Shown here: positions 1 to 64,000 of the stretch, one piece after another
Layout of the letters: each line of letters opens with the position of its first letter
Numbering within the stretch: the stretch's first letter is position 1
Assembly (NCBI RefSeq): GCF_023100685.1
Contig: NZ_CP090064.1
Coordinates: 2,232,001 to 2,296,000 of the forward strand
DNA length: 64,000 bases
Direction: 5' to 3'
DNA from: Proteus vulgaris
GTDB taxonomy: Bacteria; Pseudomonadota; Gammaproteobacteria; Enterobacterales; Enterobacteriaceae
Made by a program: the position numbers and the translations under genes
Notes under the pieces: model-generated
Database searches by the model: none
Told to the model about the DNA's origin: nothing
Seen by the model: the letters and a program-made list of their open reading frames with translations, nothing else

Positions 1-879
1 AACCGCCAAGTGGTCACAAATTGTTTTTGCATTTGAAGGGCCAACACCAATATTAACTAATGTTATTCCGGGGCCTTCTTTAGCAATTAAATGATAGGCA
101 GGCATTTGATATTTCTTCCAAGTTAAATCTGATATTAACTTTTCAGGATCAACAGTATCTGCTGTAATTTGTTGAAACCCAGCACAGGAAAGCGCGCAAT
201 ATGGACTATCTTTATCCACAACTTGATCACATGCCCAACGAACGAATTCATCAACATAACGATTATAATTCGTATATAAAATATAGGGTTGAATATCTTC
301 AGGCAATGTACCAGTGTAATGCTTTAAACGTGCCAGTGAGAAATCAGTACGTAAAGCATCAAAATGAGAAAGTGGCAATATTTCCCTATCACAAATTAAG
401 CCATCGGTAATTTCATCACCAATTTTAGATAGATCAGTTGTTGGAAAGTATTTTGCTAAAGAGGCACTCATTTTTCTATCAAAACCAATACCAGTTCCAT
501 CAATGACAAAAGGATAAGGGATCTCTTGTTTTGAGGCACTGACTTCAAAAGTTGCATAGTAGGCATCAGCAATAAGTTGCAATTGTTCTGATAAATAGTT
601 TTCAAATAAAGCGGGATTAGTAATAGTGGTAGAATAAGTTCCTGAGCGAGATAAACGCCCATAAGCTCTCGTTTTATCTTCTGTTTTTATTTCTCCAGAC
701 CACTGCACTGTTAATTGAGGATAAGCAAATAATCCTTCAGCTCTTTGTTTTATATCAGGTAATGTTCCATTTTGTGCATAATCAACAATTGCATTACGTA
801 ATGCATCAACGGCATTTTGATATTGTTCTTTTAGTTTGGTAATAATTGCTTGGATTTCAAGGTGATGAGGTTGTGACAT
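1..879 (-). CDS. amn: AMP nucleosidase, 3' end cut by window edge
   Basis: Amn hydrolyses AMP to adenine and ribose 5-phosphate in the cytoplasm and so helps set adenylate levels. I translated 293 codons. The protein opens MSQPHHLEIQ and carries the Amn N-terminal domain (SLARLKHYTG, YVDEFVRWACDQ, DLTWKKYQMPAYHLI) and then the start of the phosphorylase-like catalytic domain (NIGVGPSNAKTICDHLA). Each of these closely matches the E. coli protein as I know it. The ATG at 879 is preceded by AAGAGG at a normal distance. The remaining roughly 190 C-terminal residues lie outside the window. The identification is strong. Confidence 0.95.
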   Translation of the reverse strand, partial: MSQPHHLEIQAIITKLKEQYQNAVDALRNAIVDYAQNGTLPDIKQRAEGLFAYPQLTVQWSGEIKTEDKTRAYGRLSRSGTYSTTITNPALFENYLSEQLQLIADAYYATFEVSASKQEIPYPFVIDGTGIGFDRKMSASLAKYFPTTDLSKIGDEITDGLICDREILPLSHFDALRTDFSLARLKHYTGTLPEDIQPYILYTNYNRYVDEFVRWACDQVVDKDSPYCALSCAGFQQITADTVDPEKLISDLTWKKYQMPAYHLIAKEGPGITLVNIGVGPSNAKTICDHLAV

Positions 880-946
880 AAAAAGAGCCTCTTACTTATT
901 ATTGATTTATAACCATAATAGCAAGAAGCTTTGTTTAGCCCAATAG

Positions 947-2287
947 TCAATACTTCAAGATTGCGTATTCATATTCACTTTTGTTATCAAGAACAAGTGT
1001 TTTATTTTTAATATCATAGTCAAAAATTAATTTAGTGTTATCTTCTAACGTAATATTCCTTCCAACTAATAATAACTCTGAAATATTAGAGTTAACAATA
1101 CCCATAATATTCATATATTTATCTAATGAAAAAGGCTTTCCTATAAGTTCTTTACTAACGAGGTTGACTAAGTTACAGTGTTGCTCATTAACATACGGTA
1201 ACTCTGTATTTATTAAATTCTTTATATTTTCTATATTATTATTACTTTTATCTTGTAATGATTTTTTATTTTCTATTTTAATTTTTATTGTGTTTTTACT
1301 ATTATCTTTTATAATATCTATTACCGTTTCTGCTGAATAAGGAACATTAATTAATCCCGCAAGTGTATCTTGTTTCATCAAAAATGATTTAAATTCAAGA
1401 AGTCCTTTTTGATATAATAAGGAATAAATTAGTTCCTTATCATTTTCATCCAAATCTGTAAATTCATTTTTTAATTTTTTAAATTCTAACTCTTTGAATG
1501 TTTTTTCGTCTAATTCTTGTGGTTTATTTCTTAGATCAGCAACGGAAATACTATTAATTTTCAATGACATCCTTGATAGGTCATTAAGTAGTTCAGCCTC
1601 AATTTTATCTAATAATCTTTTACCTTCTTTATTTGCTTTTTTTCTTTCATCTTCAATTAGTGCCTTTAATTCACTAGGAAACTTCTTGAAATCAAAATTA
1701 GCTTTTTTATATAATCTGTTTGTTAATATGAAATTTCTATCAAATTTATTTTCATTTACAACCTTAATTTTATTATTTATTAAATTGATAATAACTTCTT
1801 TTTTAATATCATCGATTTTATTAATGTTATTCTTGTTTTTTTCATCCCAGATTGCTATAGCATCAAATATAAACTCATCAAAATCATTTTCTTTTAATGC
1901 TATTATTATATCTGTTATTGATTTCAAATCATTGTCAATATCATTTATATTATATGAGAAGCTTATTTCTTCACTGTCAGGATTTTTATCCAATTTAATA
2001 GAACAAGTTATTTCATCATCGTTTTTTTCAATCAAAAAATTTTTTTTATATTCATTACCAGTAGTAAGGTTTTCTAATTTACAAAATCCAAGTATTTTAT
2101 CTAACTTAGATGTTTCATCATTAAAAAAAGTATTTTTAATTAATGGGATAACCGTGCTTTCTTGTCCAAAGCCAAACCAATTTTTTATTTTTTCCCATAT
2201 AGTTCTTGCATCTAGTGGATTGGATGCATCTTGTATTTGCTTTGCATTTACAGGACTTATTGAATAATCAGCAATTTTTATTGGCAT
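947..2287 (-). CDS. putative type III effector-like protein with SifA/SspH-type N-terminus
   Basis: 446 residues and very A+T-rich. The first about 120 residues resemble the N-terminal translocation domain shared by Salmonella SPI-2 effectors (SifA, SspH, SlrP). The protein opens MPIKI, compared with MPITI in SifA. Residues 31-38 read WEKIKNWF, close to the conserved WEK(I/M)xxFF motif, and a helical stretch and a beta-rich segment follow. There is no signal peptide and no membrane segment. Residues about 120-446 are charged and mostly helical, and I recognise no catalytic motif or leucine-rich repeats there. The gene stands alone, with no chaperone or secretion gene beside it, and its base composition suggests acquisition. 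The ORF is certain; the effector idea rests on the N-terminal resemblance only. Confidence 0.5.
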   Translation of the reverse strand: MPIKIADYSISPVNAKQIQDASNPLDARTIWEKIKNWFGFGQESTVIPLIKNTFFNDETSKLDKILGFCKLENLTTGNEYKKNFLIEKNDDEITCSIKLDKNPDSEEISFSYNINDIDNDLKSITDIIIALKENDFDEFIFDAIAIWDEKNKNNINKIDDIKKEVIINLINNKIKVVNENKFDRNFILTNRLYKKANFDFKKFPSELKALIEDERKKANKEGKRLLDKIEAELLNDLSRMSLKINSISVADLRNKPQELDEKTFKELEFKKLKNEFTDLDENDKELIYSLLYQKGLLEFKSFLMKQDTLAGLINVPYSAETVIDIIKDNSKNTIKIKIENKKSLQDKSNNNIENIKNLINTELPYVNEQHCNLVNLVSKELIGKPFSLDKYMNIMGIVNSNISELLLVGRNITLEDNTKLIFDYDIKNKTLVLDNKSEYEYAILKY

Positions 2288-2394
2288 TATATTCTCCTAA
2301 TATCTAATATTATGAAATAAAAATATCAGGATAAAGATTTTATGATATAAAAAAACAATCTAGTTATTTATGATATTTTGATAATGAAACCTTT

Positions 2395-3303
2395 CTATAT
2401 TGCTAAAAAACTTAAAATAATAGGTAATGTCATTACTGCAAGTATCGTCTGAGATGTAATGATCCCTGCCATTAATTCAGAGTCGCCCCTTAACTGTCGG
2501 GTTAAAATATAAGAAGTTGGCGCTGTTGGAATAGAAAAGAAAATAACTAAAAGCATCATAACTAATGAAGATAAACCTAAGAAATAAGCAACGCTATACG
2601 CGATTACCGGTACTATAAGCAATCGGGTAACTGTGTTAATACCAATCATTTTGCTTTCTGCTTTTAGTGTTGATAGATGCAATGCTGCACCAATACAAAT
2701 AAGTCCTAAAGGTAAACTCGTTGCTGCTAACAATTTCAAGAATTGATCGCTACCAAAAGGAAGCCCAATTCCTGACAGATTTATTATGATGCCAATAACA
2801 CAAGAGATAATTAAAGGGTTTTTTATGATAGGTAATATCAATTGACGCAAAGTCACATTTTGCCCTGCAGTTAAGCAAAGCACTGAAGTTACGTTGGATA
2901 GAGGAACTAGTGTTGCTAATATCAAAGCCGCTATTCCCAAGCCTTCAACACCAAATAAATCAGCAACAATAGCTAAACCTAAATAAGTGTTAAATCGAAT
3001 ATTACCTTGAACAATTGCACCAAAGCGACCCGCAGACCACCCTGTTATTTTTTTCAAAATAACACACAAAATAGTGACAATAATAACTACAGAAAAAATA
3101 GCCCCAGCAAGGTGGGGTAATTGAGGATCAGATAAAGGAGCATTCGCCAAACTATTAATCAATAGGGCAGGAAAAAGTAGAAAATAGTTAAGTTTTTCAG
3201 CTCCTACCCAAAATGCGGGCTCAAACGTTTTATTTCTTCTTAAAATTGCACCTAGCGCAATTAACGCGAATAATGGCCATAACGTTAATAACACATTTTG
3301 CAT
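2395..3303 (-). CDS. AEC-family (auxin efflux carrier-like) transporter
   Basis: A 302-residue polytopic inner-membrane protein with about ten hydrophobic segments, the size of bacterial AEC-family carriers (PF03547). It opens MQNVLLTLWPLFALIALGA and has the family's mid-protein polar break followed by NPLIISCVIGI and LPLGLICIGAAL, the usual conserved NP and GxxxIG segments. The substrate cannot be told from sequence; characterised bacterial members move malate or other organic anions. It is monocistronic, separated by about 90 bp from the effector-like gene and about 190 bp from the GNAT gene. Confidence 0.85.
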   Translation of the reverse strand: MQNVLLTLWPLFALIALGAILRRNKTFEPAFWVGAEKLNYFLLFPALLINSLANAPLSDPQLPHLAGAIFSVVIIVTILCVILKKITGWSAGRFGAIVQGNIRFNTYLGLAIVADLFGVEGLGIAALILATLVPLSNVTSVLCLTAGQNVTLRQLILPIIKNPLIISCVIGIIINLSGIGLPFGSDQFLKLLAATSLPLGLICIGAALHLSTLKAESKMIGINTVTRLLIVPVIAYSVAYFLGLSSLVMMLLVIFFSIPTAPTSYILTRQLRGDSELMAGIITSQTILAVMTLPIILSFLAI

Positions 3304-3495
3304 AATATTTATCCTAGAGATGTCGTGATACTTTACAATATCGTAACATCAGGGCGATTGCTATTTTATGTTGTTAATACAATAACCAACTCAAAATATG
3401 ATAAAAATATAGCAATATCGCATTTTCAGAATAGCATTTTTTATTTTTAGATCATTCAGTACAAATTTTCTTTTTATGTGCATAAATTCCCGAAG

Positions 3496-3996
3496 CTAAT
3501 CTAAATCAATGTACATTCGATAACAATGTAGATTTGCTTTTGCTAAACTTGAATAATAATCTCGCTCTTCTAATGCTTTAAAGCCCTGTTTTAAATAAAA
3601 TATTACTGCGTTAGGTGTTGCATCCAAAAATAATTTTTTTTGCCCCCTCTTTATTGCTTCATGTTTCAACTGTTTTAAAATAAGTCCTGCAAATCCTTTC
3701 CCCATATATTCTGGTAATGTAAAAATTGCTTCAGCAAAACCTGTTTTGACATCTAAAAAACCAGAAGCTACTGGAATGTTATACTCTTTATAATCAATTA
3801 CATAAAATGGATTATCTATAATAGCTTGTCGATATCCATCAGGCATTTCATCGGGAGTCCATGCAGCTAAAATAGCTTTTGGATAAACATTCTCACAACC
3901 AAATCGCAAAGCTTGATTTCGTAAATACCACAATCTTTTTGCTTCCTGTGGTTCAGCAAGTCTAAGTTGAATCATACTCATTTCCATCTTATTCAT
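3496..3996 (-). CDS. GNAT-family N-acetyltransferase
   Basis: A 166-residue single-domain GNAT protein. The acetyl-CoA pyrophosphate-binding loop is visible as LPEYMGKGFAGLILKQLKHEAIKRG (strand, Gln/Arg-x-x-Gly-x-Gly/Ala-like turn, then helix), followed by LFLDATPNAVIFYLKQGFKALE, the typical C-terminal strand, splayed helix and bulge. It should transfer an acetyl group from acetyl-CoA to an amine, but the acceptor is unknown. Several in-frame ATGs lie near the 5' end; the ATG before IQLRLAEP (residue 8) is an alternative start because GGA precedes it. It is transcribed alone. Confidence 0.85.
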   Translation of the reverse strand: MNKMEMSMIQLRLAEPQEAKRLWYLRNQALRFGCENVYPKAILAAWTPDEMPDGYRQAIIDNPFYVIDYKEYNIPVASGFLDVKTGFAEAIFTLPEYMGKGFAGLILKQLKHEAIKRGQKKLFLDATPNAVIFYLKQGFKALEERDYYSSLAKANLHCYRMYIDLD

Positions 3997-4118
3997 TAGA
4001 ATTAAAAGCCTCGAATCAGTAAAAAACTACTATTCTAATAGTGCATTTTAAATTTTTTAGTGTTACTTTTTTTTAGAGCATGATATGTTTTGGCAGAAGG
4101 ATAATGTAAGGAAATCTT

Positions 4119-5228
4119 ATGCCTAATTCAATATTACCTTCCCCAATAAAAAAAACCTCCTCTTTTGTTGCTGGTTCTGAACTTCCTTTTTATTATCAAT
4201 TCATATCCACTTCAATTAGAGAAATCTATTTTTCAAAAGTTTCACTTATTTACCATAATAGATCTCAATCCGAAAATACACATCCAAAGCTAATTCTTTG
4301 TAGTCATCGGAACAGTGCTTTTGATGGTTACATTGCATTGAAGGCATTTCCTAAAGCTCAGGCTTTAGCATCAATACAATTATTAAATAGTTGCATAATG
4401 AAGACTTTTTTTACGGGCATTCCCGTAGTTAGAAAAAAGGATAGACAACGTTTAGGCATAAATACAAATATATTTTCAAGCCCTTCAGAAGCAGCAATTG
4501 CGCATATAAAAGCAGGCGGAGATCTCCTTTTATTTCCAGAAGGCAGTAGTGAGTGGGGTTTCCAGCCTTTACCTTATCAACGAGGAGCTGCAAGAATTAT
4601 TAGAACATTAATCAGTGAGGGAGTAGATTTTGATATTATCCCTATGGGATTATTTTATATCGCACCTGATAAATTCAGTTCAAAAGTTGAAGTTTATATT
4701 GGAGATAATATATGTATAACCTCGAAAAAAGATAATTTATCAATCAGGGAATGGGAACAAAATATTCATAAAGAAGTATCTAATGCATTAAATAAAATTT
4801 CTGTTAATTGTCCAGATGTTGATATTTTTGAAAAAGCCTCATCCTATGCTTTTAATAAAAATAAAGAAGGATACTCTTATGCTGAATCCTTTATTGATTA
4901 TCAAAATAATTTATCTCAAGCAGATAATAGCAATAAAACTATAGAAAAAACCTCTCAATCTTCTATTCTAATTTGGCGTTATATTTCATTTTTATTTATG
5001 TATATTTTATTCCCAATATTACTTTCATCATTTATCGCATCTCATTTTGCTGATGCACGTAATACCGTTAGCTTCTTCAAAATATTAGGTGGCGCTATTG
5101 CCTCAGCAATTTGGCTTCCGATCTTAGTCATGCTCCTATTCTTTTCACCTCTATTTATTGGTATAAGCTTAGTCAGTGCATCATTCGGCTTCATATTGAT
5201 AAGGAAGAAAGGCGCCCAAATATGTTAA
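4119..5228 (+). CDS. PlsC-like lysophospholipid acyltransferase with C-terminal membrane segments
   Basis: 369 residues. The acyltransferase block has His63-x5-Asp69 (HRNSAFD), the HxxNAxxD variant of the catalytic His/Asp motif, and later FPEGSSEWG, the glycerol-phosphate-binding FPEG motif. This is the PlsC/LPLAT superfamily, which transfers acyl chains to (lyso)phospholipid-type hydroxyls. Two hydrophobic helices near residues 285-310 and 325-360 anchor the C-terminus, an extension that ordinary PlsC (about 245 residues) lacks. AAGGAAATCTT precedes the ATG. Its last 7 bp overlap the next gene, so it opens a three-gene operon with a PAP2-like membrane protein and a PEP-synthase-like enzyme. 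The context suggests a specialised lipid rather than housekeeping phosphatidate synthesis. Confidence 0.85.
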   Translation: MPNSILPSPIKKTSSFVAGSELPFYYQFISTSIREIYFSKVSLIYHNRSQSENTHPKLILCSHRNSAFDGYIALKAFPKAQALASIQLLNSCIMKTFFTGIPVVRKKDRQRLGINTNIFSSPSEAAIAHIKAGGDLLLFPEGSSEWGFQPLPYQRGAARIIRTLISEGVDFDIIPMGLFYIAPDKFSSKVEVYIGDNICITSKKDNLSIREWEQNIHKEVSNALNKISVNCPDVDIFEKASSYAFNKNKEGYSYAESFIDYQNNLSQADNSNKTIEKTSQSSILIWRYISFLFMYILFPILLSSFIASHFADARNTVSFFKILGGAIASAIWLPILVMLLFFSPLFIGISLVSASFGFILIRKKGAQIC

Positions 5229-6103
5229 CGACTAAAGCTAGGATGCTTTTTAACCATCTATTTTCCGTGCAACTCTTTATTATCTGGGGACTTGGTACTT
5301 ATGGTAGTTGGTTAATTCATGCTACAGAGATGCTAACACCTATTTTCTTAGGTTTGTTTTTATGGATTTTATTGGTTTTTGTCGGATATAAAAATCAACA
5401 TTCAACATATCATTCGCGATTTTATTGGTTAGGTTTGTTACAACTGATTGTATGCTGGACCATTTTTCCCTTATTTAAGTCAATTCGCTATGGATTATAC
5501 CAATGGAGTTTTGATGATATTTTATATACTTTGGATAAGTTCTTGTGGTTTGGAAAAAGTTTACCCGAATGGTCTATTTTTTTACAATCAGGATGGCTAA
5601 GTGAATTTCTTTCTTTTTGCTATTTTAGTTTCTATTTTCTAATTATTGGTAGTGCCCTGTTCTTCTTTTTTAGCCGGAATAACGTGCTAACTAAAAACTA
5701 TTTTTTCGGTTTAATGCTGATGTATTTTTTTGGATTTATTGGTTACTTTACTATTCCAGCCGCAGGTCCTTACTCTGCATTTCCTTCTGATTTTAACTAT
5801 CCCGTTTACTCTGGCGCTATGACACTATTTCTGACTGATCTCGTTGATAAAGGCATTACAGGAATGGATGTTTTTCCTTCATTGCATACTGGGATAACGC
5901 TTTATATTGTTGGTTTTTTCTATTTATCAGGTTATCAAAAAACGGCTTATTGTTTATTTCCTATCCTAATAGGGCTGATTTTGGCAACTGTATATTTACA
6001 TTACCATTATGGCATTGATGTTATTGTCGGTGCTTTACTTGCATCATTGGTGCTTTACATCACTTGTAAAAATAATAAGGTCGAATATGGAACTCATTTA
6101 TAA
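5222..6103 (+). CDS. PAP2 / inositolphosphotransferase-like integral membrane protein
   Basis: 293 residues with about six to eight membrane segments. The C-terminal half carries the PAP2-type active-site signatures FPSLHTG (domain C2, catalytic His) and HYHYGIDV (domain C3, nucleophilic His with Asp). The first PAP2 motif (KxxxxxxRP) is not evident, as in the Aur1/Ipt1-like branch that transfers a phospho-head-group between lipids instead of simply hydrolysing phosphate. I chose ATG 5222 over longer upstream starts because AAGAAAGG precedes it and it gives the typical 7-bp overlap with the acyltransferase gene. The next gene begins 17 bp before this one ends. The role in phospholipid head-group chemistry is inferred. 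Confidence 0.8.
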   Translation: MLTTKARMLFNHLFSVQLFIIWGLGTYGSWLIHATEMLTPIFLGLFLWILLVFVGYKNQHSTYHSRFYWLGLLQLIVCWTIFPLFKSIRYGLYQWSFDDILYTLDKFLWFGKSLPEWSIFLQSGWLSEFLSFCYFSFYFLIIGSALFFFFSRNNVLTKNYFFGLMLMYFFGFIGYFTIPAAGPYSAFPSDFNYPVYSGAMTLFLTDLVDKGITGMDVFPSLHTGITLYIVGFFYLSGYQKTAYCLFPILIGLILATVYLHYHYGIDVIVGALLASLVLYITCKNNKVEYGTHL

Positions 6104-8600
6104 AATTAACGAGCCTATTGCTTCTGAAGTATCTATTAGTGGGGGTAAAGGTGCGAGTTTAGCAAAAACAATTCAGTCACTGCCTGTTCCTGATGGTTTA
6201 ATCCTCTCTTGTCAAGCTTATCAGTTATTTATCACGCCCTTACTGCCTGAAATTAATCACTTATTATCAGAAAAAAAGCAAGAAATTGAAGTCGTTAGTA
6301 AAAACATTCGCCATTTAATTTTACAAGCATCCATGCCAGAGAGCTTAATTCATTCTTTAAATTCGAAATTAAACGAGCTCCAATTAAATAACACTGCTTT
6401 AGCGGTGAGATCTTCTGGAACATTAGAAGATATGCCTGGAGCCGCTTTTGCGGGGCAACATGATACTGTATTAGGTGTTAAAACTTTGCCTAATTTACTG
6501 GATGCTATTCGCCAATGTTATGCATCTTTATGGCACACGCACGTTATGCTCTATCGCCAACATTTAAATTTACCCCATACTCAAGCATCAATGGCGGTCG
6601 TGCTACAAAGAATGATTAACGTCCAAGAGAATGAAGCTGCGGGTGTGGCTTTTTCTGTTGATCCAGTTCAAGGCTCTCTTTCTACTGTATTAATTAATGC
6701 CGCATTTGGATTAGGTGAAACTGTTGTTGCTGGTGAAGATCCTGTCGATGAATTTCTAATTGATAGAGAGAGTTTCTCATTAAAACAAGAAACGATTGCT
6801 CAAAAAATAAATGCCATTGTTATGGTTGATAATGGTACTAAAGTCTTACCTCTTAAATCTGCTCAACAATCCATGTCCTCGCTGACAGCAGAACAGTGTA
6901 AACAAGTAGCTGAACTTGCTATCTCAGCGGAAAAATATTTTGATTTCCCACAAGATATAGAATGGGCATTTCATGATGGAAAATTATGGCTTTTGCAATC
7001 ACGCAATGTGACACAAATTGCCCCAATTTGGACAAGAGAAGAATCAGCAGAAAGATTCCCTAATCCTATCACACCATTAACATGGGATATGTGTGAAGCG
7101 GGTTTTCATTCATCATTAAACTTTAGCCTTAATCTTATGGGGCTTCCTTCATTTAATGGTAAATGGTTCGGTATGCAAGATTATTATATTTACGGCAACC
7201 AAAATGCAGTTTCCTTGTATAGTAATCGTCTCCCTACATCGATGATGAATGATTTACCTACCCTGTTAAAATCGTTGCCTGAAATTGCACAAAAATTCAG
7301 TTGGGTACAGGAATTACCTATTACTTGGATGCGTGATTTAGATAAATATTTAATCTCTATTGGTGCATTGATGAATGAACCATTGCAGGATAAAAGTTTG
7401 CCTCAGCTATGGGATTATGTGCAAAGAATTAATAAATTAGGCGCTGATTACTTTTTACCTAACATTGCCATATCCTTGACTCAGCGCTCACTCTATTCTG
7501 CATTGATGGCATTGCTAAAACTTTTCTTCAAAGAAGAAAAATATGCACATACCGCATTCGATAATTTAATTGCGATGTCTGAAACTAAAACGGGGCAAGT
7601 GAACGCTGAACTTTGGGCTCTCTCTCGTTATGTTCGACAGCACCCTCAACTTCTCAAACTTATAACATCCATTGTTCCTGAAAGTATTATGCAAGAAATT
7701 GAGGTATGTGATCCTCATTTTCACCAGCAATTTTCCTTATTTTTAGCAAATCACGGTCATCGAGAATTAGACTTTGATGCGTATCATCCAACTTGGCTAG
7801 ATGCCCCCCATATTGTGTTGACTCAAATTAAGGCAATGGCTGATTTAGCTGATGATAAACAAGTAGATGATCCATTAGGTAAAAAAATTCTACAATCAGA
7901 AACTGAATTTTCAATTGTTTCTGATGCTCCTGAAGAGTTACGTTTTTTCTTACAAGAGATTATTCGATTAGCTCGAGTTTATACTGCACTTGATGACTTA
8001 GAACATTATCAAACAACACGACTAGCTTTACCTATGCGTCGCGGATTAAAAGCATTAGGAGAGCGATTGGTTATTCGTAGTGTTTTAGATTGCCCAATGG
8101 ACATTTATTTTGCTAATGAACAACCTTTAGCTAATGCAATTCTTGCAGATGATCCTACTGAGTGGAATCAGTTACGTCATCATATATACCAAAACAAAAC
8201 TGGATATCTAAAAGCAAAATCAGTTACCCCACAATGGATTTATGGCGAAGATGGCGGTGATGAACTGAATACAAATGAGCACCAATTAAAAGGGTTGGCT
8301 GGAAGTGCAGGCATTGTTGAAGGTGAAGTTTATCTTGTTCATGGCCCTGAAAATTTTGCCGAATTTCCACAAAATGCCATTTTAGTTGCAAGAACAACCA
8401 ATCCAGCTTGGACTGCACTTTTTTATCGAGCTTCCGGCATAATTACAGAAAGTGGTGGACCATTATCTCATGGTGCTGTTACTGCTAGAGAATTGGGATT
8501 ACCTGCCATTATGGGCGTTCGTAATATATTGAATATTTTAAAAAATGGGCAAAGAGTAAAAGTTGATGGGCAAAAAGGAGTCATTGAGATTTTATCCTAA
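6087..8600 (+). CDS. PEP synthase / rifampin phosphotransferase-like ATP-dependent phosphotransferase
   Basis: 837 residues when started at ATG 6087, inside the end of the PAP2-like gene. The N-terminal ATP-grasp domain (PPDK_N) has GGKGASLA and AVRSSGTLEDMPGAAFAGQHD. The C-terminal swivelling domain has ESGGPLSHGAVTARE with the phospho-accepting His at about residue 795, then LPAIMGVRN. The order is ATP-grasp, a variable middle domain, then the His domain, which matches rifampin phosphotransferases (about 865 residues) better than PpsA, where the His domain is central and followed by a PEP/pyruvate TIM barrel. No such barrel follows here. The expected chemistry is ATP + H2O + acceptor-OH to AMP + Pi + acceptor-phosphate. 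Given its operon partners, the acceptor may be a lipid precursor (inference). Confidence 0.85.
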   Translation: MELIYKINEPIASEVSISGGKGASLAKTIQSLPVPDGLILSCQAYQLFITPLLPEINHLLSEKKQEIEVVSKNIRHLILQASMPESLIHSLNSKLNELQLNNTALAVRSSGTLEDMPGAAFAGQHDTVLGVKTLPNLLDAIRQCYASLWHTHVMLYRQHLNLPHTQASMAVVLQRMINVQENEAAGVAFSVDPVQGSLSTVLINAAFGLGETVVAGEDPVDEFLIDRESFSLKQETIAQKINAIVMVDNGTKVLPLKSAQQSMSSLTAEQCKQVAELAISAEKYFDFPQDIEWAFHDGKLWLLQSRNVTQIAPIWTREESAERFPNPITPLTWDMCEAGFHSSLNFSLNLMGLPSFNGKWFGMQDYYIYGNQNAVSLYSNRLPTSMMNDLPTLLKSLPEIAQKFSWVQELPITWMRDLDKYLISIGALMNEPLQDKSLPQLWDYVQRINKLGADYFLPNIAISLTQRSLYSALMALLKLFFKEEKYAHTAFDNLIAMSETKTGQVNAELWALSRYVRQHPQLLKLITSIVPESIMQEIEVCDPHFHQQFSLFLANHGHRELDFDAYHPTWLDAPHIVLTQIKAMADLADDKQVDDPLGKKILQSETEFSIVSDAPEELRFFLQEIIRLARVYTALDDLEHYQTTRLALPMRRGLKALGERLVIRSVLDCPMDIYFANEQPLANAILADDPTEWNQLRHHIYQNKTGYLKAKSVTPQWIYGEDGGDELNTNEHQLKGLAGSAGIVEGEVYLVHGPENFAEFPQNAILVARTTNPAWTALFYRASGIITESGGPLSHGAVTARELGLPAIMGVRNILNILKNGQRVKVDGQKGVIEILS

Positions 8601-8636
8601 CTTTTTGATAAACCATGAGCCATATGCCTTGATCAG

Positions 8637-8662
8637 AAAAAGCATCTTTTTAGATGCTTTTT
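8637..8662 (+). terminator. rho-independent terminator after the acyltransferase operon
   Basis: AAAAAGCATCT, a TTTT loop region, then AGATGCTTTTT: an 11-bp stem ending in a T run 37 bp after the stop codon of the phosphotransferase gene. It is symmetrical, so it may also serve the converging DUF805-like gene. Confidence 0.8.
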
Positions 8663-8688
8663 CTCGTTTCACACAACACATTTTTTAA

Positions 8689-9174
8689 TTAGTTATTTTC
8701 TTTTTCTTCTGGCGTTTTATTAATGTCGATATTAACTTTATAAGCAGAAGGTGCAAGCAAAGCAACCAATCCACCTATTAGTAAAACAACAAAAAGCACC
8801 ATTAACATGGTTGGCGCATTAAAGAGCAAATATGGCATTAATAATATAGGACTGATAGTAAAAACAAGTGAAATAATGACTGGATAACTTATACCAATAT
8901 CTCTCACTCGTTGTGATAAAATCAGAGTAAATATGTAGATTTGTATTATTAAAAGTACAATTTCGATTAAACCATATGGCGTAAAAGAAAATTGATAATA
9001 AAAGGCACTTTCAATTATTGAATCTGCGCTTTCAGGATAAAGTAATATATACCAGCGATATATTAAGTTTTCGACAATAGCAAATAAAATTGACCAAGCA
9101 ATTTCTAAACCTAAAAAAGAGAGCCTTCCACGTCTTTGTTGTTTCCATTGATAAGCAAGTTTAGCTTGCATCAT
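8689..9174 (-). CDS. DUF805-like small membrane protein
   Basis: 161 residues from the ATG at 9174, chosen because AAGGGATTT lies directly upstream; the ATG at 9186 would add MKGF. About four membrane helices are seen, near residues 25-45, 65-90, 100-120 and 125-145. The features GRLSFLGLEIAW near the N-terminus and LILSQRVRDIGIS between helices resemble the GR(x)sf and R(l/v)(h/r)D(i/t)G signatures of DUF805 proteins. The family has no known function. The gene is monocistronic and faces the terminator shared with the acyltransferase operon. Confidence 0.6.
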   Translation of the reverse strand: MMQAKLAYQWKQQRRGRLSFLGLEIAWSILFAIVENLIYRWYILLYPESADSIIESAFYYQFSFTPYGLIEIVLLIIQIYIFTLILSQRVRDIGISYPVIISLVFTISPILLMPYLLFNAPTMLMVLFVVLLIGGLVALLAPSAYKVNIDINKTPEEKENN

Positions 9175-9347
9175 AAATCCCTTCATTTTTTAAAAAGTAA
9201 CCTTCTTATCATAATATACTTAATGTCTTTTTCCAAAAAAATGTTATTGTAGTTAGTGTCAGCACAAAAATACCTTTAATATTTAATAATTAGTGCAATA
9301 ATACGTTATATTATCTTTTATAATAATTAAATATGTGAGGAGTTATT

Positions 9348-9389
9348 ATGCAGCCTATTCAGACAACCCGTTTTGCCCTTCTTCACTAA
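9348..9389 (+). CDS. 13-codon leader peptide of the cat gene
   Basis: The short ORF MQPIQTTRFALLH ends in TAA and starts 74 bp before the cat start codon. A strong GAGGAG lies 5 bp before its ATG. Its codons 10-12 form the left arm of a hairpin whose right arm is the cat ribosome binding site. Thr6-Thr7 provide the Ala/Ser/Thr penultimate-residue context in which chloramphenicol is known to stall ribosomes, and a ribosome paused at codons 7-8 would cover the left arm. This is the architecture of cat and erm translational attenuators. The function is inferred; the ORF and hairpin are plainly visible. Confidence 0.75.
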   Translation: MQPIQTTRFALLH

Positions 9390-9415
9390 GAAAATTATTA
9401 CTTAACAAGAAGGGC
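9375..9415 (+). promoter_or_regulatory. RBS-sequestering attenuator hairpin of cat
   Basis: Left arm GCCCTTCTT (9375-9383) is perfectly complementary to right arm AAGAAGGGC (9407-9415). A second inner pairing is TAAG (9387-9390) with CTTA (9401-9404). The right arm contains AAGAAGGG, the cat Shine-Dalgarno sequence, 7 nt before the cat ATG. There is no T run, so it is a translational rather than a transcriptional device. Confidence 0.8.
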
Positions 9416-9421
9416 TTAAAA

Positions 9422-10063
9422 ATGAATTATAAAAAAATCGATTTAGAACAATGGCATAGAAAAGAACACTTTTTACATTATCGTCATAACTTGCAATGTG
9501 GTTTTAGTTTGACAACTAAGTTAGATATTACGGCCTTAAGGGATATATTAACTAAAAATAATCTTAAGTTTTACCCTGTAATGATCTATTTGATTGCAAA
9601 AACGGTAAATTATTATCCTGAATCTAGAATGGCAATAAAGAATGATGAATTGGTTATTTGGGATTATATCAATCCTGCATATACGATTTTTCATCCAGAA
9701 ACGGAAACTTTTTCAGAGTTATGGAGTAAATATGTTGAAGATTGGCGTTCTTTTTTAAAAGAATATAAGCAAGATTATCAAAAGTATAAAGATAATCTGA
9801 ATCTATCTGCAAAACCTAATTTACCTGAAAATCATTTCTGTATTTCGATGATCCCGTGGGTAAGTTTTGATGGATTTAATTTAAATGTTGCTAATGTAAA
9901 AGATTATTTTCCTCCTATTTTTACTATGGGAAAATATATTCAACAAAATGAAAAATTTTTATTACCAATATCCATTCAAGTACATCACGCTACTTGTGAT
10001 GGTTTTCATATAGCAAGGATGATTAATAAACTTCAAGAGTTATGTGATGAGTTTTCAGTTTAA
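9422..10063 (+). CDS. cat: type A chloramphenicol O-acetyltransferase
   Basis: 213 residues, the normal length for trimeric CAT. It transfers acetyl from acetyl-CoA to the 3-hydroxyl of chloramphenicol and so inactivates the drug. Recognisable blocks are LEQWHRKEHF, MAIKNDELVIWD, YTIFHPETETFSELW, PWVSFDGFNLN and the catalytic VHHATCDGFH near the C-terminus. It is close to the Proteus chromosomal CAT as I know it. The ATG at 9422 is supported by AAGAAGGG upstream; a GTG at 9335 in the same frame would read through the leader region and is rejected. Expression is probably chloramphenicol-inducible through the leader ORF and hairpin upstream. Confidence 0.95.
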   Translation: MNYKKIDLEQWHRKEHFLHYRHNLQCGFSLTTKLDITALRDILTKNNLKFYPVMIYLIAKTVNYYPESRMAIKNDELVIWDYINPAYTIFHPETETFSELWSKYVEDWRSFLKEYKQDYQKYKDNLNLSAKPNLPENHFCISMIPWVSFDGFNLNVANVKDYFPPIFTMGKYIQQNEKFLLPISIQVHHATCDGFHIARMINKLQELCDEFSV

Positions 10064-10085
10064 CCATATTGACTTTTAGATAAAA

Positions 10086-10122
10086 AACTCGCCCTTTTAT
10101 CAATTAAATAAAAGAGCGAGTT
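10086..10122. terminator. bidirectional terminator between cat and the hydrolase gene
   Basis: AACTCGC-C-CTTTTAT pairs with ATAAAAG-A-GCGAGTT around a short loop, with A and T runs on both sides. It lies between two converging genes and can terminate both. Confidence 0.8.
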
Positions 10123-10154
10123 ATTAAAAATCTGTTCAAATATAAATTAAATTA

Positions 10155-11147
10155 TTATCGAACTTGTTTATTGATCCATTTTATTTCTTCATTAGTGAAT
10201 CGAATATTGCTTTCTTTATTTGTATCAGTATCTTGTAAAATTTTATCTTTAATTAATTTACTGACTGGAACAATAATATTAAAGTGATCACCATTTTTAA
10301 TACTATATATTTTTAATGGAATATCATGCACCATTGCAACGGCACGTAGCTCATTAAACTCATTCCAAAAATAGTCTCGTCCTTCAAAATAAAAAGTTGG
10401 TGTTTTTATTGATTTAATATAACGATATACAGATCGAACATTAAATTCCTCTTCCTTATTTCTATCAAAAGGTAACTCAACTATCATATCCCCTTCAGCT
10501 CTTAATTTAAGATCAGGTATTCCACCTAAAGAGAAAACAGCTCTAAATTTATCACTATATTCACTCGCTAATAATGCACGTGTTCCTCCAGTGCTATGTC
10601 CAACGACATAGATACGTTTAGCGTCAATGTAAGGCAATGATGCTAAATATTCTCTCGCTGATTCAAGATCTTCCAATTCGCCATAGAACATTTCATAACG
10701 ACCAGGATTGGTATTTTCACCTCGAAAAGATGGGATCATCAGTACCATATTGGGATCTCGGAAAATAGCACCTGTTTGGTCATTATCAGCCGGTTTAGGT
10801 TGCCAAAAATAGTCATCACCTCCTATTCCACCGTAGCCTCCATTTAGCCAGATCACAGCAGGTAATTTCGTTTTTTTGTTTGCTGGAGGTGGTGTTAAAT
10901 AGGCATACATATCACCGGGTTTGGCTGGGTATTTAATAACATTAAATATTTCTGGTGGCGCTTCCCAAGGTGGATCAATATTATCAAAACTGTCATTTAT
11001 AATTTCGGTTTTAAAACGCTGATGTGCTTCAAATAAAGTTTCATCACGAATTTCGATATCTGCATTAACAGAAAAAGAGCTAATACTTACCAAAGAAAAA
11101 AGAATTGCAGGAACAATTTGTTTAAAATTCATCATTTTTATATTCAT
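10155..11147 (-). CDS. secreted alpha/beta hydrolase (prolyl-oligopeptidase/DLH type)
   Basis: 330 residues from the ATG at 11147, chosen because AGGGAAG lies 9 bp upstream. The N-terminus has a signal peptide (KQIVPAILFSLVSISSFSVNA), which suggests a periplasmic product. The nucleophile elbow GHSTGG follows DAKRIYVV, and YLNGGYGG-like oxyanion residues (WLNGGYGGIGG) precede it. An acidic loop and GDHFNI near the C-terminus supply the catalytic His. The substrate is unknown; peptidase or esterase activity is plausible. It is a single gene converging on cat. Confidence 0.75.
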   Translation of the reverse strand: MNIKMMNFKQIVPAILFSLVSISSFSVNADIEIRDETLFEAHQRFKTEIINDSFDNIDPPWEAPPEIFNVIKYPAKPGDMYAYLTPPPANKKTKLPAVIWLNGGYGGIGGDDYFWQPKPADNDQTGAIFRDPNMVLMIPSFRGENTNPGRYEMFYGELEDLESAREYLASLPYIDAKRIYVVGHSTGGTRALLASEYSDKFRAVFSLGGIPDLKLRAEGDMIVELPFDRNKEEEFNVRSVYRYIKSIKTPTFYFEGRDYFWNEFNELRAVAMVHDIPLKIYSIKNGDHFNIIVPVSKLIKDKILQDTDTNKESNIRFTNEEIKWINKQVR

Positions 11148-11254
11148 ATCAATCAACTTCCCTATAGATTATTTAAGTCGTGAGATAATAGCATAGGTTG
11201 TTTGAGGTTTATAAATAGAGATTTTTCGATAAATTAAAAATTCAAGGTAGAAAA

Positions 11255-11278
11255 AAAGCATCTCAATTGAGATGCTTT
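11255..11278 (-). terminator. terminator, probably the original ahpF terminator displaced by the prophage
   Basis: AAAGCATCTC-AATT-GAGATGCTTT is a perfect stem with a 7-base A run on its left (a T run in the leftward transcript). It lies 36 bp beyond the left-hand copy of the ahpF 3' end, where the ahpF terminator would have been before integration. Confidence 0.65.
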
Positions 11279-11314
11279 TATAATGTAAAAGAGTTAATTT
11301 TTAAACCTAGCTTA

Positions 11315-11366
11315 CTTATTTTGCACTCGTGCGAATTAAGTAATCAAATGCGCTAAGTGAGGCTTT
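11315..11366. repeat. left attachment-site repeat (attL), copy of the ahpF 3' end
   Basis: 52 bp matching 19418-19469 with four differences; the last 27 bp are identical. On the minus strand it still reads as the end of AhpF ([15 protein letters not shown] then TAA). The differences from the functional copy are three silent changes and one Thr-to-Ser change. Confidence 0.85.
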
Positions 11367-11413
11367 TTATACTGCTTTAATAGATTGATATAAAAGGATT
11401 TAATCAGCGTCAA

Positions 11414-11432
11414 TGTCCACATATTGACCACA
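11414..11432. promoter_or_regulatory. paired integrase arm-type sites, left end
   Basis: TGTCCACA (11414) and TGACCACA (11425) lie 11 bp apart, centre to centre. They match the TGTGGACA-type arm sequence I recall for P2 integrase, on the opposite strand. A pair with the same spacing lies at the right end of the element. Confidence 0.6.
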
Positions 11433-11438
11433 TTTCGG

Positions 11439-11485
11439 AAAGCCTCTTGAAATGAACAACCTAAGTTCAAAAAGAGAGGCTTTTT
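11439..11485 (+). terminator. hairpin with T run inside attL arm
   Basis: AAAGCCTCT (11439-11447) pairs with AGAGGCTTT (11475-11483), with an inner TGAAC/GTTCA pairing, and a T run follows. It looks like a rho-independent terminator that shields the cargo from outside transcription. The rest of 11486-11660 is A+T-rich and probably holds the promoter of the AIPR gene. Confidence 0.55.
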
Positions 11486-11660
11486 GTTAATTACTGTTAA
11501 TTAATACAGTATATTTTTTATCTATATAACAAACTTAATACTTATTCCAATAGTATTTCATCAATAATGTGATTATTTACCCAAAAATAATATTTTCCGC
11601 ATGAATATATTTATTTATAAGGTAAATTTATTTCTAAATTTTATTTTTGAGGATATTAAG

Positions 11661-13460
11661 TTGAATAAAAAATACACAAGTTTTGATGATAGTGACTTTA
11701 TTTCAGCATTAAAAAAAAGAGAAGATCTGGAAATTTTTGAAGAAAATAAAGAAGCTGTATTTGCTTTAGAATTGTTCTTTGGTTTAGATGATGCATTAAA
11801 TACAATATCTTCAGCAATTACTGGAGGTAGAGATGATGCTAAAATAGATATTTTATTTGTTAGCCGAGAACTTAGATCTATTGTTATGATACAAGCTTAT
11901 GAAGCTCAATCATTTAAACCAACCGCTAAAGGTAACAAAGGTGCTGATTTATCATACGCAATAGGAGTTTTACTTAGTTCATCTCTTGATGATATTCCAG
12001 TAGAAATTCGTCCTCATGTTTCTGATGCTAGAGATGCTTTATCAGCAGGCGAAATAGATATTATTCACATTTGGTATGTACATAATTGCCCCGAAAGTGA
12101 GCAAATAAAAAAACAAATGGAGCCAATGTCAACACCAATGCAAGAACAACTAAAAAAATATAATAATGAAAAAATTAATGTTAAAGCCAGTATTCGCGAA
12201 ATTGGACTAGAAACTTTAGATGAATTATATAAATCATCTACACAATCTATAATTATCTCTGATGAAATATCTTTTCCTGAAAATAGAGTTGGTTTTCTTA
12301 AAAAAAATTCTGATTGGGAAACTTTTGTTACAACAATTAATGGAAAATGGTTAGCGGATATCTATAAAAAGTATACATCTACAGAATTATTTAGTGCAAA
12401 CGTAAGAAATTTTATGGGAGCCAATAATAAAGATAATGATAAAATCATAAATGCAGGTATACAACGTTCATCAAAAGAAACGCCTCATGATTTTTTTGTA
12501 TTTAATAATGGAATTACAGCATTAGTTCATGACTTTAATATCGTCACTGAAGAGAGTCAAAAATACTTAAAAAGTATTAAAGGAATTTCTATAGTTAATG
12601 GAGCCCAAACAACTGGTTCACTTGGAACATTAAAGAAAGAAGTAAAATTAGATGAAATAGAAATAGGTATACGCTTTATAAAGTGTGAAAATAAAAAATT
12701 AATAGAGGAAATAACTCGGTACAACAATAGCCAAAACAAAGTTATTCAATCAGACTTTAGAGCTAATGATCCTATACAAAAAAGATTAAGACAAGAGTTT
12801 TCAAAGCACAAGTCAGGAAATTATGATGGTGGTTTACGTGGAGTACCTTGTGCAAATAAAAAATTAAAAATAGATGCTCATACAGCTGCTCAAGCTTTAA
12901 TGGCATGGCACGGTAGCCCATATGATAGCTATCATAATAAAATGAAAATATGGGAAGATGATAATCTTTATCAAAAAGTATTTAATCCTTCCATTACAGC
13001 AAGACATGTCATTTTTATCTATACACTACTTGAAGCTTGTAATATTTTACAAGAAGAATTAAAAAATAAGGATAGAAAATCTAAAATCAAAGAGCACGAA
13101 AAAAATTTCCTATCATTTTTAAATGAAAGAGGAAGTTCTTTTTTAATAATACATGCAATTAGACGTATAATTGAAGTAATTATCGAAAATAGTATCAAAT
13201 CACCATATCGTATTGGTTTTAAAGATACTGTTACTAGGAATGACTGTATTAACTTATGGAAAGATTTATTAACTATTTCTTCTTTCCAGTTACAAATGCT
13301 AAAACCAGGATTAAAAAATCGATTATCGAACCAATCTGCAATAAAAGATAGTTGTGGCCAATTTGAAGCTATATTTGGTACAACATTTTTAATGTCTAAG
13401 CAAAAAGATCCTACAAATCCGTACATGAATTTTATAAAAAATATTGTAAATAAAATATAA
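11661..13460 (+). CDS. AIPR-family (abortive infection phage resistance) protein
   Basis: 599 residues from the TTG at 11661, which I prefer because GAGG lies 8 bp upstream. An ATG at 11601 in frame lacks any ribosome binding site and would add 20 hydrophobic residues. The AIPR domain (PF10592) is visible in the middle: FFVFNNGITALVHDF, SIVNGAQTTGSL, IRFIKCENK, ITRYNNSQNKVIQSDFRAND. AIPR proteins were named from abortive-infection systems; their biochemistry is poorly known. The gene sits between ogr and the left attachment site of a decayed P2-like prophage and is intact while its phage neighbours are broken. Its A+T content is well above that of the phage genes, which suggests it is a later acquisition. 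Confidence 0.85.
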   Translation: MNKKYTSFDDSDFISALKKREDLEIFEENKEAVFALELFFGLDDALNTISSAITGGRDDAKIDILFVSRELRSIVMIQAYEAQSFKPTAKGNKGADLSYAIGVLLSSSLDDIPVEIRPHVSDARDALSAGEIDIIHIWYVHNCPESEQIKKQMEPMSTPMQEQLKKYNNEKINVKASIREIGLETLDELYKSSTQSIIISDEISFPENRVGFLKKNSDWETFVTTINGKWLADIYKKYTSTELFSANVRNFMGANNKDNDKIINAGIQRSSKETPHDFFVFNNGITALVHDFNIVTEESQKYLKSIKGISIVNGAQTTGSLGTLKKEVKLDEIEIGIRFIKCENKKLIEEITRYNNSQNKVIQSDFRANDPIQKRLRQEFSKHKSGNYDGGLRGVPCANKKLKIDAHTAAQALMAWHGSPYDSYHNKMKIWEDDNLYQKVFNPSITARHVIFIYTLLEACNILQEELKNKDRKSKIKEHEKNFLSFLNERGSSFLIIHAIRRIIEVIIENSIKSPYRIGFKDTVTRNDCINLWKDLLTISSFQLQMLKPGLKNRLSNQSAIKDSCGQFEAIFGTTFLMSKQKDPTNPYMNFIKNIVNKI

Positions 13461-13525
13461 AATAAAAAATGAAACTAAGATCCCCTGAGTTTTTATAGTA
13501 CAATTTTTCTCTCCGGGGATTTCCA

Positions 13526-13744
13526 TCAAATCCCCAACGCCTGCTGACAACACTTATCAAGATGTGGCTCTACTCGTTCAATCAATTGAGGCTTTGAAAT
13601 AAACCGCGTTACGGTTTCATGGCTGACGAACGTCGCGCCACAATTGATATTCTGACACTGGTTATAACGTTCTTTGGTATCGGAAGATATTTGCTGACTA
13701 CTACGAGTATGTGCGGCATGACCACAAACAGGACAAATCATCAT
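13526..13744 (-). CDS. ogr: Ogr/Delta-family late-gene transcription activator
   Basis: 72 residues, the length of P2 Ogr. A zinc finger is visible: CPVCGHAAHTRSS near the N-terminus, then CQNINCGATF, so four Cys arranged C-x2-C and C-x4-C. Ogr recruits RNA polymerase to P2-family late promoters through the alpha subunit C-terminal domain. It lies directly downstream of gpD on the same strand, as in P2, and is the only small phage gene left intact here. With the late operons deleted it has no obvious local target. Confidence 0.9.
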   Translation of the reverse strand: MMICPVCGHAAHTRSSQQISSDTKERYNQCQNINCGATFVSHETVTRFISKPQLIERVEPHLDKCCQQALGI

Positions 13745-13796
13745 AAACGGGTTACCTCTTTATGATGTGGAAATTACCTGTAATTATACACAGGCA

Positions 13797-14279
13797 CTAT
13801 TCCTTATCCATATCTATATCACTGCTTTTGACTTCTAATTCTAACGAGGTGGTAAACCCGCTATTGTTCAGCGAATGGCTCACCGTGACCAACGTCCAAT
13901 AAGCATTATCAATCTCAGGTTTAAAACCGCTCACTTGTACCGGTAACTCAGGAAAGAGATCTGCACGCCCTTTCGCCAGCGTAATACTAAATGAAGCAAC
14001 ACCTCGCTGTATTTTTTCCCACGCGGCTTTCGCGGCGCGTTCGGCATTGGTTTTACTCGCGTAAGTATGAGACAACACCATCACGTTACCTTCTTCACCG
14101 ACAAGGTACTCCCCTTGTTTCTCTTCTTCTTTTTTCGGTTTATCAGTAGTGGGTTTTCTGCGCCTAATTTGTGATTGTGTTTTCTCTTGCGGTTTACGGG
14201 TATTTAAATAATTTGCAGTCACGCCGGTATAAGCGCCTCTATCGACCAATGAAAAACGGTGTCCATCTCCCACACTACC
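13797..14279 (-). pseudogene. D: P2 gpD-like late control / tail protein, C-terminal fragment
   Basis: About 160 codons are open, against roughly 380 in full P2-family gpD. The surviving part is the C-terminal third: GDGHRFSLVDRGAYTG, a Lys/Arg-rich linker, KTNAERAAKAAWEKIQRGVASFSITLAKGRADLFPE, and GFTTSLELEV. It has no proper start. The reading frame runs into the terminase fragment near 14280, where a large deletion fused the tail end of the late region to the terminase gene. It is clearly non-functional as a tail hub protein. Confidence 0.85.
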
Positions 14280-14366
14280 ACAGAAAGCGGTAACCGCCTC
14301 ACTTATGAAGCCTCAGGCGGACACGCTGACCTTGCGTGGGCAACGATGCACGCCCTTTTCAACGTG
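14277..14366 (+). pseudogene. P: terminase large subunit (gpP) C-terminal fragment
   Basis: A + strand frame reads SGNRLTYEASGG then HADLAWATMHALFN, the typical end of P2-family terminase ATPase subunits. Only about 30 codons survive. The upstream side is fused to gpD sequence at the deletion junction; the downstream side runs into the portal gene Q, the normal P-Q operon order. Confidence 0.7.
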
Positions 14367-14383
14367 GCACCGCCAATAACAGC

Positions 14384-15340
14384 ATGGAAGCCTTTACCTT
14401 TGGTGATCTCGCTCCGGTGTTAGATAAACGAGAAATCTTTGATTATCTGGAATGTGCGCAAATTGATAATTGGTATGAGCCCCCAATTAGCTTTGATGGG
14501 TTATCAAAATTATTTCGCGCTGCGACTCATCATAGTAGTGCAATTTATGTCAAACGTAATATTTTAGTCAGCACATTTCAGCCTAACCGTCTTCTCTCTA
14601 AGTTAGACTTTAGCCGGTTTGCGCTCGACTTCTTAACATTCGGCAATGCCTATCTTGAACGGCGTAATAATATGGTGGGTAATTTATTAAAACTCACACC
14701 AACACTGGCAAAATATACCCGTCGTGGTGTTGCCGATGACAGTTATTGGTTTGTACGTTACGGCTATGACTCACAACCTTATGAGTTTAAACCCGGCAGT
14801 GTATTTCAGTTATACGAACCCGATTTAAATCAAGAGTTGTACGGGTTACCGGAATATCTGGCGTCCACCATGTCAGTGCTACTGAATGCTGTTCCGTCTT
14901 AAGTATTATCGTAATGGAAGCCATGCCGGATTTATTTTATACGTCAGTGACGCATCACAAAACCAAAGTGATATTGATAAAATCCGTAAAGCAATGCAAA
15001 ACTCAAAAGGTCCCGGCAATTTCCGCAACTTGTTTATCCATGCACCGAACGGCAAGAAAGACGGCGTACAAGTTATTCCACTAAGTGAGATTGCGCAAAA
15101 GATGAATTTCTTAATATCAAGAATGTCAGCCGTGACGATATGTTAGCGGCACACCGCGTACCACCTCAAATGATGGGGATCATTCCACAAAATACCGGTA
15201 GCTTTGGTGACGTTGAGAAAGCGGCAAAGGTTTTCTTTCGTAATGAGTTGGCACCACTGCAAAGCAAGATATTACAGATTAATGATTGGTTAGGTGAAGA
15301 AGTGATTAAGTTTGATAAGTACACATTGGATGATGAGTAA
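14384..15340 (+). pseudogene. Q: phage portal protein (gpQ, PBSX/P2 family), two frameshifts
   Basis: The protein matches P2 gpQ along its length: TFGDLAPVLDKREI, YEPPISFDGLSKLFRAATHHSS, IYVKRNILVSTF, YTRRGVADDSYWFVRYG, QELYGLPEYLAS, then KYYRNGSHAGFILYVSD, VIPLSEIA, AAHRVPPQMMG, SFGDVEKAAKVFFRNELAPLQ. The reading frame breaks near 14893, where about a dozen bases of the expected NESATLFR region are missing, and again near 15090 just after VIPLSEIA. The normal gene encodes the dodecameric portal of the P2 head. An in-frame ATG at 14336 would extend it into terminase sequence. Confidence 0.9.
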
Positions 15341-15352
15341 ATATTAATAGAA

Positions 15353-15388
15353 AATATCTTGGAAAAGTATAATTTTTTCCAAGATATT
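15353..15388. terminator. bidirectional terminator between portal remnant and RES gene
   Basis: AATATCTTGGAAAA pairs with TTTTCCAAGATATT around a short loop, giving a 14-bp stem that lies between converging genes. Confidence 0.75.
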
Positions 15389-15410
15389 AACAAAAAATAA
15401 AGTGGTATTT

Positions 15411-16265
15411 TTATTTTTTTATTACTGTGGAAGAAACTTCACCATTTATAATTTCAGGAAATATTTTTTTTTGCCATTCAGAATCAATCTTATGGTAACG
15501 TATATTATTTGATACTTTATCAAAATCAATTACATATTTTACATTATAATTTCCATTAGGTAATTTTTTAGGATTACAAATAATAACCCCCATAAGATTA
15601 AGACAATCTTTTGATTTTTTGGGTAAAAATGCAACATTAAATTTTTTAGATGACTGTATAGAACGATAACACCAAGCATCTTGCTCAGGGTAACTAAAAT
15701 ATGAATTTGCAATCGCGTGAGTAATCGAATAGCGATTTTCCTCACCATTTTCAACAACTATTGAAAACTCCTCATTTAAAAATGAATATAATAGTTTTGT
15801 TTTATTATCTTTAGGTAAACTAGAGTTTTCATAGTCTCCCAATACAGTATATTTTATTTTTCGATATGACTTATATACCATGATTGCTATATATGAATTA
15901 TCTCTCGCTCTAGCTTCATCAATAGCTAGTTCAAAATCATCAGGACAACAATATAAAATACTTTCATTTATATTATTTAGTCGACCTCTTGTTTTTATAA
16001 TATATTCAGGTGGTTCCCAAGCATCTTCAATTCTAGATATTGTTTTAAAAGGATTACAAATATCTTCTGAAGGAATGGGGCGAACTCGATAAAAAGGAGT
16101 TCCTATATCATAGATTTTCATTTCAACCGGACAAATATAATTGTCCCCAAATATAGACATAAGCTCAAGAGTAATATCTCCTTTATTTACTCCTTTTTCT
16201 ATATTATTCCTAAAGTTATCCATTCTTTTCTTTATTTCATTATCATCAATATTAGAAGAAAACAT
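15411..16265 (-). CDS. RES-domain protein, putative NAD+-degrading toxin / defence effector
   Basis: 284 residues. The RES fold signature is visible in the middle: FYRVRPI (Arg60, Arg62), then GRLNN at 94-98, SILYCCP (Tyr105) and FELAIDEARA (Glu117). These are the Arg/Tyr/Glu positions used by RES NAD+ glycohydrolases or phosphorylases. RES toxins normally pair with an Xre-like antitoxin upstream; no such gene is present here. The first 50 residues and the C-terminal 100 are extra compared with a minimal RES toxin (about 150-160 residues). AAAGGATAT precedes the ATG. The gene lies between portal Q and the cos remnant, is intact and is very A+T-rich, like cargo. Confidence 0.7.
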   Translation of the reverse strand: MFSSNIDDNEIKKRMDNFRNNIEKGVNKGDITLELMSIFGDNYICPVEMKIYDIGTPFYRVRPIPSEDICNPFKTISRIEDAWEPPEYIIKTRGRLNNINESILYCCPDDFELAIDEARARDNSYIAIMVYKSYRKIKYTVLGDYENSSLPKDNKTKLLYSFLNEEFSIVVENGEENRYSITHAIANSYFSYPEQDAWCYRSIQSSKKFNVAFLPKKSKDCLNLMGVIICNPKKLPNGNYNVKYVIDFDKVSNNIRYHKIDSEWQKKIFPEIINGEVSSTVIKK

Positions 16266-16323
16266 AATATATCCTTTAATTTTTCATTAACTTTTAGCTT
16301 AACGTTTGGCCCCTCAAAACGCA

Positions 16324-16342
16324 ATCGTGACCCCGCCACGCC
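16324..16342 (-). other. P2-family cos-like site remnant
   Basis: The minus strand reads GGCGTGGCGGGGTCACGAT, a G+C-rich patch inside very A+T-rich surroundings. It resembles the P2 cohesive end (GGCGAGGCGGGG...) at 11 of 12 leading bases. Its position, just beyond the portal gene, is where cos lies in P2. The rest of 16266-16528 holds no gene and includes the promoter and AAGGAG of the KAP gene. Confidence 0.55.
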
Positions 16343-16528
16343 CGCGCACTAAATGTGTCGATTTTTATGCAGATGCAAATTCTCATCATAGCGCCTGCAA
16401 TGGCATTAGTGTATATAAAAAATGACGGCACAATAGATTCAATATCATGCAAAATTATTCAGAATTGCTTACCATGCAATAGTAACTATCTAAATAGATT
16501 TCATATTAAACGTATTTAAGGAGTTGTT

Positions 16529-17878
16529 ATGAGATTGTCACCAGAAGAACCTGATTTTTTTCAAGGGTTTACAAGCGAAAATGATATTTTTAATAGGAAA
16601 GCTTTATATGACAAAATTATTAATGTCGTAAACCATTCTGAAGATAGTAACTTAGTTCTTGCATTAAATGATAAATGGGGAAATGGTAAAACCTCTTTTG
16701 TAAAAATGCTAAAAGCAGAATTAGAACTATCAGAAAATAATATTAATGTTATTTACTTTGATTCTTTTAAAAATGATTACCAAAAAGACCCATTATTACC
16801 AATGATATCATGTGTATACAATAGTATAGAACATGATGAAAAATCTATAAAAGAGAAAGTATTCCAAACAGGTAAAAGTGTTGCTTTAAGCATTTCAAAA
16901 CAAGTTCCTAAAAGTATAATCAATATATTAACCTCTAAATTAATCGACAGTGATGATATAGATAAAATTAAGGAATCAATTGTTGATGCCACAAATGCCC
17001 CTTGGGAAAGTTACATTGAAGATAAAATAAAAAACTCACAAGAAGAAGAGGATAAAATCGAAAGTTTTAGAGCCATATTAAGGTCTATACACCAAAAAAC
17101 AAATAATAAAACCTTGTTTATTATTGATGAGTTAGATAGAGCAAGACCTGATTTTTCATTAAATCTTTTAGAATTAATAAAACACATATTTAATGTTGAA
17201 GGTTTTTATTTTCTGCTAGTTATGAATAAGCAACAATTTGAAGAATCAATAAAAATAAGATATGGAAATATTAACTCATCACTATATTTAAATAAATTTA
17301 TAGATTATTGGTTTACTTTGCCTAAAGATATATTCACAACAGATAAATACATAAATAGTGAAGGATATCGTATGCCTAAACATTTAACTTTAGGAACTTA
17401 TCTTCAACACATAGATAAAAATAATATTTTTATGAGAGAAAGCGATGTATTCAATATGTTACTGTACCTATTTAACTTCAACAATGTATCTCTTAGAGAA
17501 ATAGAAAAATGTTATTCTTTAATTTCAATTATAAAAAACTCCAATAAAATAATGATGCTTAATAGTGCACATCAAGTTATTGTTGGCTTGATTTGTTTTA
17601 TAAAAATTAACAATGAACCGTTATTAGAAAAATTAAAAAGAAAAAATATAACTCCAGAAGAAGTACTTACCATATTGAATATACCATTAGATCAGAATTT
17701 ATTTGATACATCACTTCACTATTTGTATATGGTACTTCGCTATGAATTGCTTACTGGTGAAGAGTTTAAAAAGCTTAAAGATAATAATTACTTTAGAGAT
17801 ATAGACAGTTATTCTGGTAGAAAAATAAGATATTTAGAAAAGATAATTGATTACTTTGATGATATGTCCATAGATTAA
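16529..17878 (+). CDS. KAP-family P-loop NTPase, putative defence protein
   Basis: 449 residues. Walker A is GNGKTS at 51-56 after LALNDKW, and Walker B is LFIIDELDRARPD around Asp200-Glu201. The DELDR-x-x-P signature and the following LLELIKHIFNVEGFYFLLVMN (sensor 1 region) are typical of KAP NTPases (PF07693). No clear membrane pair is inserted, unlike many KAP proteins. KAP ATPases occur in several anti-phage systems, for example QatA in qatABCD, but no such partners are present. AAGGAG precedes the ATG. The gene lies on the replication side of cos, the position of old/tin in P2. It is intact and A+T-rich. Confidence 0.8.
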   Translation: MRLSPEEPDFFQGFTSENDIFNRKALYDKIINVVNHSEDSNLVLALNDKWGNGKTSFVKMLKAELELSENNINVIYFDSFKNDYQKDPLLPMISCVYNSIEHDEKSIKEKVFQTGKSVALSISKQVPKSIINILTSKLIDSDDIDKIKESIVDATNAPWESYIEDKIKNSQEEEDKIESFRAILRSIHQKTNNKTLFIIDELDRARPDFSLNLLELIKHIFNVEGFYFLLVMNKQQFEESIKIRYGNINSSLYLNKFIDYWFTLPKDIFTTDKYINSEGYRMPKHLTLGTYLQHIDKNNIFMRESDVFNMLLYLFNFNNVSLREIEKCYSLISIIKNSNKIMMLNSAHQVIVGLICFIKINNEPLLEKLKRKNITPEEVLTILNIPLDQNLFDTSLHYLYMVLRYELLTGEEFKKLKDNNYFRDIDSYSGRKIRYLEKIIDYFDDMSID

Positions 17879-17886
17879 TTTCATAA

Positions 17887-17920
17887 TGGCTTAAATTATT
17901 CTCAAGAATATTTTAAGCCA
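17887..17920 (+). terminator. terminator after the KAP gene
   Basis: TGGCTTAAA and TTTAAGCCA pair, with additional inner ATATTCT-type pairing, and TTTTT follows. It starts 9 bp after the KAP stop codon and may also serve the converging 95-codon ORF. Confidence 0.75.
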
Positions 17921-17940
17921 TTTTTCATTAATTCCACAAA

Positions 17941-18228
17941 TCAATTCCCATTGAATTGACACAATATCATTTCATTAAAATAATCATCACCCCTATCATT
18001 TCTTATATTTTCCATATTTAAAAAGTTATAACACCCCATATTAATAGATGGAACAACATCCCAATACGTTTCCTCATCAAAAATTTTATGATGTTTAAAA
18101 TAATCATTATCAGCAATGTGCCCATTATCTGACTTTGAACGACTTGAATAAAAAGTCCTTCTCCATTTTTGATATGCACCCCATTTTTTTGGATCTTGAA
18201 TATCAACATAGCCCTGTTCCATCAGCAC
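17941..18228 (-). CDS. hypothetical phage protein downstream of dam
   Basis: 95 residues of unrecognised family: MLMEQGYVDIQD then a charged Tyr/Trp-rich stretch (WGAYQKWRRTFYSSRSK, FNEMILCQFNGN). It has no membrane segment or signal peptide. The start overlaps the end of dam by 7 bp, so it was translated with dam as part of the phage early region. Because its promoter-side partner is broken it may no longer be expressed. Confidence 0.55.
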   Translation of the reverse strand: MLMEQGYVDIQDPKKWGAYQKWRRTFYSSRSKSDNGHIADNDYFKHHKIFDEETYWDVVPSINMGCYNFLNMENIRNDRGDDYFNEMILCQFNGN

Positions 18229-18915
18229 ACCTCCTGTAATACGGCGATAATTTCTTTTGCTGATTGGCGGTTTCCATTTGCAGAAATAGAACGAGGCGCA
18301 TCAATCTCGTGAATAAGAAAACCAAGGTCGGCATACAGTTCTTTGGCGTGAATGGAATTAGAGACGGTAATCGGATTACCTTGTGATTGATTTAATGCCT
18401 TTAACGCTTGAGCTAATTCAATTTGATGAGCGTGAGTAAAATCAGTGTGATGATATTTAGTAAAACTACCTTCATCTCCCATATAAGGGGGATCACAATA
18501 AACTCCATCCCCAAAATCAACGAGTGACAAAGTATCTTGCCATTCTAAACAGGCGATAATGGCATTAACGGTTTTTTCAGCGAATTGATAAATTTCTTTT
18601 TCTGGAAAATAAATATTTTTATATTTTCCAAATGGCACATTAAATTCACCTGAATTGTTATATCTACACAGACCGTTATAACAATGGCGATTTAAATATA
18701 AAAAATGAGAAACACTGAGAGTGTTGACATGTATTTAATGCCAATTTAATTAAATGATTTTCTTATTGTGTAATAAGTATCAGCTTTGTTTAGTTTTTCC
18801 CAATCATGATAACCATCTCTACTCATCACCGAAGTGTTATTTAAAACATGATGATATAAATTAATTAAATCCTGATTGGCATCAGCAATTAAATATTCGT
18901 TATAAACACGCAATC
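18222..18915 (-). pseudogene. dam: D12-class DNA adenine methylase (Dam), broken
   Basis: The C-terminal part is open from about 18712 to 18222 and contains FLYLNRHCYNGLCRYN, the catalytic motif DPPYMGDEGSFTKYHH and SANGNRQSAKEIIAVL. Upstream, another minus-strand frame (18750-18915) encodes YNEYLIADANQDLINLYHHV and YYTIRKSFN, the preceding part of the same protein. A frameshift and stop near 18725-18750 separate them, and the N-terminal SAM-binding FxGxG segment is missing. A normal protein would methylate adenine in GATC. It is clearly inactive. Confidence 0.85.
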
Positions 18916-19009
18916 GTCCCACTCAGACAAGAAAATTGGATAACGATATATCTAGATTTTTGTGAGTTTATTAATTCACAAAGCATTTGTACCATTGGAG
19001 GGTTTTCTT

Positions 19010-19287
19010 ATGACAATTAAGAAACTCGAAAATGGTCAATATGAAGTGGACATTAGACCAACTGGCCGTAATGGAAAACGGATCAGACGACGCTTTGAAA
19101 AGAAGCAAGAAGCTATTCATTCGCCACCCATTTTATGATGAACGGCGGAAGTATTATTACGTTACAACGCATCTTAGGACACACTAATTTGCAACAAACG
19201 TTGACCTATGCACACTTTGCACCAGACTTCTTACAAGATGCCATTCAATATAACCCCTTGAAAGGTAGTACAGAATTACTGGTTTAG
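19010..19287 (+). pseudogene. int: P2-like tyrosine integrase, internally deleted
   Basis: The N-terminus MTIKKLENGQYEVDIRPTGR and IRRRFEKKQEA is the start of P2-family integrases and follows a GGAGG. At about 19120 it jumps, out of frame, to the C-terminal end: FATHFMMNGGSIITLQRILG, HTNLQQTLTYAHFAPDFLQDA, stop at 19287. The deletion removes some 240 codons, including the core-binding domain and the first catalytic Arg and Lys; the catalytic His and Tyr region survives. The 3' end faces the right attachment site, as in P2. Confidence 0.9.
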
Positions 19288-19289
19288 AG

Positions 19290-19308
19290 TGTCCACATAT
19301 TGTCCACA
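19290..19308. promoter_or_regulatory. paired integrase arm-type sites, right end
   Basis: TGTCCACA at 19290 and again at 19301, 11 bp apart, directly after the integrase stop codon. Together with the similar pair at 11414-11432 they mark the two arms of the former phage attachment site. Confidence 0.65.
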
Positions 19309-19360
19309 CTTGAACACTTAAGGGCACTTTTCAGCCCTTTTTGATGATTTTATGTACAAA

Positions 19361-19387
19361 AAAAGGCATCTTAAAAAAGATGCCTTT
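19361..19387 (-). terminator. terminator now serving ahpF, supplied by the prophage
   Basis: AAAGGCATCTT pairs with AAGATGCCTTT, with a run of As to the left (Ts in the leftward transcript). It lies 32 bp after the ahpF stop codon. It differs from the terminator beyond attL, so it came in with the element. Confidence 0.75.
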
Positions 19388-19417
19388 CTCTATAACTTAT
19401 TGATTATCTTTGATTTG

Positions 19418-19469
19418 CTTATTTTGCAGTCGTGCGGATAAGGTAATCAAATGCGCTAAGTGAGGCTTT
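19418..19469. repeat. right attachment-site repeat (attR) within the ahpF 3' end
   Basis: 52 bp that include the last codons and stop of the functional ahpF and match 11315-11366 at 48 positions. Integration here replaced the end of ahpF with an equivalent coding sequence. Confidence 0.85.
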
Positions 19470-20984
19470 AGCACCTTCACCAGCAGCAATAATAATTTGC
19501 TTATAAGGTACTGTAGTACAGTCACCAGCGGCAAAAACACCTTTAATATTGGTTTCGCCACGAGCATCAACAACAATTTCGCCCATTTTATTGCGCTCAA
19601 CTGTACCTTCTAACCACTGTGTATTAGGTAATAAGCCGATTTGAACGAAAATACCTGCTAGCGCAATATCGTGCATAGAATCATTGGTGCGATCTTTATA
19701 TTTTAGACCGGTTAATTTAGTACCATCACCATACACTTCTGTAGTTTGAGCATTTAAGATAATCTCTACATTGTTTAAGCTACGCAGTTTTTTCTGTAAT
19801 ACAGCATCGGCCCTCATTTCTGGCGCAAATTCTAATACTGTGACATGTTCAACTAAGCCTGCTAAGTCAATTGCCGCTTCAACACCTGAGTTACCACCAC
19901 CAATGACAGCGACTCTTTTGCCTTTAAACAGTGGGCCATCACAGTGTGGACAATAAGTTACACCGCGAGTACGGTACTCATTTTCACCGGGAACATTCAT
20001 ATTTCTCCAGCGAGCACCTGTTGCAATAATTAAGCTACGGGTTTTTAAAATTGCACCTGATGCTGTTTCAATTTGGTGTAATTCCCCTTCTGATGCCCCC
20101 GGAATTAAACGACTGACTGTTTGGCTATCAATCACATCCACTTGGTAATCATCAACGTGAGCTTTTAAAGCACCCGCAAGTTTTGCACCTTCTGTTTTTG
20201 GTACAGAGATATAGTTTTCAATATCAACAGTATCAAGAACTTGACCACCAAAGCGTTCACCAATAAGACCCGTGTTTAAACCTTTACGTGCTGAATAAAC
20301 AGCCGCTGATGCACCTGCAGGGCCACTACCAACAATCAATACATCAAATGCATCTTTTTGGTTTAATAATTCCGCAGTACGTTTTTCTGCATTGCTGTCT
20401 ACTTTGTTAACGATTTCAGCTAAAGTCATGCGACCTTGACCAAACTCGTTACCATTTAAGAATACAGCAGGAACGCCCATAATATTACGTTCCTGAATTT
20501 CATTTTGGAACATGCCTCCGTCGATCGCTGTATGAGTGACCTTCGGATTTAAAATCGCCATTAAGTTTAATGCCTGAACAACATCTGGGCAGTTATGACA
20601 AGAGAGCGAATAATAGGTTTCGAAATGAAACTCACCGTCTAACTGACGAATTTGTTCAAGTAATTCTTGTGCTTCTTTTGATGGGTGACCACCAGTTTGC
20701 AGTAATGCTAAAACTAATGAAGTAAATTCATGGCCTAATGGCGAACCTGCAAAACGAACACCCGTTTCTTTTCCTGGGTTAGTAATAAGAAAAGATGGTT
20801 TACGCACATCAGCGTTATTATCTTCACGATAAGTGACTTTATCGGATAATGGTTCGATTTCTTTTAATAGCGCTTGAATATCAGCTGAATGTTTACTGTC
20901 ATCTAATGTTGCTACTAACTCAACTGGCTGAGTTAATCGTTCTAAATAAGCTTTCAATTGAGCTTTTAAATTATTATCTAACAT
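19419..20984 (-). CDS. ahpF: alkyl hydroperoxide reductase subunit F (flavoprotein)
   Basis: 521 residues, the length of enterobacterial AhpF. It passes electrons from NADH through FAD and two disulfides to AhpC. The N-terminal double-thioredoxin domain has SCHNCPDV (CxxC); the FAD domain starts with [14 protein letters not shown]; the thioredoxin-reductase-like active site is CPHCDGP; the NADH motif is [14 protein letters not shown]; and [16 protein letters not shown] closes the FAD site. It lies 69 bp after ahpC in the usual operon. The last about 16 codons coincide with the attachment site of the P2-like prophage, so the C-terminus ([12 protein letters not shown]) was rebuilt by integration. 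Confidence 0.97.
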
Positions 20985-21003
20985 TTTTGCACCCTCAATA
21001 AAA

Positions 21004-21023
21004 TCGGGTGCCGAAACACCCGA
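21004..21023 (-). promoter_or_regulatory. hairpin in the ahpC-ahpF intergenic region
   Basis: TCGGGTG-CCGAAA-CACCCGA forms a 7-bp G+C-rich stem 20 bp before ahpF. A T-rich stretch follows in the transcript. It probably attenuates ahpF relative to ahpC or protects the ahpC mRNA end, as is common in this operon. Confidence 0.6.
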
Positions 21024-21053
21024 TAAATAACTTTTTAGTGGCTTAATTCTTAT

Positions 21054-21617
21054 TTAGATTTTGCCAACTAAATCCAGTGATGGAGCTAAAGTTGCATCAC
21101 CTTCTTTCCATTTTGCTGGGCAAACTTCGCCTGGGTGGCTAGCTACATACTGAGCAGCTTTAACTTTACGCAGCAGGTCTGATGCATCACGGCCAATACC
21201 TTCAGCTGTGATTTCAATTGCTTGGATGATACCTTGTGGGTCAACAACGAAAGTACCACGGTCTGCAAGACCTTCGTTTTCACGCATATTTTCGAAGTTA
21301 CGAGTTAATGCGCCAGTTGGGTCGCCAATCATACCATATTTGATTTTACCGATAGTTTCTGAGCTGCTGTGCCATGCTTTATGGGTAAAATGTGTATCGG
21401 TAGAAACTGAATAGATTTCTACGCCCATTTTTTGGAACTCAGCATAATGATCCGCTAAGTCACCTAATTCGGTTGGGCACACAAAAGTGAAGTCTGCAGG
21501 GTAAAAGAAGAAAACGCTCCATTTGCCTTCGACGTCCTTTTCAGTCACTTCTACGAATTGACCGTCTTTAAATGCCATGTTTTTGAATGGTTTGATTGGG
21601 GTATTAATTAAAGACAT
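21054..21617 (-). CDS. ahpC: alkyl hydroperoxide reductase subunit C (2-Cys peroxiredoxin)
   Basis: 187 residues. It reduces H2O2 and organic peroxides. The peroxidatic Cys is in [13 protein letters not shown] (about Cys47) and the resolving Cys in GEVCPAKW (about Cys166), with the C-terminal SLDLVGKI tail of enteric AhpC. A textbook AGGAGG lies before the ATG. The 284 bp upstream (21618-21901) carry its promoter; OxyR control is expected from E. coli, but I could not confidently place an OxyR site. It is first in the operon with ahpF. Confidence 0.97.
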
Positions 21618-21901
21618 TGTATTTCCTCCTGTTTGGTATGGGAACTAATGTACCTATTCCACTTGAGAATAGCTAATACATTCCTGCTATCAGTTCAATA
21701 GGTTTTACCTAATGAGTTGAAGAAATTGATAGAGATAGGTTAACGAAATGTAGCTATTAATGCAATTAAACAACAATGCAGCATGCCTTACTTACTATCA
21801 ACAACTCTCTCTATTTAACATCCTTGCCTTAAATGGCGATATACTTATAACATTATGAATTATAAAAATAATAATTCAACCTACAACAGATTAGTTTAAT
21901 A

Positions 21902-22549
21902 TTATTGTGCTAATTTAGCAGGTTTAAGGATAGTATAAGTACACTCAAATGCTGCCTTTTGAATACGATAAATATCTTGGTCATCCGTTGTGGATTGAAC
22001 AACCGCATCACCCGGTTGAAAGCGTTGCAATTCTCCCCATGGAGCTTCCATTGCAAATGCAGGTGTAGATCCCGGTACAATAAAATAATTCATTTCGATC
22101 CCTTTTGGGATAAAAGGTTGATAATCATTAGGATAAGACACTAAATTAATTTCATTTTTCTCTGCCGTATTGTAACGTTGAGCAAATTTAGCTTTTCTTA
22201 CCAATATTTCTTCATTACCTGTCTCTGGACAGATATTTTGTACGACCCAATCTCCCCCTTTTGCAGGTTCAGAGACAGTTTCAACACCTTCACCTTTAAT
22301 AATGGTTGTGATGATTTCACCTTCTTTAGCCGGCCTTGCCAATACAGGCTTGGTTTTAATAGCAACACCAGTGATCCCTGCTTGCTGAGCTTGAGTAAAA
22401 TAAGCTACTCGCTCTTTTTGTGGTAATTGTGATAGGTCATCTGCAAATACGAAGGAAGGAATTAAGGCCAAACCTATTAATAGTGTTTTTATTCTATTTT
22501 GCTTATAGGTCTTATTATTTGAATAACTGTTTTGTGTATAGAAAGACAT
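21902..22549 (-). CDS. periplasmic protein with PGDYG-like domain
   Basis: 215 residues. A hydrophobic segment near 24-36 (LLIGLALIPSFVFA) suggests a signal peptide with a long polar leader; an internal Met is not available to shorten it. Two blocks resemble the PGDYG motif family: GGDWVVQNICPETGNEEILVRK and, later, MEAPWGELQRFQPGDAVVQ. Such proteins hold a quality-control or ligand-like fold of unknown role. It is transcribed alone between ahpC and a divergent ATP-grasp gene. The domain call is tentative. Confidence 0.5.
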   Translation of the reverse strand: MSFYTQNSYSNNKTYKQNRIKTLLIGLALIPSFVFADDLSQLPQKERVAYFTQAQQAGITGVAIKTKPVLARPAKEGEIITTIIKGEGVETVSEPAKGGDWVVQNICPETGNEEILVRKAKFAQRYNTAEKNEINLVSYPNDYQPFIPKGIEMNYFIVPGSTPAFAMEAPWGELQRFQPGDAVVQSTTDDQDIYRIQKAAFECTYTILKPAKLAQ

Positions 22550-22802
22550 TGAATTGTTTCCTGCTTAATATTAATCGTATTTAAATACGTTATTTTATGT
22601 CTGTATTTGTTAAACAGATTATGGCAGGAAATAAAACTATGGCACGAGTAAAATCAGTTATCTAGCTGAGAAAAGATCAAAAAATCGAGAGATCTCACAA
22701 CTTAAAAAAGAGAACATGTAATTAAGAGAAAAAAGCTTCAAACCATTAAATAGAGCATTAAAATATCTTTCTTTGAATTTATTGAACTAAAAGGAATTAC
22801 TT

Positions 22803-23588
22803 ATGCAAATAATTTACCCTGATGATTATTCTAAAATTGGCAAACCCGATGAGGCCTTTGAGCAAGAATATCGTTGTGCCAAAGCACTCAACATCCATTG
22901 CTTGTTACTCTCATCAGAAGATGTCGCGTTGGGTAAATATAAGTTTTCACATCCACTTGAATCAGAACATCCCGTTATTTGGCGAGGATGGATGTTAAAT
23001 AAAAATGAGTATCAACAGTTATACCATGCTGTGGATGTTCATGGCGGAAAAATGCTTGAAACACCTGAAGATTATATTCGTAACCATCATATAACTGGTT
23101 GGTATGAATATTGTAAAGAGTTCACACCAGAAACTGTTATTGTTAATGCAGAAACAGATTTTGAAAAGTTAACTAAGCAGCTTCAATGGCCAGCTTACTT
23201 TGTGAAAGATTATGTAAAATCGCTAACGACAACGAGAGGCTCTATCGCTAAAAATGCAGATGAGATTAGGGAAATATTAAAACTGATTACACAATTTAGG
23301 GGAAATATTGAAGGTGGCGTCAGCCTTCGCCGAGTTGAAGAATTTATTAATAATAGTGAGCGTAGATATTTTGTTTTAAATCAGAAAATATTTTCTGCGG
23401 ATAATGAAATTCCTGAACTTGTAAGAAAAGTAGCGAAACAGATAAACACGCCATTTTATTCCATAGATGTAGTCAGGAATGCTGCTGGAGAGTTACGCTT
23501 AGTTGAGATTGGTGATGGGCAAGTTTCGGATATTAAAGAGTGGCAGGTTGAAAAACTGGTCAAAACCTTTCTTTTATCCGGTATTTGA
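22803..23588 (+). CDS. ATP-grasp domain protein
   Basis: 261 residues, cytoplasmic. The pattern fits compact ATP-grasp ligases of the R2K type: YFVKDYVKSLTTTRGS (nucleotide-binding Lys with following Thr/Ser loop), GGVSLRRVEEFI, then RYFVLNQKIFS and, near the end, YSIDVVRNAAGELRLVEIGDGQVSD, where the Asp and the Glu-x-x-Asp/Gln cluster would bind Mg-ATP. Members join a carboxylate to an amine or modify peptides; some accompany toxin or phage-conflict genes. No partner gene is adjacent here, so the substrate is unknown. AAAAGGAATTACTT precedes the ATG. Confidence 0.65.
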   Translation: MQIIYPDDYSKIGKPDEAFEQEYRCAKALNIHCLLLSSEDVALGKYKFSHPLESEHPVIWRGWMLNKNEYQQLYHAVDVHGGKMLETPEDYIRNHHITGWYEYCKEFTPETVIVNAETDFEKLTKQLQWPAYFVKDYVKSLTTTRGSIAKNADEIREILKLITQFRGNIEGGVSLRRVEEFINNSERRYFVLNQKIFSADNEIPELVRKVAKQINTPFYSIDVVRNAAGELRLVEIGDGQVSDIKEWQVEKLVKTFLLSGI

Positions 23589-23641
23589 GGTTTTACATAT
23601 TTACCATTTTACATACTTATCGCTATACATACATAAAAAGC

Positions 23642-23684
23642 AAAGACTTCAACTAATAACAGTACATTAAAAATTGAAGTCTTT
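23642..23684. terminator. bidirectional terminator between ATP-grasp and porin genes
   Basis: AAAGACTTCAA pairs with TTGAAGTCTTT across a loop of about 20 bases, between two converging genes. Confidence 0.7.
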
Positions 23685-23726
23685 CGATGTGGGACTGATG
23701 TCTAACTTAAAGTATCAAAAATAAAA

Positions 23727-25244
23727 TTAAAAGAGATACTTAAAGCGAATACGAGCACCATAGCGATCCTTATCACTACTATGTACATTTATCTCGTCTT
23801 TGCCATCTATCCGTGAATAATAAGCACCTAAATAGGTTTTAAAATTATCCATATCCAAGATATTAGGTAATTCATAAGAAGCAAATACTGTATTGATATT
23901 GTACTTACCAGGATTAAGCGTTAGATAGGTTTCATTTTGCTCATTATTTCCGCTTGTTTGATAGTAAGCTTTAATATCATTATGTGCATAGATATAACCT
24001 AATTGGAATTTACGCCACAATACATTACTACCAATTGAAAAATCATTTTCATCTTTAGCATCAAGATAAGCAGCACTTAAATTTGCAACAATGCCATTAA
24101 TAGGATCATCAGCTAAAGTATCCCATTTTAACGTTAGACCATAACCAGTACGACGTGATTGATCTTGGAATTTTCCATTTTCATCCTCGTAACCATAAGC
24201 TTTACTTATTACGTTTGCGTCTATCGCACCTGCAATTGTTAAGTTACCTTTCTGCCATGCAACAACAGGTCTCATATAAATAACATTTTTACGATTATCA
24301 AGTTTACGCCCGTGATACTCACCATCTTTGAAAACTGAAGTTCCATCTTCAACTAATGCATTTAACTCAAAATACCAGTCGTTGTAATGTGTGTTAACCA
24401 TCATGCTACCGCCATCACTACTACGACCACGCCCTTCTTTCATCATATAAATATAGCCAAAACCATCACCATATAAATCATTTGCGGTATTACCTGAATA
24501 TTCGACAAAAGTATCTTGATTTAAAGGGAACATATCATACGCTTCATAACGGCCAATTTTATATTCCCATTTATTACGTTGACCAAAGTAAAAGGCAGCA
24601 TCATCTAGATTCATTTTACCGGTCATGTCAGCCATAGGCTGAACACGAAAACCAGCATAATTGCCATTTTTTAATTCTCTCTCACCATCGATACCAATTA
24701 AAATACGCCCATTAAGTGACCACTTTTCGTTATCTTCAAAGTCTTTTTGCTTACCAGGCATCATTCTCATTGATGTTAATTGACCTTTTTTACTTGCCGC
24801 ATCAATATTATATTCAACATCGCCATACAATTTGAGGTCACCCCAATTTGTATTAGTAGAGAAAAAACCTGTAGCTTCTTTATTCCCTGTATTAGCAAGC
24901 TGAACTGATTGTTTTTGTTGAAGTTCATTTAGCTGGGTTTGAGCGATATTGGCTTTAGCTTGAGCTTCATCTGATTGCTTTTCTAATACAGCAATGCGTT
25001 GCTCCATATTCATTGAAGCAACGTTATTTGTAGGCTTTCCTTTATATCCATTATTTGAATTAACGAGTTGTTCAAGACGAGCTGCTTTTTGTTCTGCAGC
25101 AGCAGCTCTTGCTTCAGCTGCATTCGCACGTTGTTCTAACGCATTTAATCTTGCTTCAATAGCACTTATATCAGTTTGCGCATTAGCACATAACGGTGTA
25201 GCGAGTATCAAACTTATCACTACAGATAATGCTTTCACTTTCAT
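23727..25244 (-). CDS. carbohydrate-specific outer membrane porin (ScrY/RafY-like)
   Basis: 505 residues. The signal peptide (LSVVISLILATPLCANA) is followed by an Ala/Glu-rich coiled coil (residues about 25-115, EARLNALEQRANAAEARAAA and a second run), as in sucrose porin ScrY and raffinose porin RafY. The rest is an 18-strand-type barrel of the LamB superfamily with alternating aromatic strands (LKLYGDVEYNID, WSLNGRILIGID, WEYKIGRYEAYD, NWYFELNAL-type) and the C-terminal Phe (RIRFKYLF) needed for outer membrane assembly. It is not beside sugar-uptake genes, so the substrate is not told by context. Confidence 0.8.
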   Translation of the reverse strand: MKVKALSVVISLILATPLCANAQTDISAIEARLNALEQRANAAEARAAAAEQKAARLEQLVNSNNGYKGKPTNNVASMNMEQRIAVLEKQSDEAQAKANIAQTQLNELQQKQSVQLANTGNKEATGFFSTNTNWGDLKLYGDVEYNIDAASKKGQLTSMRMMPGKQKDFEDNEKWSLNGRILIGIDGERELKNGNYAGFRVQPMADMTGKMNLDDAAFYFGQRNKWEYKIGRYEAYDMFPLNQDTFVEYSGNTANDLYGDGFGYIYMMKEGRGRSSDGGSMMVNTHYNDWYFELNALVEDGTSVFKDGEYHGRKLDNRKNVIYMRPVVAWQKGNLTIAGAIDANVISKAYGYEDENGKFQDQSRRTGYGLTLKWDTLADDPINGIVANLSAAYLDAKDENDFSIGSNVLWRKFQLGYIYAHNDIKAYYQTSGNNEQNETYLTLNPGKYNINTVFASYELPNILDMDNFKTYLGAYYSRIDGKDEINVHSSDKDRYGARIRFKYLF

Positions 25245-25872
25245 TCGAATATTCCTAAGTTAGCAAATGTTGATTCAATAAGTACGGCAAATACATAACA
25301 ATCAACTTAGTCGATCGATTGTTCTATTTGATGAGCGTATTGTTATTTTTATGCGGAAATATTTTTATGAATATCAACCGCTTATTCGCATCGCTTTTTC
25401 TATTCTTAACAATAAATAAACCACTATCTATGTTACTTTTCTCTAATTTATGCGCATTAAATGCATGCATTATCGAGTAAGGTATACGTTTGAAGTAATG
25501 CACTTATTCTCGTTTAAGTGCTTACGAACGTTTATTATTTTGATCTGGTATTTATTTTATTGTTATTACAAGCATATCTCTGGTTTACGTTTTCTATTTT
25601 TATAATGGCTTACTAACCTAAATAAAATAATCGCTAACATGGAACATTTCCACAAACATTTATGATTTTTTTGATATCAGTACAATAACCTAAGAAAAAC
25701 GCCACAAACGGCCATCAAAAAAAGATGACTTACAAAAATAAATGAAGGTAGTGATTGCTAAGATAGTCATTGGGAAGTAAAACAAGTTTTACAAGGAAAT
25801 TGTTGGTTTCTGTTAGTTAAAAACCACTTTGTAAAGCAGTAGATAGGAGGAACAACGGGTAGAAGAAAAACT
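25245..25872. other. gene-free stretch upstream of the porin gene
   Basis: About 630 A+T-rich bases between the porin start and the terminator of the regulator operon. It must contain the porin promoter and leader. I see no ORF with a ribosome binding site, and no clear CRP site or repeat. Confidence 0.5.
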
Positions 25873-25902
25873 GACAGAGGTCATATCATGATAACCTCCG
25901 TC
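25873..25902 (-). terminator. terminator of the padR-small ORF operon
   Basis: GAC-x-GAGGT pairs with ACCTC-x-GTC around an ATCATGAT centre, and the leftward transcript continues into AGTTTTTCTT. It lies 9 bp after the stop codon of the small ORF at 25911-26066, which supports that ORF being part of the transcript. Confidence 0.6.
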
Positions 25903-25910
25903 CATCATTA

Positions 25911-26066
25911 TCATATTCTGCCAGGTTTACGTAATGCTCTACGAAAGTAAGAAACTGGCATTTTAGGGCAAATTTGCTCTTTTACAGCTGGATTATTTTC
26001 TAAATCCTCTTTTTCTATTTCATTATGTCTTCTTGTATTTTGTGGTTGAGTATCTGTTTTATTCAT
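25911..26066 (-). CDS. 51-codon small protein coupled to the PadR regulator
   Basis: The ORF starts MNKTDTQPQNTRRHNEIEKE and ends SYFRRALRKPGRI. Its ATG overlaps the end of the regulator gene (stop TAA lies within ATGAATAA), and GGAAAGGGAAG lies just before. The coupling, the strong ribosome binding site and the terminator 9 bp after its stop argue that it is real. The protein is polar, with one Cys and a basic C-terminus, and I recognise no family. Confidence 0.6.
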   Translation of the reverse strand: MNKTDTQPQNTRRHNEIEKEDLENNPAVKEQICPKMPVSYFRRALRKPGRI

Positions 26067-26910
26067 CTTCCCTTTCCTCTGAGATCAATGCCTCATTAAT
26101 AGCTTCGATTTTCTCAACTGCTTCATTAAGAATGGAAGCAATACGTTCCGCTTTTTCCACAGAAAGCTCTTTTAACACCAGTTTATGGCGTAATACAGCC
26201 TTTAATTTTCCAACCGCAGATTCAATCTCTTCTGAAACACCACCCGCGTTTTGAGACAAGTCTCTCGCATAAGCAAGTTTTCTTTGAATATTGGCATCTA
26301 TTTCCTGATGTTCAGTTAAAAATGCAGAGCCTTCAGGTGTAATGCTGTAATTTTTACGACCCTTTTCAGCAATGGTGGCAACCAGTAGATCTTGCTCTTC
26401 AAGTAATGTTAGTGTTGGATAAATAACACCGGGGCTAGGCACATATAATCCTGAAGAGGCTTCATCAATTTCACGAATAATTTCATAACCATGGCTCGGT
26501 TTTTTCGCAATCATGCTGAGTAATAAAACTCGTAAATCACCATGATCAAACATACGTTTTAATTGACGTCCTTGACCTTTACCTCGCCCACCGCATCCAC
26601 GACCGCGTTGTTTGCCTTGTCTTTCAGAACCATGTTCACCATGACAGCATTCACCGTGACCCTCATGTCCATGACCATGTTCACCATGACGACATTCACC
26701 GCGACCTTCATGTCCATGACCATGCTCACCATGACCTTCATGTCCGTGACCATGTTCACCATGACAGCAATGCTCGCCGTGATTTCCATGGCTCCGACCT
26801 TGTTTAACTTTACCTCCACAACGCCCTTTTCCGTTTCCGTGACCATGACTACCATGTTCACCATTTTCAGCACGCTGTTGATAAAGTGAGTGTAATGCTC
26901 GAATCATCAT
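26059..26910 (-). CDS. yqjI: YqjI-like PadR-family metal-responsive repressor with His/Gly/Cys-rich N-terminus
   Basis: 283 residues. Residues about 17-110 are His-Gly-Glu-Cys repeats (HGHGHEGHGE, ECCHGEHG), an obvious metal-binding tail. The winged-helix PadR domain follows: LRVLLLSMIAKKPSHGYEII, PSPGVIYPTLTLLEEQDLL, KNYSITPEGSAFL, then a dimerising helix. E. coli YqjI (about 207 residues) has the same layout and is a nickel-inactivated repressor of the iron reductase gene yqjH and of itself. The His-rich tail here is longer. No yqjH is adjacent; a small ORF follows instead. TTTAGATATATC palindromes upstream are probable self-operators. Confidence 0.85.
   Translation of the reverse strand: MMIRALHSLYQQRAENGEHGSHGHGNGKGRCGGKVKQGRSHGNHGEHCCHGEHGHGHEGHGEHGHGHEGRGECRHGEHGHGHEGHGECCHGEHGSERQGKQRGRGCGGRGKGQGRQLKRMFDHGDLRVLLLSMIAKKPSHGYEIIREIDEASSGLYVPSPGVIYPTLTLLEEQDLLVATIAEKGRKNYSITPEGSAFLTEHQEIDANIQRKLAYARDLSQNAGGVSEEIESAVGKLKAVLRHKLVLKELSVEKAERIASILNEAVEKIEAINEALISEEREDE
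26625..26790. repeat. tandem repeats coding the His-rich tail of the PadR regulator
   Basis: Imperfect tandem units of about 45-48 bp, built on TCATGTCCATGACCATG and TCACCATGA blocks. They code for HGEHGHGHEGHGECC-type segments. The antisense frames stay open (Met/Thr-rich) only because of this repeat. Unit number may vary between strains. Confidence 0.7.
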
Positions 26911-26927
26911 AAATATTCCCTCATTGT

Positions 26928-27001
26928 TTTAGATATATCGAATTCATGTAATGCAATATAAACCGATATATCTAAATTATCAAGCTTTAGATATATCTAA
27001 A
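26928..27001. promoter_or_regulatory. three-part TTTAGATATATC operator upstream of the PadR gene
   Basis: TTTAGATATATCG (26928-26940) and its inverted copy CGATATATCTAAA (26964-26976) flank a 23-bp spacer. A perfect 16-bp palindrome TTTAGATATATCTAAA lies at 26986-27001. They sit 17 to 91 bp before the PadR start, which fits autoregulation of the YqjI type. Confidence 0.75.
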
Positions 27002-27365
27002 TGTATTACTAAATCAATTTTATCTTTAACAATATGATTTATTTATGATTATATCCATACAAGAAAGAGTGTTATTATGAATGATTCTCATTCTCTAGCT
27101 TGCTTTTATGTGCTATCAATGGAAATAAAAGAAGAAAAAATCAAAATAGTTATAAAAAATAAATTTTGAGGAAGTGATCGTCGTTCTGTTTTAGTGAGCT
27201 GATGATTGTAAGTAATAAAGAGAAAACGATAAGTGACGATGTCACTTATTTTGTAAGGGGAACAATTAGATGCGGACATTAAACCACCCAAAAAGCGAAG
27301 ATAATGAGATATCACTCACTTCTTCGTTTTTCAGGCTGGATATTTTTAGTGATCAAAAGTTATTG
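27002..27365. other. gene-free stretch with a perfect inverted repeat
   Basis: Between the PadR operator and the decarboxylase-like gene. It includes ATAAGTGAC-GAT-GTCACTTAT at 27229-27249, followed by TTTTG, a possible operator or weak terminator. A 30-codon ORF from ATG 27077 (MNDSHSLACF) is possible but unsupported. Nothing else is recognised. Confidence 0.45.
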
Positions 27366-29210
27366 TTATAACTCTCTCTCTAGCGCAGATAAAACGACCT
27401 TCTTAATATATTGGTACCCTGCCTCAATTTGTTGTTTATCACCTATTTGCGTACTTTTTATAGTAAGTTGTAACAGACTTAAATGCTTGATTGTTTCCCA
27501 CTCATTTTTATCTAGATAACACTCATGACAAAACTGTGCGGGTGCATCATCACTATTACGAACACAAAGTGTAAGTAAGCTTAGGTCTTGTCTATAGTGA
27601 CTTTTTACAACTAAGTGTTCATATATTTCTTTATTCAGCTTATTTTGTGTTTCTAAACACGTATTCCCTTTTTTCACAACTGCAAAATTCAATTTATTAA
27701 AATCGGATGCTGATAAAACTCGAATAAAGTAGTGCTCCCCTTCCTTTTCAAAGGATTGAGCTTGATTAAAGAATTGTTCAAGTTTGACTCGTGTTTCCCA
27801 TTGAATTTGAGCATATTTTCCATATCCCGATAAAGTAAAGGGATAAAGTTGATGTACACTCCACATCGAAGCCACTGCAGGTGCTGATTGAATACCGTCA
27901 ATTTCGGGAACACCATCAGCTTGCTCTGGACATAATCTTGGTGGATTGGTTAGAAAATGACTCATGCGTGCATCTTTAATACAAACGACACCCGTGGGAT
28001 AAGGTGAAAAGCCAGCTTGAAAAGGCTCAAAAGAGACAGAGTCTGCAAGAGAAAGCTGTGTGACGCTTTCATATATTTCTGGCGTTAATTCAAGTAGAGG
28101 CGCTTCTTTTTTTAGTTTTTTGCACAACGTCTTATAAGGAATAAGTTCGTAATTATCATCAAGAAACAAACTTTTCATATAACCAAATTGTGAAGCATCT
28201 ATATGAATATAAAAAGAATTTTTGTATTTCTCCTCACATTCTCTTCTTAATTCAAAAAGTGGTCTTAATTTATCAATGCTGCCATAAGATGGGGAGCCTA
28301 ACATACCAATAATACCCAAAATAGGTTCGCCCTGTTCAATAAGACGTAAAACAATACTACGCATTTTTTCAGTATCTGTTTTAAATGATCCATCAATAGG
28401 CAATGCAATAAGGTTGTCATATCCTAACCCCAATATATCCATTGCTTTCTTCCAAAATTCAAAACGCGAAACAGGGACAAGTAATTTCCCTAAATGCATT
28501 GTTTTTGTCATACCCGTTCCCCGGCATGTCAAATAACTAACATCATCAAAAATCTTACGTTTATGGAGTTGTTCACCCATAGCTAGAATATCTGAGATAG
28601 ACATATTGAATAACTCAAATGCTTTTTTATCTGCAACCAAATCTCGTGACTTGGGATGGCGGGCAATTGCCATTGGTAATGTTTTTAAATTTCTAAGTGC
28701 CCATAATATTTCATAACAAGCAAGGGTATGGCTTGTCGTGATATGCCCAAATGCATCTTTCGATGAAAAGCCAATTAATTTACAGAGATCTTCTATAATT
28801 TCCTTTTCTTGTTGTTTTTGTAAGGGCGAATGGTGATTAAAAACATTATCTGAATTGTAAGCCAATGCAGAAAGATAGCCGAATTTAGCCAATTGCATCA
28901 CCTGTGAATGATGATGAGAAAAATAAGGCTCAATATCTGATTGAGTAAAATTGCTTTGCTGTTTTAGCGACTCTAAAATAGAGTCAAAAGAATTATCTAC
29001 TACTTTTTTTTCAATTGTACAATTTTTTATTTTAGTCTCTAAATTATCACTATTATTTTTTTTTGCTTTACTTGCATTAGGAAAAGAATACTCACTATTC
29101 ATTAATATTTTTGCCATCTCTCGATGATAACATGCTAGCGTATCAACGGTTTGGGTATGGTATACACGCTCTGCAGCACTCAGACAGGTTTGTTTATGAT
29201 TTGCCATCAT
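27366..29210 (-). CDS. group II PLP-dependent decarboxylase homologue lacking the catalytic lysine
   Basis: 614 residues, the length of bacterial tyrosine decarboxylases (about 620), and the same fold order. GIIGMLGSPSYGSIDKL and FYIHIDASQFGYM stand where active enzymes have HVDAAYGG. ADSVSFEPFQAGFSPYPTG stands where they have ADS-x-x-x-DPHKxGxxPYPxG. So the Schiff-base Lys is Gln398 and the preceding His is Phe397. The phosphate-binding GGT is also changed (TTSHTLACYEILWALRN). The reading frame is clean and long, so it is a maintained pseudo-enzyme rather than a decayed gene. No antiporter or second decarboxylase is adjacent. Loss of decarboxylase activity is inferred. Confidence 0.8.
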   Translation of the reverse strand: MMANHKQTCLSAAERVYHTQTVDTLACYHREMAKILMNSEYSFPNASKAKKNNSDNLETKIKNCTIEKKVVDNSFDSILESLKQQSNFTQSDIEPYFSHHHSQVMQLAKFGYLSALAYNSDNVFNHHSPLQKQQEKEIIEDLCKLIGFSSKDAFGHITTSHTLACYEILWALRNLKTLPMAIARHPKSRDLVADKKAFELFNMSISDILAMGEQLHKRKIFDDVSYLTCRGTGMTKTMHLGKLLVPVSRFEFWKKAMDILGLGYDNLIALPIDGSFKTDTEKMRSIVLRLIEQGEPILGIIGMLGSPSYGSIDKLRPLFELRRECEEKYKNSFYIHIDASQFGYMKSLFLDDNYELIPYKTLCKKLKKEAPLLELTPEIYESVTQLSLADSVSFEPFQAGFSPYPTGVVCIKDARMSHFLTNPPRLCPEQADGVPEIDGIQSAPAVASMWSVHQLYPFTLSGYGKYAQIQWETRVKLEQFFNQAQSFEKEGEHYFIRVLSASDFNKLNFAVVKKGNTCLETQNKLNKEIYEHLVVKSHYRQDLSLLTLCVRNSDDAPAQFCHECYLDKNEWETIKHLSLLQLTIKSTQIGDKQQIEAGYQYIKKVVLSALEREL

Positions 29211-29615
29211 CGCACCTATATATAAATTTTTGTTATTTGTTTTAATGAGAATTGTGTTTATTAATCGTAAATAATTAATCTCTATTCAAATGATATACTA
29301 CATGATGAGTAAGAATCTTCTTTATTTTATTGATATCAGTTAAGATTTTTTCAATTCAACCTAAAGTTTTCTCTATTTAATGATTAATGATTTAGTTTTA
29401 TTTGTTAGTTTCTTTATTTTATTATCAATTTTGATTTAAGTTACTTTTCAGTCAATGTGATATTATTTTTACTAAGGTTAATACTTAAACCCACCTTAAT
29501 TAGAATTAATAAATATTTCTATCGCCCAACATCAATTAAAGAGGATAGATATTAAATTTTATGCGCCACCAAAAATATATTTATTTAATTGTTATTCATT
29601 TTTACTTCAATATAT
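29211..29615. other. gene-free stretch upstream of the decarboxylase-like gene
   Basis: About 400 very A+T-rich bases that must carry the promoter of the leftward decarboxylase-like gene. I see no convincing ORF, repeat or operator. Confidence 0.5.
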
Positions 29616-29649
29616 AAAAAAACACATGATAAATTGCTCATGTGTTTTT
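29616..29649 (-). terminator. terminator after the quinone oxidoreductase gene
   Basis: ACACATGA pairs with TCATGTGT, flanked by A and T runs. It lies about 67 bp beyond the stop codon of the leftward oxidoreductase gene. Confidence 0.75.
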
Positions 29650-29715
29650 CGGAATATTCGCTTTTTTAAACAAAAAATAACCATTACTTCTTATAACAAA
29701 TAATATTTAATACTC

Positions 29716-30744
29716 TTAGTTACTATCATTTACGTTATAAGTCGTATTTTCTAGCACAACTTTACCAATTAAATCACCAGACTCCATTAACTGATGAGCT
29801 TTTCCTGCTTCTGTTAATGGGAAAATGGCATTAATTATTGGCTTAATTTTACCTTCAGCAATCAATGGCCACACATGTTGTTTTAATTCTTGTGCAATGT
29901 GAGCTTTTTCTTCTACTGAACGGGAACGCATCGTTGAGCCGGTATGAATTAATCGTTTAACCATCATTGGCATCATATTTACATTTTTAGGCATCCCTTT
30001 CATCATGCCCACTTGTATTATGCGTCCAAATTTGCTCGCAACTTGGTAGTTCTTCTCGACATAATCTCCACCGATAATATCAAGTACAACATCGACACCT
30101 TTACCGTGAGTTAAGATAGGAATTTCTTTAGCAAAATCGGTTTGTTTGTAATTGATGACATAATCAGCACCAATTTTGTAAGCTACTTCCTTTTTTTCTT
30201 CAGAACCTACGGTTGTATAAATGGTTGCCCCTATAGCATGGGCAAGCATAATTGCAGTAGAACCGATCCCAGAAGTTCCACCATGAATAAGAACAGATTC
30301 GCCCTGTTTTAGTTTGCCTAATTGAAATAAATTAGCCCAGACGGTAAAGAAGTTTTCAGGTAATGCAGCTGCTTCAATATCTGTTAAATTCATTGATGGT
30401 AATGCGATGTCTTCATGTGCAATACAATATTGAGAGTAACCACCACCTGCGACTAAAGCACAAACCCGATCACCCAATTGCCATTTAGTACAACTTTCAC
30501 CTAAAGCCACTACTTCTCCAGAAACTTCAAGGCCTGGAATAGGCGAAGCATCTGCTGGTGGCGGATAGCTTCCTTGTCTTTGAAAGATATCAGGTCGATT
30601 AACACCTGAGACGGCAACTTTAATTAAAAGATAATGAGGAGGAAGTGAAGGTATGGGTGATATTTTTGCTTGTAATTTGTCTATATCACCAGGTTCTGTA
30701 ATAGCAATCTCTAACATGTTTGCAGGTAAAACAGTATTCATCAT
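29716..30744 (-). CDS. NAD(P)H:quinone oxidoreductase (zinc-free MDR family, PIG3-like)
   Basis: 342 residues of the medium-chain reductase superfamily. It has a GroES-like N-terminal domain (VAVSGVNRPDIFQRQGSYPPP, PGLEVSGEVVALG, WQLGDRVCALVAGGGYSQY) and a Rossmann domain (ESVLIHGGTSGIGSTAIMLA, GADYVINYKQTDF, GVDVVLDIIGG). The metal-binding Cys/His set of alcohol dehydrogenases is absent, as in quinone and enone reductases. The pattern closely fits the PIG3/TP53I3-like quinone oxidoreductases. It is monocistronic, 130 bp downstream of the dms operon, with its own terminator. Confidence 0.85.
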   Translation of the reverse strand: MMNTVLPANMLEIAITEPGDIDKLQAKISPIPSLPPHYLLIKVAVSGVNRPDIFQRQGSYPPPADASPIPGLEVSGEVVALGESCTKWQLGDRVCALVAGGGYSQYCIAHEDIALPSMNLTDIEAAALPENFFTVWANLFQLGKLKQGESVLIHGGTSGIGSTAIMLAHAIGATIYTTVGSEEKKEVAYKIGADYVINYKQTDFAKEIPILTHGKGVDVVLDIIGGDYVEKNYQVASKFGRIIQVGMMKGMPKNVNMMPMMVKRLIHTGSTMRSRSVEEKAHIAQELKQHVWPLIAEGKIKPIINAIFPLTEAGKAHQLMESGDLIGKVVLENTTYNVNDSN

Positions 30745-30876
30745 ATGCTCCCATTTAATTTATCCACTCTCTGATCTTAACGCTAATTAAGCTTTTTCTA
30801 TCACTTATCTTACTTATTTCAAGAAAAGTGTTCGCCGATTAAGCAATAAATAGATCAAAGTGTATTTAAAGGAAGA

Positions 30877-31761
30877 TTATAACCAACCTTGCTTCTGATG
30901 TTGTATGCAAATCGGGCATAATGTTGCATCAGATTTCCATGATAAGAAAGCTAACCGACATTTTTCACAGTGTGCATCATAATAGTGATAAAAAATGGGT
31001 TCGTTATTTTTAGCGACATGTTCTTTAACATGAATGGATTTAGGGAAACAAACAACTTCACAATTCATACAACCAGTACAACGTTTTTCATCCAGTTTGA
31101 ATATATTGTTTTCGAGTTCAATCGCACCTTCATCACAGACCTTTGCACATGCGGAACAAAGAATACATGTTTCGGTATCTAACTGAATTTGAAACCAACT
31201 ATCTTCTGGATATAGTTGTTTTCTTGCATTTAATCCTGTTCTTACTTGATCTTTATTTAATGGTTTTTCATCAAGTTTTTGACGAAAAAGCATAAAACGA
31301 CGACCACTATCAATATCAGTAGGTTCTGTGATCATTAATTGCCAGATAGGCTCTTGTAATGTTTTTAGTTGAAGATTTAAATTCGCCAAAACAGGAAGCC
31401 ATTTATCCACTAAAGGTTGCGCTATTTTCATTCCTCTAATGTGATATTGACGATGCCACACTAACAATTCTTCTGTGCTTGCTAGCGGTTCATCATGATT
31501 AACAACAAGATAATTATCCTGATGTGTTCTTTCATGAGGTGTAATGTTTTCTATTGCATCGACAGGGCAAGTAAATAGACAATTACCGCATTGAAAACAG
31601 CGTTCATTATCTATTTTTACTTCTAGATGACCAAAAGTGATAGCGCCCACAGGACAAACTTTAGAGCAACTATCACATAGGCTTTGTTTGAGGCGTTTTC
31701 TAACACATTTATCATTAATAATTGGTTCAGGAGGAAGATCCACCTTAATAAAACGCCTCAT
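30877..31761 (-). CDS. polyferredoxin-type 4Fe-4S protein of the dms operon
   Basis: 294 residues, soluble, with four ferredoxin Cys motifs: CDSCSKVCPVGAI, CFQCGNCLFTCPVDAI, CILCSACAKVCDEGAI and CTGCMNCEVVCFPKSI. A C-terminal HCEKCRLAF ... CPIC pair, separated by about 20 residues, may bind zinc or another cluster. It starts 14 bp after dmsC and so belongs to the same operon. E. coli dmsABC has no such gene. It may pass electrons to the reductase or aid its assembly. The family resembles NapF/YgfS-like ferredoxins but I cannot assign it exactly. Confidence 0.75.
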   Translation of the reverse strand: MRRFIKVDLPPEPIINDKCVRKRLKQSLCDSCSKVCPVGAITFGHLEVKIDNERCFQCGNCLFTCPVDAIENITPHERTHQDNYLVVNHDEPLASTEELLVWHRQYHIRGMKIAQPLVDKWLPVLANLNLQLKTLQEPIWQLMITEPTDIDSGRRFMLFRQKLDEKPLNKDQVRTGLNARKQLYPEDSWFQIQLDTETCILCSACAKVCDEGAIELENNIFKLDEKRCTGCMNCEVVCFPKSIHVKEHVAKNNEPIFYHYYDAHCEKCRLAFLSWKSDATLCPICIQHQKQGWL

Positions 31762-31775
31762 ACTTCACTACTCCA

Positions 31776-32648
31776 CTACTTTACAATAAAGAATGCAAAA
31801 CGATTGAGAATTTCTGCAATCAGTATTGTTGCGCTACTTGCTAATACCATACGCAATCCTGAAGTAAATACAGCATTACGATATTTCCATACGCTGTATC
31901 CCATCATTAAAATACCAAGAATTGACAAAATCCATGCAGATATTCTTAATCCGAATGTTTCATTATACGCAATGATAGGCGTATGAGGGAACGTTATTGC
32001 ATCATTTGTTGAAATGACTGATGACATCCATTCTAAATAAAAGGGTTGCTCCGCCATACGTAATGTTACTGTAAGAAAAATAACCACTAATGCACTGATT
32101 ACAATTCTTTTTGCTAGCTCACTATTTACAAAGGCTTTAACGCGAAGTGCTGTTATTAATAGCGCTATAGCGGCCCCAGTTGAAAATAGTGCGCCTATAA
32201 ACATAAAGTAAGTATTAACGTGCATCCATGTCAGCATCGAAGTGTTGTAATACAATGACGCCATACATATTATATCAATGATGCCAAGCAGACCAATAAC
32301 CGCTAATAAGGTTTTGTTCATGTGCCCTTTAATCAAAACCACTAAGGTATAAAGGCATAACGCACCAAGATAAACGGCAGCAAATATGATTTCACGACTC
32401 AACCATGATGAAGAAATATGGCGTAATGCATGAAAAGCATTCCATGGATATCCCATATGTAACGTTGATGCTAATAATCCTAAACACCCTAAAATAGCGG
32501 CAGTTAATAACACGGGTCGCATAGCAACCGTGGCTCTTTGATTACCAATCTCTTTTTCTAACCAACAAAAATAAAGGGCTGAAAAAAGAGTTACGCCAAC
32601 AGAACTCTGGACGAATAAAGTAAAGGTCACTAATGGCCATTCATTCAT
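31776..32648 (-). CDS. dmsC: DMSO reductase anchor subunit (DmsC family)
   Basis: 290 residues with eight predicted membrane helices, the DmsC pattern. It takes electrons from menaquinol and anchors the catalytic DmsA-DmsB pair. Characteristic early sequence: NEWPLVTFTLFVQSSVGVTLFSALY and LGLLASTLHMGYPWNAFHALRH, which includes the conserved His in helix 2. Its start overlaps dmsB by 4 bp (ATGA), so it is translationally coupled. Confidence 0.9.
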   Translation of the reverse strand: MNEWPLVTFTLFVQSSVGVTLFSALYFCWLEKEIGNQRATVAMRPVLLTAAILGCLGLLASTLHMGYPWNAFHALRHISSSWLSREIIFAAVYLGALCLYTLVVLIKGHMNKTLLAVIGLLGIIDIICMASLYYNTSMLTWMHVNTYFMFIGALFSTGAAIALLITALRVKAFVNSELAKRIVISALVVIFLTVTLRMAEQPFYLEWMSSVISTNDAITFPHTPIIAYNETFGLRISAWILSILGILMMGYSVWKYRNAVFTSGLRMVLASSATILIAEILNRFAFFIVK

Positions 32649-33274
32649 GCTTGAACTCCTCCCTTTTTCGTCGCACCAGTATGAGGTTTGATAACTAAAT
32701 TTGGATTTGTCATCGTAAAGTCAGGTAATCCTTGAACTTGGCTTAAATGCCCATATTTCGCTCTTAACTCTTTAATCTTGCCAAACTTAATCGCATTTAG
32801 CGGGCATGTATCAACACAAATTGGATTTTTGCCTTCTGATAGTAAATCAATACAAAAATCACATTTTGACATTTGTCCGGTCTCTTCATTCATTTGTGGT
32901 GCGCCATAAGGGCATGACCATGCGCAATAACCACAACCTACACATTTAGAGGTATCAACACGAACAATGCCATCACCTTCACGTTTGTGCATTGCTGTTG
33001 TTGGGCAGTTTTTCACACAAACGGGTGATTCGCAGTGGTTACAAGAAATAGTTAATGTATATGCAAACACATTATTAACCAGACCACCTTGCCCTGTCGG
33101 TGCAAAACCGCCTCCTTTTACTTCATAAATACGGCGAAAACGGCGACCAACTTCTAAATTATTTTTATCTTTACATGCTACTTGGCAAGCTTTGCAACCA
33201 GAACAACGAGAGGAATCAATAAAGAAACCGAGCTGTTCATCGCTTACCGGTGCATATTCTTTAAAGTCACTCAT
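32645..33274 (-). CDS. dmsB: DMSO reductase iron-sulfur subunit (DmsB family)
   Basis: 209 residues with 16 cluster Cys in four ferredoxin motifs: CSGCKACQVACKDKN, CNHCESPVCVKNCPTTAM, CVGCGYCAWSCPYGAP and CDFCIDLLSEGKNPICVDTCPLNAI. It wires electrons from DmsC to the molybdenum centre of DmsA. It overlaps dmsA by 4 bp and dmsC by 4 bp. Confidence 0.93.
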   Translation of the reverse strand: MSDFKEYAPVSDEQLGFFIDSSRCSGCKACQVACKDKNNLEVGRRFRRIYEVKGGGFAPTGQGGLVNNVFAYTLTISCNHCESPVCVKNCPTTAMHKREGDGIVRVDTSKCVGCGYCAWSCPYGAPQMNEETGQMSKCDFCIDLLSEGKNPICVDTCPLNAIKFGKIKELRAKYGHLSQVQGLPDFTMTNPNLVIKPHTGATKKGGVQA

Positions 33275-35661
33275 GCTTTGGTTACCTCAACTAAAACAGT
33301 TAAATGTGAATTACCATGTGATAATGGTGTCATTCGTGTCGATGTTAAAACGTTAGGGCACCCCCCATGATCAACGCCGTTTTCATCGGGAGCCCACCAA
33401 GCACCGGCTTGTAAACCAACAACACCAGGAATAATGCGTTGTGTTACTAATGCTGGGATCTCAGTTATTCCGCGTTCGTTATAAATACGCACCATATCAC
33501 CATTTTTGATACCTCTATTTTCAGCATCAATTGGATTTATCCACGCCTCTTGACGTTGAGCTTCTTGTAACCAAGGATTAGCGTACTGCGTTGAGTTAGC
33601 TCGATTTTTTCCTTTCCAAGTCAACATTTGTAATGGATATTTTTCTGTTAATTTGTCTTCTGGGCCTTCAATTGCTGGCACATAATGAGACAAAGCCGGA
33701 ATATCCGGATTATTCATGTCATAAAGACGTTTAGAAAAAATCTCAATTTTACCTGAAGGTGTTGGGAATGGATTATTTTCAAAGTCACTGATGTTTTTTT
33801 CAAAGGCAACAAAAGGTTTATCTTTAAAAAGATAACGGCGTGTTTTTTGTAACTCTTCAAAATTAGGAAAATCAGGTCTATCTTCAAAACGTGTTTTGTT
33901 AATATCAACAAGGTGAGCAATCCATTCTTTCTCACTACGACCTTCAGTGAAAGCTTCTTTTACACCCATTTTTTCCGCAACTTCTGTAATCCATTCATAA
34001 TCAGAACGGCGTTCAAAAGCGGGCTCAACAACTTTTTCAGAAAGTAGGAAGTAATTTCCTGTTCCCCACGTATTTCCTATGTTCCAGCGTTCCAAGAAAC
34101 TGGTTTCAGGTAAAACGAGATCGGCATATTTTGCAGAAGGTGATAAATAGAGATCGCTGACAACAATAAATTCTACCTTTGAATCATCTTCTAGTAATTT
34201 AGCGGCTGCATTCACATCTGGGTTTTGATTAACTAAATAATTACCCGCTAAAGAGAAGATCATCTTGATATTTGAATCAAGTTTATCCGCATCAACAAGC
34301 CCATCCTCAACACGAACTTTACTTGCATCTTCAACAGCTTGCATCCAGTTCATTATCGAGATTTTAGCTTTAACTGGATTATTACCAATATTAGGTCCAC
34401 GCATAGATTGACGATTACCAATACCACCGTAACCCGCAGCCCAAGCGCCTTTTTTACCCACATTACCTGTGATTGCTGCCAATAATGAAGATCCTCGCGC
34501 ACTACGTTCACCACAAATATGGCGTTGAGGTCCCCAACCTTGAATTAGAGCAGCAGGTTTAGTCATTGCATATTCGCGTGCTAGCTGACGAATAGTATTA
34601 GCGGGTACTCGAGTGATTTTTTCTGCCCATTCAGGTGTTTTTTCTATGCCATCTTTTTTACCCGTTAAATAAGCAACCAAAGATTCATTAGCAGGAACAC
34701 CTTCAGGCATGTGATCTTCATCAAAACCCACGACATACTTATCAATAAAAGGTTTATCATGAAGATTTTCAGTAACAATGACATACATCATTGCATCCAT
34801 TAAGGCATTATCTGTCGTTGGTAAGAGAGGTATCCATTGATCAGCTAAAGATTGCGCAGTATCAGAATAACGAGGATCGACCACAATAAACTTAGTACCA
34901 TTATTTTTCATCTTTTGAAAATAATGGTTAGTATGCCCAAAAATAGTTTCATTAGGGTTATGGCCCCATAAGATCACTAATGGTGTGTCTTCGAGGGTGT
35001 CTAAAGAGCTACCTGTTTTTGCAATACCATAAGTATAAGGCGTTACCTTTAAGGTGTTACCCAAGCTAACCGAATGGTAATAAGGAAGATAGCCTCCTGT
35101 TAAGTTAAAGAGTTTCTTCATCATGGTATCACCAGAGAAGATCCCCCCTGTTACTGCTGTGCTCACTGTTAAAAAACGACTTCCAGCACCATGTTTCTCC
35201 GTTAAACGAGTCACATTTTCCGCAATGAGCGTTGTTGCCTCATCCCATGAAATGCGTTCAAATTTGCCTTCACCACGTTTGCCGACCCTTTTCATTGGGT
35301 ATTTCAATCTATCAGCATGGTAAGAAAACTTGCGATAACCTCGTCCACGCACACATGCCCTCATAACAGGCATAGCTTCATCTAATTCATTATCTGGTCT
35401 CGTGGTAATACGAGTAACAATACCTTCCTTTATATGTGCACGGATATCACACTTACCACCACAGTCAAAAGTACTACATGTAGCAACAACAGTGGCCGGT
35501 TCGTTATCATTTCGTGCAATAGGTAAGCTTTTATCTATATTAGCTTGTGCATTTCGTGCGAAAAAAGGCACAGTAACTAATGCCGCACTTGTTTGAACAA
35601 AATGGCGACGACTTAAAGACATCATCCCTTTGTTTTCTTCACTTTTTTCTATTTTTTTCAT
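33271..35661 (-). CDS. dmsA: molybdopterin-dependent reductase catalytic subunit (DmsA family)
   Basis: 796 residues from the ATG at 35661; a further ATG pair at MMSLSRRHF is possible. The twin-arginine signal SRRHFVQ then TSAALVTVPFFARNAQA sends the folded enzyme across the membrane. The [4Fe-4S] motif is CSTFDCGGKC with a fourth Cys in RACVRGRG. Molybdopterin-guanine contacts appear as ILWGHNPNET, VVDPRYSDTA, QGWGPQRH and NPDVNAAAKLL. Sequence similarity to E. coli DmsA is clear but moderate (GAWW, GGCPNVLTS end), so the substrate could be another S- or N-oxide. A FNR box lies about 70 bp upstream, which fits anaerobic induction. Confidence 0.88.
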   Translation of the reverse strand: MKKIEKSEENKGMMSLSRRHFVQTSAALVTVPFFARNAQANIDKSLPIARNDNEPATVVATCSTFDCGGKCDIRAHIKEGIVTRITTRPDNELDEAMPVMRACVRGRGYRKFSYHADRLKYPMKRVGKRGEGKFERISWDEATTLIAENVTRLTEKHGAGSRFLTVSTAVTGGIFSGDTMMKKLFNLTGGYLPYYHSVSLGNTLKVTPYTYGIAKTGSSLDTLEDTPLVILWGHNPNETIFGHTNHYFQKMKNNGTKFIVVDPRYSDTAQSLADQWIPLLPTTDNALMDAMMYVIVTENLHDKPFIDKYVVGFDEDHMPEGVPANESLVAYLTGKKDGIEKTPEWAEKITRVPANTIRQLAREYAMTKPAALIQGWGPQRHICGERSARGSSLLAAITGNVGKKGAWAAGYGGIGNRQSMRGPNIGNNPVKAKISIMNWMQAVEDASKVRVEDGLVDADKLDSNIKMIFSLAGNYLVNQNPDVNAAAKLLEDDSKVEFIVVSDLYLSPSAKYADLVLPETSFLERWNIGNTWGTGNYFLLSEKVVEPAFERRSDYEWITEVAEKMGVKEAFTEGRSEKEWIAHLVDINKTRFEDRPDFPNFEELQKTRRYLFKDKPFVAFEKNISDFENNPFPTPSGKIEIFSKRLYDMNNPDIPALSHYVPAIEGPEDKLTEKYPLQMLTWKGKNRANSTQYANPWLQEAQRQEAWINPIDAENRGIKNGDMVRIYNERGITEIPALVTQRIIPGVVGLQAGAWWAPDENGVDHGGCPNVLTSTRMTPLSHGNSHLTVLVEVTKA

Positions 35662-35727
35662 TAGTTTATCATTCTCACATAACAACTCTCATCAGTGAAA
35701 ATAATAGGGTATAGTGGTAAACCCTCA

Positions 35728-35741
35728 TTGATGTATATCAA
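35728..35741. promoter_or_regulatory. FNR box upstream of dmsA
   Basis: TTGATGTATATCAA matches the TTGAT-N4-ATCAA FNR consensus perfectly. It lies 66 bp before the dmsA ATG, suited to activation under anaerobiosis. The remaining bases up to the fnr box (35742-36192) are A+T-rich and hold no supported gene. Confidence 0.85.
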
Positions 35742-36192
35742 TACCACTTAATAGGTAATAGAATGTTTCAATTTTCCGCACTTCTTTGCAGTTCCCCCAT
35801 CTTTTATAAGGAAAAGCTAATTCAAGGTAGCATTAAGTTGTATCAAAAATACACCTAGTTAACTTTACTTATTTTTTGTTAAGAAAATAAAGAGTTATGT
35901 ATAAAAAACACGAATTTAAGGTAAAGCCGTAAACTAAATGTCAATATAAAGATAGAAAATATTGAAGCACGCCTTCATTTTTGGCTTTTGACGAGGATAA
36001 TTTAGTAATAGCACTATAATTTCATTAGAAAATCGAATAATATACCAATCGAGTATAGGGTTAGCGCAAATTGTTCTAAATAAGCCTTTAAGCAAAACAT
36101 CGTTTTTATCAAGATACATGTTTTGTTACATTCAGAATTATTTCTACACGTATCGTTATTCCCCTTACCAATTACTGCAATATGTGTTAAAA

Positions 36193-36206
36193 TTGACGCA
36201 TATCAA
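36193..36206. promoter_or_regulatory. FNR box in the fnr promoter
   Basis: TTGACGCATATCAA matches the FNR half-sites with one difference. It lies 14 bp before the fnr start codon, which fits the known negative autoregulation of fnr. Confidence 0.8.
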
Positions 36207-36220
36207 TATTTTTATTTGTA

Positions 36221-36991
36221 ATGAGCAAGCTTATGATCCCAGAAAAACGCGTCGTTCGCCGAATCCAATCTGGCGGTTGTGCAATCCATTGTCAGGATTG
36301 CAGTATTAGCCAGCTCTGCATCCCGTTTACTTTAAACGAGCATGAGCTTGATCAACTCGATAATATTATCGAGCGTAAAAAGCCCATCCAAAAAGGTCAA
36401 ACCTTGTTTAAAGCCGGTGATGAGCTGAAATCACTTTATGCCATACGTTCCGGTACTATTAAAAGTTATACTATTACGGAAGAAGGCGACGAGCAAATAA
36501 CAGGATTTCATCTTGCTGGTGATTTGGTTGGATTTGACGCCATTATTAATACTGAACACCCTAGTTTCGCTCAAGCCTTAGAAACATCAATGGTTTGCGA
36601 AATTCCATTTGAGACTTTGGATGATCTGTCAGGCAAAATGCCTAACTTACGTCAACAAATGATGCGCCTGATGAGTGGTGAAATCAAAGGTGACCAAGAG
36701 ATGATCTTACTGCTATCGAAAAAGAATGCAGAAGAACGTCTGGCTGCTTTTATTTATAACCTCTCTCGTCGTTTCGCTCAGCGTGGTTTTTCTCCTCGTG
36801 AATTCCGTTTAACCATGACACGCGGTGATATCGGTAATTACTTGGGTTTAACCGTTGAAACGATTAGCCGTTTATTAGGTCGCTTCCAAAAAAGTGGCAT
36901 GTTAAGCGTTAAAGGTAAATATATTACCATCGAAGATGGTACGTTATTAAGTGAACTAGCGGGTAAACTTCCTTCGTCAGCTGAAGTTTAA
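36221..36991 (+). CDS. fnr: FNR, oxygen-sensing global transcription regulator
   Basis: 256 residues. The N-terminal cluster region has [16 protein letters not shown], and a further Cys in [11 protein letters not shown] completes the four ligands of the oxygen-labile [4Fe-4S] cluster. A cyclic-nucleotide-binding-like barrel and the helix-turn-helix [22 protein letters not shown] follow. Nearly identical to E. coli Fnr in these stretches. ATG 36221 gives [10 protein letters not shown]; the ATG at MIPEKR (36233) is the start equivalent to E. coli. FNR switches on anaerobic genes such as the dms operon upstream. Confidence 0.97.
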
Positions 36992-37021
36992 TATCTGTTA
37001 CATTTCACTCGCTAATTTTAT

Positions 37022-37049
37022 AACGGGGCACACAAATTTGTGCCCCGTT
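37022..37049 (+). terminator. fnr terminator
   Basis: AACGGGGCACA pairs with TGTGCCCCGTT around CAAATT, followed by a T run, 30 bp after the fnr stop. Confidence 0.9.
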
Positions 37050-37134
37050 TTCTATTTTGTACTATTGAATTTTATCTTCTTGGGTTATCTTTAAATTGTA
37101 GATGGATAAATCCAGCCCTAAAGAGGATATTACA

Positions 37135-38085
37135 ATGGAAAAATATCAAAACCTTCTCGTTGTCATTGATCCTAACCAAGATGACCAACCAGCACTTCGC
37201 CGTGCTGTCTATATCGTTCAGCGTAATGGTGGGCGGATAAAAGCTTTTCTACCTGTTTATGATCTCTCCTATGACATGACAACCCTTTTATCTCCCGATG
37301 AACGCAACGCAATGCGCAAAGGTGTTATTAGTCAAAAAGCAGCTTGGATCAAACAACAGTCTCGCTATTACCTTGAAGCCGGTATAGAAATTGATATTAA
37401 AGTCATTTGGCATAATCGACCTTATGAAGCCATTATTGAAGAAGTCGTAGCACATCAGCATGACTTACTCATAAAAATGGCTCATCAACACGATAAATTA
37501 GGTTCACTTATTTTTACTCCTCTAGATTGGCAATTACTTAGAAAATGCCCTTGCCCTGTCTGGATGGTTAAAGATAAAGAGTGGCCTGAATACGGCGCTA
37601 TTGTCGTAGCAGCAAATTTATCAAATGAAGAATCTTATCATGATGCTCTTAATCTAAAACTTATTGAATTAACAACTGATTTGTCTCATCGCATACAAAA
37701 AGATCCTGATGTTCATCTACTCAGTGCTTATCCTGTTGCACCGATTAATATTGCGATTGAGTTACCTGATTTTGATCCTAATCTTTATAACAATGCACTT
37801 CGTGGTCAGCATCTTATTGCGATGAAAGAGTTGCGCCAGAAATTCTGCATCCCTGAAGAGAAAACACATGTTAAAGAAGGATTACCAGAACAAGTTATTC
37901 CTCAAGTTTGTGAAGAGTTAAATGCAGGTATTGTTGTTTTAGGTATTTTAGGAAGAACCGGGCTTTCAGCAGCCTTCTTAGGAAATACCGCAGAACAATT
38001 GATAGACCATATCAAATGTGATTTATTGGCCATCAAACCAGATGGTTTTACCTGCCCTATTACAGTTGATAGCGATCACGATTGA
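37135..38085 (+). CDS. uspE: universal stress protein E
   Basis: 316 residues, two tandem Usp domains. The N-terminal [66 protein letters not shown], and second-domain [41 protein letters not shown] closely follow E. coli UspE. AAGAGGATATTACA before the ATG at 37135 decides the start over an upstream in-frame ATG at 37102. It lies next to fnr, as in E. coli. UspE helps in stress survival, motility and adhesion control. Confidence 0.95.
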
Positions 38086-38104
38086 TAGTTGAAGTATCCA
38101 TTAA

Positions 38105-38134
38105 AAAAGCCAGTCAAAGAATTGACTGGCTTTT
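38105..38134. terminator. terminator between uspE and pntB
   Basis: AAAAGCCAGTCAA pairs with TTGACTGGCTTTT around AGAA, between two converging genes. Confidence 0.9.
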
Positions 38135-38156
38135 CACTATTCACTATCTGTATCTA

Positions 38157-39545
38157 TTACAGTGCTTTTAAAATTGCGTCTACGCTAGCTTTAGCATCGC
38201 CAAATAACATTTGCGTATTCTCTTTAAAGAATAGAGGATTCTGAACCCCAGCATAACCTGTATTCATGGAGCGTTTAAACACAATGACGTTTTGTGCTTT
38301 CCACACTTCTAACACAGGCATACCTGCAATTGGGCTATTTGGATCATCTTGTGCTGCTGGGTTTACCGTATCGTTAGCACCAATAACTAAAACAGTATCA
38401 GTATCAGAGAAGTCATCATTAATTTCATCCATTTCTAATACAACGTCATAAGGTACTTTAGCTTCCGCTAACAATACATTCATATGGCCCGGTAAACGCC
38501 CTGCTACCGGGTGAATACCAAAACGTACTTTCACACCACGTTGACGTAATTTCTCAGTGATGTCATGCACAGGGTATTGTGCTTGAGCCACCGCTAATCC
38601 ATAACCAGGAGTGATAATGACAGATGTTGAATTTTTCAGCATATCAGCGACTTCTTCAGCCGTTGTTTCGCGATACTCTCCCATTTCACCATCTTCAGTT
38701 GGAGCTGAACCATCTGTACCAAATCCACCTGCTATTACGCTAATAAAGGAACGATTCATCGCTTTACACATAATATAAGAAAGGATCGCACCTGAAGAAC
38801 CCACTAATGCACCGGTTACGATTAACAGATCATTGCTCAACATAAAGCCTGCGGCGGCGGCGGCCCATCCTGAGTAGGAGTTCAGCATCGAAACAACCAC
38901 TGGCATATCAGCGCCACCTATCGATGCAACTAAATGCCAACCAAATGCTAATGCAATTACTGTCATTACGATGATTAAGAAAACTTGTAAGCCAACACTG
39001 TCGGTTTTAACAAACCAAACCATCAATAAGAAAGAAACAACTAAAGCAGCAAGATTTAATTTATGGCGATTAGGCAACATCATCGGTTTCGACGACATTT
39101 TTCCACTTAATTTACCATAAGCAACAATCGAACCTGTGAATGTAACAGCACCAATGAAGATCCCTAAAAAGACTTCTGTTAGATGGATATTCACCATCAC
39201 AGGATCCATTGCTGTGTTGTGGTCAAGATAACTGTTAAAACCAACTAATACAGCCGCTAAACCTACAAAACTGTGTAAGATTGCAACCAATTCTGGCATT
39301 TGAGTCATTTCGACTTTTTTAGCTAAACGGATACCAATAACAGCACCGATTACCATTGCAATAATGATCCAACCTACATTGCCAGCATAAGGCCCAAAAA
39401 TGGTTGCGAACAGTGCAATCGCCATCCCTGCAATACCAAAGTAGTTACCTTGTTTAGAGGTTTCATGCTTTGATAAGCCGGCAAGGCTAAAAATAAATAA
39501 TATTGCGGCGACAATATATGCCGCTGTAACAACTCCGCTGGACAT
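38157..39545 (-). CDS. pntB: NAD(P) transhydrogenase subunit beta
   Basis: 462 residues: about nine membrane helices and then the NADP-binding dIII domain ([56 protein letters not shown]). With PntA it uses the proton gradient to reduce NADP+ with NADH. It follows pntA by 11 bp. Each block is close to the E. coli protein. Confidence 0.96.
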
Positions 39546-39556
39546 AATTGTCTCCC

Positions 39557-41086
39557 TTATCCTTTACGGAACATTTTCAACATACGTTGAGTAACAGTAA
39601 ATCCACCAAAAATATTAATACTCGCAATTAAAATTGCGACAAACGAAAAGAGGCTAACCCAACCACCACTCCCAATTTGGAGTACAGCACCGACAACGAT
39701 AATGCCTGAAATTGCGTTTGTAACTGACATCAATGGTGTATGCAATGAATGGCTAACATTCCACACAACGTAATATCCCACCACACAAGAAAGCGCGAAT
39801 ACTGTAAAGTGAGATAAAAACTCTTTTGGTGCAACATTGGCAAGCCATGCAAATAATAAGAAAGCAATAGCTAATAAGCCGTATTTCTTCCAAGGTGAAA
39901 CAGGTTTAGCAACGGGTTTCTCTTGTGGTTTCGCAGCAGGTGCAGCTTTAGGTTGTGCTGAAACTTGAATCGGTGGTGCAGGCCATGTTACTTCACCAGC
40001 ACGAATAACAGTCACACCTCTAATAACAACATCATCAAAGTCAATATTGATATTGCCGTCTTTCTCTTTACAAAGTAATTTCAGTAAATTGACTAAGTTA
40101 GTACCGTAAAGCTGAGACGATTGTGCCGGCAAGCGAGCTGCAAGATCTGTGTAACCAATAATTTTTACGCCATGTTCTGTCGTAAAGACTTTATTAGGTA
40201 CGGTATATTCGCAGTTCCCTCCATTTTGGGCAGCCAGATCAACAACCACACTCCCTGGCTTCATTGAATCAACCATTTCTTTCGTAATTAAACGAGGTGC
40301 TGGCTTTCCTGGAATTAATGCGGTTGTAATGATGATATCAACATCTTTTGCTTGTTCTGCAAATAACGCCATTTCAGCATCAATAAAGGCTTTTGACATT
40401 ACCTTCGCGTAACCATCACCACTGCCTGCTTCTTCCTTAAAATCAAGCTCAAGGAATTCAGCGCCCATACTTTGAACTTGTTCTTTCACTTCAGGGCGAG
40501 TATCAAATGCACGAACAATTGCGCCAAGGCTTCCTGCTGCACCAATTGCAGCAAGACCTGCAACACCGGCACCAATCACCATCACTTTAGCTGGTGGTAC
40601 TTTACCCGCAGCAGTAATTTGCCCTGTGAAGAATCGACCAAACTCATGAGCTGCTTCAACAACAGCACGATAACCAGCAATGTTTGCCATCGAGCTCAAT
40701 GCATCAAGAGATTGTGCACGAGAAATACGTGGCACACTATCCATGGCCATAACATTAATGTTCTTTTCAGCTAGTTTTTCGAGCAATGGCGCATTTTGTG
40801 CTGGCCATATAAAGCTCACTAACGTTGCACCTTCTTGCAATAATGTTATTTCATTATCAAGTGGTGCATTAACCTTCAAAATAATGTCTGACTGCCAAAC
40901 ATTTTGGAGGTCGAGGATTTCAGCACCAGCTTCTTGATAAGCTTTATCTTCAAAGCTTGAAGCAATACCAGCACCATTTTCAATTGCGACTGTGAATCCT
41001 AATTTTATGAGTTGTGTTACTGTGGCTGGTGTTGCCGCAACCCTTGTTTCATTAGAAAGTCGCTCTTTGGGTATACCAATTCGCAT
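39557..41086 (-). CDS. pntA: NAD(P) transhydrogenase subunit alpha
   Basis: 509 residues: NAD-binding dI domain ([60 protein letters not shown]) and a C-terminal membrane part of about four helices after a Pro/Ala-rich linker (about 375-400). Operon with pntB; divergent from ydgH as in E. coli. Confidence 0.96.
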
Positions 41087-41472
41087 AATTTTCCCTTCTT
41101 ATCCATAGTGACCTGTTAAAACTTCTCCGTTAACTTCACATTCATGCAAAAAAAATGTTAAAAATAATAATATGCATGCCATTAATCGGAGCTCTAATAA
41201 CCTACTGAAAATAAAACCAATAATCTATATCTGTGTAAAGCTAAAATTGAACTTAATTGGATCATTTTAGTCGAAAAGGCATATTTATGAATTATTCACT
41301 ATATTCAGGTAAATATCTGGTAACATATACTGGTCATTTGACTCTGTGGTGATTCGCTAAATAAAATAATGCGACAAATGCTATTATTACATGTAATAAT
41401 TAATCCCTATGTGATAAACCACTACGTTCAGCACATGACCAATATTAATTGCGCAAGGCGGAAGGATTTTGT
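41087..41472. other. divergent promoter region between pntA and ydgH
   Basis: 386 bp without a gene. It must hold the promoters of pntAB (leftward) and ydgH (rightward). I see no clear operator; the region is A+T-rich with several TATAAT-like stretches. Confidence 0.5.
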
Positions 41473-42426
41473 ATGAAGCTGAAAACCTCAGTCATCGCAG
41501 CAGCGATGTTGTCTTTAACTAATATCACTGTTGCGCAGGCTGCTCAGGAATTAACACCCGAACAAGCTGCAGAACTAAAACCATTTGAAAGAATCACAGT
41601 TATCGGTCGTTTTAACGCTATTTATGAAGCCGCTGATGCGGTATCTCGTCGTGCGGATAAAGTCGGTGCTGATAGTTTCTACATTCAAGGTCTAGATGAT
41701 ATTAGTGATAGTGGCAACATGAGTGTTACTGCTGATCTATACCATAAAGATGCACCCAAAGCAGAAGAAGAAAGCTACCGTATTTTTCATGGCGTAACTG
41801 AATTACCAAAACCTGAAGCAATTCTGTTACAACCATTTGATACTGTTTCTATCCGTGGTTACTTCCCAACAACCCCTGATATTAACGATGCAATTGCAAA
41901 AGCGGCTGCTAAAAAAGGTGCTGCATCATTCTTTATTGTACGTAATGTATCGACAAATGATGGTGGTAACCAAGAAGTTACAGCTTATATCTACAAAAAA
42001 GATGCACCTAAACGCGCTATTCAAGCACCAGAAGCCGTTGTTCCTTATGATTCTGATGCCGGTCGCGCACTTATTGCTGAAGGCGGAGCTTCTGCCAATA
42101 AAGTTGAAAAGCCAGGTCTTGCATCAAACACTGATTTTGATAGAAGTGTAGGTGCATTTGCTGATACACAAACTTCGGGTGCAAGTGGTCGTTACACTGT
42201 CACATTACCTGATGGTACTGAAATCCAAGAAGTCAACAAAGCTGCTGCTGCATTAATGGACCCTTTTGATACCATTACATTTAGCGGATACTTTGTAAAC
42301 TCACCAGAAATTTCTTATCAGGTTGCTAAACGTGCTGCCGCAAAAGGTGCCAAGTATTACCATATTACAAATGAATGGCAAAGTGATGGTGGTACAGTCA
42401 CTATTACTGCTGACCTATTCAAGTAA
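41473..42426 (+). CDS. ydgH: YdgH, periplasmic protein with three DUF1471 repeats
   Basis: 317 residues from ATG 41473, supported by GGCGGAAGGATTTTGT upstream. The signal peptide ends at VAQAA. Three DUF1471 (YdgH/BhsA/McbA-like) domains follow at about 35-95, 115-180 and 255-317, each with the pattern PFDT(I/V)-x-x-x-G-(Y/R)F and AAxKGAxxFxI. A linker with AEGGASANKVEKPGL separates the second and third. Function is linked to envelope stress and biofilm in the family. It is adjacent to pntAB and ydgI as in E. coli. Confidence 0.93.
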   Translation: MKLKTSVIAAAMLSLTNITVAQAAQELTPEQAAELKPFERITVIGRFNAIYEAADAVSRRADKVGADSFYIQGLDDISDSGNMSVTADLYHKDAPKAEEESYRIFHGVTELPKPEAILLQPFDTVSIRGYFPTTPDINDAIAKAAAKKGAASFFIVRNVSTNDGGNQEVTAYIYKKDAPKRAIQAPEAVVPYDSDAGRALIAEGGASANKVEKPGLASNTDFDRSVGAFADTQTSGASGRYTVTLPDGTEIQEVNKAAAALMDPFDTITFSGYFVNSPEISYQVAKRAAAKGAKYYHITNEWQSDGGTVTITADLFK

Positions 42427-42444
42427 TAAAACTTCCTAATTAAT

Positions 42445-42474
42445 AAAAACCTTGCTTATGCGAGGTTTTTTTTT
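42445..42474 (+). terminator. ydgH terminator
   Basis: AAAACCT-x-GC pairs with GC-x-AGGTTTT around TTAT, followed by eight Ts, 19 bp after the ydgH stop. Confidence 0.8.
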
Positions 42475-42691
42475 ACTCAAAATATAATCAAATAAATCAC
42501 ATTTTGTAAAAGTGCATAATTTTTATGATTTAATGCATAGACAACCAAGTTAACTCTCCGTAAAATCTCGCTGTTTTTTAGTGTTTTTATCTTTATTTAA
42601 ATTTGGGATATTCATATTTATTCTATTTACTGACCAAAAAACAAGAAAATACGCTATTTATTTACAATTTTAATCACGTAGGTAATTATCC

Positions 42692-44086
42692 TTGAATAAG
42701 AAACTTGGCTTAATATCACTCACCGCGTTAGTGTTAAGCTCAATGGTTGGTGCAGGTGTATTCAGTTTGCCTCAAAATATGGCTGAAGTTGCTAGCCCTG
42801 CTGCATTGATTATTGGCTGGGTGATAACGGGTGTTGGGATCCTCTTTCTTGCCACGTCTTTATTGCTTCTCTCTCGCCTTCGCCCCGATCTTGATGGGGG
42901 TATTTTCACTTACGCTAAAGAAGGATTTGGTGAGTTTATTGGTTTTTGCTCTGCATGGGGTTATTGGGTCTGTGCGGTTGTCGCTAACGTTTCTTATCTT
43001 GTTATTGTCTTTGCTGCCTTCAGTTTTTTTACAGACTCCCCAGAAAATGTCATTTTTGGTGATGGTAATACTTGGCAGGCCTTAATAGGAGAATCCATAT
43101 TACTTTGGGTTGTTCACTTTCTTATCTTGCGTGGTGTACAAACAGCAGCCAGTATTAATTTAATGGCAACAATGGCAAAACTTATTCCGCTGGGATTATT
43201 TATTATTGTCGCCCTATTAGCTTTCAATATGGACATATTTACCCTTGATTTCCAAGGAATAAATATGGGTGTTCCTGTTTGGGACCAAGTTAAAAATACA
43301 ATGCTGATCACACTATGGGTATTTATTGGTATTGAAGGTGCCGTCGTCGTTTCTGCAAGAGCTAAAAATAGACGAGATGTTGGTTTAGCGACTGTACTTG
43401 CTGTTGTTATTGCTTTGATTATTTATATTCTTGTGACACTTTTATCACAAGGTTTAGTCAGCCAAGCTGATCTAGCTGCAATGAAAAACCCGTCAATGGC
43501 TCCTCTGCTTGTACAACTGATTGGTAGTATGGGCGAAATAATTATTGCTGCAGGTCTTATTCTTTCTGTATGTGGTGCTTATTTAAGCTGGACAATTATG
43601 GCTGCAGAAGTACCGTATATTGCCGCACTACATCACTCTTTCCCTAAACAATTAGGGAAACAGAATAAAAATGATGCTCCTTCATCTTCGTTATGGTTTA
43701 CCAATTATGCTGTTCAATTCTCTTTAGTTTTAATTTGGCTGACGGGAAGTAATTACAACACATTACTGACTATTGCATCAGAGATGATCCTTGTTCCTTA
43801 TTTTCTCGTAGGTGCATTTTTATTTAAAGTAGCAATTGCACGCAGTAGTCGTGCTTTATTATTAATTGCCATACCCGCAAGTTTATATGGTTTATGGTTA
43901 CTTTATGCATCAGGTGTGATTAATTTATTACTCTCTGTTGTTCTGTATGCACCAGGTATCCTGATGTTTTTATACACACGTAAACAATATAAAGACAAAA
44001 AGCCGCTACTCTTAAGTGAAAAAATTCTGTTAGCTCTTGTCTTATTTGGCTCTATTCCAGCATTAGGTTACTTAACTATTTACTAG
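42692..44086 (+). CDS. ydgI: YdgI, arginine/ornithine antiporter-type APC transporter
   Basis: 464 residues with about 12 membrane helices. MNKKLGLISLTALVLSSMVG, AGVFSLPQNMAEVASPAALI, ELDGG-like DLDGGIFTYAKEGFGEFIGF, NTMLITLWVFIGIEGAVVVS and YLSWTIMAAEVPYIAALH match E. coli YdgI of the basic amino acid/polyamine antiporter (APA) family. The start codon is TTG at 42692, with AGGT 9 bp upstream. The physiological substrate is unproved in the E. coli protein too, which is annotated as arginine/ornithine antiporter by family. Confidence 0.92.
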   Translation: MNKKLGLISLTALVLSSMVGAGVFSLPQNMAEVASPAALIIGWVITGVGILFLATSLLLLSRLRPDLDGGIFTYAKEGFGEFIGFCSAWGYWVCAVVANVSYLVIVFAAFSFFTDSPENVIFGDGNTWQALIGESILLWVVHFLILRGVQTAASINLMATMAKLIPLGLFIIVALLAFNMDIFTLDFQGINMGVPVWDQVKNTMLITLWVFIGIEGAVVVSARAKNRRDVGLATVLAVVIALIIYILVTLLSQGLVSQADLAAMKNPSMAPLLVQLIGSMGEIIIAAGLILSVCGAYLSWTIMAAEVPYIAALHHSFPKQLGKQNKNDAPSSSLWFTNYAVQFSLVLIWLTGSNYNTLLTIASEMILVPYFLVGAFLFKVAIARSSRALLLIAIPASLYGLWLLYASGVINLLLSVVLYAPGILMFLYTRKQYKDKKPLLLSEKILLALVLFGSIPALGYLTIY

Positions 44087-44096
44087 AAATAATCTT

Positions 44097-44122
44097 AGAG
44101 GTACTGGAAAAACAGTACCTCT
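44097..44122 (+). terminator. ydgI terminator
   Basis: AGAGGTACTG pairs with CAGTACCTCT around GAAAAA, followed by TCTTCTCT, 10 bp after the ydgI stop. Confidence 0.75.
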
Positions 44123-44275
44123 CTTCTCTCTTCAAAATCAATTTCACTTAGGTCAAAAAAATTTTCCTGCTAAGCTGTTATTTTTCGCACTGATGGTTAG
44201 GTATTTATAAATCAAGAAACATATAGTATGTTGTAACTAATATATAGGTGACTATTAATTGGCAAGAGAATAAAA

Positions 44276-44306
44276 AACCCACGAAAAGCATTAGTTTTCG
44301 TGGGTT
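44276..44306 (-). terminator. hrpA terminator
   Basis: AACCCACGAAAA pairs with TTTTCGTGGGTT around GCATTAG, with an A run on the left (T run in the leftward transcript), 20 bp beyond the hrpA stop. Confidence 0.85.
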
Positions 44307-44325
44307 CAAACATGTCGCTATTTAA

Positions 44326-47300
44326 TTAGTTAAAATTAATTTGTTCCATTGCCTGCAATATACGTTTATCCGAGATTGGATATGGAGTCCCTATCTGTTG
44401 AGCAAATAGACTCACTCTTAACTCCTCTATCATCCAACGAATATTTTGCACTTCTTCTTGCTGCTTTTGTTTTTCAGTCAGTTTACCTAGCCATTGTTGC
44501 CATTGCTGTATAACATTTTCAACTCGACTCATTTGTGCACGATCACGATTAGGATCGATAGCTAATTTTTCCATTCGTTTTTCAATCGCACTCAAATAAC
44601 GAGGAATATCAGCAAGGCGTTTCCAGCCGTGAGAGGTAACAAAACCAGGAAAAACCAACTGGCCAAGCTGGGCTTTAATATCAGATAATGCAAAAGCAAC
44701 ACTAATATCAACCCGCCCTTTTAAGCGTTTATTGATGGCAAATACCTGCGTTAAAATTGCTTCAACTTGTTTTGCTATATCAACCACAGCATCATTTAGT
44801 TCTGCTCTGACATACTCTTGTAGTTTTTGATATTCGTCTTCTTGCCAAATTAAGCCACCATAAGACGCCATAAGTTTATCAACACCACAAGCGATACAGT
44901 CATCAATTAAATCAAGCACTTTGCCATAAGGATTAAAATAAAGACCAAGTTTTGCTTTATTTGGTAATTTTTCATGCAAATATTTAATCGGAGAAGGAAT
45001 ATTTAATAGTAATAACCGTCGTATCCCTTCCCACATTGATGCTTGTTGTTCAGTTTCTGTTTCAAAAAGCTTAATACCTACACTGTTTTTTTCATCAACT
45101 AAAGCAGGATAAGCCTTCACTGAATAACCACCGCGTTTTTGTTCATATCGCTGAGGCAAATCACCAAAACTCCAAATATGTAAATCTTGTTGTTCAATAC
45201 CATCATCGGCTACTGCTGATAATGTTTCTTGCACTTTTTCCTTTAAGTTATCTTTTAATTTATTGAGATCTTTACTTTCTGCCAGTATTTTATTTTTTTC
45301 GCCAACAACACGGAATGTCATTTTTAAGTGGTCGGCAACTTGATCAAGTTGCCAACTTTCTCTATCAACCATTACCCCAGTCATTCGACGTAACTCTTTT
45401 TCAAGTCTATCAAGCAAATCACCTTCAACTTGAGGCACTCGCTCTAAAAATGCAGAAGCATAATTAGGTGCTGGTACAAAATTACGACGGATAGGTTTTG
45501 GTAATGATTTAATTAAAGCCACTATTAATTCATGACGAATACCCGGAATTTGCCAGTCAAATCCTTCATTTTTTACCTGATTCAAAATAGCTAATGGAAT
45601 ATGAACGGTGACACCATCAGCTGCAGTGCCGGGTTCAAATTGATAAGTGAGGCGTAATTTTAAATTATCTTGTTGCCAATAGTTCGGATAATCTAATGCA
45701 CTAACTCGTTTAGCATCATCTTTGATAAGCATACTTTTTTCAAAGTTAAGCAGATCAGGTGATATTTTTTGTGCATCTTTCCACCATTTGTCAAAATGAC
45801 GAGATGAAACGACGTCCTGAGGTATTCGCTGATCGTAGAAGGTAAACATTGTTTCATCATCGACAAGAATGTCACGACGACGGGATTTATGCTCTAATTC
45901 TTCAACTTCTGTCCGTAGTTTTAAATTGTCACGGAAAAAAGCATGACGAGTTTGCCAATCCCCTTCCACTAGGGCGTGTCGGATAAAGAGTTCACGGCAT
46001 AAAAGCGGATCAATTTGACTGTAATTTATAGGTCGAGAGGCAACGATAGGTAAACCATATAATGTCACTTTTTCATTAGCCATTACTGCGCCTTGCGCTT
46101 TTGACCAATGAGGTTCGCTATATTGATGCTTCACCAAATGTTCAGCAATAGGTTCAATCCACTCAGGTTCAATCCGAGCCGCAATCCTCCCCCATAAACG
46201 AGATGTTTCGACGAGCTCTGCCACCATTGTCCATTTAGGCGGTTTTTTGAATAGACCTGAGCCTGGATAAATAGAAAAACGAGCATTTCTTGCACCAGTG
46301 AACTCTTGTTTATCCGCATCTTTTTGTCCAACATGCGACAATAAACCGCTTAGGAGTGCAACATGAACACTTCTAAAATCAGCAGGTTCACTATTGACAG
46401 GGAAACCTAATTCTTTCACAACTTGTCGTAATTGCGTATAAACATCTTGCCACTCTCGCACGCGCATAAAATTTAAAAACTCTTGGCGACACAGTTTTCT
46501 AAACTGGGAATGACTCAACTCTTTTTGTTGAGTTTTCAAATAATCCCACATGTTTAAAAAAGACAAGAAATCAGAATCTTTATCTTGGAAGCGCCGATGT
46601 TTCTCATCAGAAGCTTGTTGTTTATCCATCGGTCTTTCACGAGGATCTTGAATTGAAAGTGCGGAAGTAATGACCATCAACTCTTTAACAGCACCATATT
46701 TACGCGCTTCAAGTACCATTCTTGCTAAACGAGGATCAATAGGAAGTTGTGCAAGTTGTTTTCCCATAGGGGTTAAACGATAAGCACCATTATTATCTGT
46801 TCCCTCTTGTAATGCACCTAGCTCTTCTAATAATCGAACACCATCTTGAATATTACGTTTATCAGGTGGCTGTACAAATGGGAATGCACTAATATCACCT
46901 AATCCTATTGAGGTCATTTGCAAAATAACAGAAGCAAGATTAGTTCTTAATATTTCAGGATCAGTAAACTCAGCACGAGAAATAAAATCATCTTCTGAAT
47001 AAAGACGAATACAAATACCATCAGAAACACGACCACAACGCCCTTTTCTTTGATTTGCTGAAGCTTGAGAAATAGGCTCTATTGGAAGTCGTTGTACTTT
47101 AGTACGATAACTATAACGACTGACACGCGCAAAACCGGTATCAATAACGTATTTAATACCAGGTACAGTTAATGAAGTTTCGGCAACGTTGGTTGCTAAA
47201 ATAATGCGTCTGCCATTATGAGGATGAAAAATTCGATTTTGTTCACTATTAGATAAGCGGGCAAATAAAGGTAATACTTCGGTGTGGCGAAGTTGTAATT

Positions 47301-48222
47301 TATTCAGAGCATCAGCAGTATCGCGAATTTCTCGTTCACCACTCATAAAAATAAGAATATCACCCGCACTTTCTCGGCTTAATTCATCAATAGCATCGAT
47401 AATCCCATCAGTCATATCCTTATCGCTATCCAGTTCATCACCACCAATTGGGCGATATCTCACTTCAACAGGATAAGTTCTACCTGAAACTTCAATAATT
47501 GGAGCTTGACTAAAGTGTTTAGAAAAGCGCTCAGGATCAATGGTTGCTGACGTGATGATGACTTTTAAGTCAGGACGTTTAGGTAATAGCTGTTTTAAAT
47601 AGCCAAGAATGAAATCAATATTTAAACTACGCTCATGGGCTTCATCGATAATAATCGTGTCATATTGCAGTAACAGTTTATCTTGCTGTAATTCTGCTAA
47701 CAAAATCCCATCAGTCATCAATTTAACAAGTGTATTGTCACCAACATGATCGCTAAAACGAACTTTATAACCTACAGCTTCTCCTAACGTACTTTTTAAC
47801 TCATGAGCAATACGTTCAGATACAGAACGCGCGGCTAAACGGCGCGGTTGAGTATGGCCAATATATCCTTTGATCCCTCGCCCTAATTCAAGACAAATTT
47901 TAGGGATCTGTGTTGTTTTACCTGAGCCAGTTTCCCCTGCAATAATAACGACTTGGTTATCTTTTATTGCATTATAAATAGCATCTTTCTTTTGACTAAC
48001 AGGAAGGTTTTCTGGGTAAGTAATTTCAGGACAATTAGCTTGGCGGCGAATTATCATCTGGTGTGCTGTGGTGATATCTTGCTTAATTGCACTTAATACC
48101 GCCTGTTTGGACTCTTCATTATTAATTTTAGCGACGCCACGTAGACGTTTTCTTAACCGTTGCTGCTCCCGCAACGATAATTGCTCTATTTCTTGATAGA
48201 GCATGGCAGATGATAATGTCAC
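44326..48222 (-). CDS. hrpA: ATP-dependent RNA helicase HrpA (DEAH box)
   Basis: 1298 residues, the E. coli HrpA length (1300). Helicase motifs in order: GETGSGKTTQIPKICLELG (motif I), TQPRRLAARSV, DEAHERSLNIDF (motif II), SATIDPERFSKHF (III), ATNVAETSLTVPGIKYVID (V) and QRKGRCGRVSDGICIRLYSE (VI). HA2, OB-fold and the long HrpA C-terminal domain (FNPYGKVLDLIDDCIACGVD, end PISDKRILQAMEQINFN) follow. HrpA resolves stalled ribosomes in E. coli. The start is a GTG at 48222 after AAAAGG; an ATG lies six codons in. Divergent from azoR, as in E. coli. Confidence 0.97.
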   Translation of the reverse strand: MTLSSAMLYQEIEQLSLREQQRLRKRLRGVAKINNEESKQAVLSAIKQDITTAHQMIIRRQANCPEITYPENLPVSQKKDAIYNAIKDNQVVIIAGETGSGKTTQIPKICLELGRGIKGYIGHTQPRRLAARSVSERIAHELKSTLGEAVGYKVRFSDHVGDNTLVKLMTDGILLAELQQDKLLLQYDTIIIDEAHERSLNIDFILGYLKQLLPKRPDLKVIITSATIDPERFSKHFSQAPIIEVSGRTYPVEVRYRPIGGDELDSDKDMTDGIIDAIDELSRESAGDILIFMSGEREIRDTADALNKLQLRHTEVLPLFARLSNSEQNRIFHPHNGRRIILATNVAETSLTVPGIKYVIDTGFARVSRYSYRTKVQRLPIEPISQASANQRKGRCGRVSDGICIRLYSEDDFISRAEFTDPEILRTNLASVILQMTSIGLGDISAFPFVQPPDKRNIQDGVRLLEELGALQEGTDNNGAYRLTPMGKQLAQLPIDPRLARMVLEARKYGAVKELMVITSALSIQDPRERPMDKQQASDEKHRRFQDKDSDFLSFLNMWDYLKTQQKELSHSQFRKLCRQEFLNFMRVREWQDVYTQLRQVVKELGFPVNSEPADFRSVHVALLSGLLSHVGQKDADKQEFTGARNARFSIYPGSGLFKKPPKWTMVAELVETSRLWGRIAARIEPEWIEPIAEHLVKHQYSEPHWSKAQGAVMANEKVTLYGLPIVASRPINYSQIDPLLCRELFIRHALVEGDWQTRHAFFRDNLKLRTEVEELEHKSRRRDILVDDETMFTFYDQRIPQDVVSSRHFDKWWKDAQKISPDLLNFEKSMLIKDDAKRVSALDYPNYWQQDNLKLRLTYQFEPGTAADGVTVHIPLAILNQVKNEGFDWQIPGIRHELIVALIKSLPKPIRRNFVPAPNYASAFLERVPQVEGDLLDRLEKELRRMTGVMVDRESWQLDQVADHLKMTFRVVGEKNKILAESKDLNKLKDNLKEKVQETLSAVADDGIEQQDLHIWSFGDLPQRYEQKRGGYSVKAYPALVDEKNSVGIKLFETETEQQASMWEGIRRLLLLNIPSPIKYLHEKLPNKAKLGLYFNPYGKVLDLIDDCIACGVDKLMASYGGLIWQEDEYQKLQEYVRAELNDAVVDIAKQVEAILTQVFAINKRLKGRVDISVAFALSDIKAQLGQLVFPGFVTSHGWKRLADIPRYLSAIEKRMEKLAIDPNRDRAQMSRVENVIQQWQQWLGKLTEKQKQQEEVQNIRWMIEELRVSLFAQQIGTPYPISDKRILQAMEQINFN

Positions 48223-48456
48223 CTTTTATTATCCTTTTTGAGGTTATTTTCAATCAAAACTAATGCCTTTATGATATCACAACAGATTATTGGCACATAA
48301 AGGCTTGGTTAAATTTCTTAGTCTATGATTTTATATAATCAATATATTTGAATAGCATATTCAAAGGATTGAGATGTGATCTTTAAAAGATAGAGTAAAA
48401 TACCGTAAACCAGCAAATTTAAACAAATAGCATATTTGATAGATCAAGAGAAAATA

Positions 48457-49080
48457 ATGAAAAAGATCCTTGTACTGAAGTCTAGCATTTTAGAAAACTA
48501 CTCACACAGCAATAAAATGGCTGATTACTTGATTGGAAATTGGCAGAATAACCATAAAGATGATGTTATTACTGTGCGTGATCTTGCTAAAGATACGGTA
48601 CCAACCTTAGACCAAGCTACTCTATTCGCTTTTGGAAAAGAAACAACAATGCTATCTGATGAACAAAAAGTTGCTAAAGCATTATCTGATGAATTAATTA
48701 GCGAATTAAAAGCACATGATATCATTGTTATCACTGCACCAATGTACAACTTCTCAATTCCGGCACAATTAAAACATTACATTGATTATATCGCTCGTGC
48801 GGGTGAAACATTTAAATACACCGAAGCGGGTTCTGTAGGTTTACTTGAAGATAAACAAGCGATTGTATTAACGAGCCGTGGTGGCGTTCATAAAGATCAA
48901 CCTTCTGATCTTATCGCTCCTTTCCTAAAACAATTTTTGGCATTTATTGGTATTAACGACGTACAATTTATTATGGCTGAAGGTACTGCCTTTGGTGAAG
49001 AATACGCACAGCAATCTCACCAACAAGCACAAAAAGAAATTGATGCTATCATTAATACAAGAAGCATTGCAGTAAAATAA
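48457..49080 (+). CDS. azoR: FMN-dependent NADH-azoreductase
   Basis: 207 residues of the flavodoxin-fold quinone/azo reductase family: MKKILVLKSSILENYSHSNK (FMN phosphate loop region), APMYNFSIPAQLKHYIDYIA (FMN isoalloxazine site), TSRGGVHKD and FLAFIGINDVQFIMAEGTA. It reduces quinones and azo compounds with NADH and protects from thiol stress. ATG 48457 is supported by AAGAGA. It faces hrpA, the E. coli arrangement. Confidence 0.95.
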   Translation: MKKILVLKSSILENYSHSNKMADYLIGNWQNNHKDDVITVRDLAKDTVPTLDQATLFAFGKETTMLSDEQKVAKALSDELISELKAHDIIVITAPMYNFSIPAQLKHYIDYIARAGETFKYTEAGSVGLLEDKQAIVLTSRGGVHKDQPSDLIAPFLKQFLAFIGINDVQFIMAEGTAFGEEYAQQSHQQAQKEIDAIINTRSIAVK

Positions 49081-49097
49081 TAATTGATATTTTTCTT

Positions 49098-49119
49098 AAA
49101 GCACCTACTCAGGTGCTTT
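49098..49119 (+). terminator. azoR terminator
   Basis: AAAGCACCT pairs with AGGTGCTTT around ACTC, followed by a long T run, 17 bp after the stop. Confidence 0.9.
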
Positions 49120-49423
49120 TTTTATACCTAAATTTAATATTCCATTGCAATAATTATTACATTATTTTTCTTTTATAAAAAAATCATAGTTAATTTATAA
49201 TTTACAAACCTTAATAGAGATAAATTCTATTTTTAATAAAATCCTTGAAATAATATTAAAATACAGGTTGTTTTAGCAACCATATTTTAATTTTTATCTT
49301 TTTATTCATACTATAAATAAATGTTTATATAAAAAACAAATTGGATTTATAAAGAATAAATCAATAAGATTTAATCGCTTTAAGTAATATAGAAGTAATT
49401 AAATAATTTTATTAATTCAATAA
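49120..49423. other. A+T-rich promoter region of the fimbrial operon
   Basis: About 300 bases of extreme A+T content ahead of the fimbrial subunit gene. I looked for inverted repeats of the phase-variable fim/mrp type and for a recombinase gene and saw neither. It presumably holds the fimbrial promoter and would bind H-NS well. Confidence 0.5.
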
Positions 49424-49984
49424 ATGGAATTTACGATAAAAAAAAGTATACTTTCAATATTCATTCTATCTACAACTCTTTTTTCAACTCAATCAAATGC
49501 TGTTGAATATACAGAAAAAAATGTAGGAACAATTACAATTAATGGTTCTGTTACACCAAATCCAAGATGTCAATTAGATGAAATACAACCTATTGAGTTA
49601 CCGCCAGTTCAAGCGAGTAACTTTGGTGATAATAATATTGCTAAAACTCCAGCTCAACCTCTTGAGATTCAATTTACTAACTGTGGCGAAAACATTAATA
49701 GCGTACAATTACAAATACCAAAACAAACTAAACGACTTTTAAAAAATTTAGCCAATAACGGTAGCAATGTTGACATTGCTATTTTTGATACTGATAAAAA
49801 CATTATTGAATTAAGTAATGAAAAACCTAACGCATTTAAAACAAAAATAGATAAAGAAGATAAAAGTGCACAATTTTTATTTAATGTTAACTATATGAAG
49901 CCTAATGGAATAAATGCGACACCAGGTTTAGTATCATCCACTTTAACTTTTGATGTTATATATAGTGATATTGCTGTGGATTAA
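49424..49984 (+). CDS. fimbrial major subunit-like protein
   Basis: 186 residues. A signal peptide (SILSIFILSTTLFSTQSNA) precedes a mature pilin-like domain: VGTITINGSVTPNPRCQLDE with the first Cys, a second Cys in FTNCGENINSVQLQIP, the usual pilin disulfide, and a C-terminal beta-strand ending STLTFDVIYSDIAVD. The donor-strand pattern near the N-terminus (VEYTEKNVGTITING) fits chaperone-usher pilins. It is first in a four-gene operon with chaperone, usher and another subunit. Far from well-known Proteus pilins (MR/P, PMF, UCA) in sequence. Confidence 0.8.
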   Translation: MEFTIKKSILSIFILSTTLFSTQSNAVEYTEKNVGTITINGSVTPNPRCQLDEIQPIELPPVQASNFGDNNIAKTPAQPLEIQFTNCGENINSVQLQIPKQTKRLLKNLANNGSNVDIAIFDTDKNIIELSNEKPNAFKTKIDKEDKSAQFLFNVNYMKPNGINATPGLVSSTLTFDVIYSDIAVD

Positions 49985-50061
49985 AATGCCATAAATCAAC
50001 AAAGCTGGAATACCAGCTTTGTTTTAACATTTATACTTTCTACTCTAGCTAGCAAAAGAAT

Positions 50062-50757
50062 ATGTTTAAAAAATTTAAATTTTTCGTATTATTTTTCATC
50101 TTTCCTACATATAGTCAATCATCAATAGAAATAAATAAAGATAAATTTATTTTCATTGAAAGTATCAATCAAGAAATAATTGAAATAAACAACAAAGCAA
50201 ATAATGATTACTTTATACAAAGTTGGATTACACATTATGATAAAGAAAATAGTAATGAAATTCCTTTTATGGTAACCCCACCTCTTTTCAGGATAGAAAA
50301 AGATGAAACCTTTTCTTTAAAGATATTTAAAAAAGATGAAATAAAAGAAAGAGATAGAGAAACATTATATAGAATAAACATTAAAAGAATACCTATTCTA
50401 TTAAACTCTGATAACAGTAAAAATATGTTACATGTCTCTATAAATTCAGTATATAACTTAATATATAGACCTATATCAATAGAAAAAGATGCAAAAGATG
50501 CTTATAAAAAAATTGAATTTTTAAAAAATAAAAATAATGAGTTTATTATAAACAACCCTACACCTTATTTTATTTCTCTATCTTCAGTATATTTTAATAG
50601 GATATTAATAGTTAATGAAAGTAAAACAATCCCGCCATTTAAAAAATATAACACAAAAAAAATAATTTCAGGAAGTGGGAACGTTAAATGGAAAACATTT
50701 AATCAATATGGTGTAGCTATAGAGGTGATGGATAAGGAAGTTATTAATGATTATTAA
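50062..50757 (+). CDS. periplasmic pilus chaperone (PapD/FimC family), atypical
   Basis: 231 residues with a signal peptide (FFVLFFIFPTYSQSS). The PapD motif is visible: PFMVTPPLFRIEKDE, DRETLYRINIKRIP and, at the end of domain 1, SVYNLIYRPISIEK. Two residues that anchor the pilin C-terminus are changed: the position of PapD Arg8 is Lys (INKDKFIF), and that of Lys112 (KLFYRP) is Asn (NLIYRP). The frame is clean. It overlaps the usher by 11 bp. It should deliver the flanking pilins to the usher. Confidence 0.82.
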   Translation: MFKKFKFFVLFFIFPTYSQSSIEINKDKFIFIESINQEIIEINNKANNDYFIQSWITHYDKENSNEIPFMVTPPLFRIEKDETFSLKIFKKDEIKERDRETLYRINIKRIPILLNSDNSKNMLHVSINSVYNLIYRPISIEKDAKDAYKKIEFLKNKNNEFIINNPTPYFISLSSVYFNRILIVNESKTIPPFKKYNTKKIISGSGNVKWKTFNQYGVAIEVMDKEVINDY

Positions 50758-53116
50758 TCATATAAAAACAAAATTAACATTTTTTATTTTAATATCTATT
50801 TATAATCAACATACTATAGCTGAAGATAGCTCACTCTCAATTTATGCTCATTCATTTTCTAAAATTGATAAAGAAACTATCAAACAACTACTTGAAAATA
50901 AAAAACCTGAAGGGTTTTATTATTCTATTATTCATATCAACAATAGAAAAAAAATGGCAAAACTCCTTTATTTTAAAAATATAGACAACAAGTTAATCCC
51001 TTGCCTCTCTGTTAATGATTTTATCTCTCTTGGTATTGATGCTGATTTCTATTCAATAAAAAAAGAGCATCAAGATATAATTCCTTTAATTGAATACTCA
51101 ATTGATTTTAAATACTCTTTTTCAAATCAGAAACTAAATTTAATTATTCCACAAAAAGCATTGATAAAAAGAGAAAATAAAATTATCGATGAAAAAGATT
51201 GGGATAACGGGATCACTGCATTATTTAGTCAATATTCCTATTCAATTAGGCATCATCAAAAAAAAGACCTAGAACAAAAACTCAGTTTACAAACAGGCCT
51301 TAATTTAGGTACTTGGCGCATACGCAGTCAAAATAGTTTTTATTGGAATAAAAATCGTTACCAATCGAAGCTTTCATCAATATATACCTATCGCCAAATT
51401 AATTCTTTTTCTGCTCTTTTTTATGGAGGCAAGTTCTCACCTACAACACGAATATTACCAACTGATAAAATAATTGGCTTTCAATTAATATCCAATAATT
51501 TAATTTTAAGTAATACTCTTTATGCTAACAAACCTATTATTGAAGGAATTGCTGATACTGAAGCTCAAGTGGTGATTAAGCAAGGTGACAAAGTCATTTA
51601 TGAAAGCACCGTTCCCCCAGGTCCTTTTATTATAAATTCATTACCTGTTTTAGGGAGTGAAAAACTCAGTTTAGAAGTTAAAGAAGCCGATGGAAGAATA
51701 AAAACCTCAACACATTATTTCACATCATTACCTAATCAACTAAATAAAGGTAGTTATCAATATAATTTCATTTCCGGTACATTAGCAAAGAATAGCGATA
51801 AAGAAAATTCAATTTTCCTTTTAAGTGAATTATCATATGGTCTTAGTCAAAGAATTACCTCATATAGCGCGATAAAAAAACGAGATAACTATATGAATTA
51901 TTTATCTGGACTATCTCTTGATTTAGGTATACTGGGTGGTTTAGCAACAGACTTAAGTTATGAAAATAGTAAAAATAAATTTAAATATCAACTTCGCTAT
52001 CAAAAAAAAATATCAAAAACGCAAGCCTACTTTACTTCTGGAATATCTTTTTATCATTATTTAGATAATTTCCAAAAAAAAGATAGAGTTAAAATAAATT
52101 ATTCATTTTCTTTATCACAAAACTTTAGTGATTTAGGTTATCTTTCTTTTCAGTATCACGAAAAAATATATAAAACCACATCTAAAAATTTTGAATTAGG
52201 TACTTCTTTCTCATCTTCAATAAATAAAATAAACTATAATATTAAATATAATTTTAAAAAAGACAGATCTATTTTTGATCATTCCTTCTCACTTAATCTC
52301 CATATACCATTAGGTAATAATAGTGAACACTATCATTGGTTTAATAATCAAATAGATTATCAAAATAAGAAGAAACACTATATCAACACGACCAACATTG
52401 GAGGTGCTCTACTTAATTACAATTTAGGTTATTCAGTAAATTATCAACACTCTTATGATGAGAAAAGAAAGTTCAACCGTTTTTCCACCAATGCCCGTTA
52501 CCAAAATAACTATCAATTTTACACATTTAATGTAAACAAAGTGGAAAATAGTTACAATTACAATGTTTCTATCAATGGAGGAATTGTCCTTCATTCTAAT
52601 GGTATTACTCTTACTCCTCGTTTAGGTAGAACATTTGCACTGATTAATACTCAAGGAATATCTGGAGTTAAAACATCATTTTCAACAAAAGCGAAAACAG
52701 ATATTTTTGGAAATCTAATTTTAAATAACATAACACCTTATCGAATAAACAACATTAAATTAAATGCAACGACATTACCCCAACAAGCAGAAACAGAAGT
52801 TTATAGTAAAAATATTATTCCTACATTAGGCTCAGTGTCTAAAATAATTTTCCCAATAAAAATTGGTTATCGTGTTATTTTTAAATCAACAACTCCACTT
52901 CCCTTTGCATCGACAGTCACCACGTTCGATAAAAACGGTAATATTATTTCTCACGGATTAGTATCGGAAAATAATATTATTTTTCTTTCTGGTATTACAG
53001 AGAGTGGACTAGTAAAAGTAAAATGGGGAGAAGATAAGCAGTGTCAATTTAACTATGAAATTGATGATAATGAAAAGAACATCACTCTAATAAAAAAAGA
53101 AATCAATTGTATTTAA
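50747..53116 (+). CDS. outer membrane fimbrial usher
   Basis: 789 residues, slightly shorter than typical ushers (about 830-880). In order: a short N-terminal domain (LLYFKNIDNKLIPCLSVNDF), a 24-strand barrel with repeated aromatic strands (RIRSQNSFYWNKNRYQSKL-type, FSALFYGGKFSPTTRILPTD), the plug region PPGPFIINSLPVLGSEKLSLEVKEADG, and a C-terminal domain (PFASTVTTFDKNGN, VKWGEDKQCQFNYEI) with the usual Cys pair. It forms the export channel for fimbrial subunits. Very A+T-rich, like the whole operon. Confidence 0.9.
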   Translation: MIINHIKTKLTFFILISIYNQHTIAEDSSLSIYAHSFSKIDKETIKQLLENKKPEGFYYSIIHINNRKKMAKLLYFKNIDNKLIPCLSVNDFISLGIDADFYSIKKEHQDIIPLIEYSIDFKYSFSNQKLNLIIPQKALIKRENKIIDEKDWDNGITALFSQYSYSIRHHQKKDLEQKLSLQTGLNLGTWRIRSQNSFYWNKNRYQSKLSSIYTYRQINSFSALFYGGKFSPTTRILPTDKIIGFQLISNNLILSNTLYANKPIIEGIADTEAQVVIKQGDKVIYESTVPPGPFIINSLPVLGSEKLSLEVKEADGRIKTSTHYFTSLPNQLNKGSYQYNFISGTLAKNSDKENSIFLLSELSYGLSQRITSYSAIKKRDNYMNYLSGLSLDLGILGGLATDLSYENSKNKFKYQLRYQKKISKTQAYFTSGISFYHYLDNFQKKDRVKINYSFSLSQNFSDLGYLSFQYHEKIYKTTSKNFELGTSFSSSINKINYNIKYNFKKDRSIFDHSFSLNLHIPLGNNSEHYHWFNNQIDYQNKKKHYINTTNIGGALLNYNLGYSVNYQHSYDEKRKFNRFSTNARYQNNYQFYTFNVNKVENSYNYNVSINGGIVLHSNGITLTPRLGRTFALINTQGISGVKTSFSTKAKTDIFGNLILNNITPYRINNIKLNATTLPQQAETEVYSKNIIPTLGSVSKIIFPIKIGYRVIFKSTTPLPFASTVTTFDKNGNIISHGLVSENNIIFLSGITESGLVKVKWGEDKQCQFNYEIDDNEKNITLIKKEINCI

Positions 53117-53142
53117 ACTAATTTATCTCTATTAAGAAAATT

Positions 53143-53694
53143 ATGAAAAAAAACATCTATTTAATGATTATGTTACTACTTATCTCTTTTTCATTATCAT
53201 CAGCACCTAGGCGCGGTGATCATGAAATTCCTTTAAGTTGTGATATTGATTATATCTATGAAAATATCAGCGATAAGATTTCTATTAATGAAAATGATTT
53301 TTCATCACATGAAGCGGGAACATTAGCTGATACAGACAGTCACATTATTATTGTTACTATAAATGATTGCTCTAAAAGCCATGGCGAAGTTCGTTTGAAA
53401 ATTGAAAATTCAAGTATTGATAATAATACTGGTTATTTAAAAAATCAGATCACTGACGATAGTGCAAGTGCTAATATTACATTTCAATTATTATACAATG
53501 AAGAACAAAGACCACTAGATCTTAATAAAGAGAATGAGTTTGTTGAAAATCTCATTGATGGCAAAGTTGAGTTTTATTTTTTTGCTAATTATGTAAAAAA
53601 AGATGATATACCTCCAAAACCCGGTTATATACAATCCAATATTCAGTTCACTATAAAAATAAATGATGATGTTGTTACGTTTAGCGATAGTTAG
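53143..53694 (+). CDS. second fimbrial subunit-like protein
   Basis: 183 residues. A signal peptide (IYLMIMLLLISFSLSSA) precedes a pilin-sized domain. The pilin Cys pair is CDIDYIYEN and TINDCSKSHGEV, and the C-terminal strands (PPKPGYIQSNIQFTIKIND) match pilins (PGx-6-8-x-F). It is too small for a two-domain tip adhesin. As the last gene after the usher it may be a minor subunit, tip or terminator pilin. Confidence 0.72.
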   Translation: MKKNIYLMIMLLLISFSLSSAPRRGDHEIPLSCDIDYIYENISDKISINENDFSSHEAGTLADTDSHIIIVTINDCSKSHGEVRLKIENSSIDNNTGYLKNQITDDSASANITFQLLYNEEQRPLDLNKENEFVENLIDGKVEFYFFANYVKKDDIPPKPGYIQSNIQFTIKINDDVVTFSDS

Positions 53695-53709
53695 TGATTG
53701 CAATTATGG

Positions 53710-53746
53710 AAAAGCACGATAGCTATTTATAATAGATCGTGCTTTT
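53710..53746. terminator. terminator between fimbrial operon and ydbL
   Basis: AAAAGCACGAT pairs with ATCGTGCTTTT around a 15-base A+T-rich loop, between converging transcription units. Confidence 0.85.
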
Positions 53747-53776
53747 AACGAAATTAAATGCTTATTTAAGGCGTTA

Positions 53777-54112
53777 CTATTTTTTTACCCATTTTCCATT
53801 AATACCTTTAACAAACTCACCTTCATTGGCTCTTGCCACTAATTTTTCACCAGCCAATCGAGCCACAGATTCAGGCGTTATCTGATTAGTTTTAGCGATT
53901 TCAGCATATTTAGCTTTTCTAGCTTGATTTATTTTATCAACAAGTTGTTGAGCTTGTTTGTTATTTGTCTGCACAAGTTCAATATAGCCACTAAAGGTCT
54001 CGCCTACTAATCCTTGTGATCTTGCTTCATCAAGCGTTAATGCTATGGCATTTACACTAGTTAAAGCTATCATTAGACCAAAGCTTAAGAGATATTTTTT
54101 ATAATTCATCAT
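53777..54112 (-). CDS. ydbL: YdbL family periplasmic protein (DUF1318)
   Basis: 111 residues with a signal peptide ending about NAIA. The mature part is LTLDEARSQGLVGETFSGYIEL, NNKQAQQLVDKINQARKAKYAEIAK and VARLAGEKLVARANEGEF, the DUF1318 pattern. In E. coli YdbL acts with YnbE and the AsmA-like YdbH in anterograde phospholipid transport to the outer membrane. It is last in the ydbH-ynbE-ydbL operon, 7 bp after ynbE. Confidence 0.92.
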   Translation of the reverse strand: MMNYKKYLLSFGLMIALTSVNAIALTLDEARSQGLVGETFSGYIELVQTNNKQAQQLVDKINQARKAKYAEIAKTNQITPESVARLAGEKLVARANEGEFVKGINGKWVKK

Positions 54113-54119
54113 TTATCCT

Positions 54120-54326
54120 TTAAAAAATGGCACTGTTATTTTTCAAGAGATCTTCGACTTGTCTGTCTATTTTTACATTAATCTCATGTTCAATTTTAAC
54201 ATTCATATTAATATTAATCGGCTTATCGGGCGTAGCGACTTCTAGTCGAATACATCCTGTTAACGCTGATATTCCCATCATTAAGGCCGTTAATAAAAAT
54301 AGTTTTTTTAAAAATAATGGTTTCAC
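54120..54326 (-). CDS. ynbE: YnbE family outer membrane lipoprotein
   Basis: 68 residues with a lipoprotein signal: LLTALMMGISALTGC, lipobox LTGC with Cys at about 25, followed by IRLEVATPDKPININMNVKIEHEI. YnbE is the lipoprotein that docks YdbH at the outer membrane and forms its multimeric beta-strand stack. It overlaps ydbH by 4 bp and precedes ydbL by 7 bp. Confidence 0.93.
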   Translation of the reverse strand: MKPLFLKKLFLLTALMMGISALTGCIRLEVATPDKPININMNVKIEHEINVKIDRQVEDLLKNNSAIF

Positions 54327-56959
54327 TCTGACTCACTCCCTAAATCTGATAAGCTTTTTTCTAACCACTCTTCCAATTGTGAGCCAAATCGTAAACTTCG
54401 CCATAATTGAAAGATATTCTCTTCATGCCGATAATTGAGATTAACTTGTCGACGTTTATCTTCTAGAGGATTCGTTCCTTGAATTTCAGCCTCTAATATT
54501 AACTCACCTAAATTGCTTAAATTGACGCGAGTCCATGAACGACTGATCTCTAAATATCGCAACCACGCCATAGCAATACCTGCTGACATATTATTATCAT
54601 CGATTGAATCAACAAAATCTTTATCAAGTCTTAACGTCAAGTAAGATGAATTAGCAAGCCATCCATCTTTAATAATCCATTGATTATTGTTAATAAAGAA
54701 TGGAAATTCGCCACTAACTTTACCCGATGCAGCAAACTGAGTCACTTTTAATAAAGTAAATAGATGACTTAATTGAATATTATCAAGAGAAATAATTGCC
54801 GCATCTCGTTGTGGAATAGTGAGTTTTTCCAATGAAATGGTTCCATCAAGCATAGCTACATTCACATTGGATAAAACTAATGGTTTATTTTCTGTTGCCG
54901 GATAAAAACCTTGAAGATCAGCTGTAATATTGGTCATTTCAAAAAGATTATTAACACGCTTTATTCGTAACTGAACAGGCTGTTTAACACCAAGTTGCCA
55001 TTCATCACCGTTTAAACGCCAAGGTAAAATAAAATCTAACCCTTCTAAAACTCCATCTTTAAGCCACATTCCTCCTTGCTTAACAACAAGATGTCCTCCA
55101 GCAATTAAACCTTGTTCTGGTGCAATAGAAAAATCTGCTTGAGTATAGAGTTCTCCTTTATCAAGAGTAATTCCTAAATCTTCTGGCACTAAAGATTGAA
55201 AAACATTTATTGGTTGTGAAGGCCAACGCATTTGCCCTCTCAGCCTAGCACCATCCCAACGCGTATTAATTGCAATTGGTCCTATATTGGGTTTGGCACT
55301 TAATTCACCTTTCATATTAAAATTAAAGGGTGATTTACCATTGATTGTGGCAATAAAATCGGTTTTATCTAGAAAACCACCAGCAGGAAAGTCTATACGT
55401 TGACTGGTTAATTTTAATTTTCCACCAAATGTTGGTTTTTTCTCATCTCTTACCCAGCGAAATGGACTCTCTAAAGATAATCGAGGTGCAGTCATCGTTG
55501 TATGTTGGTATTTTAAAACATCAAACCCTGTATTAAGCTTTTCAAAACTGACCAATTTATCAGCCCAATACCCTGTACCAGCAATATCCCAACGAGCTTT
55601 TAAAGGCAATAAATTTCCTTCCCCCCAATAACGCCATTGCCACGTTCCATTATCAGGTAAAAAATCAATTGCTTTACCTTGAAAATGAATACGATAGTCG
55701 CCCCAAATACTATCTTGTGCGACAACAATCGCATTTAAACGACCGTTAAAACCTTTTGATGAAAATGTTGTTCCTGCTAATGGTAAGCGTGCATCTTTTA
55801 TAGTGAGCGTTTCAGTTAATGGGCCTTTAAAGCGAAGTAATGAACCAGATTGAAATTCAATCGTAGGATCAGCTAATGCTCCCGTCACGAAAACAGGTAA
55901 TTGCGCACTGGCTTGCATTAATTGTTTATTAACCACACCAGTAATCTGAATAGGAATATGTGCATCTAGTATATTTACTGCTGTTTCAGGAATTGAAATA
56001 ACTAAATTTCCTTTTCCAGCATTACCTTCTGTCATTACATTTAATCGTGCAGTTAATCTTAAATTAGACAGGCCTTTTTGCCATTGGGCAATATTAATAT
56101 TAACGCCACCACGTAATGGCTGATCTAGTCCAAACCATTCCCAACGACCTTGTTCAATTTTTATATTTTCGGGAGTAACATGCCAAGGTAGCAGAGCTAA
56201 TGCATGGCCTCCCCCTTGTTCCGCAAGTGAAATAGTGCCTGATTGTCCTACCCATTCAAGAATAAGAACTAAGGGATAAGCATAATGCGAGGTTAATAAG
56301 GTCGCATCAATCGTACCTTTTTCAGGTAATGAGGTAATATCAAGGGGTAATGCTATTTCAGCAGCAAGTTCAATATTATTATCATCAGGTAAATTTATTT
56401 TAAACTGCTTTATATCCAGCCATTTATTGTCTCTAATAAAAATACCAAGTTGAACATTTTCTCCTTGATACGTCACTAATCGGCCACCTTGTTGTGTCTT
56501 TAACTGTAGCGCACCTTGATAGCGAGTATTTTCTTTTAAAAATACATTTTCCACATTGACGGCTAAGTAAGGTATCGATGTTAATAATGAATTTATCTCA
56601 ACAGGCACTGTTGCTGTTTCTTCCTGTTTATTAGGTGGCATCGTTGAAAAACAATGTTCATCAATAGTGAGTTGCTGGCTATTAAATTGCAGTTTATCAA
56701 TCTGTTCTTTTCGATAAGAAAAAGCAAAATTGTCAATATTTGCTAAAGTACAACGGGCTGTCGTTAATGCAATATTCTCAATAGAAATGCCTGTTCGCTG
56801 TAATTGAGGCTGAGATAATAAAAGAGAGACTCCTTCAGGTAGGTAAGATTTAGCAATAACAGGCAACCAACGAGGGATAGACACCCACAACGCCGTACTG
56901 ATTAGGCCTACACCTACCAGTATCGTCCCTGTCCATTTGATTGTTTTTCTTAACAACAC
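54323..56959 (-). CDS. ydbH: YdbH, AsmA-like intermembrane phospholipid transporter
   Basis: 878 residues, the E. coli YdbH length (879). One N-terminal membrane helix (ILVGVGLISTALWVSI) anchors the protein in the inner membrane. The long periplasmic region is made of repeating AsmA/Tam-type beta-strands, for example FRWVRDEKKPTFGGKLKLTS and WQLGVKQPVQLRIKRVNNLFEM, forming the hydrophobic groove. YdbH acts redundantly with TamB and YhdP in moving phospholipids to the outer membrane. First gene of the operon with ynbE and ydbL; divergent from ldhA. Confidence 0.93.
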   Translation of the reverse strand: MLLRKTIKWTGTILVGVGLISTALWVSIPRWLPVIAKSYLPEGVSLLLSQPQLQRTGISIENIALTTARCTLANIDNFAFSYRKEQIDKLQFNSQQLTIDEHCFSTMPPNKQEETATVPVEINSLLTSIPYLAVNVENVFLKENTRYQGALQLKTQQGGRLVTYQGENVQLGIFIRDNKWLDIKQFKINLPDDNNIELAAEIALPLDITSLPEKGTIDATLLTSHYAYPLVLILEWVGQSGTISLAEQGGGHALALLPWHVTPENIKIEQGRWEWFGLDQPLRGGVNINIAQWQKGLSNLRLTARLNVMTEGNAGKGNLVISIPETAVNILDAHIPIQITGVVNKQLMQASAQLPVFVTGALADPTIEFQSGSLLRFKGPLTETLTIKDARLPLAGTTFSSKGFNGRLNAIVVAQDSIWGDYRIHFQGKAIDFLPDNGTWQWRYWGEGNLLPLKARWDIAGTGYWADKLVSFEKLNTGFDVLKYQHTTMTAPRLSLESPFRWVRDEKKPTFGGKLKLTSQRIDFPAGGFLDKTDFIATINGKSPFNFNMKGELSAKPNIGPIAINTRWDGARLRGQMRWPSQPINVFQSLVPEDLGITLDKGELYTQADFSIAPEQGLIAGGHLVVKQGGMWLKDGVLEGLDFILPWRLNGDEWQLGVKQPVQLRIKRVNNLFEMTNITADLQGFYPATENKPLVLSNVNVAMLDGTISLEKLTIPQRDAAIISLDNIQLSHLFTLLKVTQFAASGKVSGEFPFFINNNQWIIKDGWLANSSYLTLRLDKDFVDSIDDNNMSAGIAMAWLRYLEISRSWTRVNLSNLGELILEAEIQGTNPLEDKRRQVNLNYRHEENIFQLWRSLRFGSQLEEWLEKSLSDLGSESE

Positions 56960-57108
56960 ATCATATTCCTTTTAAACAAACCTGAATCATCCACTTACCT
57001 CGTTAAATTGTTTATAATGATAGTATTAATTTCTTTCATATTGGGGCTGGATAATTCTTGTTTTTCCAGTCTCTGAACAAAATTTTAATCGAGAGTAGAG
57101 AAAACTGG

Positions 57109-58107
57109 ATGAAAATCGTTTCCTATAGTACTAAACATTATGATCGTAAACACATGGAATGGGTCAATCAGCATAATGGATATCATTATGATATTGAATA
57201 TTTCGATTTTAATTTGACAGAACAAACCGCAAAAAATGCCGTTGGCGCAGATGCAGTTTGTATCTTCGTCAATGACGATGCCAATCGCGCGGTTTTACAA
57301 GAACTTGCTAGCCTTAATATTCGCATACTTGCTTTACGCTGTGCGGGCTTTAATAATGTTGACTTAGATGCAGCCGCTGAATTGGGTATCACTGTTGTCC
57401 GTGTGCCAGCCTATTCACCAGAGGCTATTGCAGAACATGCTATTGGTATGATGCTCTCCTTAAATCGTCGTATACACAGAGCTTATCAGCGTACTCGTGA
57501 TGCAAACTTCTCACTAGAAGGTCTAACCGGTTTTAATATGCATAATCGCACTGCGGGTATTATTGGCACCGGCAAAATTGGGCTAGCAACATTACGCATA
57601 TTAAAAGGTTTTGGTATGAAATTACTAGCCTATGATCCTTACCCAAATCAAGCTGTACTTGATTTAGGTGCTGAATATGTCGATTTAGCTACAATTTACG
57701 AAAACTCTCATGTAATTTCATTACATTGTCCGTTAACCGCAGATAACCACCATTTATTAAATGAATCTGCTTTTGCACAAATGAAAGACGGCGTGATGAT
57801 TATTAACACTAGCCGTGGTGCATTAATTGACTCTGCTGCAGCGATTAATGCTTTAAAACAAGGCAAAATTGGTGCATTGGGTATGGATGTTTATGAGAAT
57901 GAACGTGATCTTTTCTTTGAAGATAAATCCAATGACGTTATTCAAGACGATATTTTCCGTCGCCTTTCATCTTGTCATAATGTGTTATTTACAGGGCATC
58001 AAGCATTCTTAACAGAAGAAGCCTTGATTAGTATTAGTGAAACTACATTACATAATATTAAAGAAGTTGCTTCAGGCAATACCTGTATAAACCAGATTAA
58101 AGCGTAA
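57109..58107 (+). CDS. ldhA: D-lactate dehydrogenase (fermentative)
   Basis: 332 residues. It reduces pyruvate to D-lactate with NADH during fermentation. Catalytic residues sit in RCAGFNNVDLDAA, the nucleotide fold TAGIIGTGKIGLATLRILKG, the arginine in INTSRGALID, and the catalytic His in FTGHQAFLTEEAL. ATG 57109 is supported by GAGAGTAGAG upstream and matches the E. coli start. It faces ydbH, as in E. coli. Confidence 0.97.
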   Translation: MKIVSYSTKHYDRKHMEWVNQHNGYHYDIEYFDFNLTEQTAKNAVGADAVCIFVNDDANRAVLQELASLNIRILALRCAGFNNVDLDAAAELGITVVRVPAYSPEAIAEHAIGMMLSLNRRIHRAYQRTRDANFSLEGLTGFNMHNRTAGIIGTGKIGLATLRILKGFGMKLLAYDPYPNQAVLDLGAEYVDLATIYENSHVISLHCPLTADNHHLLNESAFAQMKDGVMIINTSRGALIDSAAAINALKQGKIGALGMDVYENERDLFFEDKSNDVIQDDIFRRLSSCHNVLFTGHQAFLTEEALISISETTLHNIKEVASGNTCINQIKA

Positions 58108-58141
58108 TACTCAGCATTCAGATTAAAAGTAATAAAAAAGC

Positions 58142-58180
58142 AAAAGCCCCCTTCGGCATAATTTAGCCAAGGGGGCTTTT
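58142..58180 (+). terminator. ldhA terminator
   Basis: AAAAGCCCCCTT pairs with AAGGGGGCTTTT across CGGCATAATTTAGCC, followed by Ts. It may also serve the converging chemoreceptor gene. Confidence 0.9.
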
Positions 58181-58202
58181 TTATCAGCGAGCAATGTCGT
58201 AT

Positions 58203-59807
58203 TTATTTCTCTTGGGTATCGAGAACCTCAGCCGATTTTGTAACACCAAAACGAGATAATTTTCCGTTATCTTCATCAACTTTAAATTGTGAAACCAATT
58301 TAGCTAACTGATGGGCTTCATCATCCATATTGGCTGTAATTGCTGCTGATTCTTCAACTAATGCCGCATTTTGCTGCGTCACAGTATCCATCTCACTGAC
58401 AGCTAACGCAATTTGATTGATCCCCATACTCTGCTCATTAGAAGCAAGGGCAATCTGTTGCATAAAATCATTTACTTGATTAATTGTCGTAACGATCTCT
58501 GACATCGAACGCCCCGCTTGAGCCACTTGCTGAGAGCCTACATGTACTTTATTAACAGAATGGGTGATCAGTTCATTAATCTCTTTGGCGGCTTCTGCAC
58601 TGCGACTTGCCAAATTACGCACTTCCGATGCAACAACGGTAAATCCACGACCTTGCTCACCAGCTCTAGCAGCTTCAACGGCAGCATTTAATGATAAAAT
58701 ATTGGTTTGGTTTGCAATGCTATTAATGATGTCATTGATATCTGCGATTTTCTTCGCACTTTCAGAGATTGAAGACATGGTTTCTACCACGCTATCCATA
58801 ACACTCTCCCCATTTTGAGCAGAGCTTGTCGCTGTTAAAGCTAATTTACTGGCTTCTCGTGAATTATCCGCATTTTTTTCAACCGTTGTTTTAATCTGCT
58901 CCATACTTGCAACCGTTTCTTGTAATGCACTTGCTTGCTCTTCGGTACGAGAAGATAAATCAGTGTTTCCTGTCGCAATTTCGCTTGCACTCACACTAAT
59001 GGTATTAACAGCATTTTTGACAGAAGAGATCATGTGGCTGAGTGAATTTTTCATCTTATTCATTTCATTGAATAATTGACCAAATTCATTAGTCCCATGA
59101 TTATCCACTCGCATACTTAAATCACCTTGGCTCATCTTACTAAAAATATCGATAAGTATTTTGATATTGCCGATAAAAGTATGAGAGAACCAACGTAATA
59201 TAAAGATAAATAATAGAATAACGATAATGCCAGTTGTAATCGACACTATCATCAAGCGTTCTTGTGATACTTTTGCAATATCGATATAACTATTTTCAAT
59301 ACCATTAGCCACAGCATAATATTGCATGGTGATATCGTTTAGCTCGTCCATTTTTACGCTAGCAGAATGTGTTGTCAGCTCACCTCGACGCAATCGTTCT
59401 AACGCTCCCGTAAAAATATCGAGCAGTTCATCAAAGCGTTTTGTCATATCGTCTGCTATTTCACGCCCTTCCATCGTTAACTTTTCAGCATCTGCCCAAC
59501 GGTGGATCTCTTCACGGGTAATTTCAATATACTCAGCTGTTTGATGAAAATATTTTGCAGATGGTTTTTCATTAACTCTTAATTGCCCATCTAAACCATT
59601 AATATTTGCCCTTATCACAGCCATTTGATATCGAGCTTTGCCCATTAGTAACATTTGCTGGCTTAGGCTATTTGATGAAACGAAATTATTATAAGATCGA
59701 GTGGAAGCATCATAACTAAAATAAATAATGCTCATAATCAACGCAAATAAAATGGCCAGCATGACCTTAACGGTCTTTTCTATACTGATATTTTTAAACA
59801 TGGTCAT
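58203..59807 (-). CDS. methyl-accepting chemotaxis protein
   Basis: 534 residues of the Tar/Tsr type. TM1 is near 12-32, the periplasmic four-helix bundle (33-185) contains [22 protein letters not shown]2 near 188-208, then HAMP (INILKI-like, [20 protein letters not shown]) and the signalling domain with the invariant hairpin tip [23 protein letters not shown]. The C-terminus (VLDTQEK) lacks the NWETF pentapeptide, so adaptation would need help from other receptors. The ligand is unknown. Confidence 0.93.
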
Positions 59808-60318
59808 ATTCCATCAAAATATACAGAGTTTTTTATCTGTACATTTGTAAGATATCAGAATGCACTCTTTCTCTGACAAAGAGTGTATTCCCTGGTGTAA
59901 TAAAATAAGGCTAAAATTTACTCATTAGAATATAAAGGCACGTAAGATCTGCCTTTGCTTATAATGTCGGTAATAATGAGAGAAAACTTTAGAGTGCAGT
60001 GAAAAGCATTTTTCATTTACCAAATAAACGATTGTTTTATCCAGCTAGAGATAAATTAACTCTATAATATCCCGCAATGATGCTGATTTTACTCAGAAAA
60101 AGATAATTTATTAAATATTTTTTAGTTTTTATACTTTATTTATTTGTTTTTATCTTATTAAAAATAAGTGCATTTACTTATTATCATTAATTTATTTAAT
60201 TACAGTGTTAATTTATATCAAATATTAAAGATGATTTATTTCCAAATAAAAAAAGACAGTTTCTAAAAACTGCCTTTACTGCTTATTTATTAGGATTAAT
60301 TTAGTTTTATTGAGAAAC
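59808..60318. other. gene-free A+T-rich stretch between chemoreceptor and NUDIX gene
   Basis: About 510 bases. They hold the promoter of the leftward chemoreceptor gene and, at about 60252-60277, a weak hairpin (AAAGACAGTTT with AAAACTGCCTTT) that may terminate the NUDIX gene. I see no ORF. Confidence 0.5.
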
Positions 60319-60807
60319 TTAAATAATTTTTTTTATTAATAACTTTTCAGTTAGTTCAATAAGTCTTATCACATTCAACGGTGCTTTTCTTTTTTTTAGT
60401 TCATCCAAAGAAAGCCATTGGAAAGATTTATTTGCCAATTGACTATTTTTTAGCGGTTTACAAAGGTAAATCATATCAATGTGATAATGAAATCCTTGTT
60501 TTTTATCGTGAATAGGTTCTTTTAAAATAGCGAGGGGTTTAACAAGCTCAATAACATCACCATTATTTAAATCAAGATTTAAACCAAGGTTAAATTCTGG
60601 CTGATAGCACAAGCACTCACACAATAATCCCGTTTCTTCTTCTATTTCTCTTAATACGGCATTTTGTGGTTCTTCGTTTTCTTCGATATGGCCTCCTGGT
60701 GGTAGCCAATATCCTATCTTAGGATGTAAATGGAAAAGAAATTGCCCCTGTTGATTAAATACAATACCTGTTGCAGTGAAATGGCTTTTAGGTACTTCTA
60801 TTGACAT
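60319..60807 (-). CDS. NUDIX hydrolase
   Basis: 162 residues. The NUDIX box is complete: GGHIEENEEPQNAVLREIEE then ETGL, in the G-x5-E-x7-REUxEExGU pattern, which binds Mg and cleaves nucleoside-diphosphate-linked substrates. LPPGGHIEENE with FLFHLHPKIGYW before it suggests the general housekeeping type; the substrate is unknown. Monocistronic, 66 bp beyond the TetR gene on the same strand and possibly co-transcribed with it. Confidence 0.88.
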   Translation of the reverse strand: MSIEVPKSHFTATGIVFNQQGQFLFHLHPKIGYWLPPGGHIEENEEPQNAVLREIEEETGLLCECLCYQPEFNLGLNLDLNNGDVIELVKPLAILKEPIHDKKQGFHYHIDMIYLCKPLKNSQLANKSFQWLSLDELKKRKAPLNVIRLIELTEKLLIKKII

Positions 60808-60872
60808 AACATGCGTATCCTTAAGTTTTATAATCTTGTTCCAATGTACATCAAGTCACTCTACTTTTTGTG

Positions 60873-61493
60873 CTATTGATTATTTTTCGCATTTGTTGAA
60901 GCTTGTTTTATCCCCATCAAAAAATCAAAAAAGATCTTCTTAAAATCCTTGCAGGCATTTTCTGGTAATGTGGCTTCATTTTTTAAGTTAATCGCAATAT
61001 GTGTGAGAAAACCATAGATTAAATTAACGACAACATCAGGAGAGTAAGTGCAAATTTCTTGCTTAGAATAGAGTGTTTCTACGCAGAATTTGATTCGAGG
61101 AATAAGAATTTGTGCATCTATTTCATCCCACTCTTTCCAACCTAAAACTGAAATAATCTCTTGTAGCGGAATAAGCTTGTCTTTATTTTGGTAGATATGA
61201 TCAACACAAAAACTAAAAATAGCCTCAAGCTCTTGCCATTTATCATCATAAATAGGAATTTTAACTAGTTGCTTCATAACGTTATCAACTTGAAAAAGAT
61301 AGCACTCTTTTAACAGCGCTTTCTTATTACTAAAATGATGATAAAACGCCCCTTTCGTCACTCTTGCGTGACGTGATATTTCATCTATGGAAACATCACA
61401 ATAGTTTTGATTTATAAATAGTTCTTGCGCTGCTTCACGTAATGCTGTGCGTGTTTGCTCTGAATTCTCTTGTTGCCGTGATTTTATTTTCAT
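60873..61493 (-). CDS. TetR/AcrR-family transcription regulator
   Basis: 206 residues from ATG 61493, chosen because AAGGGTTTTATC lies upstream. The N-terminal helix-turn-helix is TALREAAQELFINQNYCDVS, IDEISRHARVTKGAFYHHFSNKKALL. The C-terminal ligand domain is mostly helical and unrecognised. It is divergent from an AraC/Rob-like regulator, with a palindrome ACATAC-N5-GTATGT in between that probably binds this repressor. Confidence 0.88.
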   Translation of the reverse strand: MKIKSRQQENSEQTRTALREAAQELFINQNYCDVSIDEISRHARVTKGAFYHHFSNKKALLKECYLFQVDNVMKQLVKIPIYDDKWQELEAIFSFCVDHIYQNKDKLIPLQEIISVLGWKEWDEIDAQILIPRIKFCVETLYSKQEICTYSPDVVVNLIYGFLTHIAINLKNEATLPENACKDFKKIFFDFLMGIKQASTNAKNNQ

Positions 61494-61508
61494 GATAAAA
61501 CCCTTAAA

Positions 61509-61525
61509 ACATACCATAAGTATGT
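61509..61525. promoter_or_regulatory. palindromic TetR-type operator
   Basis: ACATAC-CATAA-GTATGT, a perfect 6-bp inverted repeat with a 5-bp spacer, similar to AcrR-type operators. It lies in the 90-bp divergent region between the TetR and Rob-like genes, so it may control both. Confidence 0.65.
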
Positions 61526-61583
61526 AATAATATATGGGTATCAGTTTCGTGTAAACTGAACAAAATATTTTCAGGAAATTATC

Positions 61584-62498
61584 ATGTCATCTCCGTACAA
61601 TGGGTTTGCTCCCTTAAATACCTTATCCACATTTAATATAGAAATTATCAAAGAACTTCTTCTCTGGATTGAGGTAAATCTGGAAAAACCGTTGCTACTT
61701 GATGATGTTGCGATTAAATCTGGCTATACAAAATGGCATTTACAACGAGTATTTAAGCAGGCTACAGGTTTAACACTGGCTTCATATATCCGTGGGCGAC
61801 GCTTAACAAAAGCAGCAACCGAATTACGTTTAACAAAATTGCCTATTCTGACAGTGGCACTGCGTTATCAATTTGATTCTCAGCAATCATTCACGCGTCG
61901 TTTTAAAGCCACGTTTGGTGTCACCCCCACCGAATACCGCAAACTTGATAATCTTTGTGGTGATAATTTTCAACCACCAATTAATTTTGATGTCACTGAT
62001 TTGCCCATTCCTAAGATTATGGTTCTGCCAGAAAGTTATGTTTATGGCATGCAATACCAATATTTTTGTTCTATCGAAGATATTGGAAAATTACATGAAG
62101 ATATTCGCCATCAATTTTGGAATGATTTTTTACTGTATACCGATAAGAACTTTACAGAAAGTACAGTACTGATTTCATATCAACCTAATACGTTGCGTAA
62201 AAATAAAATCCAAATTGACTATGAGATTGGCTTAAATAGCTTAGATCATTTTACAAAAACGAGTGGCTTTAGAAAAAAACTTATAGGATCGGGTCGTTAT
62301 GTAAGATTTCAATTTAAAGGGACACTGGAAGAATATAAGCAATTTGCGATGAAAATTTACTTTTATACACTTCCTGCTTTAGGTCTATGCCGTCGTTTAG
62401 GAGCTGATATCGAAAAGTATATCAGTATAGAAACAGATATCGATTTAATGGAATTACCAAAAACCTTAGAAATAGATTATTTCGTTCCAATTCACTGA
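61584..62498 (+). CDS. AraC-family regulator of the Rob type (HTH plus GyrI-like domain)
   Basis: 304 residues. The N-terminal AraC DNA-binding domain (about 20-115) reads KPLLLDDVAIKSGYTKWHLQ, RVFKQATGLTLASYIRGRRL, FDSQQSFTRRFKATFGVTPTEY, very similar to E. coli Rob, MarA and SoxS. A GyrI-like effector domain follows (about 130-300). Rob activates efflux and stress genes. GGAAATTATC precedes the ATG. Divergent from the TetR gene. It could be Rob itself or a paralogue; the C-terminal domain is more divergent. Confidence 0.85.
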   Translation: MSSPYNGFAPLNTLSTFNIEIIKELLLWIEVNLEKPLLLDDVAIKSGYTKWHLQRVFKQATGLTLASYIRGRRLTKAATELRLTKLPILTVALRYQFDSQQSFTRRFKATFGVTPTEYRKLDNLCGDNFQPPINFDVTDLPIPKIMVLPESYVYGMQYQYFCSIEDIGKLHEDIRHQFWNDFLLYTDKNFTESTVLISYQPNTLRKNKIQIDYEIGLNSLDHFTKTSGFRKKLIGSGRYVRFQFKGTLEEYKQFAMKIYFYTLPALGLCRRLGADIEKYISIETDIDLMELPKTLEIDYFVPIH

Positions 62499-62508
62499 TA
62501 GCTGTACT

Positions 62509-62534
62509 AAAAAGCCTGAATATTTCAGGCTTTT
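62509..62534 (+). terminator. terminator after the Rob-like gene
   Basis: AAAAGCCTGAA pairs with TTCAGGCTTTTT around TAT, 11 bp after the stop codon. Confidence 0.9.
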
Positions 62535-62629
62535 TACCCTTTCTTTTTATAAGAAACTTTACTCATTTAAAAGTTATACTTAATTTAAATCACCTGTTCT
62601 GTATCTCTATAAAAATTAATAAGGTCATC

Positions 62630-63550
62630 ATGCGTACTTCACTTCTATTTTTTCTCTCTACTTTTTTGCTTCCTTCTTTTACAGGTTATGCCAAAATATC
62701 GACACATCTACTTCCACGCAAAGATGGTAGTGAAATTAACTATTACTTGGATAAACGAGCTGAAAAAAATCAAACCCTGATAGTGTTAATGCAAGGCTCT
62801 GACTGTAATAGCATTAAAAACAACATGTTTATTCAAGAAACATTTGGCAAATGGTTACCTGATAGTGATGTTTTAATGGTAGAAAAATACGGTATTACAG
62901 CCCAATTGCCCTATTCTCAATATAATGATGAACGTCTTAATTGTCCTATAAGCTATAAACGTCATGATAATCCGAAGCAACGATTTGAAGATTATGAAGT
63001 TATTTTAAATAAATTATCATCGCAGTACCCAAATATTATTTTAATTGGTGGAAGTGAAGGCGCTACGATGGTGCATTTAGTGATAGCTAAACGCAATGAT
63101 ATTAAAGCCGCTATTGCAATAAATGGAGGCGGTCGTTTTTTTCTTGATGATGTTCTTTATAATATCCGTCATACCACACCGAAAGAACACGTCGAAGATG
63201 CTGTAAAGGGCTTTCAGCAATTTGCTGATGCGATAAAAAATAATCAAATTGATGATGAACAATTTATAAGCGAACACAGCAAAATATGGTGGCAGCAATT
63301 TTTTACTATTGATTTACTTAAAGTAATTAAAAGCAATCAACACACCCCTATCTTAATTATTCAAACACTCAATGACACAAATGTAAACGTTGATAGCTTC
63401 CATCAACTAAGCCAAGATATTAACCAACCTAATGTGAAATTTATTAAATACGATAAATTAGATCATGGATTTTATAATGAACAAGGCGAACGTTTAACAA
63501 GTGAAATAATCAGAGATATACAGCAATGGTATACGCTATTTATGAAATAG
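62630..63550 (+). CDS. secreted alpha/beta hydrolase
   Basis: 306 residues with a signal peptide (SLLFFLSTFLLPSFTGYA). The nucleophile elbow is IILIGGSEGATM, a GxSxG motif; ILIIQTLNDTNVN supplies the catalytic Asp region and DKLDHGFYNEQ the His. A MQGSDCNSI oxyanion stretch precedes. It is an esterase or peptidase-like periplasmic enzyme of unknown substrate. Monocistronic, followed by fetA after 84 bp. Confidence 0.8.
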   Translation: MRTSLLFFLSTFLLPSFTGYAKISTHLLPRKDGSEINYYLDKRAEKNQTLIVLMQGSDCNSIKNNMFIQETFGKWLPDSDVLMVEKYGITAQLPYSQYNDERLNCPISYKRHDNPKQRFEDYEVILNKLSSQYPNIILIGGSEGATMVHLVIAKRNDIKAAIAINGGGRFFLDDVLYNIRHTTPKEHVEDAVKGFQQFADAIKNNQIDDEQFISEHSKIWWQQFFTIDLLKVIKSNQHTPILIIQTLNDTNVNVDSFHQLSQDINQPNVKFIKYDKLDHGFYNEQGERLTSEIIRDIQQWYTLFMK

Positions 63551-63634
63551 CTTAATAACTGACTTAAAACAGGATTTTTATATCACTATTTCTGTATAAT
63601 GATAACTATTCTCTCTTCTATAATTAGGATAAGA

Positions 63635-64000
63635 ATGGAAAGTACAACTGCACTTTTACGGCTTGATAAAATAGGCTATCGAATTGACAACAAAACTATC
63701 CTCGACAACGTAAATTTTGAACTTCAGCCTTCTGAATTTAAACTTATTACAGGCCCTTCGGGGTGTGGTAAGAGTACCTTACTTAAGCTTATTTCCTCTC
63801 TGCTATCTCCCACCAGCGGTAGCATTTTCTTCGAAAAGAAAAATTATTTAACGCTCTCACCAGAAGCGTATCGTCAGCAAGTTTCTTACTGTACACAAAC
63901 TCCGATGTTATTTGATGAAACTGTTTACGATAACCTTAAGTTTCCTTATTTATTACGAAAACTTTCTGTGGATGACAAAAAACTGGCACACGATTTAGAT
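63635..64000 (+). CDS. fetA: FetA (YbbL), iron-export ABC transporter ATP-binding subunit, 3' end cut by window edge
   Basis: 122 codons are present. The sequence opens MESTTALLRLDKIGYRIDNK and has the Walker A ITGPSGCGKSTLLKLISSL followed by QQVSYCTQTPMLFDETVYDNL (Q-loop region), which matches E. coli FetA closely. FetA-FetB exports iron and raises resistance to peroxide. TAGGATAAGA lies before the ATG. The rest of the gene and fetB are outside the window. Confidence 0.88.
   Translation, partial: MESTTALLRLDKIGYRIDNKTILDNVNFELQPSEFKLITGPSGCGKSTLLKLISSLLSPTSGSIFFEKKNYLTLSPEAYRQQVSYCTQTPMLFDETVYDNLKFPYLLRKLSVDDKKLAHDLD

What the first reader, a model, noticed from the sequence alone, without database searches (positions are those of the whole stretch)
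9335..9424. Chloramphenicol-responsive translational attenuator in front of a chromosomal cat gene
A 13-codon ORF (MQPIQTTRFALLH) with a strong ribosome binding site precedes cat. A perfect 9-bp stem pairs leader codons 10-12 with the cat Shine-Dalgarno AAGAAGGG. Thr6-Thr7 give the context known to favour chloramphenicol stalling, and a ribosome paused at codons 7-8 would open the stem. Such control is classic in Gram-positive cat and erm genes and in cmlA. I do not recall it described for Proteus-type chromosomal cat. It would explain low basal but inducible resistance.
Basis: partly seen in the sequence, partly recalled or inferred. Interest (0 to 1): 0.8.

Follow-up and report, generated by a model that had tools for sequence, protein, structure and literature searches.

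The report
Conserved chloramphenicol-sensing leader before cat
A tiny leader gene and an RNA hairpin in front of a chloramphenicol-resistance gene in Proteus look like a built-in switch that turns the gene on only when the drug is present, and relatives of the same switch sit in front of resistance genes on plasmids of other bacteria.

Summary
The stem alone is only mildly improbable (0.6-2.4% of shuffles). Conservation makes the case: both arms are invariant in all 13 distinct Proteus sequences while loop and flanks drift. A covariance model trained on Proteus alone finds the element before catII, catIII and the cat of an unnamed genus. Over 19 distinct homologous leaders Thr6 never changes; Ile4 and Arg8 change once each, and Arg is kept through two codons. 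Thr6 is where chloramphenicol needs Ala/Ser/Thr if the ribosome stalls with codon 7 in its P site, and by computation a ribosome there frees the cat Shine-Dalgarno. Best reading: a chloramphenicol-inducible translational attenuator with its own leader family, I-Q-T-(T/E)-R. Plasmid catIII has mostly lost the leader (full in 1 of 11 records). Arrest and induction are untested.

The parts
9337..9342 (+). Shine-Dalgarno of the leader ORF (GAGGAG)
   Evidence: a purine-rich SD-like stretch precedes the leader in all 13 distinct Proteus sequences, weakest (AAAGAG) in L042 and shifted in L031, whose leader would start with GTG or the next ATG
9348..9389 (+). Leader ORF, 13 codons, MQPIQTTRFALLH, stop TAA
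   Evidence: homologous leaders in Proteus, catII, catIII and an unnamed genus
9357..9371 (+). Conserved peptide core, codons 4-8 (I-Q-T-T-R); predicted stall with codon 7 in the P site, Thr6 penultimate, Arg8 in the A site
   Evidence: conservation; geometry; drug context: PMC8066774 (passages). The stall itself is inferred
9375..9383 (+). Left arm of the attenuator stem (GCCCTTCTT, codons 10-12)
9407..9415 (+). Right arm (AAGAAGGGC), holds the cat Shine-Dalgarno
9422..10063 (+). cat, type A chloramphenicol O-acetyltransferase, 213 aa
   Evidence: NF000491 305.5 bits, cut-off 270

Best explanation
This is a chloramphenicol-inducible translational attenuator. Shown by sequence: a short leader ORF with its own ribosome binding site, a stem that pairs with the cat Shine-Dalgarno, strong conservation of both arms and of the peptide core. 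Shown by computation only: a ribosome with codon 6 or 7 in its P site begins to open the stem. Inferred: without drug the leader is translated and the stem re-forms, so little CAT is made; with low chloramphenicol the ribosome halts after I-Q-T-(T/E), with Thr6 penultimate, codon 7 in the P site and Arg8 in the A site; its leading edge covers the left arm, the cat Shine-Dalgarno is freed, and CAT is made until the drug is destroyed. The leader peptide is a family of its own, shared by the Proteus chromosomal cat, catII, catIII and the cat of one further genus.
For: Leader and stem in all 15 Proteus genomes with this cat, one site per genome. Both arms present and identical in 13 of 13 distinct Proteus sequences. 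Mean pairwise identity in 10 of those 13: arms 100%, codons 4-8 92%, codons 1-3 75%, codon 9 65%, loop 71%, 60 nt upstream 54%, cat gene 85% (third positions 73%), and only 2 of 625 nine-base windows of the cat gene invariant. 19 distinct leader ORFs (13, 6): Thr6 19 of 19, Arg8 18 of 19 (CGT in 9, AGA in 9), Ile4 18 of 19. One stem pair is T-A in Proteus, G-C in catII and catIII, A-T in the further genus. A Proteus-only model recovers catII (33.6-36.4 bits) and catIII (25.7 bits, E = 0.0036) and led to a further genus in which 7 of 7 orthologous cat genes carry the leader. SD-core unpaired probability 0.00-0.07 in free RNA, 0.53-0.92 with codon 7 in the P site, in the 9 homologous leaders. 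Chloramphenicol stalls when Ala, Ser or Thr is penultimate (PMC8066774, passages). Negative control: of 31 CatI-like, other enterobacterial and Bacteroidota CAT loci none shows the leader motif (30 with a start codon found) and one, L004, a stem of 9 or more.
Against: No expression, toeprint or ribosome-profiling data. Thr and Ser are weaker contexts than Ala (PMC8066774). The fold model opens the stem for every codon from 6 or 7 on, stop included, so it does not single out codon 7; measured over the whole right arm the exposure is smaller (0.31 in L022, 0.41 in catII, 0.63 in the window), and the Gram-positive comparison leader reaches only 0.27-0.39 at its codons 4-6. One natural variant (G686) has lost Arg8 and one (G681) Ile4. 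Promoter-like sites are at background. The stem alone reaches 0.6-2.4% in shuffles.
Confidence: 0.86

Rival explanations
1. Leader and stem are real and conserved, but act by constant translational coupling: leader translation opens the stem and sets a steady cat level, with no drug sensing.
For: In the fold model a ribosome at the leader stop also frees the SD partly.
Against: Coupling does not need a fixed peptide; Thr6 is invariant and Arg8 is kept through two different codons. The downstream gene destroys the very drug that prefers Ala, Ser or Thr in that position.
Confidence: 0.08
2. The leader senses something else: another peptidyl-transferase drug, general translation stress, or Thr/Arg shortage.
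For: Codons 6-8 are Thr-(Thr/Glu)-Arg. Oxazolidinones such as linezolid also stall by nascent-chain context (PMC8987054, start of the abstract in the listing).
Against: Only one Thr codon is universal, few for starvation sensing; the gene is a chloramphenicol acetyltransferase.
Confidence: 0.04
3. Transcription attenuator: the stem acts as a terminator.
For: A hairpin with G-C pairs lies before the gene.
Against: No U-run follows the stem (GGGCUUAAAAAUG), and the terminator scan lists none there (it allows loops of 3-8 only).
Confidence: 0.01
4. Chance stem and chance small ORF.
For: 31 to 122 of 5000 shuffles give a stem as long.
Against: Conservation across Proteus and recovery in catII, catIII and a further genus.
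Confidence: 0.01

Closest known systems
Inducible cat attenuators of Gram-positive plasmids (catA8 leader MKKSEDYSS, read here in L066)
   Same: Short leader ORF, stem from late leader codons to the cat SD (12 bp), Ser as candidate penultimate residue; the arm starts 8 nt past the first base of the supposed P-site codon, 9 nt here.
   Different: Leader peptide unrelated, 9 codons against 13; arm begins at leader nt 21 against nt 28. That this is the pC194 type, and its stall codon, are recalled and come from no call.
cmlA attenuator of integron cassettes
   Same: Gram-negative, chloramphenicol-responsive, 9-aa leader with arrest at KNAD, Ala penultimate (PMC8876359 and PMC10192921, passages).
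   Different: Controls an efflux gene; other leader sequence; two alternative pairs of stem-loops are described there, here one stem is seen.
CatII (catA2) and CatIII (catA3) genes
   Same: Carry homologous leaders MLPIETTRLPSDY and MLSIQTERMPF with 11- and 9-bp stems on the SD.
   Different: Stem register relative to the leader codons differs by 1-2 nt; the leader is cut short or missing on some mobile copies.

Membership tests
Chloramphenicol-inducible translational attenuators (cat/cmlA kind) | Short leader ORF with its own ribosome binding site just upstream of the resistance gene | tested here: met
Chloramphenicol-inducible translational attenuators (cat/cmlA kind) | Stem-loop that sequesters the Shine-Dalgarno of the resistance gene | tested here: met
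   SD core unpaired probability 0.00 in the window sequence; by prediction, not by probing
Chloramphenicol-inducible translational attenuators (cat/cmlA kind) | A stall site placed so that a halted ribosome covers the left arm | tested here: met
   exposure rises from P-site codon 6 or 7; geometry by computation only
Chloramphenicol-inducible translational attenuators (cat/cmlA kind) | Ala, Ser or Thr penultimate at the stall site | tested here: met
   Thr6 in 19 of 19 distinct homologous leaders; rule from PMC8066774 (passages)
Chloramphenicol-inducible translational attenuators (cat/cmlA kind) | Drug-dependent ribosome arrest in the leader | not testable with these tools
   needs toeprinting or ribosome profiling
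Chloramphenicol-inducible translational attenuators (cat/cmlA kind) | Resistance gene induced by sub-inhibitory drug | not testable with these tools
   needs a reporter or CAT assay
Gram-positive catA8 (MKKSEDYSS) leader family | Homologous leader peptide | tested here: not met
   MKKSEDYSS against MQPIQTTRFALLH; the Proteus-only model gives no match up to E = 1 in L066 or L074
Type A chloramphenicol acetyltransferase | NF000491 above its cut-off | tested here: met
Rfam families | Match at gathering score | tested here: not met
   six matches up to E = 5, all below gathering score

The most novel reading that the evidence does not exclude
One old leader-peptide family, I-Q-T-(T/E)-R, makes a whole branch of Gram-negative CAT genes drug-inducible, including catII on hundreds of plasmid records (594 hold at least 80% of its leader stretch), while rearrangement on mobile DNA has repeatedly cut away leader and left stem arm (no full leader in 10 of 11 plasmid catIII records; partial match only in 40 catII records), giving natural leaderless, presumably constitutive, alleles.
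Probability: 0.6. Interest if true: 0.72.

Novelty: new member of a known kind. Interest (0 to 1): 0.58.

Why it matters
Drug-inducible cat control is the textbook case in Gram-positives; in Gram-negatives cmlA is the example that the reviews seen here name. A conserved leader in front of a chromosomal Proteus cat and of plasmid catII and catIII would mean that common Gram-negative CAT genes are regulated, that susceptibility tests without pre-exposure may misread them, and that a missing leader marks presumed constitutive alleles. The invariant Thr6 with Arg8 in the A site is also a natural sequence for studying how chloramphenicol reads the nascent chain.

Tried and rejected
Transcription terminator at the stem: no U-run, none in the scan. 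Known RNA family: none. Promoter: 9 promoter-like sites in the stretch against 7.7 expected, so no support. Leader-only blastn against plasmids: 2 unrelated hits at E = 3.

CATs without the leader: of 31 CatI-like, other enterobacterial and Bacteroidota loci, re-anchored on their own start codons (30 found, L059 not), none shows the leader motif and one, L004, has a stem of 9 bp on the SD zone; the model gives one weak off-target match in these 31 (L008, 20.5 bits, E = 0.059, not at its cat start).

Wohlfahrtiimonas L043 has the same arm position (nt 28) and a 10-bp stem but an unrelated peptide with Ala6; model 20.2 bits, E = 0.064, below the 22.2 bits of an antisense match in the window itself and near two chance matches in the window (18.1 and 16.9 bits); SD exposure at codon 7 only 0.15. 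It is kept apart and left out of the 19. L090 in G681 scored 37.2 bits but is an AT-rich inverted repeat with no leader motif and no cat: a false positive of the model, among 6 matches in that genus. At E <= 0.001 the model missed two of the seven leaders there (G685, G686), and its two family hits outside Proteus lie close to that limit (3.7e-4 and 9.4e-4). Class-wide: CAT (catII query) in 3 of 369 genomes, model in 1 of 369, the window's own.

Literature: ten searches of open-access PMC. Searches listed all their papers; the other seven listed the top 15-25 of 18-254. No listed title or abstract start describes a leader or attenuator for Proteus cat, catII or catIII. A review table names cat attenuators in 'various species' (PMC5418344, passages) and the older subscription papers on these genes are not held, so an earlier remark cannot be excluded. 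Seen as passages found by terms: PMC8066774, PMC13321803, PMC7046756, PMC5418344, PMC8876359, PMC12190993, PMC10219788, PMC10192921, PMC13410324; all others as listings only; none was read whole.

Full report
What is there. The left arm GCCCTTCTT is codons 10-12. The downstream protein is a type A chloramphenicol O-acetyltransferase (NF000491, 305.5 bits against a cut-off of 270), found once in the genome, which is a single contig of 4.39 Mb. The genus is Proteus by identity with named P. vulgaris, P. cibi, P. faecis, P. penneri, P. terrae and P. columbae loci (86-88% CAT identity).

Is it more than chance? For this one sequence, barely: stems as long on the SD occur in 31 of 5000 shuffles that keep the SD tail and in 122 of 5000 full shuffles. 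The hairpin alone folds at -14.5 kcal/mol, with 0 of 200 shuffles as stable, but the 130-nt region as a whole has z = -0.53. Conservation decides. Of 20 genomes of the genus, 15 hold an ortholog (78-100% identity) and the same 15 match a leader-plus-stem pattern, once each, with no match of the reversed pattern. Both arms are identical in 13 of 13 distinct Proteus sequences. In 10 of these 13, codons 4-8 are 92% identical while codons 1-3 (75%), codon 9 (65%), loop (71%), spacer (73%) and the 60 nt upstream (54%) drift; inside cat only 2 of 625 nine-base windows are invariant. The cat locus is old in the genus: the gene of the 165-aa neighbour protein lies beside it in all 21 Proteus loci examined, some of which are the same sequence under two ids.

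Beyond Proteus. Reading upstream of related CAT genes showed homologous leaders before catII (MLPIETTRLPSDY, 11-bp stem; Morganella and Providencia records, a Marinobacter contig, Klebsiella and Shewanella plasmids) and catIII (MLSIQTERMPF, 9-bp stem; Edwardsiella pEIB202 and a Providencia stuartii record whose catIII frame is broken). As a test, a covariance model was built from 10 Proteus sequences only. Over 21 sources it recovers catII (33.6-36.4 bits), catIII (25.7 bits, E = 0.0036) and, weakly, Wohlfahrtiimonas (20.2 bits, E = 0.064); it also gives an antisense match on the window's own stem (22.2 bits) and two chance matches in the window (18.1, 16.9), and no match up to E = 1 in the 12 CatI-type, other leaderless, Gram-positive and leader-truncated loci among them. 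In the family it matched 5 of 295 genomes: three of Proteus, one with a catII-type cat (L087), and one of an unnamed genus; in both of the last, a cat gene lies directly downstream. In that genus 7 of 12 genomes hold the ortholog and all 7 carry the leader, with a 10-bp stem starting at leader nt 29, or nt 28 in one. A second, CatI-like cat in one of them (L101) has none.

The peptide. 10 Proteus, 2 catII and 1 catIII leader ORFs and 6 of the new genus, two of which encode one peptide, make 19 distinct ORFs. Thr6 is in 19 of 19, Arg8 in 18 (CGT in 9, AGA in 9), Ile4 in 18, and position 7 is Thr in 12 and Glu in 7. The exceptions are G681 (Thr4) and G686 (a small change in the leader, Asn8). 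Keeping Arg through codons that differ at two bases, and Ile through three codons, points to selection on the peptide. In the stem one pair is T-A in Proteus, G-C in catII and catIII and A-T in the new genus; a second compensatory change (C-G to T-A) is seen only in Wohlfahrtiimonas. The flanking pair next to the core is broken in catII.

Geometry. The left arm begins at leader nt 28 in the window, catII and catIII (and in Wohlfahrtiimonas), at nt 27 in the Proteus sequences with a 10-bp helix (L022/L035, L030), and at nt 28-29 in the new genus. Free RNA leaves the SD core almost fully paired. Blocking a ribosome footprint (12 nt upstream to 15 nt downstream of the first P-site base) leaves it closed up to codon 4, nearly so at codon 5 except in catIII (0.29), and opens it from codon 6-7: with codon 7 in the P site the unpaired probability of the SD core is 0.68 in the window, 0.61 in catII, 0.88 in catIII and 0.53-0.92 in the six leaders of the new genus. 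Over the whole right arm the figures are lower, 0.31 in L022. Later codons also open the stem, so the model does not single out codon 7. Chloramphenicol stalls when Ala, or less strongly Ser or Thr, is penultimate and no glycyl-tRNA is in the A site (PMC8066774, passages). With Thr6 universal and residue 7 either Thr or Glu, the consistent prediction is P site codon 7 and A site Arg8. I recall, from no call, that the cat-86 and cmlA leaders stall before Lys in contexts Thr-Asp and Ala-Asp; the KNAD of cmlA is in PMC10192921.

Natural losses. On plasmids 637 records match the catII gene; of 634 records that match the 81-base leader stretch, 594 cover at least 80% of it and 40 less. I read one truncated case, L065, next to an IS26 transposase gene, which lacks leader and left arm but keeps the SD; two rows of the listing show the same kind of coverage, the others were not inspected. 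For catIII 11 records match the gene; 1 has the whole leader, 4 only the last 32 bases with the SD, 6 do not match. Of these L068 (beside an IS5-family transposase gene) and L063 (behind sul2) were read and lack leader and left arm. Such copies should be derepressed; this is inference.

Trees. In a 59-row CAT tree the 16 leaderless CatI-like and enterobacterial rows form one group (99/98); Proteus and the new genus join (93/92), catII and catIII join (99/94), and the latter sit beside 14 leaderless Bacteroidota CATs (97/93). One old gain with loss in Bacteroidota, two gains, or transfer are all possible. The second CAT type within the genus (G205, and a second copy in G214; L032, L033) has no leader.

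What it is. It works like the cat and cmlA attenuators in every feature that could be tested by sequence; the two functional features, drug-dependent arrest and induction, are untested. It is not a member of the catA8 leader family. No annotation of the leader was seen in the ten plasmid records opened, whose gene tables are incomplete, and no paper listed in the searches describes it (calls under Tried and rejected).

Noticed in passing
L058 (Providencia stuartii NCTC11800 record), 3001-3631: The catIII reading frame is broken although the leader and stem upstream are intact.
   Followed up: no
L097 and L101 (both G686): The leader has lost Arg8 and the genome carries a second, CatI-like cat without leader, so the leader may be relaxing there.
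   Followed up: no
L090 (G681), 1501-1582, minus strand: Model hit of 37.2 bits that is an AT-rich inverted repeat just past the end of an ORF, with no cat: a warning about model-only hits in AT-rich genomes.
   Followed up: yes
L004, about 36 to 5 bases before the CAT start codon: A 9-10-bp perfect stem reaching the cat SD in a leaderless-type enterobacterial CAT, the only one of 31 such loci.
   Followed up: no
L043 (Wohlfahrtiimonas populi), upstream of cat: 14-codon leader MKEKRAVDLALLTK of unrelated sequence with a 10-bp stem starting at the same leader nt 28 and Ala at codon 6; perhaps an independent attenuator.
   Followed up: partly
window 10086-10122: Strong terminator-like hairpin (16 pairs, T-run on the minus strand) between cat and the convergent 333-aa ORF.
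   Followed up: no
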